The notes beneath the pieces are model-generated. The model was not told the DNA's origin, ran no database searches, and was given only the letters and a program-made list of their open reading frames with translations. Of a stretch of DNA of 32,295 nt, positions 1 to 32,295 are shown piece after piece (position 1 is the first letter of the stretch; each line of letters opens with the position of its first letter). The translations under genes and the position numbers were made by a program. Origin of the DNA: Campylobacterales bacterium (lineage in GTDB: Bacteria; Campylobacterota; Campylobacteria; Campylobacterales; QNZT01); the NCBI GenBank assembly GCA_027084135.1, contig JALWLO010000105.1:1-32295 (forward strand). The letters are read 5' to 3'.

Positions 1-651
1 AATTTTATTTAAAAAGAAATCAGTATTCCTTGATGTTCCAAAAAACAAATGGCATCTTTTATCAAGCTCTTTTGCGTATTCTCCTCCTCTTCCATCATTA
101 TTTCTAGGACGCAAAGAACCATAGCCATTTGTAACACCTACAATCAAATACTCTTCACTTGTAAAATCCGCCTCAAGTCTTTCAATCAAAGTATCAACTT
201 TTACCATAGCCTTCTCATAACCAACCGACAACAAATCGGAACTTGTACAATACTTGTTTGTACAAGTTGTGTCATCTGTTGAAAAAAGGGGTAGCCGTGT
301 CAAAAAAGCATTAATTTTGTCAAGCGTAGATTGCCGATTAGCAAAAATAACATGCACTTGAATATGCTCATTTCTACTATTTTTAGAATCAAGTCTAAAT
401 TCAATATTTGGGAAAAAAACTTTATTTGATTCGGAATACTCTGTTTTGTAGCGCCCTATAAATCTAAAATAATTATCTATTGAGAAATAGTCTGTTAAAC
501 CAAATGCTTCTACATCAGAATTATGTATTTGGTCACAAAATTTTTTCCATACATCATGGTCATCAGAATGATATTGGTTATTTAGCTTTGCATCAGGTGT
601 ATGTACATGTAAATCCCATTTTCTCCACTCTGATCCTCTTGTATAATTCAT
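1..651 (-). CDS. PHP-domain/ATPase protein resembling the TrlF family, N-terminal part only, runs off the left edge
   Basis: Absent from the ORF track because it has no stop inside the window. Manual reverse-complement translation from ATG at 651 is open for 217 codons: MNYTRGSEWRKWDLHVHTPDAKLNNQYHSDDHDVWKKFCDQIHNSDVEAFGLTDYFSIDNYFRFIGRYK... The WDLHVHTPD and GLTDYFS motifs are PHP-like. GGAGG Shine-Dalgarno at the correct spacing, 10 nt after the mod stop. Confidence 0.8.
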   Translation of the reverse strand, partial: MNYTRGSEWRKWDLHVHTPDAKLNNQYHSDDHDVWKKFCDQIHNSDVEAFGLTDYFSIDNYFRFIGRYKTEYSESNKVFFPNIEFRLDSKNSRNEHIQVHVIFANRQSTLDKINAFLTRLPLFSTDDTTCTNKYCTSSDLLSVGYEKAMVKVDTLIERLEADFTSEEYLIVGVTNGYGSLRPRNNDGRGGEYAKELDKRCHLFFGTSRNTDFFLNKI

Positions 652-661
652 ATTATCCTCC

Positions 662-2473
662 CTATACACTCTTCACATCTTCGATGCCGTACTGTTTGAG
701 TATCTGTATGGCGTTGGTTTTGACTTCGGCGTTTTTGAAGCCGTTGTCTCTAAATACCACTCTCATAGGCTCGTCGGTTTCGTACTTTTCTGTTAGCTTT
801 GCGATCTCTTCTACGGTATCTAAGGTTATCTGCTCATCTAAGCAGACGGCTAAGGCTCCGGAGCTGATGATAAAGACTTTTTTGCCCGTTAGTACTAACT
901 CCTCTATAGGTTGGGCGAGGTCTAAGCCGTATTTTAGAAGTATCTCATAGAGTAGGTCTTCTTCTGTTCTGTCGGGTTTGATGTTATCGACGGCATCAAG
1001 GAGGCTCTCTTCGAGGTTTTCATGGTCGGGATCCCATGTTTTGATGTTGGAGCTGTCGAGTTTGAAGACTTTGAAACCGATGTCGAGTTCAGAGGATCTA
1101 GAGATATTTTCACCCGCTCTTCGGATGCGTTCTTTACCGATCTCGGCTATCGTTTTGTATCCTGCTTTGTAGGCTTCACTTTTGGGGTCGGTGGGTTCGG
1201 GGAGTTGCACCATGATATAGCGACGATTTCCGCAGTCTTCGGCATTGAGTTGCATGACGGCGTGGGCTGTTGTGGCGGAACCGGAGAAGAAATCGAGGAT
1301 GATGTCGTTCTTGTCAGTGCCTATTTTCAATGCCTCTATAACATAAGGTATTGGTTTTGGTGTGTCAAATAATATTTTTCCAAATAGTTTTTTTATTTCA
1401 TCAGCAGCATTTGCAGCGTTGGAAGTAGTATCCCATATAGTTTCAGGAATTTTTCCTTTATTTTCATTAAGAAAAAGTTTTCTATAAATATTGTCTCCTC
1501 TGATGATTAACCTATTATCTTTATCCATCTTTGATAGATTTTCTTTACTAAACAACCATAATCTTTTTGAAAAATATCGTCCTTCTTTTGTAGTAAAATC
1601 ATACTCCACCCCTCCCTGTGTTCCCCTTGCCCAAACCGCCAACATTCTATAGCTTCCTCTAGGATCATTATCTGGATTTTTATAAGCTTTTTTTGTACTT
1701 TCATCCAATTCAAGATAATTTGTATTAAAAAAAGCTTTATTTTTAGAATATACCAACAAATATTCATGTGATTTGCTAAACCATTTTGCTGAATTATCTC
1801 TTCCTCTTTTTCTACTCCAAATAATACTTGCTACAAAATTCTCCTCCCCAAACACCTCATCGCAGACTTTCCTTAGATTTGCTACTTCGTTATCGTCGAT
1901 AGAGATAAAGATAACACCGTCATCTTTGAGTAGGTTTCTTGCCAATTTGAGGCGGGGGTAGATCATGTTGAGCCAGTTGCTGTGGTATCGTCCGCTTGTG
2001 TCGCTGTTGGTACTAACTCTATTTCCCTCGCTATCGACTTGCTTGGTGAGTTCGAGGTAGTTTTTGATGTTGTCTTTGAAGTTGTCTTTATAGACAAAGT
2101 CTTTGCCGGTATTGTAGGGCGGATCGATGTAGATCATCTTGACTCTTTTGTGGTAGGATTTTTGCAAGAGCTTAAGCACTTCGAGATTGTCACCCTCTAT
2201 GTAGAGATTTTTAGTACTATCCCAATCTTTGGACTCCTCTTTGGCGGGGCGGAGTGTACCTGTCGAGGGTGTTTGGGCGATACGGCGGGATTTGGCTTTG
2301 CCGCTCCAGTTGAAGCTGTACCGCTCTTGGCTCTCATCTACATATTCACCAAGTGTGGCTTTGAGTGCCTCAAAATCTATCTTTCCCTCAGAGAAGATAT
2401 CGGGGAAAAGCGATTTTAGCTTTGCGATATTCTCCGCTACGATGTCCATACTTTTGCCGTCTAATTTTTCCAT
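662..2473 (-). CDS. Site-specific DNA-methyltransferase (adenine-specific), type III Mod-like
   Basis: 603 aa; contains MIYIDPPYNTGKDFVYKDNF (DPPY motif) and DIILDFFSGSATTAHAVMQLN (SAM-binding FxGxG-like motif), typical of beta-class/type III Mod proteins. Confidence 0.9.
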   Translation of the reverse strand: MEKLDGKSMDIVAENIAKLKSLFPDIFSEGKIDFEALKATLGEYVDESQERYSFNWSGKAKSRRIAQTPSTGTLRPAKEESKDWDSTKNLYIEGDNLEVLKLLQKSYHKRVKMIYIDPPYNTGKDFVYKDNFKDNIKNYLELTKQVDSEGNRVSTNSDTSGRYHSNWLNMIYPRLKLARNLLKDDGVIFISIDDNEVANLRKVCDEVFGEENFVASIIWSRKRGRDNSAKWFSKSHEYLLVYSKNKAFFNTNYLELDESTKKAYKNPDNDPRGSYRMLAVWARGTQGGVEYDFTTKEGRYFSKRLWLFSKENLSKMDKDNRLIIRGDNIYRKLFLNENKGKIPETIWDTTSNAANAADEIKKLFGKILFDTPKPIPYVIEALKIGTDKNDIILDFFSGSATTAHAVMQLNAEDCGNRRYIMVQLPEPTDPKSEAYKAGYKTIAEIGKERIRRAGENISRSSELDIGFKVFKLDSSNIKTWDPDHENLEESLLDAVDNIKPDRTEEDLLYEILLKYGLDLAQPIEELVLTGKKVFIISSGALAVCLDEQITLDTVEEIAKLTEKYETDEPMRVVFRDNGFKNAEVKTNAIQILKQYGIEDVKSV

Positions 2474-2579
2474 ATTTTTCCCGCTTGGTAGTCTATTTAG
2501 ACATTATACTTAAAGACTTGTAATATTTTAATATTAAAATAGGCATAATGAAGTATATTTTATTTAAAGAGGAAAAACA

Positions 2580-2738
2580 ATGAACAATTTTGCAAAATTT
2601 TTGATAACGGCGTTACTTATCATTGCGGCGGCGTTTGCCTTTAAGCTTTATAAAAGTGGAGGGTTTAAAGATTTTAAACCTGTACCTACATCTAGTACTA
2701 GTACTGATAGTGAGATACCCACCGGCGGCGCAAACTAG
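2580..2738 (+). CDS. Small single-pass membrane/secreted protein, 52 aa
   Basis: MNNFAKFLITALLIIAAAFAFKLYKSGGFKDFKPVPTSSTSTDSEIPTGGAN*; preceded by AGAGGAAAAACA RBS; hydrophobic N-terminal segment. A truncated second copy lies at 3439-3510. Confidence 0.5.
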   Translation: MNNFAKFLITALLIIAAAFAFKLYKSGGFKDFKPVPTSSTSTDSEIPTGGAN

Positions 2739-2801
2739 GTTTTGATGTCGCCTATTTTCTTTTTGATAGACTCAATTTTTTGATTGAGTCTATTGATTTT
2801 G
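2670..2801. repeat. Imperfect ~132-bp direct duplication, copy 1 (partner 3442-3573)
   Basis: Manual alignment, about 90% identical. Covers the end of the small ORF and, on the minus strand, a remnant encoding RLNQKIESIKKKIGDIKT*. Confidence 0.85.
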
Positions 2802-2906
2802 TCGTCTAGTCTTTTCTATACTATTAGTCCCGTTTAGCAGTCTATGTTGCCATAGAGACAGTGATATTTTCTACTCTCTTGCAAACACTAACTTTAAAAA
2901 CTATAA

Positions 2907-3185
2907 TTAGGCAACTTTGCTTATCAACGGAAATCTTTCAGGATGTTCAATCATCTCTAAGGATAAATCCACATCTAAATCTTTCCAGTATAGATGATCC
3001 TTACCAAAAGTTTCCACATTTGTGATCTCTTTAATAGTCTTATCTTTAAACCATGGAAAATCTTCAAAAGATAAAAAGTACTCTTTACCATTTGACAATA
3101 TCCAAAATCCATGACTTGATATATTTGTAACTTCAACTTCCAAAATACTCCTCCCATGCTTCGATAAATGTTTCATAGTACTCAT
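2907..3185 (-). CDS. DUF2442 domain-containing protein
   Basis: MSTMKHLSKHGRSILEVEVTNISSHGFWILSNGKEYFLSFEDFPWFKDKTIKEI...HLYWKDLDVDLSLEMIEHPERFPL: DUF2442-type wording; overlaps the DUF4160 gene. Confidence 0.75.
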   Translation of the reverse strand: MSTMKHLSKHGRSILEVEVTNISSHGFWILSNGKEYFLSFEDFPWFKDKTIKEITNVETFGKDHLYWKDLDVDLSLEMIEHPERFPLISKVA

Positions 3186-3369
3186 CTATTATTTTTTCGA
3201 TCTCATTTAACTCTTTTCTGGATAGTTTATAATTTTTTGCCAATTCTACCTGTGGTTTTAACCAAAACTTTGCCTCACCCCTTTGAGACTGGATATGTAT
3301 ATGCTCTCTTAACTCCTCCCTAGAAAAGAAGAAAAAACGATAACCTTTTATCTTTAAAATTGTCGGCAT
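3133..3369 (-). CDS. DUF4160 domain-containing protein
   Basis: MPTILKIKGYRFFFFSREELREHIHIQSQRGEAKFWLKPQVELAKNYKLSRKELNEIEKIIDEYYETFIEAWEEYFG: DUF4160-type; paired with DUF2442. Confidence 0.8.
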   Translation of the reverse strand: MPTILKIKGYRFFFFSREELREHIHIQSQRGEAKFWLKPQVELAKNYKLSRKELNEIEKIIDEYYETFIEAWEEYFGS

Positions 3370-3441
3370 GCAGCTTCCTACATATTTTATTACTATAGTT
3401 TAACATATGGGCACCTCTAATAAGCTTAGACGCTCATAATG

Positions 3442-3573
3442 GACTTTAAACCAGTACCTACATCTAGTACTAGTACTGATAATAAGACAGCCACCGGCGG
3501 AGCAAACTAGGTTTTGATATCGCCTATTCTCTTTTTGATAGACTCGATTTTTTGATTGAGCCTATCGCTTTTG
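3442..3573. repeat. Imperfect ~132-bp direct duplication, copy 2 (partner 2670-2801)
   Basis: Manual alignment. Copy 2 overlaps the 3' end of the intact 3507-3818 gene and a truncated version of the small ORF (ATG 3439, TAG 3510). Confidence 0.85.
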
Positions 3574-3818
3574 CCCTTTCGGATATCCATCTTTAGGGAG
3601 CTATAGACTCTATTTGAGTACGGTTCTAGTACTTTGTAGCAGCCTTTTACGATCTCTAGTGCCTCATCAACAGTATCGGTTTCGATGATGGTTCCCATAG
3701 CGGTTAATTTATACTCCACTCCGCTCTCATCGATGTATTTGATCACTTTACTGACATACTCACTCACACTCTCTGATTTATCCGTAGGAAACATGCTAAA
3801 CTCAAGTAGTACCGACAA
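3507..3818 (-). CDS. MTH1187-family (UPF0045-like) thiamine-binding protein; TTG start proposed
   Basis: LSVLLEFSMFPTDKSESVSEYVSKVIKYIDESGVEYKLTAMGTIIETDTVDEALEIVKGCYKVLEPYSNRVYSSLKMDIRKGKSDRLNQKIESIKKRIGDIKT*. AAGGAGGA at 3823-3830 lies 5 nt from TTG at 3818. The tracked start at 3944 lies inside a dispersed repeat. Confidence 0.85.
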   Translation of the reverse strand: MSVLLEFSMFPTDKSESVSEYVSKVIKYIDESGVEYKLTAMGTIIETDTVDEALEIVKGCYKVLEPYSNRVYSSLKMDIRKGKSDRLNQKIESIKKRIGDIKT

Positions 3819-3833
3819 GCTATCCTCCTTAAA

Positions 3834-3998
3834 CCCAAATTTTGCATTAGCCGATACATCATCTGCATTAATCATCGGTGGCATGGGCGATTGAAGTAAA
3901 GCCTCGACATAGCCTCCGGCTATGCCTGCGTTTTCCTTCAACACCCTTGCACTCAGAGCATCAACACATCTGATGCACCTTTTAATGCAAAATTTGGG
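3834..3998. mobile_element. MITE-like repeat copy A, 165 bp, TSD TTAAA
   Basis: Termini CCCAAATTTTGCATTA...TAATGCAAAATTTGGG; TTAAA at 3829-3833 and 3999-4003; internal hairpin CATAGCC-TCC-GGCTATG at 3908-3924. Confidence 0.85.
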
Positions 3999-4832
3999 TT
4001 AAAATATCACCGTTTTATTGTTGTAAACAAATATCTTATCTCTCAAAGCTAGATCAACAGCCTTTGCTAGAACAACTTTTTCGACATTTTGTCCCGCTTT
4101 TTGCATATCTTTCCAGCTAAATTCGTGATTTACCGTAACGACATCTTGAGCGATAATCGGTCCCTCATCAAGATCATCAGTCACATAGTGAGCGGTCGCA
4201 CCGATGATCTTTACACCCCTCTCATAAGCCTGTTTATAGGGGTTTGCTCCGATAAATGCGGGTAAAAAAGAGTGGTGGATATTGATGATCTTACCTTTGT
4301 ACCTCTCTACAAATGCGGGTGAGAGTATGCGCATATATTTGGCTAGCACTATCAGATCTCCGCCAAGTTCATCAAGCTTTTGCATAACCCTCTCTTCATG
4401 CTCCTCTCTGGAGATTCCCTGAGCCGATATCGCAAAAAAGGGTACATCAAACTTCTCAACCAAGTCTCTTAAAGTTTCATGGTTTGCTATGACGCCGAGT
4501 ATATTTGCTTCAAGCTCACCGCTATAGTACCTGATAAGCAGATCTCCGAGACAGTGCGGCTCTTTGGTAGCCATGAGTACGATATCTTTTTTATGTCTTT
4601 TTTTGAGCTCTACTTCCGCCTCTTTGGGCAAAGCGCTTTGTATATCTGCTTTTAGTCTCTCGATATCCACTTCACCGCTCAGTATCGCTCTAAAAAAGAA
4701 GCGTTTATGCTCCTCATCCACAAACTCTCTATTTTTGTCGATATTTAGACCATACTTGTAGATCTCTTTTGCAAGTTCATATATGAGTCCCGCCCTATCG
4801 GGTGAGCTAACTTTTAGTACATATCTATTCAA
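3999..4832 (-). CDS. purU: Formyltetrahydrofolate deformylase
   Basis: N-terminal ACT domain (YVLKVSSPDRAGLIYELAKEIY) plus formyltransferase-fold motif (IINIHHSFLPAFIGANPYKQAYERGVKIIGATAHYVTDDLDEGPIIAQD). Confidence 0.95.
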   Translation of the reverse strand: MNRYVLKVSSPDRAGLIYELAKEIYKYGLNIDKNREFVDEEHKRFFFRAILSGEVDIERLKADIQSALPKEAEVELKKRHKKDIVLMATKEPHCLGDLLIRYYSGELEANILGVIANHETLRDLVEKFDVPFFAISAQGISREEHEERVMQKLDELGGDLIVLAKYMRILSPAFVERYKGKIINIHHSFLPAFIGANPYKQAYERGVKIIGATAHYVTDDLDEGPIIAQDVVTVNHEFSWKDMQKAGQNVEKVVLAKAVDLALRDKIFVYNNKTVIF

Positions 4833-5136
4833 CTCTCTTCTTCTCCAACCTATCCTCTATCACGCTCAAAAGATACTCCATATAGTTTAGGGTGATATCA
4901 ACTTTATTTTCAAGCTTTACAACATCGTCACTCTGTAAAGCTTCAAACATCACTAAAAGCCTCTCTCTGATATGTTTTAGAAATATCTCCTCCTCTTTGG
5001 AGTCAAGCGTAACATCCTCTTTGAGACTCTCTTCGACCATTCTCTCTTTTGCCAACAGCCTTTTGGCTTTTTGATCTTTAGCTATCCTATCTTCTATCTT
5101 CTCTAAGGCTGTCTCTACAAACTCTTTTAGTTCCAT
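4825..5136 (-). CDS. CiaD-like/conserved Campylobacterota hypothetical protein
   Basis: 103-aa charged protein overlapping purU and oriented with it; wording and position match a Campylobacterota family I recall near purU. Confidence 0.5.
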   Translation of the reverse strand: MELKEFVETALEKIEDRIAKDQKAKRLLAKERMVEESLKEDVTLDSKEEEIFLKHIRERLLVMFEALQSDDVVKLENKVDITLNYMEYLLSVIEDRLEKKRVE

Positions 5137-5378
5137 GGCTTAGCTAACCACCTCTCAAACTCTAAAAACTCCTCTTTGCTGTCCATCACAACAAACCAAT
5201 CCCGCATCACCTCATCAACCCCTTCAAACTTCTCTCTTTTGTTTAGAAGTTGATTGAGTTTTCTTCTCGCCTCTATGTTACCTGGCTCCTCTTTGAGTAA
5301 CTCTTTAAGTATAGAGATAGCCTCTTTGATATATCCCTGTTCCGCATGTATCGAGGCTAATGTTAGTGTATTCATCAA
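5127..5378 (-). CDS. Small tetratricopeptide-like protein
   Basis: [40 protein letters not shown] resembles a TPR unit; overlaps both neighbours. Confidence 0.6.
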
Positions 5379-6448
5379 GCTCTACTTACGATCTCCGCTA
5401 TGATTGAGCCCATCTCTTGCGTAGAGCAAACCTCTTTTGCTCCGTACGCTGAGATATCCTTAGTTCTGTAACCGTCTCTTAGTACCATCTCGATAGCTCT
5501 ATCTATCTTATCAGCCGCCTCCTCTTCACCAAATGCAAATCTAAGCATCATCGAAGCGGAAGATATGGTGGCTATCGGATTTGCTATCCCTTGTCCAGCG
5601 ATATCCGGAGCTGAACCGTGTATCGGCTCGTACAGCCCCACTTCACCGCCGATAGAAGCTGAAGGTAACAGCCCGATGGAGCCGCTTATCATACTTGCCT
5701 CATCACTGAGTATATCTCCGAATATATTGCCTGTAAGTATCACATCAAACTGTTTTGGGTCTCTCACAAGTTGCATGGCGGCATTGTCTATATACATGTG
5801 CTCTAGTACTACATCGGGATACTCTTTTGCTACCTCTATAACGGTATCTCTCCAAAATTGACTCACTTCAAGGACATTTGCCTTATCTACCGAACAGACT
5901 CTCCTCTTTCGCTTCATCGCCGCCTTAAATGCCTCATGGGCGATCCTTTCAACCTCCGCTTTGGTATAGAGCATCGTATTGTATGCTCTATCCTCTTCGT
6001 TTGCTCTAGGCTCTCCGAAGTAGATGCCGCCGGTTAACTCCCGCATCACCAACAGATCGACACCCTTTACAACTTCACTCTTTAGAGTGCTCGCCTCTAC
6101 CAACTCATTATACACTTTTACCGGTCGATAGTTTGCATAGAGCCCAAGTGTAGATCTAAGCCTAAGCAGTCCGCTCTCGGGTCTCTTATCTCTGGGAAGA
6201 TCATCCCACTTTGGACCGCCTATCGCACCAAAAAGTATCGCATCGGCGTTTCTACACCCCTCTATCGTCTCTTCGGGAAGCGGATCGCCTGTGATATCAT
6301 AGGCATTACCTCCCATCAGATACTCTTCATAGCTTAACTCAAAATCACTATTTACCGCAACGGCATCTACTACTTTTAGCGCTTCATCAATGATCTCCGG
6401 ACCGATCCCATCACCCTTGATAACCGCTATCTTATACCTTTTTGACAT
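5375..6448 (-). CDS. leuB: 3-isopropylmalate dehydrogenase
   Basis: [22 protein letters not shown]..., [60 protein letters not shown]. Confidence 0.97.
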
Positions 6449-6463
6449 TTTCTCCCCTATAGC

Positions 6464-6943
6464 TTATTTGATCTCTTTTTTGGCGTAATTGATGAGTCCG
6501 CCGGCATCGATAAGTTCCTGCATAAAGGGAGGAATCGGGGTAAATTTATAACTCTTTCCGGTTGTGATATCTTTGATCTCACCGTTATCCAAATCTATCT
6601 CGATCTCATCCCCCTCGTTGATCTCGTCAGCCTCTTGAAGCTCTAAGATCGTTAGTCCCATATTGAAAGCGTTTCTATAAAAGATCCTCGCAAAACTCTT
6701 AGCTATCACAGCCGAAACTCCGGCGGCTTTTAGAGCTATCGGAGCATGCTCTCTGGAGCTTCCGCACCCAAAATTCTCTCCCGCAACGATCACATCGCCT
6801 CTATTTAACTTCTCCTTAAATGTCGGGTCGGCATCCTCCATCACATGCTTCGCCAACTCATTCTCATCCGATGTGTTAAGATATCTTGCTGCGATTATAA
6901 GATCAGTATCGATATTGTCTCCAAATTTCCAAACTTTTGCCAT
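6464..6943 (-). CDS. leuD: 3-isopropylmalate dehydratase small subunit
   Basis: VWKFGDNIDTDLIIAARYLNT...DVIVAGENFGCGSSREHAPIALKAAGVSAVIAKSFARIFYRNAFNMGL. Confidence 0.96.
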   Translation of the reverse strand: MAKVWKFGDNIDTDLIIAARYLNTSDENELAKHVMEDADPTFKEKLNRGDVIVAGENFGCGSSREHAPIALKAAGVSAVIAKSFARIFYRNAFNMGLTILELQEADEINEGDEIEIDLDNGEIKDITTGKSYKFTPIPPFMQELIDAGGLINYAKKEIK

Positions 6944-6959
6944 TGTTTCCTCTTTTTAA

Positions 6960-7204
6960 CCCAAATTTTGCATTAGCCGATACATCATCTGCATTGATCA
7001 TCGGCGGCATGGGCGATTGAAGTAAAGCCTCTTAGGCGTATACTATGCAAGTATGCATAAAGTATCGCCGTGCGAAGCTAAAAAAGCAAAGCAGTTTGCT
7101 TTTCTTTACGCTTCTCCCCCTCCGGGTGCGCCTGCGTTTTCCTTCAACACCCTTGCAATCAAAGCATCAACACATCTGATACACCTTTTAATGCAGAATT
7201 TGGG
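6960..7204. mobile_element. MITE-like repeat copy B, 245 bp, TSD TTTAA, expanded core
   Basis: Arms nearly identical to copy A; TTTAA at 6955-6959 and 7205-7209; two extra hairpins at 7035-7069 and 7074-7114. Confidence 0.85.
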
Positions 7205-7256
7205 TTTAAATTTTGGCTTATTCTATCCAAATTTTTGAAAAATTTTCAATAGTTAC

Positions 7257-8198
7257 CTATCTATACAGCGGCGTACCGTTCTCCTCATGCCACTCTACTA
7301 TCCCCTCCCACGCCTCTTTGGCGCTATTTGCGTACCAAAAGATATCTCTATCCTCGCTATCTATCACACCCTCATCCTCCAGCGCCTCAAAGTCAACCAC
7401 CCGACTCCAATACTCCTCTCCTACAAAAACAACCGGTATAGGCGCTATCTTTCTGGTCTGGATGAGCGTAAGTGCCTCAAAAAGCTCATCAAGTGTTCCA
7501 TAACCGCCAGGAAATATCACAAGCGCACAAGCTCTCTTCATAAAGTGAAGCTTCCTAATCGCAAAGTAGTGGAACAAAAAGCAGAGATTTGGGGTGATAT
7601 AGGGGTTTGGAAACTGCTCATGGGGTAGTGTGATATTAAGCCCGATAGAGTTGGCTCCCACATCAAAAGCGCCCCTGTTTGCCGCCTCCATGATACCCGG
7701 ACCTCCGCCGGTCATCAAAGTTACGCTATTATCTTGCGGTCCTTTTCCCGCTTTTCCTACCAATTTGCCGAACTCTCTCGCCATATCGTAGTACTTTGAT
7801 TTTTGAAGTATCTTTTTTGCTCTTTGGAGTTTCTTCTCTAATGCTTTTGAGCTTCCTCTATTTTTGATCTCACTCTCTATATTCTCCAACTTCATCTGCG
7901 CCAACTTCGGCTCAACGATCCTCGTACTACCGTAAACGACTATCGTCTTTTTTATACCGAAACGCTGAAGTACCTCTTCTACTTTTAGATAGTCAAGCTC
8001 AAGTCTTATCGGCAGTGTCGCCTCTTCAAGCAAGAACTCTTTATCATCCAAAGCCTTCTTATAGGTTGGGCTATGAAATATCGCTTTTAAGTTCTCTTTT
8101 GCCCTTGGGTCAAGCTCTATGCTCTTTGGCGGCGATTGCCACGGCAGTTTCGTCTCTCTTTTTTTATGAATGGGGTGATATGGGTGTTTTTTGTGCAT
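7257..8198 (-). CDS. LOG family (TIGR00730-type) Rossmann-fold protein
   Basis: LMTGGGPGIMEAANRGAFDVGANSIGLNITLPHEQFPNPYI... and FPGGYGTLDELFEALTLIQT motifs. Confidence 0.93.
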   Translation of the reverse strand: MHKKHPYHPIHKKRETKLPWQSPPKSIELDPRAKENLKAIFHSPTYKKALDDKEFLLEEATLPIRLELDYLKVEEVLQRFGIKKTIVVYGSTRIVEPKLAQMKLENIESEIKNRGSSKALEKKLQRAKKILQKSKYYDMAREFGKLVGKAGKGPQDNSVTLMTGGGPGIMEAANRGAFDVGANSIGLNITLPHEQFPNPYITPNLCFLFHYFAIRKLHFMKRACALVIFPGGYGTLDELFEALTLIQTRKIAPIPVVFVGEEYWSRVVDFEALEDEGVIDSEDRDIFWYANSAKEAWEGIVEWHEENGTPLYR

Positions 8199-8259
8199 AT
8201 ATATCCTTGTATAATCTATTGGGGTAATTTATCAAATATAGCTAATATTTGGTTCTCGA

Positions 8260-8514
8260 TTAGTAGTGATAACGACATGATACTACAATAATACTCCTCT
8301 CAAAGATCTCATAAACCAGACGATGCTCATGATTGATGCGTCTTGACCAATAACCGGCTAACTGGTATTTGAGTGGTTCAGGCTTGCCCAAACCTCCAAA
8401 AGGTTCCCTTTTGATCTCTTTTAGAAGTAAATTTATCTTTTTGAGAATTTTTCTATCATGTTCTTGCCAATAGAGATAATCCTCCCAAGCTTCCGGTGTA
8501 AAAACAAGCTTCAT
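8260..8514 (-). CDS. yoeB: Txe/YoeB family toxin
   Basis: MKLVFTPEAWEDYLYWQEHDRKILKKINLLLKEIKREPFGGLGKPEPLKYQLAGYWSRRINHEHRLVYE...CRYHY: hallmark YoeB sequence. Confidence 0.93.
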   Translation of the reverse strand: MKLVFTPEAWEDYLYWQEHDRKILKKINLLLKEIKREPFGGLGKPEPLKYQLAGYWSRRINHEHRLVYEIFERSIIVVSCRYHY

Positions 8515-8765
8515 TCTTCTATAAGATTATGTTCAGATACTCTGCCTGCTTTTGCATTCGCTATCGATTTTAACAGACGCTCTCTGTTCTTTTCGGACCT
8601 GAGCAGATACTCTGTTTCATTGAGCGCATTATATTCATCAAGTGAGATGATTACCACATTTTCAGAGTTTTTTCTTTTTACGATGACGGTTTCAGCGTTG
8701 TGGTAAACATCATCAAAGATCGATTTTAGATTATTCCTTGCTTCCGTAAAATTGACTACTTGCAT
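8511..8765 (-). CDS. yefM: Type II antitoxin, Phd/YefM family
   Basis: MQVVNFTEARNNLKSIFDDVYHNAETVIVKRKNSENVVIISLDEYNALNETEYLL; overlaps the toxin start. Confidence 0.93.
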   Translation of the reverse strand: MQVVNFTEARNNLKSIFDDVYHNAETVIVKRKNSENVVIISLDEYNALNETEYLLRSEKNRERLLKSIANAKAGRVSEHNLIEE

Positions 8766-8868
8766 AAAAAGTCCTTTTTCTGTCTAAAATTTTGTACATA
8801 TTATAGCATGTTACGAAAAATAAATCAACTTTTATAGGAGGAGAATAGGTATTTGTAGATTTTATAGA

Positions 8869-8891
8869 TTAGTACTAACGGTTAGTACTAA
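8869..8891. terminator. Inverted pair of the TAGTACTA motif downstream of flgG
   Basis: TTAGTACTAAC-G-GTTAGTACTAA, perfect 11-bp inverted repeat, just past the flgG stop; no clear T-tract. Confidence 0.45.
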
Positions 8892-8899
8892 CTATATTC

Positions 8900-9688
8900 T
8901 TATCGTTTAAGTTGATTTACCGTCTGGAGCATCTCATCGGAAGTAGTGATCGCTTTGGAGTTTGCCTCATAGGCTCTCTGTCCCGTTATGAGGTCTGTCA
9001 TCTCTTCGACAAGCTGGACATTACTCATCTCTAAAAATTTATGCTTGATCTGTCCAAGCCCATCCAAGCCCGGAGTTCCAAGTATAGGATCGCCTGAAGC
9101 TACGGTGTTGATGTAGTTGTTATCTCCAAGAGAGTGGAGTCCGGCTGGGTTGATGAAGTTTGCAAGCTCTATTTTGCCGATTTGGGTTGGTTCTGTTGAG
9201 CCTGCTTGAAGTACCGTTACGGTTCCGTCATTTCCGATAGCGATATCCACCGCATCTTCAGGGATGGTGATTTCCGGTATCAGTTTATAGCCGTCACTAT
9301 TGACTATCTGTCCGCTTCCATCTCTTTTAAAAGCGCCGTTTCTCGTATAAGCCACACTCCCGTCAGGTAGCTCTATCTGGAAAAATCCGCTCCCCGTGAT
9401 CGCCATATCGAGTTGATTTCCGGTCTCTTTGAAGTTTCCTTGTGTAAACTGCTTTGTAACCGCTGTCGGACGGGAGCCGAGTCCCACCTCTATACCTGTA
9501 GGAGATATCGTCGTGTCGCTTGAGCTAAGTCCCGCATACTCTGTCACTTGATAAAAGAGATCGGCAAATTCGGCTCTTTGTTTTTTATAGCCTATAGTGT
9601 TGACATTGGCAATATTGTTTGAAGTAACATCTATCTGTGTCTGCTGGGCTATCATCCCGGTTGCAGCTGTATATAGTGACCTAATCAT
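8900..9688 (-). CDS. flgG: Flagellar basal-body distal rod protein FlgG
   Basis: MIRSLYTAATGMIAQQTQIDVTSNNIANVNTIGYKKQRAEFADLFYQ...MSNVQLVEEMTDLITGQRAYEANSKAITTSDEML. Confidence 0.96.
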   Translation of the reverse strand: MIRSLYTAATGMIAQQTQIDVTSNNIANVNTIGYKKQRAEFADLFYQVTEYAGLSSSDTTISPTGIEVGLGSRPTAVTKQFTQGNFKETGNQLDMAITGSGFFQIELPDGSVAYTRNGAFKRDGSGQIVNSDGYKLIPEITIPEDAVDIAIGNDGTVTVLQAGSTEPTQIGKIELANFINPAGLHSLGDNNYINTVASGDPILGTPGLDGLGQIKHKFLEMSNVQLVEEMTDLITGQRAYEANSKAITTSDEMLQTVNQLKR

Positions 9689-9698
9689 CCTCTACTCC

Positions 9699-10532
9699 TT
9701 ATGCTCTTGTTGTTGCAAGTTTTGTTATGGCATCTCGATTTAACTCATCCATGTGGGTCGTCATCACCTTTTGGTAGATCTCTACCAATCTGCTCGTCTC
9801 TATCAGCGAAGTCATCTCTGTTACTGCATTGACATTACTCATCATCACAAACCCCTGTTTGACAAAAGAACCTTTATCCAACTCAACCGTTTTATCTTCT
9901 AAATCCTCAAGTTTATAAAGCTTCTCTCCCTCTTTTTTCAACTCTTTTAAGTTTTTCACACGAACAACCGCTATCGCACCGCTATCACCGTTCATACCGG
10001 CGATATTTCCGCTGTTATCTATCCTGATCTCATCTCCGTTTTTCAGAGAAATTGCCTCTTGTTGTGTTTTCAAAAAGCCTCTCGGTTGGAGTTTGTAGCC
10101 CTCTTTTGTGACTATTTCGCCGTTGTCATTTAGTACAAAAGAGCTTTGTTGAGTAAGCCTTATGCCGTTTGGTGTTTTAACCGCAAAAAATAGATCTTTT
10201 TGTTGCAAAGCTAGATCAAGCTTATTTCCAGTCTGCTTAAGACTGCACATAGTACAGTCGATACTATTTTCTACGATATGAGGCACTCTATTGATACTTC
10301 TGTTGAAAAATTTTGCCGCCTCTTTGGTGTGATTGCCCAGTGCCAACTTATCTCGTCTATCTTGGTACAGTCTCTCAAAATCACCGATGATTACACTATC
10401 TCTTTTAAATCCTGATGTATTAATATTGGCAAGGTTATTTGATGTAACATCGAGACGATTAAACTGCGTAACCATCGCACCTGTAACTTGATAATATCCG
10501 TTTTGCATCTCTATCTCACACTGATTTTTCAA
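9699..10532 (-). CDS. Flagellar hook/basal-body protein (FlgF-like / second FlgG)
   Basis: YYQVTGAMVTQFNRLDVTSNNLANINTSGFKRDSV... and VMMSNVNAVTEMTSLIETSRLVEIYQKVMTTHMDELN; upstream of flgG. Confidence 0.88.
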   Translation of the reverse strand: MKNQCEIEMQNGYYQVTGAMVTQFNRLDVTSNNLANINTSGFKRDSVIIGDFERLYQDRRDKLALGNHTKEAAKFFNRSINRVPHIVENSIDCTMCSLKQTGNKLDLALQQKDLFFAVKTPNGIRLTQQSSFVLNDNGEIVTKEGYKLQPRGFLKTQQEAISLKNGDEIRIDNSGNIAGMNGDSGAIAVVRVKNLKELKKEGEKLYKLEDLEDKTVELDKGSFVKQGFVMMSNVNAVTEMTSLIETSRLVEIYQKVMTTHMDELNRDAITKLATTRA

Positions 10533-10764
10533 AAAGAAGTAGCAAATAGTGTTCCTAGTACTAACCCTTTCTCAAATTTGTAACTTCATGCTAATCAACT
10601 CCAAATAAGAGCCGATATACTATTTCAAACTTAAAATAAGATAAAATATATGAATTTAGGCAAAAAAGTGTCAGGGAATTAAGTATTTTAGGGTAAAATT
10701 ACATATTTAGCTTCAGGCACTTAAATATTTTTATCTTCATCTACTTAAGCCAATAGGGGAATAT

Positions 10765-12627
10765 ATGGCAACAAAAGCAAAAGATCTAAACAAAGCTTTA
10801 GAAGAGACGATCAAAAGTCACAAAGATGGATACATCACCCAAGAGGAGTTGATGGGGCTCTTTTCAAAAGCACCTACTGCGGCAAATGCAAAAAAGGTTT
10901 TGGCACTTCTAAAAAAATATAACGCAAAACTCGTTACATCCGCAGAGATCGCAAAACTTAAAAATATCCAAGAAGCGAAAGAGAGAGAAGAGAAACTCCA
11001 AAAACTTAAAGATGATGCATTAGAGAGCGAATTTGACTTAGCAAAGGATAAAGAGCTTCTTGAGTGGTCGAGAAGTGACTCTCCGGTAAGAATGTATCTT
11101 AGAGAGATGGGGCAAATACCGCTCCTTACCAAAGAGGAAGAGATAGAGATCAGCAAACAGATAGAGCTAGGTGAAGACATCATCATAGATGCATTCTGTT
11201 CTGTTCCCTACTTGATAGATTTTATCCTTGACTATAAAGATGCGCTCATTAATCGTGAAAGAAGGGTAAAAGAGCTCTTTAAAAGTTTTGATGATGACGA
11301 CGATGAGAAAGAGGATGAGAGCGAAGAGGAGGCTTCAATCGAAGGAGAAGAGTCTAGTACTAAGCCTAAAAAGAGAGATAACTCAAGAGAAAAGAGGGTT
11401 ATAAGCTCATTTAAAGCACTCGAAAAGGCGAAAAAAGAGTGGATCAAAGCACAAAACTCTATCAATTTGGATGATCCAAATCTAAGCGAAGAGGAGAAGA
11501 TGCACCTCACGCTTCAACTTGCCTACAAGAAAAAGCTCTTGAAAGAGAAGCTCATCGACCTCGGTCCTACAAGTAAGTTGATCAATGAGCTTGTCAAGTC
11601 GATAGAGACTGCTCTAAAGAGTGATACCGGATTTGAAAAAGAGCTTAAAAAGCTTGAATATAGGCTTCCGCTATTTAACGAAACGCTAAGAGAAAATCAC
11701 CAAAAGATACTCGATAATATCGTCAATATGTCCAAAGAGGATATCTTAGCCGCTGTACCTGAAGCGACGATGGTTTCAACCTATATGGAGATCAAAAAGC
11801 TCATCCAGACAAAAGAGGCAAGTAAAGATAGCTTTGATCTGGACCCTGAGTACCTAAAAGAGATTTTAGAACAAATCAAGAGGGGTAAAGCGATAGCCGA
11901 TAAGGCAAAAACCAGGATGGCAAAATCAAACCTCAGACTTGTCGTATCTATCGCCAAGAGATACACAAATAGAGGGCTTCCGTTCTTGGATCTGATCCAA
12001 GAGGGAAATATCGGACTGATGAAAGCGGTCGATAAGTTTGAGTATAAAAAGGGGTATAAGTTCTCAACTTACGCTACTTGGTGGATCAGGCAGGCTATCA
12101 GCCGTGCGATAGCAGATCAAGCAAAAACCATCAGAATACCGATACATATGATAGAGACTATCAACCGTATCAATAAGATCACACGAAAACATCTCCAAAA
12201 GTATGGAAAAGAGCCGGATATCGAAGAGATCGCAAAAGAGGTTGGACTTAGTGTCGATAAGGTTAAAAATGTGATTAAAATCACCAAAGAGCCTGTAAGT
12301 CTAGAGGCGCCTATCGGCAATGAAGATGACGGAAAATTTGGTGATTTTGTAGAGGATAAAAAGTCTGTTGCCCCTATGGAGAGTATGCTCAAGGAGGATC
12401 TCAAAGGACAAATCAGCAGTGTACTAGAGCAGTTAAGCGAAAGAGAGCAGGCTGTTGTGAGAATGCGATTTGGACTCTTAGAGGATGAGAGCGATAGAAC
12501 CCTCGAAGAGATCGGAAATGAACTCAATGTCACTAGAGAGAGGGTAAGACAGATCGAAAACTCCGCCATCAAAAAACTCAAACACCCTAAAGTGGGTAGA
12601 AAACTCAAAAACTATATAGAGGAGTAA
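10765..12627 (+). CDS. rpoD: RNA polymerase primary sigma factor RpoD (sigma-70)
   Basis: [29 protein letters not shown]..., [14 protein letters not shown]-like motif ([35 protein letters not shown]), [31 protein letters not shown]. Confidence 0.98.
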
Positions 12628-12768
12628 TACTCCTCCGTTACTTCAAAATATAGTTAATAATCAAAGCACCACATTATATCAACTTGATATTTTTGTAAAA
12701 GTATCTTTTTGGCTTACTTTTGTGTATAATTAGATATACATAATACTACACATTAAAGGATATCCATT

Positions 12769-13011
12769 ATGGTTAGCGTAGTTGACTTGAGGAAAAGAGG
12801 GATCAAGGCGGTTGAAGAGGAGTTGAAAGAGAGCGATAAGGCTATCATTAGTTTTAAAGGGAAGCCAAAATATGTAATGCTCCCTATCGAGGAGTATGAA
12901 AAGATGGAGCTTGATATCGCATATGCTCAGCTAAAAAAGAAAAAAGAACTAGGCGTAGCATATGAAAGTGATGCAAAAACATTAATAAAAAAAATAGAAG
13001 ATGAGCTATAA
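12769..13011 (+). CDS. Type II antitoxin, Phd/RelB-like
   Basis: MVSVVDLRKRGIKAVEEELKESDKAIISFKGKPKYVMLPIEEYEKMELDIAYAQLKKKK; overlaps a downstream RelE-like toxin. Confidence 0.85.
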   Translation: MVSVVDLRKRGIKAVEEELKESDKAIISFKGKPKYVMLPIEEYEKMELDIAYAQLKKKKELGVAYESDAKTLIKKIEDEL

Positions 13012-13279
13012 ACTCATCTATGATGACAAGTTCATCAAAAAGAGTGCAAAGTTTTTAAAGAAGCATCCCAATCTAAAAGATAGATATTATAAAACGCTCG
13101 AGATATTGGAAGATAATCCATTTCACCCCTCCTTAAGACTTCATAAATTAAGTGGGAGCGATTACCGCTCAATCTCCATCAATATGAACTATAGAATTAT
13201 TCTTTACTTTCTTATTAAAGATAAAGATATATATCTACTTGATATCGACTCTCACGATAAAGCTTATCAAGGTCTATAA
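13001..13279 (+). CDS. RelE/ParE superfamily toxin
   Basis: MSYKLIYDDKFIKKSAKFLKKHPNLKDRYYKTLEILEDNPFHPSLRLHKLSGSDYRSISINMNYRIILYF. Confidence 0.88.
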   Translation: MSYKLIYDDKFIKKSAKFLKKHPNLKDRYYKTLEILEDNPFHPSLRLHKLSGSDYRSISINMNYRIILYFLIKDKDIYLLDIDSHDKAYQGL

Positions 13280-13836
13280 AAAATAGTACTAATCAATGCT
13301 CCAAACGGCACTGCTAAAAATCCTAGCAAATAGGGTACAATCTTTAGGTAGTGGTTATTTACAAGATAGAGAAAGCCTAGTACTAAAATCACATAGGAGA
13401 TCACTCTCAAAGGGTTAAACAAGCCCCCCGCACTTTTGATCAGATTTTCTCCGCTTTTTTTGAGTCCTGTCTGCTTAGCCTTCTCCTCTTTGATGATCTC
13501 TTTTATCTCGTTAGTACTAAGATTATCGGTAGTACTAGCGCTTTTTGCTTCACTATAGAGATCAAACCGATCTTCGATCTTCTCTATCTCATCTCTCTCT
13601 TCAAAGGCTCCGCTCTCAAGCCTCTTTTGGACAACTCTTTTGTAGGATAAAAAGGATGAGATCGTCACAAAGAGTGATGAGAAAAAGGCTATCTGTGTGT
13701 TGATAAGCCACTTCTCTCCCATGTATAGCGATACCCCAAGCAGTAAAGCATCGGCAAGCAAGATCGCAATAGCCAGGGGTTTAATCTGCGTCATCATCTT
13801 CGTCAGGTTGATTGTAGTGCTTATATCTTGGGTCAT
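13267..13836 (-). CDS. Conserved membrane protein
   Basis: 189 aa with several hydrophobic segments (AILLADALLLGVSLYMG; VISYVILVLGFLYLVNN; VPYLLGFLAVPFGALIS). Confidence 0.75.
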   Translation of the reverse strand: MTQDISTTINLTKMMTQIKPLAIAILLADALLLGVSLYMGEKWLINTQIAFFSSLFVTISSFLSYKRVVQKRLESGAFEERDEIEKIEDRFDLYSEAKSASTTDNLSTNEIKEIIKEEKAKQTGLKKSGENLIKSAGGLFNPLRVISYVILVLGFLYLVNNHYLKIVPYLLGFLAVPFGALISTIFYRP

Positions 13837-14074
13837 CTTTTAGTTTGTCAAGTTCCGCTTTTTGCTTGGTATAGGCTCTCTTGATATTGAGTCCGGCAGC
13901 CGCTACTCCCCAAAAAACACCAAGCCACAAAAGCCAACCCTTTCCAAAAAGCTTCATCAAGCCGACCCCGATAGCCACACCTATCAATATAGCAACAACG
14001 ATCGAGACTCCAAGGGAGAGTTGTTCGGCTCCCTCTATAAACTTGCCGTATTTTGGTTTTTCCCTTTCACTCAT
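13781..14074 (-). CDS. AtpZ/AtpI family protein
   Basis: [60 protein letters not shown]. Confidence 0.8.
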
Positions 14075-15360
14075 ACAATCTCTTTAAAGCACTCTTTTGC
14101 TTTTTGGATAACCTCATCTATAAGACTTTCATCCATCACACTGCAGATAAAACCGGTTTCATACTGACTACATGCAAAATAGACACCCTTTTGAAGCATA
14201 TGTTGGTGAAATTTTGCAAAGAGATCGGCATCGCTACGCTTTGCATCGTCAAAGTTTTTCACCTCATTTGAGTTAAAGAAAAACCCAAACATACTACCTC
14301 TCACATCCGTCTGCAATGTCAGTCCGGCATCTTTAGCACCCTCTTTCAATCCATCAGTCAGCCTCTTCGCTAGAGTTGACAACCTATCATATAGCGCTGC
14401 ATCACCTTTTAGCTTTCTTACGGCACTTAGTCCCGCTCTCATCGCTACCGGATTTCCACTAAGGGTTCCGGCTTGATAGATATCACCGTCCGGAGAGAGT
14501 CTATCCATGATCTCACTTCTTGCGGCAAAGGCACCTACCGGCATACCGCCGCCTATCACCTTTCCAAAGGTAACGATATCGGGCTTCGTACTAACGATAC
14601 CCATAGAGCCTTTTAGACTCGCTCTAAATCCACTCATCACCTCGTCAAATATCAATAACGCTCCATGCTCGTCACACAGTGCTCTAAGAGCATTTAAAAA
14701 TGGTTCATCAGCCGGTACTAACCCCATATTTCCGGCTATCGGCTCTATGATAACCGCCGCTACACCGCTTGAACTCTCAAAGCATCTTTTCACACTCTCT
14801 ATGTCGTTATATTTTGCAAGAAGCGTATGTTTGGTCAGATCAGCCGGAACTCCCGGTGAACTTGGCGTACCGAATGTCGCCGCTCCACTTCCCGCTTCCA
14901 CCAAAAGTGAATCGCTATGTCCGTGGTAACACCCCTCAAACTTGATGATATCATCCCTTCCGGTAAAACCTCTTGCCAACCGTATCGCACTCATTACCGC
15001 TTCTGTTCCGCTACTGACAAACCTCACCTTATCTATCACATCGTCAAATAGCGCTACAATCTCCTTTGCTAACTCTGTCTCTACAAGTGTCGGTGCACCG
15101 AAGCTTAAGCCTTTTTGAACACTCTCGATAACGGCATCCTCTATATCTTTGTCTCTGTGACCAAATATCAGCGGTCCCCAGCTTTGCACAAAATCTATGT
15201 ATCTATTGCCGTCTATATCATAGAGGTATGCCCCCTCACCTCTCTCGATAAATATAGGTTCACCTCCCACGCTCTTAAATGCCCGAACAGGACTATCTAC
15301 ACCCCCCGGTATATACCTCTTTGCCTCATTAAAAGCCTCTTTACTTCTATCAATTTTCAT
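14071..15360 (-). CDS. hemL: Glutamate-1-semialdehyde 2,1-aminomutase
   Basis: [60 protein letters not shown]... [23 protein letters not shown]. Confidence 0.97.
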
Positions 15361-15697
15361 CGCTATTTTCCTTTTTTGAATCTTTGGTTAAGTAGTAGTA
15401 GAGATGCGCCTTCTCCTCGGTCGTAAGATAGTATTCGGGCATCAAGTCACTCCTCTTTTTAAATGCAGCCAAAAACTTTTTCATCGAGATATTGTTGATT
15501 CTTGGTGCTTTTAACTCATACTCTTTACCATCTTTTACATAGATACTGATCACCATACCCTCTCCATGCTCTCCATGACACTTATCGCACCCTATGCCTC
15601 TTGGGTTTTTATAAAGCATCTTCGCATACTCATCGGTGGTGATAAAGTCACCGTAAAGTGCCGATAATAGCATAGGTATCATGATGAGTAATCTCAT
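15350..15697 (-). CDS. Small c-type cytochrome-like protein
   Basis: Signal-peptide-like N-terminus and one CxxCH motif ([15 protein letters not shown]). Confidence 0.8.
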
Positions 15698-15777
15698 TTA
15701 CCAACCCCTTATTAACCCCTGTTTATTTATTAATTATGTTTAAATAATAAGTGCTATAATATCAAAATATAGTTAAA

Positions 15778-15840
15778 CTCAAAATTTGCATTAGTCAATA
15801 CATCATCTGCATTGATGCACCTTTTAATGCAAAATTTGGG
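15778..15840. mobile_element. MITE-like repeat copy C, 63-bp deletion derivative, TSD TTAAA
   Basis: CTCAAAATTTGCATTAGTCAATACATCATCTGCATTGATGCACCTTTTAATGCAAAATTTGGG; TTAAA at 15773-15777 and 15841-15845. Confidence 0.8.
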
Positions 15841-15854
15841 TTAAAGGTGATAAA

Positions 15855-16703
15855 TTGGAAATATTGGACGGAAGAGCACTATCATCAGAGATTAAAGCAA
15901 GGTGCAAAGAGGATGTCGCAAAGCTAAAAGAGAGGGGGATTACCCCCGGTCTTGCTGTGATACTCGTAGGTGATGATCCGGCAAGTCATACCTATGTGGC
16001 TATGAAAGAGAAGAGTTGCAAAGAGGTAGGGATCTACTCCATTGTCCACAAGATGCCTGAAGATATCTCGCAAGACAAGATCCTTGAGACGATAGAGATG
16101 ATGAATCAAAATCCTAACATTGACGGGATACTTCTACAGCTTCCTTTGCCAGAGCATATTAACACTCAGAAGCTCCTCTCGGCAATCGATCCGCAAAAAG
16201 ATGTAGACGGGTTTCATCCGACAAATGTAGGAAAATTAGTACTAGGACTTGATGCATTTGCACCCTGCACACCACTTGGTGTGATGGAGCTTTTAAAAAA
16301 GTATGATATAGATCCTAAGGGCAAAGATGTATGTGTCGTAGGTGCGAGCAATATCGTCGGCAAACCAATGATGAATCTACTTTTAAATGCAAACGCAACT
16401 GTCGATATCTGTCACATCTACACAAAAGATTTAGCGGCTCACACAAGAGATGCTGATATGGTGATAGTAGGTGTAGGCAAGATAGGACTTATCACAGCCG
16501 ATATGGTAAAAGACGGCGCTATCGTTATAGATATCGGTATCAATAAAACCGAGGATGGCAAAATCGTCGGTGATGTAGCGTATGAAGAGGTATCCAAAAA
16601 GTGCTCATATATTACACCGGTTCCAGGAGGTGTAGGACCTATGACGATCGCCATGCTTATGCAAAATACTGTCAAATCCGCTAAAAGGAGAGTCGATGCT
16701 TAA
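15855..16703 (+). CDS. folD: Bifunctional methylenetetrahydrofolate dehydrogenase/cyclohydrolase
   Basis: TTG start; GLAVILVGDDPASHTYVAMKEKSCKEVGI, DGILLQLPLPEHI, DVDGFHPTNVGKL, VVGASNIVGKPM, TPVPGGVGPMTIAMLMQNT. Confidence 0.97.
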   Translation: MEILDGRALSSEIKARCKEDVAKLKERGITPGLAVILVGDDPASHTYVAMKEKSCKEVGIYSIVHKMPEDISQDKILETIEMMNQNPNIDGILLQLPLPEHINTQKLLSAIDPQKDVDGFHPTNVGKLVLGLDAFAPCTPLGVMELLKKYDIDPKGKDVCVVGASNIVGKPMMNLLLNANATVDICHIYTKDLAAHTRDADMVIVGVGKIGLITADMVKDGAIVIDIGINKTEDGKIVGDVAYEEVSKKCSYITPVPGGVGPMTIAMLMQNTVKSAKRRVDA

Positions 16704-17523
16704 GAAGCTAAATAGACTTTCTAGTAGTTGGATCGGTCGTTTTGTTTATCATACATTAAGCTTTAGTTTTTGGTTACATAGATTTTCCGGTAGTTGGACC
16801 GGTACGATCATCATCGTACTATCTATTATCTTTTTTATCGCTCAAGCGTTTGTGATACCAAGCGGTTCTATGAAAAGAACTCTGCTTATCGGTGACCATC
16901 TCTTTGTTAAGAAATTCGCTTATGGTATCCCAACACCTCATATCCCTTTTCTTGAGATACCGGTACTACCCGATTTCGACGGAGATGGACATTTGCTGGC
17001 AGGTGAGGGACCCAAAAGGGGTGATATCGTTGTGTTTAGATACCCGCCAAACCCCTCTCAACACTTTGTCAAAAGGTGCGTTGCCGTCGGCGGAGATAGA
17101 GTAATGGTCATAAATAAAGTCCTTTATATCAAACCTCATGAGGGTGACGCATATGTAAAACAGCACTATCCACCGTCCAAGATCGTAAAAATAGGTGAGG
17201 GATTGTGGGTCAAAAATCCATATAGAGACAAATTCAAAGGTATCCAAAATGACCCTACTGTGCAAGCTCCGATCCTTCTAAACTTTCCCGAAACCGAAGT
17301 TCCACAAGGGGAGTACTTTATGATGGGTGACAATAGAGATCACTCAAACGATAGCCGTTTTTGGGGGAGCGTGCCTTACAAGTTTATCGAAGGAACCCCT
17401 TGGTTTATCTACTTCTCTTGGGATAAAAACTATAAAATCAGATGGAATAGAATCGGTCACTTTGTAGATACTATAGAGCGCGACCCCTCATTTATAGACC
17501 CATCTGTTGCGCTTGGAAGCTAG
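16696..17523 (+). CDS. lepB: Signal peptidase I
   Basis: AFVIPSGSMKRTLLIGDHLFVKKFAYG, KRGDIVVFRYPPNPSQHFVKRCVAVGGD, YFMMGDNRDHSNDSRFWGSVP. Confidence 0.97.
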   Translation: MLKKLNRLSSSWIGRFVYHTLSFSFWLHRFSGSWTGTIIIVLSIIFFIAQAFVIPSGSMKRTLLIGDHLFVKKFAYGIPTPHIPFLEIPVLPDFDGDGHLLAGEGPKRGDIVVFRYPPNPSQHFVKRCVAVGGDRVMVINKVLYIKPHEGDAYVKQHYPPSKIVKIGEGLWVKNPYRDKFKGIQNDPTVQAPILLNFPETEVPQGEYFMMGDNRDHSNDSRFWGSVPYKFIEGTPWFIYFSWDKNYKIRWNRIGHFVDTIERDPSFIDPSVALGS

Positions 17524-17667
17524 ATCTTTAGATAACTGCTAGTATAAAATGTTACCGAACTAAACGATAGCACTAATATTTATTTATTTAGGTCATAGTT
17601 ACTTAACCTCCTAATCTTTTTCATGCTATTCTTTGGCATACATAAAAAGTTAATAGAGGATTTTATT

Positions 17668-18024
17668 ATGCACTTTCAACATCTAAAAAACTTCATAGAA
17701 AATCGCTTACGAAAAGATGACATCTATATACCTGGTACAATCTTTTATCTCGTCAAAAATGAGGGTGTAGGAAGCAAAGAGGAGATTGCAAGGCTCATAT
17801 ATATCTTTGAATATAAACACTCGTTGGAGTATTACGAAAAGATAGTCGATCAATTTGCCTCAACACTACTTGAGGATTATAATCTTTTGATTAAAGAGGA
17901 TGATAACTATAAACTTATCACTTGGCCGTTAAAGAAGAGTGAGGTAGATGAGATCATCTCTCTTTGCTATAAAAAATCAAACGGTTTTTTCAAAAACCTT
18001 CAGATAAAGAGGTGTATAGCTTAA
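17668..18024 (+). CDS. Hypothetical protein; possible winged-helix N-terminal domain without a catalytic partner
   Basis: ATG at 17668 has an AGAGGA RBS and is preferred over the tracked 17623 start; MHFQHLKNFIENRLRKDDIYIPGTIFYLVKNEGVGSKEEIARLIYIFEYKHSLEYYEKIVDQFASTLLEDYNLLIKEDDNYKLITWPLKKSEVDEIISLCYKK. Confidence 0.55.
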   Translation: MHFQHLKNFIENRLRKDDIYIPGTIFYLVKNEGVGSKEEIARLIYIFEYKHSLEYYEKIVDQFASTLLEDYNLLIKEDDNYKLITWPLKKSEVDEIISLCYKKSNGFFKNLQIKRCIA

Positions 18025-18065
18025 TAGAGCATCTCATATTCTCCCTCTAGCTACAAGCTCCACTA

Positions 18066-18644
18066 TCAAGAGCTGTGCTCTTTTTTAAATCTTTTAAAAA
18101 TCTTTTCAAAATCTAGTTCCACTCCACACTCTAAATCATCAAAATGATACTTCTCTTTTGTAAAATCACCCTGTTTTTGGTAGATATTGTTTTCGATTTT
18201 GTAGATTTTTGCAAAGAGTGTTTTTGGATAAACCAAGATGTAGTACAAAACTTTCTCTCTCTCATATATCTCAAATTTTACTTTTTCATCTCTCTTTGCC
18301 GTAGCATCAGAAACTATCTCTATGATGATTTTTGGAGCTTTTCTTATATAGTCTGACTCCTCACCGCATATCAGAGCGATATCGGGTCTCAAAACATTTT
18401 CACTATCGACTATATAATCAAGCTCATAGACCACTTCACAATCTTCGCATTCACTAATTTCATCAAATAGAGCATGCGAAAAAGCCATACTCAAACTTTG
18501 GTGATCTCTCATAGGACTGGGAGCCATTGCGATAGGCATCCCCTCTATCAGCTCCCAATCACCTTTCCACTGCTTATAATCCTCATAACTGTAACTCTCT
18601 ATGACATTTGCAACACCCATGATAGACTCCTTAGATCTCTGCAT
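18066..18644 (-). CDS. Uma2 family (DUF820) putative endonuclease
   Basis: YSYEDYKQWKGDWELIEGMPIAMAPSPMRDHQSLSMAFSHAL...VLRPDIALICGEESDYIRKAPKIIIEIVSDATAKRDEKVKFEIYEREKVLYYILVYP. Confidence 0.92.
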   Translation of the reverse strand: MQRSKESIMGVANVIESYSYEDYKQWKGDWELIEGMPIAMAPSPMRDHQSLSMAFSHALFDEISECEDCEVVYELDYIVDSENVLRPDIALICGEESDYIRKAPKIIIEIVSDATAKRDEKVKFEIYEREKVLYYILVYPKTLFAKIYKIENNIYQKQGDFTKEKYHFDDLECGVELDFEKIFKRFKKEHSS

Positions 18645-18705
18645 ATGATTATATCATAAAACAGGAATGGGACTTAAGCTACTTTGAGTTTGAAGGAGTT
18701 TAGTA

Positions 18706-19923
18706 CTAAACCCTCATCTCCTCTTTATAGGCATATCCTTTGCTATCAAGAAGCTCTCTGATCATATCTTGATGCTCTTTCCCTTTGGTTTCGAGTGCCA
18801 AGGTGACATAAGCATCGCCGTATGAGAGATTTGTCGAAGTTCTATCATAGTCTATCTGTATGATATTGGCTCCCGCATTGCTGATAAGGTCACTCAACTT
18901 CTGAAGTGAACCGGGTTTATCGACAAGGGTAATGACAAACTTCATCTTTCTATAGGATTTGATGAGACCCTTTTCTATGATAAGTGAGAGCATACTGACA
19001 TCGATATTGCCGCCGCTGAGTATAGTTCCTATTTTTTCACTCTTACTAAACGGAAACTTTTGATGCATGATAGCCGCCACTCCCGCCGCACCGGCACCCT
19101 CTACCACAAGTTTTTGCCGCTCGAGTAAAAAGAGTATCGCAGAAGCTATCTCTTCATCATCCACCTCAACCACATCATCCACCAACTCTAGTACTAAACT
19201 CAGATTTTTCTCATTGACATCTCTTACCGCTATACCGTCAGCTATCGTTTTGACAAAGAGTGAATCTATAGGCTTTTTTGCCTTAAATGAATCATACATC
19301 GCATCGGCACCTTTGGCTACAACGCCAATGATACGGATATCGGGCTTCAACGCTTTCAATGCTGACGCTACACCCGCTATCAAACCGCCGCCTCCGATAG
19401 ATACCACTACAGTATCTAGATCTTCAACATCTTCGATCATCTCAAGCGCTATCGTGCCTTGCCCCGCCATAACGGCTTCATCGGCAAACGGGTGGATAAA
19501 GGTTAGATTTTCATCTTTTGCCTTTTGAAGAGCATATGCATACGCTTCATCATAGTTTTCACCGTGAAGTATCACATTCGCCCCAAGGGCTTTGGTGTTT
19601 TCAACCTTTAAAAGAGGAGTGGCTTCAGGCATGATGATGGTTGCCGGGATATGAAAGGTTCTGGCACTAAAAGCGACACCTTGCGCGTGATTTCCGGCAC
19701 TTGCCGCTATCACACCTCTCTTTTTCTCTGCATCACTCAGTAGCGCTATCTTATTGTACGCTCCTCTTAGCTTAAAAGCACCGGTTAGTTGTAGATTTTC
19801 TTTCTTTAAAAAGACTTTCGCACCGACTCTATCACTCAGTATCGGAGCAAAAGCAAAGGGAGTTTTCACTACAACTCCACTTACCCTCTCTTTTGCCCTT
19901 TTTATCTCTTCTAACGGTATCAT
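18706..19923 (-). CDS. ilvA: Threonine ammonia-lyase with C-terminal ACT domain
   Basis: VFLKKENLQLTGAFKLRGAYNKIALL, AASAGNHAQGVAFSA, VVSIGGGGLIAGVASALK, ACT-like FVITLVDKPGSLQKLSDLIS. Confidence 0.95.
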   Translation of the reverse strand: MIPLEEIKRAKERVSGVVVKTPFAFAPILSDRVGAKVFLKKENLQLTGAFKLRGAYNKIALLSDAEKKRGVIAASAGNHAQGVAFSARTFHIPATIIMPEATPLLKVENTKALGANVILHGENYDEAYAYALQKAKDENLTFIHPFADEAVMAGQGTIALEMIEDVEDLDTVVVSIGGGGLIAGVASALKALKPDIRIIGVVAKGADAMYDSFKAKKPIDSLFVKTIADGIAVRDVNEKNLSLVLELVDDVVEVDDEEIASAILFLLERQKLVVEGAGAAGVAAIMHQKFPFSKSEKIGTILSGGNIDVSMLSLIIEKGLIKSYRKMKFVITLVDKPGSLQKLSDLISNAGANIIQIDYDRTSTNLSYGDAYVTLALETKGKEHQDMIRELLDSKGYAYKEEMRV

Positions 19924-20358
19924 TTAGCTGTTCATCACCCTCATATGCTCTATCATCGCACATCTATTTTGCACCACTTTAAGTCCCATCTGCTTCGCCC
20001 TGCTTGCCGCTTTATTGTTGACTATACCCTCTTGGAGCCAAAGAACCTTGACATCATTTCTTCTGGCAATAATATCAACAAGCTCATCGGCAACACTCGC
20101 TTTTCTAAACATATCCACCATATCTACTCGTTCTTTAATATCCTCCAGACTTCTATAAACCTTCTCACCGAGTATCTCATCACCTTTAGGATATATGGGG
20201 ATGATCTTAAACCCCTGCTCTTTTAGATATTTTGCAACTCTGTGACTCGGCTTATTTTCATCCGGCGAAAGTCCCGGGATAGCTATCGTTTTAACACTCT
20301 CAAATATCTCTTTGATCTTCTTTGGATCCTCGTTCACTGTCGGAATTTCACACTCCAT
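19924..20358 (-). CDS. CoA-binding domain protein (YccU-like)
   Basis: TIAIPGLSPDENKPSHRVAKYLKEQGFKIIPIYPKGDEILGEKVYRSLEDI...VKVLWLQEGIVNNKAASRAKQMGLKVVQNRCAMIEH. Confidence 0.92.
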   Translation of the reverse strand: MECEIPTVNEDPKKIKEIFESVKTIAIPGLSPDENKPSHRVAKYLKEQGFKIIPIYPKGDEILGEKVYRSLEDIKERVDMVDMFRKASVADELVDIIARRNDVKVLWLQEGIVNNKAASRAKQMGLKVVQNRCAMIEHMRVMNS

Positions 20359-20361
20359 TAT

Positions 20362-21486
20362 TTATCCTTTAAACCATTTTTTTACTTTATCTATCACTCC
20401 CTCAAACTTACTATGATGGGGTTTGCTCTCATAACCAAATGAGTCATTTAGTTTCTCAAGCATCTCCCTTTGCTCACTTGTTAGCTTTTTAGGGTAGATG
20501 ATCTTCACTTGAGCGATCATATCCCCTTTTCTTCCATTGTGAACATTTTCAACACCCTCACCTCTGAGTACAAACTGCTGTTTATCTCTCACGCCTGAAG
20601 GGATGGTGATACTCTTTTCTCCTCTAAGCGTTGGGATCGTTACCTCACCGCCCAGAACGGCTTGAGTAAAAAATATTGGAACCTCTATGTAGATATTGTC
20701 TCCATCACGAACAAAGTGCTCATCATCTTCAACCATTACCAAGATATAGAGATCTCCCCGCCTTCCGTTTTTAGCGATATTTCCTTTGCCGCTGACTCTT
20801 AGTCTGTTTCCATAGTCTATCCCGGCAGGTATCTCAACGGTGGTAGTCTCCGTCACCTCGATATATCCGTCCCCGTCACACTCACTGCATGGATTTTGCA
20901 CTTCCGTTCCGCTCCCGCCGCAAGTCTCACATGTCTGGGCAAATGTCATAAAGCCTTGTCGATAGTAAACTTCACCCTGCCCACCGCAGTTTGAGCACTT
21001 TCTAACTTTTCCGTCTCTCTCACCGGTACCGCCGCATGCTTTACATCTAGTTTTGTATCTGTAGGTTATATCTTTTTGGGTTCCAAATATCGCTTCATAA
21101 AACCCTAAAGTAACCTCTACCTCGATATCGAGAGGATACTTGTCATACTCTCTTCTGCCTCTGCTATTAAATGAACCGAAACCGCTTCCAAATACAGACT
21201 CGAAAATCGCACTCAAGTCATCCATATCCATACCGCCTCCGCGGCTAAATCCACCGCCTTCTAAACCGGCTTTTCCATACCTGTCATAGATCTCTCTCTT
21301 GGAGCTATCGCTTAGCACCTGATACGCTTCATTGACAAGCTTAAACTTCTCTTCAGCCTCTTTGTCGCCTTGATTTCTATCGGGATGGTACTTTAGGGCA
21401 AGTTTTCGATAAGCCTTTTTGATCTCAGAACTAGAGGCATCTCTGCTAATCTCTAAAATCTCATAATAATCAACTTCCATACTCAT
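20362..21486 (-). CDS. dnaJ: Molecular chaperone DnaJ
   Basis: J domain [42 protein letters not shown] plus four CxxCxGxG-type repeats ([32 protein letters not shown]). Confidence 0.97.
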
Positions 21487-21610
21487 CTCTTAACTACCCT
21501 TTTTTGTAAAAATAACTAAACATACTATTCTATCTAAAATGGTGTTAAGTTTGAAGTATAGAGGGTAAAAGTTATAAAAATTTGTAACTTTTACCATAAA
21601 TTTCGTTTGG

Positions 21611-23065
21611 TTAGTAGTACTTTATATTTAATCCCAAAGTAAATGATATTTGTGAGTGTTTAACCGAAGCTTCACTGGTGACACTTGATAGGTTTCTAGC
21701 AACTTGTGCCGGCATCTTCTTGCCGCCTGCGAGATTTGCCACTTGTGCTTGCGTTAAAGCAGATGTATCATAACTCACACTCTCTCTAGGGGAGTATACA
21801 AAAGCAAAGTCAAGTGAAGTGTGTTGGTTGATTCGTTTTCCAAGACCGAAGGTAAAGTGCTGCTCAGGTAGTGCCGGAAAGCCTGCCAAGTTAAAGTAGT
21901 TGAGTACCGCCGCTTTATAGTTTTTATAATTAAAGCCTTTTTGATCAAATGCCGGTCCGCTCTTTTGCCCTCTTATTGGGCTTTTTGCATAGTTATATCC
22001 AAATCTCCATGTTAGATCATATCCGATCTTTTCATAACCAAATGCAAAGACATTTTGATTTTTCCAACCAAAGTCTTTATATCCGTCAGCACTTCCCCAC
22101 ATAATATTTCGATAATCAAAAAGTAGGGTTTGAGACTTATCAAGTTTGTATGCAAATCCTATCCCTATCTCACCAGGCTGTGTCAGGTCATCGGAAAAGC
22201 CTTTTAAACCGAATGCTTTAGTAGCTGATGAGATTTGGTGATCATATTTCATCTTTATAGGCGTCTTTAGTACTAGTCCTACCTGTAAATTTTTTACTTT
22301 AACATCTTTAACTTCAAAATCCTGGACATTATAACCAAGACCAAACTGAGCACCAAACCCTATATCTTCACTTGTACCGGTTCCTGTATTGACATTGTGA
22401 TAGCCGCCTTGTCCGTCAGATTGATAAGCACCGCTGTTAAATGACATTCCAAACGCACCATACATAATCACCGGTACTAAACCGACTCTCAGTTTCTCAT
22501 TTATCCGTTTTGCGTAGGGTATGGCAAAAGACATGATTTGGATGTTTGTTGTCAGTTGATTACTGCCGTTTTTTGTACCGATGTATTCATTTTGTGGGGT
22601 ATTTGGGTCAGGTCGGTGTCCTTTGAATGGATTACCGTAAAACGGCTGATCATCGAAATAGTCAACACCCATACCGCCGATACCAAACATACCTATACCC
22701 CAAACTGTATCATCATCGATCTGATAGGAGATAGCCACTTCGGGGATCAAAGAGATACCCTTATCACTACTTTGATAGGATGGGTTTGAGTTACCGCCAC
22801 CAACAGCCGTGGTATCGATACCGTTTTTAAACTTTACATGAGGAGAAAAGTAACTCCCCCCAAACATAACTCTTTTATTCTCTATCAAAGCTGGATTTAC
22901 AAGAGCTGATTCCGCTCCTAGCGAATAGGCTATGCCAGCTCCTCCCATCGCTCTCGTCTTTGGTCCTAAACCTATAAGATAGTCTCCGTTTGTCGCCTGC
23001 AATGCAGCCGTAGCAACTACAGAGATAGCCAACCCTTTAGATAGTCTTTTTGTTATATTTTTCAT
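21611..23065 (-). CDS. OmpP1/FadL/TodX-family outer-membrane transport protein
   Basis: Signal peptide followed by TNGDYLIGLGPKTRAMGGAGIAYSLGAESALVNPALI; ends in aromatic Y-Y; beta-barrel-like composition. Confidence 0.88.
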   Translation of the reverse strand: MKNITKRLSKGLAISVVATAALQATNGDYLIGLGPKTRAMGGAGIAYSLGAESALVNPALIENKRVMFGGSYFSPHVKFKNGIDTTAVGGGNSNPSYQSSDKGISLIPEVAISYQIDDDTVWGIGMFGIGGMGVDYFDDQPFYGNPFKGHRPDPNTPQNEYIGTKNGSNQLTTNIQIMSFAIPYAKRINEKLRVGLVPVIMYGAFGMSFNSGAYQSDGQGGYHNVNTGTGTSEDIGFGAQFGLGYNVQDFEVKDVKVKNLQVGLVLKTPIKMKYDHQISSATKAFGLKGFSDDLTQPGEIGIGFAYKLDKSQTLLFDYRNIMWGSADGYKDFGWKNQNVFAFGYEKIGYDLTWRFGYNYAKSPIRGQKSGPAFDQKGFNYKNYKAAVLNYFNLAGFPALPEQHFTFGLGKRINQHTSLDFAFVYSPRESVSYDTSALTQAQVANLAGGKKMPAQVARNLSSVTSEASVKHSQISFTLGLNIKYY

Positions 23066-23145
23066 AACTCCTCCATATAATTATTTGAAAAATTATAGGG
23101 AGCTTTTGTTACTCTTTTGTTAGTACTAGTTAAAATAGTTATAAT

Positions 23146-23312
23146 CCCAAATTTTGCAGTAAAAGGTACATCAGATACATTAAATACTCTGAGTGCAAGG
23201 GTGTTGAATGAAAACACAAGCGCATACGCAGTTATGCGTCGAGGCTTTACTTCAATCGCCCATACCGCCAATGATAAATGTAGATGATGCGCTGACTAAT
23301 GTAAATTTTGGG
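23146..23312. mobile_element. MITE-like repeat copy D, 167 bp, opposite orientation, TSD ATAAT
   Basis: CCCAAATTTTGCAGTAAAAGGTACATCAGATA...GACTAATGTAAATTTTGGG; ATAAT at 23141-23145 and 23313-23317; core hairpin CGCATA-N6-TATGCG at 23221-23238. Confidence 0.82.
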
Positions 23313-23529
23313 ATAATGTTTCGTCAATATTTTGTAGTTTTTTGAGTGCAGATTTTTTGAGTTCATCATATCTCTCTTGATCTAAGTTTAACTTACGCAT
23401 TACATCTTCTGCATCTCTATCATCGAGCATGAATTTGATGATCTTAAACTCTTTTTTGGTCAATCTCTTTCGTATAAGTATCTGGATCTCTTTCTCTTGG
23501 GTACCAAAGAGTCGAATAATGCTATTCAT
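23296..23529 (-). CDS. Small hypothetical protein, sigma/HTH-like composition
   Basis: MNSIIRLFGTQEKEIQILIRKRLTKKEFKIIKFMLDDRDAEDVMRKLNLDQERYDELKKSALKKLQNIDETLSQNLH; C-terminus reads into repeat copy D. Confidence 0.65.
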   Translation of the reverse strand: MNSIIRLFGTQEKEIQILIRKRLTKKEFKIIKFMLDDRDAEDVMRKLNLDQERYDELKKSALKKLQNIDETLSQNLH

Positions 23530-23550
23530 ATAAGGGCACCTCTAATAACC

Positions 23551-24006
23551 CTAGACACCCATAAGATATACCTTATCACCTATGGTGATATCTCCTTCCT
23601 CTAATGCTTTGACAAAGATACCTCTGTGGTTTCTTAAGAGTTTTGGAGCTCGTTTGTCTATTGAAGAGAGATGCTTGCATACTGTTGGGAAAAGCGTCAC
23701 TTCCAACTCAAGATCACCTATCGATAATTTGCTTCCTATTTCTAAACTATATATGTCAAAATCGGTTTTTACTATTATGTTTTCTCCTAGTTCTCCATAG
23801 GTAGTTTTGATACCGTTTTCTTGAAGCAGATCATAACTACCTGTTGAAGTCATGAGTATAGTACGATCAGATCTCTTGCCGTAATATTTATCATTTATGA
23901 CGCCACTTTTATCTAAAGAAAGAGTCTTTTTGCAAGAGTGTTTATTACTCTCTTTCTCTGTCAAAAACAGTTCTACTATTTCACCAATAAAACGAGCTCT
24001 AGCCAT
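23551..24006 (-). CDS. MOSC domain-containing protein
   Basis: GVINDKYYGKRSDRTILMTSTGSYDLLQENGIKTTYGELGENIIVKTDFDIYSLEIGSKLSIGDLELEVTLFPTVCKHL. Confidence 0.85.
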   Translation of the reverse strand: MARARFIGEIVELFLTEKESNKHSCKKTLSLDKSGVINDKYYGKRSDRTILMTSTGSYDLLQENGIKTTYGELGENIIVKTDFDIYSLEIGSKLSIGDLELEVTLFPTVCKHLSSIDKRAPKLLRNHRGIFVKALEEGDITIGDKVYLMGV

Positions 24007-24173
24007 TATAAATCCTATATTTTGAACAATTGTGAAAAATATACTACTTGACTTTAAATTAATATTTCATTACAATTACTACGCTGTAAGTTGTTTTGCT
24101 ATGGTAAATATAATTTTTTGTTATATTTATGATAACAAAAACTATACATCTTACATATAAAAAGGGAGGATTA

Positions 24174-25466
24174 ATGAGTAGTTCAAATAAAGAGCAGCTT
24201 AGTAGAAGAGCCTTCTTCAAAAAGTCTGCTCAATATTCAGTCGGTGCTATTGCCGCAGCATCTGCGATCGCACCTGTAAGCATGAAGGCTGACGATCCTG
24301 CAATCATTGAGGAGCAGCCTTGGGCAACTCAACTTGGTGATCCGGTTACAAAAAATAGATACGGTTTACCGTCACCATATGAGCATAATGTACTTAGAAG
24401 AAACTCTAAGCTTCTAAGATCCGGTAACTGGCAAGCATCCATCGCCATGACGCCAATTCATGAGCTTATGGGTATCATCACGCCAAACGGTCTCTTCTTC
24501 TCGAGATGTCATGGAGGTATACCTCACATAGATCCAAATAAACATAGATTGATGATACACGGTCTTGTTGAAAAACCGTTAGTACTAACAATGGATGAGC
24601 TTAAGAGGTATCCAAATGTCAGCAGAATACACTTCATAGAGTGTCCGGCAAACGGCGGACCGGAATGGAGAGGACCGCAGTTTAATACTGTCCAGTTCTC
24701 AATGGGTATGATGAGTTGTGCGGAGTGGACAGGTGTCTATCTTAAAGATATTCTTGCTGATGTTGGTTTAAAACCGGAAGCAAGATGGATGCTAGCCGAA
24801 GGTGGTGATAGCTCACATATGGGTAGAACGGTTCCGATAGACAAAGTTCTAGATGACGCCATGATCGTTTGGGGTCAAAACGGTGAAGCGCTAAGACCGG
24901 AGCAAGGCTATCCTATCAGACTTCTGCTTCCGGGATGGGAAGGAAATCTATGCGTTAAATGGTTAGCAAGACTTGAGTTTGCAAGTGAGCCGTGGTATGC
25001 CAAAGAGGAGACTGCAAAATATACAGCGCTTAAACCGGACGGAAAAGCGATACAGCACTTTTATGCAAATGAAGTAAACTCCGTTATCACTTCTCCTTGT
25101 CCTGAAAAGCCTTGGACTCACCTCAAAAAAGGTGATATCGTTGAGATTGAAGGCTTGGCATGGAGCGGTATGGGAACGATAGAGGGAGTTGATATCTCAT
25201 TTGACGGCGGTAAAAACTGGGTTGAAGCTTCACTCAAAGGTTTAGTACTGCCTAAAGCTTGGACGAGATTTAGCTACATCTATAAATATGAAGGCAAACC
25301 TCTTCTTCTAAGCTCTAGAGCAAGAGATGATGCCGGTCATATCCAGCCGACAGTGAAACAAGAGAGATCGGTAATGGGTGTTGAATCGGTTTATCATAGA
25401 AACGCTATCAAAACATGGCAAGTTACAGAGAAAGGGGAGGTGAACAATGTTCAAGTCTTATCGTAG
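24174..25466 (+). CDS. soxC: Sulfite dehydrogenase/sulfur dehydrogenase molybdopterin subunit SoxC
   Basis: TAT signal SRRAFFKKSAQYSVGAIAAASAIAPVSMKAD; LMIHGLVEKPLVLTMDELKRYPNVSRIHFIECPANGGPEW. AAAGGGAGGATTAATG favours a start at 24174 over the tracked 24129. Confidence 0.95.
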   Translation: MSSSNKEQLSRRAFFKKSAQYSVGAIAAASAIAPVSMKADDPAIIEEQPWATQLGDPVTKNRYGLPSPYEHNVLRRNSKLLRSGNWQASIAMTPIHELMGIITPNGLFFSRCHGGIPHIDPNKHRLMIHGLVEKPLVLTMDELKRYPNVSRIHFIECPANGGPEWRGPQFNTVQFSMGMMSCAEWTGVYLKDILADVGLKPEARWMLAEGGDSSHMGRTVPIDKVLDDAMIVWGQNGEALRPEQGYPIRLLLPGWEGNLCVKWLARLEFASEPWYAKEETAKYTALKPDGKAIQHFYANEVNSVITSPCPEKPWTHLKKGDIVEIEGLAWSGMGTIEGVDISFDGGKNWVEASLKGLVLPKAWTRFSYIYKYEGKPLLLSSRARDDAGHIQPTVKQERSVMGVESVYHRNAIKTWQVTEKGEVNNVQVLS

Positions 25467-26844
25467 TTTAAAGAGCTCTATCATTGCTTCAGCACTATTG
25501 GTAGGTGTACTCACTATTACTGCATGTGGTGCAAATGAAGAAAAAAGTGATAGATTAACAGTAGAGAAACAAGTTCAAGAAGCAGCACAAAGTATCAAAG
25601 ATAAAGCTAGCGTTACTGTTAGTAAAGCAAAAGAGAGTGCATCAGAAGCAACCGAAAAAGTAACAAAAGTTGTAGCACCTACTCCAAAAGCAAACGAAAC
25701 TCATGCAGAGGAGGCTTCAAAATCTAATACGGTTACAAATACAAAAGCGGAAGTTTACCCGCCTGCAAAGATCACAAATCCTGCAGCTAGCAGAACCTAT
25801 GCTAACGGTAAAAAGGTAATTGACGGCGGTGTCACCTACCCTATAAAAGATGGGAAAACCGGTCCATACTATGTCAATATGCAAGCTGTAAAGATGGCTA
25901 AAGAGATTCACTACGGTAGAAAACCTACCACAAATGAGATCAAAGCGTGGGATATCGATGTGATGCCTGACGGAACCGGACTGCCTGAGGGTAAAGGAAG
26001 CGTCGAAGAGGGTAGCGAAGTCTATGAAGCAAAATGTGTCTCATGTCACGGTGACTTTGGAAGTGGTGGCGGAGGTTATCCGGCACTTGCTAAAGGTAAT
26101 GCCTATGAACTGCAAAAAACGCTTACAAACCAAAGGGTTAATCCTGACGATGAAGGGCCGGTTAGAGTTTTTGGAACCTATTGGCCACAAGTGAGTACAC
26201 TTTGGTGGTATATCAAAACAGGTATGCCGCATCCTGCACCGCTTAGCCTAACAAATGATGAAGTTTATGCACTTGTTGCATATACAATGTCAATCAACGA
26301 GCTAAAAATCGACGGTGAAGAGCTTGATGATGACTATGTGCTAGATAGAGAGAAGTTCTTAAAGATCGTTATGCCTAATAGAGATGGATTTGTACCTAAG
26401 ATTGACGGCCCTAATGGGCTTGAGAATGCAAGAGCATTTTATGATGATGTAAAAAACTACGGCAACGGTACTAGATGTATGAAAGATTGTTTCAAAGGTG
26501 AGCCTAAGATCTTACCTATCCAGATAGAGCAAACTGAGTTCTTGCCGCCAATATCGACAAAAAGAGATCTTCCGAAAAAAGAGGCATCTGCCGATAACGC
26601 AAACGCTAAAGGTGAAGAGATATATAAAAGTACTTGTGCCGTATGTCATGACAGTGGAGCGGCAGATGCACCTATCCTTGGAGCAAAAGCTGACTGGGAA
26701 AATAGGTTAAAAGCTGGAGAAGATACGATCCTTAAAAATGCTATCAACGGTAAAGGTGCTATGCCTCCGAAAGGTGGTAAAAGTAGCTTGAGCGATGAGG
26801 ATATGAAAGCTGTTGTTGAGTTTATGCTTAGCAAAGTCAAGTAA
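25447..26844 (+). CDS. soxD: Diheme c-type cytochrome SoxD, predicted lipoprotein
   Basis: Two CxxCH motifs (YEAKCVSCHGDFG; STCAVCHDSG), GTYWPQVSTLWWYIKTGMPHPAPLSLTNDEVYALVAYTMSIN, overlap with soxC; lipobox LTITAC. Confidence 0.93.
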   Translation: MFKSYRSLKSSIIASALLVGVLTITACGANEEKSDRLTVEKQVQEAAQSIKDKASVTVSKAKESASEATEKVTKVVAPTPKANETHAEEASKSNTVTNTKAEVYPPAKITNPAASRTYANGKKVIDGGVTYPIKDGKTGPYYVNMQAVKMAKEIHYGRKPTTNEIKAWDIDVMPDGTGLPEGKGSVEEGSEVYEAKCVSCHGDFGSGGGGYPALAKGNAYELQKTLTNQRVNPDDEGPVRVFGTYWPQVSTLWWYIKTGMPHPAPLSLTNDEVYALVAYTMSINELKIDGEELDDDYVLDREKFLKIVMPNRDGFVPKIDGPNGLENARAFYDDVKNYGNGTRCMKDCFKGEPKILPIQIEQTEFLPPISTKRDLPKKEASADNANAKGEEIYKSTCAVCHDSGAADAPILGAKADWENRLKAGEDTILKNAINGKGAMPPKGGKSSLSDEDMKAVVEFMLSKVK

Positions 26845-26876
26845 GGATTCACGATTTATTCACTCTCTTGAGTTAT

Positions 26877-26907
26877 AATATGGAGTTCAATCATTGAACT
26901 TCATATT
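26877..26907. promoter_or_regulatory. Long hairpin in the soxD-soxY intergenic region
   Basis: AATATGGAGTTCAAT-C-ATTGAACTTCATATT: 15-bp arms with one mismatch (a G:U pair in sox-sense RNA); no T-tract follows. Confidence 0.55.
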
Positions 26908-26959
26908 AGATAAAGAGTAAAAGAGATTTGAGACTAAATTTTATGAAAGGATGGAAGAT

Positions 26960-27439
26960 ATGAAAAGAAGAAGCTTTTTAGGAATGGGTTTAGCGATGCT
27001 AGCTTCGATTCCGGCAGCTTTAAGCGCTGTTGATTTTAGAAAAGAGAAGCCAAAAGTTTGGGAAGAGAAAAATGTTTATGACGGCAAAAAGCCTACTGAA
27101 AAAGGTGTAGAGGCTGCGATCAAAGATCTTTTCGGCGATGTTAAACTTGAGGAAAAAGGGGTTACTGTTAAAGCACCGGATACTGCAAGCAACGGTGGTG
27201 CCGTACCTGTAAAAGTAAAAAGTGATATTGAAGCAAAAACAGTAGCTCTTTTCCAAGATGTAAACCCTGAAGCGACAGTTGGAGTATGGACAGTAGCTGA
27301 GGGTCAACCGGTTGACTATGAGTTTAAAATCAAAATGAAAGCAAGTGGTACTATCACAGCGGTGGTTGAGGGTAAAGACGGTAAGTTTTATGTAGGTAAA
27401 AAGAGCCTAAATGTTGCTCTTGGCGGATGTGAAGGTTAA
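26960..27439 (+). CDS. soxY: Thiosulfate oxidation carrier protein SoxY
   Basis: TAT signal MKRRSFLGMGLAMLASIPAALSA; C-terminal ALGGCEG* swinging-arm-like cysteine; followed by soxZ. The tracked ATG at 26951 overlaps the RBS. Confidence 0.92.
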   Translation: MKRRSFLGMGLAMLASIPAALSAVDFRKEKPKVWEEKNVYDGKKPTEKGVEAAIKDLFGDVKLEEKGVTVKAPDTASNGGAVPVKVKSDIEAKTVALFQDVNPEATVGVWTVAEGQPVDYEFKIKMKASGTITAVVEGKDGKFYVGKKSLNVALGGCEG

Positions 27440-27460
27440 GGAAAAGGGAAAGGATAGAAA

Positions 27461-27763
27461 ATGGGAAAAGTAAAAATTAAAGCAAAAATGAAAGGCGATG
27501 TAGCTGAAGCTAAAGTAATGATTAAAAACCCTATGCTTACATATATCCAAGCGAAGAAAAAGGGTAAAGAGGCAAACTTTGTTACGCATGTAACCGCTAA
27601 AATCGGCGATAAAGTGGTTTATGACCTATCATCAAGCCAATTCTTCTCTAAAAACCCTATATTTAAATTTAAAATCAAGGGTGCAAAAGCGGGTGACGAA
27701 CTCGTAGTGAGCTATGAGACACTCAAAGGCGATAAAGGTTCCGGTAAAAAGAAAATAAAATAG
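27461..27763 (+). CDS. soxZ: Thiosulfate oxidation carrier complex protein SoxZ
   Basis: MGKVKIKAKMKGDVAEAKVMIKNPMLTYIQAKKKGKEANFVTHVTAKIGDKVVYDLSSSQFFSKNPIFKFKIKGAKAGDELVVSYETLKGDKG. Confidence 0.95.
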   Translation: MGKVKIKAKMKGDVAEAKVMIKNPMLTYIQAKKKGKEANFVTHVTAKIGDKVVYDLSSSQFFSKNPIFKFKIKGAKAGDELVVSYETLKGDKGSGKKKIK

Positions 27764-27772
27764 CCTAAACTC

Positions 27773-27803
27773 ATTTAGTACCAAAGATATTTTGGTACTA
27801 AAT
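27773..27803. terminator. Perfect 13-bp hairpin after soxZ
   Basis: ATTTAGTACCAAA-GATAT-TTTGGTACTAAAT; just downstream of the soxZ stop. Confidence 0.6.
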
Positions 27804-27834
27804 ATGACTCCTATATAACACAGGAACATCGACA

Positions 27835-28290
27835 ATGAACTTTCAAAAAATAGCATGCGAAGAGGATATCAAACTCCTAATAAAATCAGCTTTTTCCGTA
27901 GAACTCAATCTATCGGGTTGCTTTGGTTACAGCAAAGACGAAGCGCTCATCATCAACTCCACAAATGCCCCGTTAAAACAGCTTGAACATACCCTTGCGT
28001 CTATGCGTGCTATCTTAGAGATGAGTATGACCCTGCCAAAAGAGAAGCGATACGGAGCCATCAATGTTAATGAGATACAAAGAGAAACTATCTCGAGCGA
28101 TGACAAAAGATACGATAAAGTAACTTATGAGATAACGGCGATGAAAGAGAGTGACTATGCCGCTTTTATCGAAGAGTACAAAGAGGGTATGGAGAGAGAG
28201 GGTTTTGATGTAGAGGATCACTTTCGAAGGCGAAAAGAGGCTACGATCAAGCGAGAAGTCACATTTTGGTTTGACATCAGCAATCTATGA
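27835..28290 (+). CDS. Conserved hypothetical protein
   Basis: 151 aa, good coding character, overlaps the next ORF by ATGA. Confidence 0.65.
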   Translation: MNFQKIACEEDIKLLIKSAFSVELNLSGCFGYSKDEALIINSTNAPLKQLEHTLASMRAILEMSMTLPKEKRYGAINVNEIQRETISSDDKRYDKVTYEITAMKESDYAAFIEEYKEGMEREGFDVEDHFRRRKEATIKREVTFWFDISNL

Positions 28291-28730
28291 TACCCCACAA
28301 ATCTTTTACTCTCTTAGTACTAACCCTACTATTCCTCCTCTCTTTTAATGCGTGTAGTGTTAAATACGGAACGACCTATCAAGTTAGTACTACAACACGA
28401 AACCACTCATATCTCTACAAAGTAACCGAAATTAACCGTATATCAAGAGGTCCACACAATATCGATGGAATTTTGCCTTTTCCCCAGATTGATAAACGGT
28501 ACTATCTTTTTGAAACAAAAAAACTTGGTTGGATTAAAGGCACAGAAGTGAAATTTTATACTTATGATCAAGAAGGCAATATTGGCTATAGATACAACTA
28601 TTACGATATAAACAACAGCTACTTTTACTTTTCAATAGATAAACTCATCATTCAAAATTTAAAAATCTGCGGCAAACACTATCCAGCTTGCTCCAAAGTA
28701 GGACTAAATAGAGAGTTTGCAATTCAATAG
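28287..28730 (+). CDS. Putative lipoprotein
   Basis: Signal peptide with lipobox LLFLLSFNACSVKYG; ATGA overlap with upstream gene. Confidence 0.65.
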   Translation: MIPHKSFTLLVLTLLFLLSFNACSVKYGTTYQVSTTTRNHSYLYKVTEINRISRGPHNIDGILPFPQIDKRYYLFETKKLGWIKGTEVKFYTYDQEGNIGYRYNYYDINNSYFYFSIDKLIIQNLKICGKHYPACSKVGLNREFAIQ

Positions 28731-28804
28731 TATTGGAAAATTATTTTCTTATAAGATAGTTTTGTATATAATCTACTCTGAAAATATTCAAAAAGGAGGA
28801 GATT

Positions 28805-29311
28805 ATGGCTGTTAGAGGAAACTCCATTATCAAAGGGATAGAGGTTGAAGAGGTGATTAAACTTCTCAACAAGGCATACGCAGATGAGTGGCTTGCATAC
28901 TATCAATACTACATCGAAGCAAAAGTGATCAAAGGTATCATGAAAGATGCGGCAATTGCCGAACTTAACCAACACGCAACAGATGAACTAAGACACGCCG
29001 ATCTGGTGGCAAACAGGATACTACAACTAGGAGGTACCCCGCTTCTAAACCCCCAAGAGTGGTTTAAAGAGACAAACTGCGGATATGAGGAGCCAAAAAA
29101 CTTCGATGTTGTCGCACTCCTTGAAGACTCTATCAAGGGTGAACAGTGTGCGATATCTACATATGCTAATATCGCTGAGATCGTAAAAGATAAAGACATT
29201 GTCACTTACGATATCGTCAGTCAAATATTGGCGGATGAAGTAGAGCATGAAGAGGATCTACAAGATTTGCACGATGATATAACGGGCTTTATCGAGAGTT
29301 TTAGGGAGTAG
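28805..29311 (+). CDS. Ferritin-like/bacterioferritin-like protein
   Basis: IKLLNKAYADEWLAYYQYYIEAKVIKG, AIAELNQHATDELRHADLVANRILQLGGTPL, QILADEVEHEEDLQDL: di-iron ferritin-like motifs; AAGGAGG RBS. Confidence 0.9.
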   Translation: MAVRGNSIIKGIEVEEVIKLLNKAYADEWLAYYQYYIEAKVIKGIMKDAAIAELNQHATDELRHADLVANRILQLGGTPLLNPQEWFKETNCGYEEPKNFDVVALLEDSIKGEQCAISTYANIAEIVKDKDIVTYDIVSQILADEVEHEEDLQDLHDDITGFIESFRE

Positions 29312-29324
29312 TACTAACTACTCC
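29305..29324. terminator. Hairpin between convergent genes, sharing TAGTACTA
   Basis: GGAGTAGT-ACTA-ACTACTCC; overlaps stop codons of both the + gene ending 29311 and the - gene ending 29318. Confidence 0.5.
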
Positions 29325-30664
29325 TTATGGTGCTCCGCTTCGTACTCAGCCTCAAAGAGCCGTCTATTTTGGATGATGATAGCAACCAACACAAAGGCGT
29401 AAACAAAAGTCGAGAGTAAAATAATCCCCACAACGATCGCTTCAAACATCTCTTTATGCTCGAAACTCTCAGGCAACATCTGAAGCATCACGATAGAGAG
29501 ACCTCCCTTTATACCGGCAAAAAGTAGCACACTCCACCATCTAAAGCCGACATCCGTCATACTCTTAAATTGGTTTGAGATAAGGGCAAATTTACCCATC
29601 ATCAACGCTCTGATAATCGTCGTTACCGCAAACATCCAAACTATCTCTACCCTATATTTCCAAAGCAGGTCGATATGTACGATACTCGCCATCGCATCAA
29701 ATAAAAGGGCATTTGCAAGAAGCGCAAGAACTGTGATATAGTTTAAGTTTTGTTTATAGCGCTCTATGGATGTGATATCTCTACTAAGTCTTCTGGTAAC
29801 CCCATAGATAAAATTGCTTGAAAAGCGCTTTTTTGCCTTATTTGCCCGGTTTAGTATCCGCTTTCCTTGTCTTGCTCTTCTATCGCTCTCTTTGAGGGAT
29901 TTGACCGTTATATGGTTTAGTGTGATGATAGAGACGATAACTGCCAAAAGTCCAGATACATGAAAGTGCTCCGCTATCTCAAACGCCAAGTAACCGGTAA
30001 AGATGATGAGCACCAACTCGCTCATCGTATCTTGGGTCTGTTGCATCAAAAATATCCCGATAAATCCAACGATCAAACCGATCGCAATAGAGAGCAGTAA
30101 AACCTTCAAAGAGATAAAGGTTATCTCAAATGCCGTGATCTGCTCACCCTGCATCATAGGCAGTGCTATAAAACTGAAGATGATAAGAGCCGTTGCATCG
30201 TTAAATAGCGACTCCCCTTCGGCAAGAATTTTGAGTTTATGAGGAACTTTGAAGCTTGAAAAGACGCTTACTACCGAGACAGGATCGGTAGCCAAAACCA
30301 TCGCAAAAAGCGCTATGATCGCTCCTATACTTAGGTGATATTCGCTAAAGAGGGTATTTGCCACGATAATCCCCGCAACTACCGATAGTACTACTGCTAC
30401 AACTGCAAGATAGAAGAGACTCCAGCCGTTTCGCTTCAGGTCATGGAGGCTTAGTTGTAGGGCATCGGAGGTGATGAGTATCGGTATCAAAAATAGTACC
30501 AACTCGGCAAAACTCTCTTGCGAAAAGAGGGTAAATTCCGGGAAGATATAGTAAAAAAGATAGCTTAAGGTTATCAGCGATATGGGTGAAGGTATCTTGA
30601 AGTGTTTTTGAGCCTCTATCGCTATAAACAAAACGGCTAGTAGCTGTAAAAGTGTCAGTATCAT
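29318..30664 (-). CDS. Cation:proton antiporter (NhaP/CPA1-like)
   Basis: Multi-spanning protein with MVLATDPVSVVSVFSSFKVPHKLKILAEGESLFNDATALIIFSF and WWSVLLFAGIKGGLSIVMLQMLP. Confidence 0.93.
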   Translation of the reverse strand: MILTLLQLLAVLFIAIEAQKHFKIPSPISLITLSYLFYYIFPEFTLFSQESFAELVLFLIPILITSDALQLSLHDLKRNGWSLFYLAVVAVVLSVVAGIIVANTLFSEYHLSIGAIIALFAMVLATDPVSVVSVFSSFKVPHKLKILAEGESLFNDATALIIFSFIALPMMQGEQITAFEITFISLKVLLLSIAIGLIVGFIGIFLMQQTQDTMSELVLIIFTGYLAFEIAEHFHVSGLLAVIVSIITLNHITVKSLKESDRRARQGKRILNRANKAKKRFSSNFIYGVTRRLSRDITSIERYKQNLNYITVLALLANALLFDAMASIVHIDLLWKYRVEIVWMFAVTTIIRALMMGKFALISNQFKSMTDVGFRWWSVLLFAGIKGGLSIVMLQMLPESFEHKEMFEAIVVGIILLSTFVYAFVLVAIIIQNRRLFEAEYEAEHHKE

Positions 30665-30668
30665 CCCT

Positions 30669-31676
30669 CTACCTTACCTCTTCTATCTTCCAAGAGAGCT
30701 CCTCACCCGCAAACATCGGTACTACCTCCCCGTAAGAGCTTGGTACTTTGAAGCTCTCCTTTGCCAAAACCACCTCTTTTTTAGGGGGAGTGATGCCGTA
30801 GATACTTTGTGCGTTATCGCTTACAAAAGGTTGTAGATTGTCAAGTTTACTATACTTATCAAATAGTTCAGCGAGTGCCGGCAAAGCGATAGGAGCGGTA
30901 AAGACTCCCGCGGCACAACCGCAAGACTCCTTTTTGCTTCGTGGATGGGGTGCGGAGTCGCTTCCAAACATCACTTTAGGATGTGCATTTAAAGCAAGCT
31001 CAAGCAGCGCTTCCCTATCTTCGTACCGCTTGGCTATCGGTTTACAAAAGAGATGCGGTTTTAGCAGACCGCCGACAACATCATCCAAAGTAATTAGCAG
31101 GTGGTGCAGGGTTATAGTTGCATAGAGATTTGGATACCTATCAAGAAGTTCGGCGCTATCTTTTGTGGTGATATGCTCCATTACTATCTTTAGCTTTGGA
31201 AAGTCGGTTGCCAACCGCTCATAAACAGTTACAAACTCCCTCTCCCGATCCATCACAAAGCCGTTACTCTCACCGTGTACTAAGAGTGGAATACCAAGCT
31301 CACTCATCGCCTCAAGCGTCATAGCGAGGTCTTTACTATCAAGACCGCTAACTCCACCCTCAGAGTTTGTCGTGATACCAGCCGGATAGAGCTTGATAGC
31401 CGTTATAAACCCTTTTACCTCTTTGAGAAAGTCATAATCATAACTATCTTTGAAAAAAAGCGTCATATATGGGATAAAGTTATCCTCTTTAGTACTAGCG
31501 TATATCTCCTCTCTATAGTTTTTTACCTGCTCTATGGTTGTAATAGGCGGTACGAGATTTGGCATGATGATAGCTCCCGCAAAACTTTTGGAACTAAGCG
31601 GTGCGACAACCTTCAACATCTCTTTATCTCGTAAGTGTAAATGCATGTCCAGCGGAGAGTGTAAGGTGATCTTCAT
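30669..31676 (-). CDS. pyrC: Dihydroorotase
   Basis: [77 protein letters not shown]. Confidence 0.96.
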
Positions 31677-31697
31677 CTCAATCCTTTTTAGGATTAT

Positions 31698-31731
31698 CCC
31701 AAATTTTGCATTAGTCAGCAGAACATTTGGG
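31698..31731. mobile_element. MITE-like repeat copy E, 34-bp extreme deletion derivative
   Basis: CCCAAATTTTGCATTAGTCAGCAGAACATTTGGG; terminal repeats retained but the flanking 5-mers (ATTAT/ATAGA) do not match. Confidence 0.55.
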
Positions 31732-31762
31732 ATAGATTGAATTTATTTAGAAGTTTGATGAG

Positions 31763-31796
31763 TTAGTACTAAAGTATCGAAATACTTTAGTACTAA
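31763..31796. terminator. Perfect 15-bp hairpin of paired TAGTACTA motifs after rplT
   Basis: TTAGTACTAAAGTAT-CGAA-ATACTTTAGTACTAA, immediately downstream of the rplT stop. Confidence 0.6.
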
Positions 31797-31799
31797 AGT

Positions 31800-32150
31800 T
31801 TATAAAGCGGCTTTTGCTACCTCTACCACTTTTGCAAACGCATCAGCGTCATTCATCGCCATATCGGCTAAGATCTTTCTATCAAGCTCAACATTTGCTT
31901 GTTTCAGTCCGTGGATAAATCTTGAGTAGCTTATATCATTTAGCCTGCAAGCAGCGTTGATTCTAGTGATCCAAAGTTTTCTGAAGTCTCTCTTTTTATT
32001 TCTTCTATCTCTATATGCATAAACGAGACTTCTCTCTAACTGCTCTTTCGCTTTTCTAAAGTGTTTTCTTCTACCGCTGTAGAAACCTCTTGCTTGTTTT
32101 AGAAGCTTTTTGTGTCTTCTTCTTCTTACAAATCCTGTTTTTACTCTCAT
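31800..32150 (-). CDS. rplT: 50S ribosomal protein L20
   Basis: [69 protein letters not shown]. Confidence 0.98.
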
Positions 32151-32236
32151 CTCTTTCCTTTACCTTTTTTCGGTGTCGCTCTTCGGCGAACTTGCCCCAC
32201 ATCGGGAGGAACGCTAACTTAACAACTCTCTTACGC

Positions 32237-32295
32237 TTACTTACCTAAAAGATCTCTAACCTCTTTTACATCACATTTTGCGACAACTTTAGGAC
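32237..32295 (-). CDS. rpmI: 50S ribosomal protein L35, C-terminal part, runs off the right edge
   Basis: Reverse-complement translation ...PKVVAKCDVKEVRDLLGK*; ends just upstream of rplT, the standard rpmI-rplT order. Confidence 0.75.
   Translation of the reverse strand, partial: PKVVAKCDVKEVRDLLGK

Follow-up and report, generated by a model that had tools for sequence, protein, structure and literature searches.

The window, by which we mean the whole 32,295-nucleotide stretch of DNA analyzed (G000:C105:1-32295), carries at its left end two genes on the reverse strand: an intact type III DNA methyltransferase gene, mod (662-2473; 603 amino acids), and behind it the 5' part of a trlF gene (1..651), comprising the PHP domain only. 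Mod matches the PADLOC MTase_III profile PDLC03634 over its full length in a profile search (764 bits, E 4e-230, profile positions 2-621 of 621), as a preliminary description of this DNA had proposed in calling it type III-like; its Pfam match is N6_N4_Mtase, its motifs stand in beta-class order (DPPY ahead of FSGSA), and a genome search detected no type III Mod other than the window copy. A possible sigma-70-like promoter (TTAAAA-17 nt-TATAAT; 2503..2531, reverse strand) lies 30 nt ahead of mod, a consensus match only, from a scan that returned 13 such matches where 9.5 are expected by chance. The spacer between mod and trlF (652..661, reverse strand; GTATAGGGAGGATAATATG) is 10 nt long and contains a Shine-Dalgarno GGAGG 5 nt before the trlF ATG. 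Both the 10-nt spacing with its strong ribosome binding site and the co-transcription of the two genes had been put forward earlier, and we judge them right. We rejected the idea of a foreign origin obvious from base composition (G+C is 39% at the locus versus 41% elsewhere, which is not distinctive).

Three other features of the window lie upstream of mod. A frame of 52 residues (2580-2738, forward strand; MNNFAKFLITALLIIAAAFAFKLYKSGG...) is divergent from mod and is conserved near purU in a relative, G042, at 58% identity. A 132-nt direct repeat with 90% identical copies (2670-2801 and 3442-3573) duplicates the 3' end of a thiamine-binding-protein gene (3507-3944) together with its downstream flank, and a DUF4160/DUF2442 gene pair (2907-3369) sits between the copies, as if inserted with site duplication. 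At 8260-8765 on the reverse strand lies a toxin-antitoxin pair of the YefM/YoeB type (Pfam YoeB_toxin and PhdYeFM_antitox).

The trlF frame starts with an ATG at position 651 on the reverse strand, begins MNYTRGSEWRKWDLHVHTPDA, and stays open for 217 codons to base 1 of the window. It had been described as an uncalled frame running to the edge; the frame is real, but base 1 is also the end of the contig, so the gene is truncated there and not merely uncalled. The fragment matches the NCBIfam family NF045780 (TrlF_fam_ATP) at 2e-34 over profile positions 1-216 of 944, carries the GSEWRKWDLHxHTP signature of the N-terminal PHP domain of that family, and shows 55-63% identity to the N-termini of TrlF proteins of Chlorobiota, Nitrospirota and Bacteroidota. 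Its PHP residues D13, H15, H17, E84 and H100 are invariant in an alignment with TrlF relatives, and its predicted fold is that of a PHP domain, with RNase AM and the PHP domain of DNA polymerase III alpha as the sole PDB matches at E <= 0.001. A sequence search of the PDB with the PHP part alone returned no match, Pfam gave no family at E <= 1, NCBIfam gave none other than TrlF, and no PADLOC profile, including that for Ppl, matched the fragment. The PHP/TrlF identity suggested earlier is therefore borne out by profile, modeled fold and conserved residues. A housekeeping PHP enzyme, named earlier as an outcome that would refute the proposal, was considered and rejected, because no such family (DNA polymerase III alpha, RNase AM or histidinol phosphatase) matches and the likeness to RNase AM and polymerase III is one of fold only. 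The assembly contains only these 217 of about 900 TrlF residues: a search with a full-length relative and with the profile found no C-terminal piece elsewhere in the genome, and a match at C86:40716 proved to be an unrelated 802-residue ATPase-like frame. The junction of mod with trlF recurs independently (for example, at locus L083 from Gracilibacteria, where a Mod C-terminus 74% identical to ours is followed by a different TrlF and then by a frame that resembles DUF2130 neighbors by eye), indicating that the junction in the window is no assembly chimera.

Full-length TrlF relatives are about 900-1000 residues long, and those from the same order pass the NF045780 whole-protein score of 350 bits. 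In an alignment of 18 full-length relatives (numbered according to that of locus L014), the PHP residues D20, H22, H24, E92, H108, D244 and H246 are invariant, and the ABC-ATPase motifs are kept (Walker A GRSTGKS, Walker B IDQPEDxLDN, and THN). The model of the L014 protein is confident (pLDDT 84), combines PHP with an SMC/Rad50 fold, and matches SMC, Rad50, Wadjet JetC, PARIS AriA and Lamassu ATPases. By family, the window TrlF would thus join a metal-dependent PHP nuclease to an ABC ATPase of the Rad50/SMC type, the ATPase half being predicted from these relatives. The best PADLOC defense profile for the relatives is in every case Ppl (PDLC02208), the single-gene anti-phage PHP-ATPase of Escherichia coli, which shares the PHP plus ATPase architecture; the profile similarity is weak (65-105 bits) with its best stretch C-terminal, Ppl is described as a stand-alone gene, and the activity of TrlF is a predicted one. 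Two distant TrlF relatives lie on viral contigs.

The only Res that we detected in the genome opens contig C86 (G000:C86:3-2624). It scores 1024 bits against the REase_III profile PDLC03647, lacks its first approximately 102-111 residues, which are cut by the contig start, and reads away from that start, in agreement with the order C105 (reversed), gap, C86. We took the best Mod relatives from 399 genomes of the same order and compared their neighborhoods: the Mods most like the window Mod precede the Res proteins closest to that of C86 (79% in G337, 75% in G163, and about 60% in others). Over 31 mod-res pairs, similarity to our Mod and similarity to the C86 Res rise together (Spearman 0.90), and because the two track each other in this way the C86 Res is most likely cognate to the window Mod. 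The likely layout is therefore mod-trlF-(unknown)-res with an assembly gap inside it, the join of C105 to C86 being inferred. Synteny in six relatives did not yield this join (there the flanking genes are on different contigs or at the ends of contigs); in G042 the housekeeping genes that flank the C105 and C86 ends are on different contigs, away from contig ends, so that synteny gives no help. A search for res further downstream, which had been suggested at the outset, thus led to this one gene, with relatives congruent with Mod and a probable linkage. A genome search for an AlbA_2 gene of the TrlG type found none. Operons of the full form mod-trlF-(X)-res are present in Leuconostoc, with no gene at X (L030, where the mod frame is open only in part), and in Bacteroidota, with RhuM (L053) or a TrlG-like gene (L055 and L060) in that place.

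We considered the neighbors of trlF in 100 loci, for which the counts are descriptive, because sampling is uneven across bacteria. The commonest single neighbor cluster is a type III-like methyltransferase (14 loci, in 11 of them at position -1), so that the pairing in the window, for which neighborhood conservation had been proposed as a check, is a recurrent one. Type I hsd genes, counted together, adjoin trlF in 20 loci, SbcCD-like pairs in 10, and TrlG-like genes in seven (for example, L011, L055, L060 and L132). About half of the loci have no detected restriction-modification (R-M) neighbor. The neighbors of trlF are overwhelmingly of R-M, SbcCD and defense type. On the TrlF tree, the distribution of type III-associated copies calls for 10 or more separate gains or losses on branches with support, indicating repeated recruitment and not co-evolution with one R-M lineage; the closest tree neighbors of the window TrlF are mostly not type III-associated. 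Two arrangements seen in these neighborhoods are worth recording. The trlF gene directly follows an SbcD-SbcC-like (Mre11/Rad50-like) pair in ten loci (L074, L086, L130, L131, L133, L134, L136, L137, L140 and L141), an arrangement for which we found no published description. DUF2130 or DUF2130-like genes recur beside trlF and in mod-res intervals (L124, L126, L138, L139, L142, L083, L196 and L200), which suggests that DUF2130 is a recurrent defense companion with a putative role.

In the same order, the interval between mod and res holds one to four genes in 18 of 26 pairs, every one of them on the strand of the operon, and it is filled in 10 of the 11 pairs whose Mod is at least 50% identical to that of the window, the exception being L224, in which mod and res overlap by 4 nt. 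Over all 31 pairs, 40 of 41 intervening frames run in the direction of the operon, most of them set only a few bases apart, and the remaining frame (93 residues) is probably spurious. The contents are diverse: a YhcG/DUF1016 nuclease (L192), a PifA-like KAP NTPase (L193), a Pycsar cyclase accompanied by its transmembrane effector (L194), Gabija GajA together with a UvrD-type helicase, DUF2130 and RhuM (L196), a PrrC-like AAA_13 protein with DUF2130 (L200), an AAA_21 protein with a PIN protein (L202), an AbiD-like protein (L204), AAA with DUF4276 (L209), TrlG-like AlbA_2/HATPase proteins (L210 and L211), DUF6119 with RhuM (L213), a PDC-M04 DUF3800 protein (L216), and RhuM (L222 and L230). Two further loci break off before res is reached; in these, mod is followed by an Old-like ATPase and an Mrr-nSTAND3 protein (L197) or by a PDC-S06 ATPase (L198). 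Much of this cargo matches known or candidate defense families by profile (Gabija 709 bits, Pycsar cyclase 330, PifA 293, AbiD 93, Old 196, PrrC-like PDC-S06 608 and 888, PDC-S02 409, RhuM PDC-S05 481, and PDC-M04 240 bits); other cargo proteins have no match to any family searched (among them one of 360 residues in L192, one of 506 in L203, and two of 188 and 261 in L207). One genome, G107, has two type III mod genes on two contigs (L197 and L198) with different cargo, an Old-like ATPase plus Mrr-nSTAND3 in one and a PrrC-like AAA_13 in the other, and the last gene of the two contigs is almost identical (MTKTNL.KLSFTKDYETKKI...). The window trlF has the marks of such embedded cargo, lying on the strand of the operon at a place where relatives vary and, on the likely layout, between mod and res.

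Outside the order the picture differs. Among plasmid relatives of Mod (from Providencia, Methanomethylovorans, E. coli, Enterococcus, Vibrio and Acinetobacter), mod and res are adjacent in seven of seven, indicating that filling of the interval is frequent in the order but is no general property of the system. No strain-level exchange of cargo was found in E. coli, where 10 of 5,426 genomes carry an operon closely related to the plasmid type III one, with mod and res adjacent in these 10 apart from one IS30 insertion. On a Vibrio vulnificus plasmid (L237), a gene for a 78-residue 'transcription factor' (4353-4589) precedes a helicase-DUF4391-mod-res operon; its size resembles that of RptR and TrlR, and such regulators may also govern type III systems.

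We consider it probable that the locus is a type III mod-trlF-(unknown)-res operon in which TrlF is an embedded, co-transcribed and separate backup defense. Mod would methylate the recognition site and, with Res, form an ordinary methylation-sensitive endonuclease, whereas TrlF would be a separate defense gene nested in the mod-res interval and expressed with mod. The distant relative Ppl is a PHP single-stranded DNA 3'-5' exonuclease that NTPs keep inactive and that responds to nucleotide depletion and to 3'-OH ends (review, 2026, PMC12904381). By analogy, TrlF is probably a DNA-end nuclease that is inactive in healthy cells and, during infection, would degrade nucleic acid ends as a second layer if restriction fails; we infer its activity, trigger and benefit in this way. 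A literature search found no anti-phage role demonstrated for any TrlF. The defense role given to the PHP gene in the preliminary description is probable, and the association of the gene with type III-like methyltransferases is recurrent. That description had named, as a finding that would refute it, a normal res gene next to mod with the PHP gene as a non-conserved insertion. Half of this applies: a normal Res very likely does stand downstream in the operon, but the PHP gene is cargo of a recurrent kind and no one-off.

TrlF might instead be coupled to the R-M system, such that Res breaks unmethylated phage DNA, TrlF loads on the ends and degrades them, and mod-trlF-res is one machine. The gene habitually stands beside enzymes that make or process ends, which keeps such coupling in consideration, and both the Rad50/SMC type of the ATPase domain and the response of Ppl to 3'-OH ends are in keeping with it. 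That the same interval interchangeably holds unrelated systems (Pycsar, Gabija and AbiD-like cargo) that need no such coupling argues, however, that TrlF works on its own, and neither the scatter of type III-associated copies over the tree, which speaks against long co-evolution with Mod and Res, nor the many loci that lack an R-M neighbor fits a single machine; we regard the coupled model as unlikely. A broader form, in which TrlF is a general end-degrading follow-up nuclease for breaks made by any partner (the type III Res here, HsdR or SbcCD elsewhere), seems to us quite unlikely; if it were true, the mod-res interval would be a docking site for restriction-triggered effectors and not a mere parking place.

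Growth control offers a further reading: TrlF would serve in stress or in the control of growth, and nothing beyond shared mobility and regulation would account for its presence in R-M operons. In Photorhabdus, the trlR-trlF-trlG operon limits growth at high temperature (PMC7554251), and the trlR product has 79 residues, as does RptR, the repressor of R-M/DarTG2 islands (PMC12255303). The mutants selected in Photorhabdus, though, hit trlG and not trlF (PMC7554251), no trlG was detected at the window locus, and the neighbors of trlF are of the R-M and defense types described above, so that we hold this reading to be highly improbable. It is scarcely credible that, in line with the first proposal, Mod and TrlF make up a two-component system whose effector is TrlF in place of Res, reading the methylation state set by Mod, as the position of trlF directly after mod and the lack of a Res within the sequence of some methyltransferase-TrlF loci (for example, L075 and L082) might suggest, given that a cognate Res is present on C86, that the complete close analogs L030, L053, L055 and L060 keep theirs, that TrlF also occurs without any methyltransferase, and that the enzyme of L075 and L082 is a different and more distant one.

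The preferred reading, that of an embedded and separate defense, places the locus among several known systems. Its likeness to the TrlF family and the Photorhabdus TRL operon lies in the N-terminal PHP match and in the PHP plus ABC-ATPase architecture of full-length relatives; the window trlF differs in being truncated, in being nested after a type III mod outside any trlR-trlF-trlG arrangement, and in having no AlbA_2 TrlG in its genome. With type III R-M of the EcoP15I-like Mod/Res kind it shares an intact Mod and a Res of matching kind in the same genome, but it has an extra gene directly after mod, where canonical systems and the plasmid relatives have res adjacent. With defenses embedded in R-M operons it shares a second, co-directional defense gene between modification and restriction genes. 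Published examples include PrrC in EcoprrI, and DarTG2 and an AAA-like ATPase pair between hsdS and hsdR (PMC12255303; PMC12707154), the pair in PMC12255303 being one that may well be TrlF/TrlG; a 'guilt-by-embedding' preprint by Payne et al. is cited there. The published embedded defenses that our reading covered concern type I systems and Hma, whereas the host operon here is type III and the cargo TrlF. Embedding of defenses in R-M operons is thus already known, and TrlF in a type III operon is the new addition. We found no papers on TrlF, or on such turnover of cargo, in type III operons, which is weak evidence because the search took in neither preprints nor most subscription journals, and apart from the Photorhabdus and RptR papers we met no publication that deals specifically with TrlF or with genes lying between mod and res.

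In this order, then, the mod-res interval is usually filled, with cargo that differs between close relatives. Because that cargo often consists of known or candidate defense genes and varies in this way, the interval is a place to look for undescribed defense genes; and given this pattern of cargo, TrlF, whose role has so far been putative, merits assay as an anti-phage nuclease.
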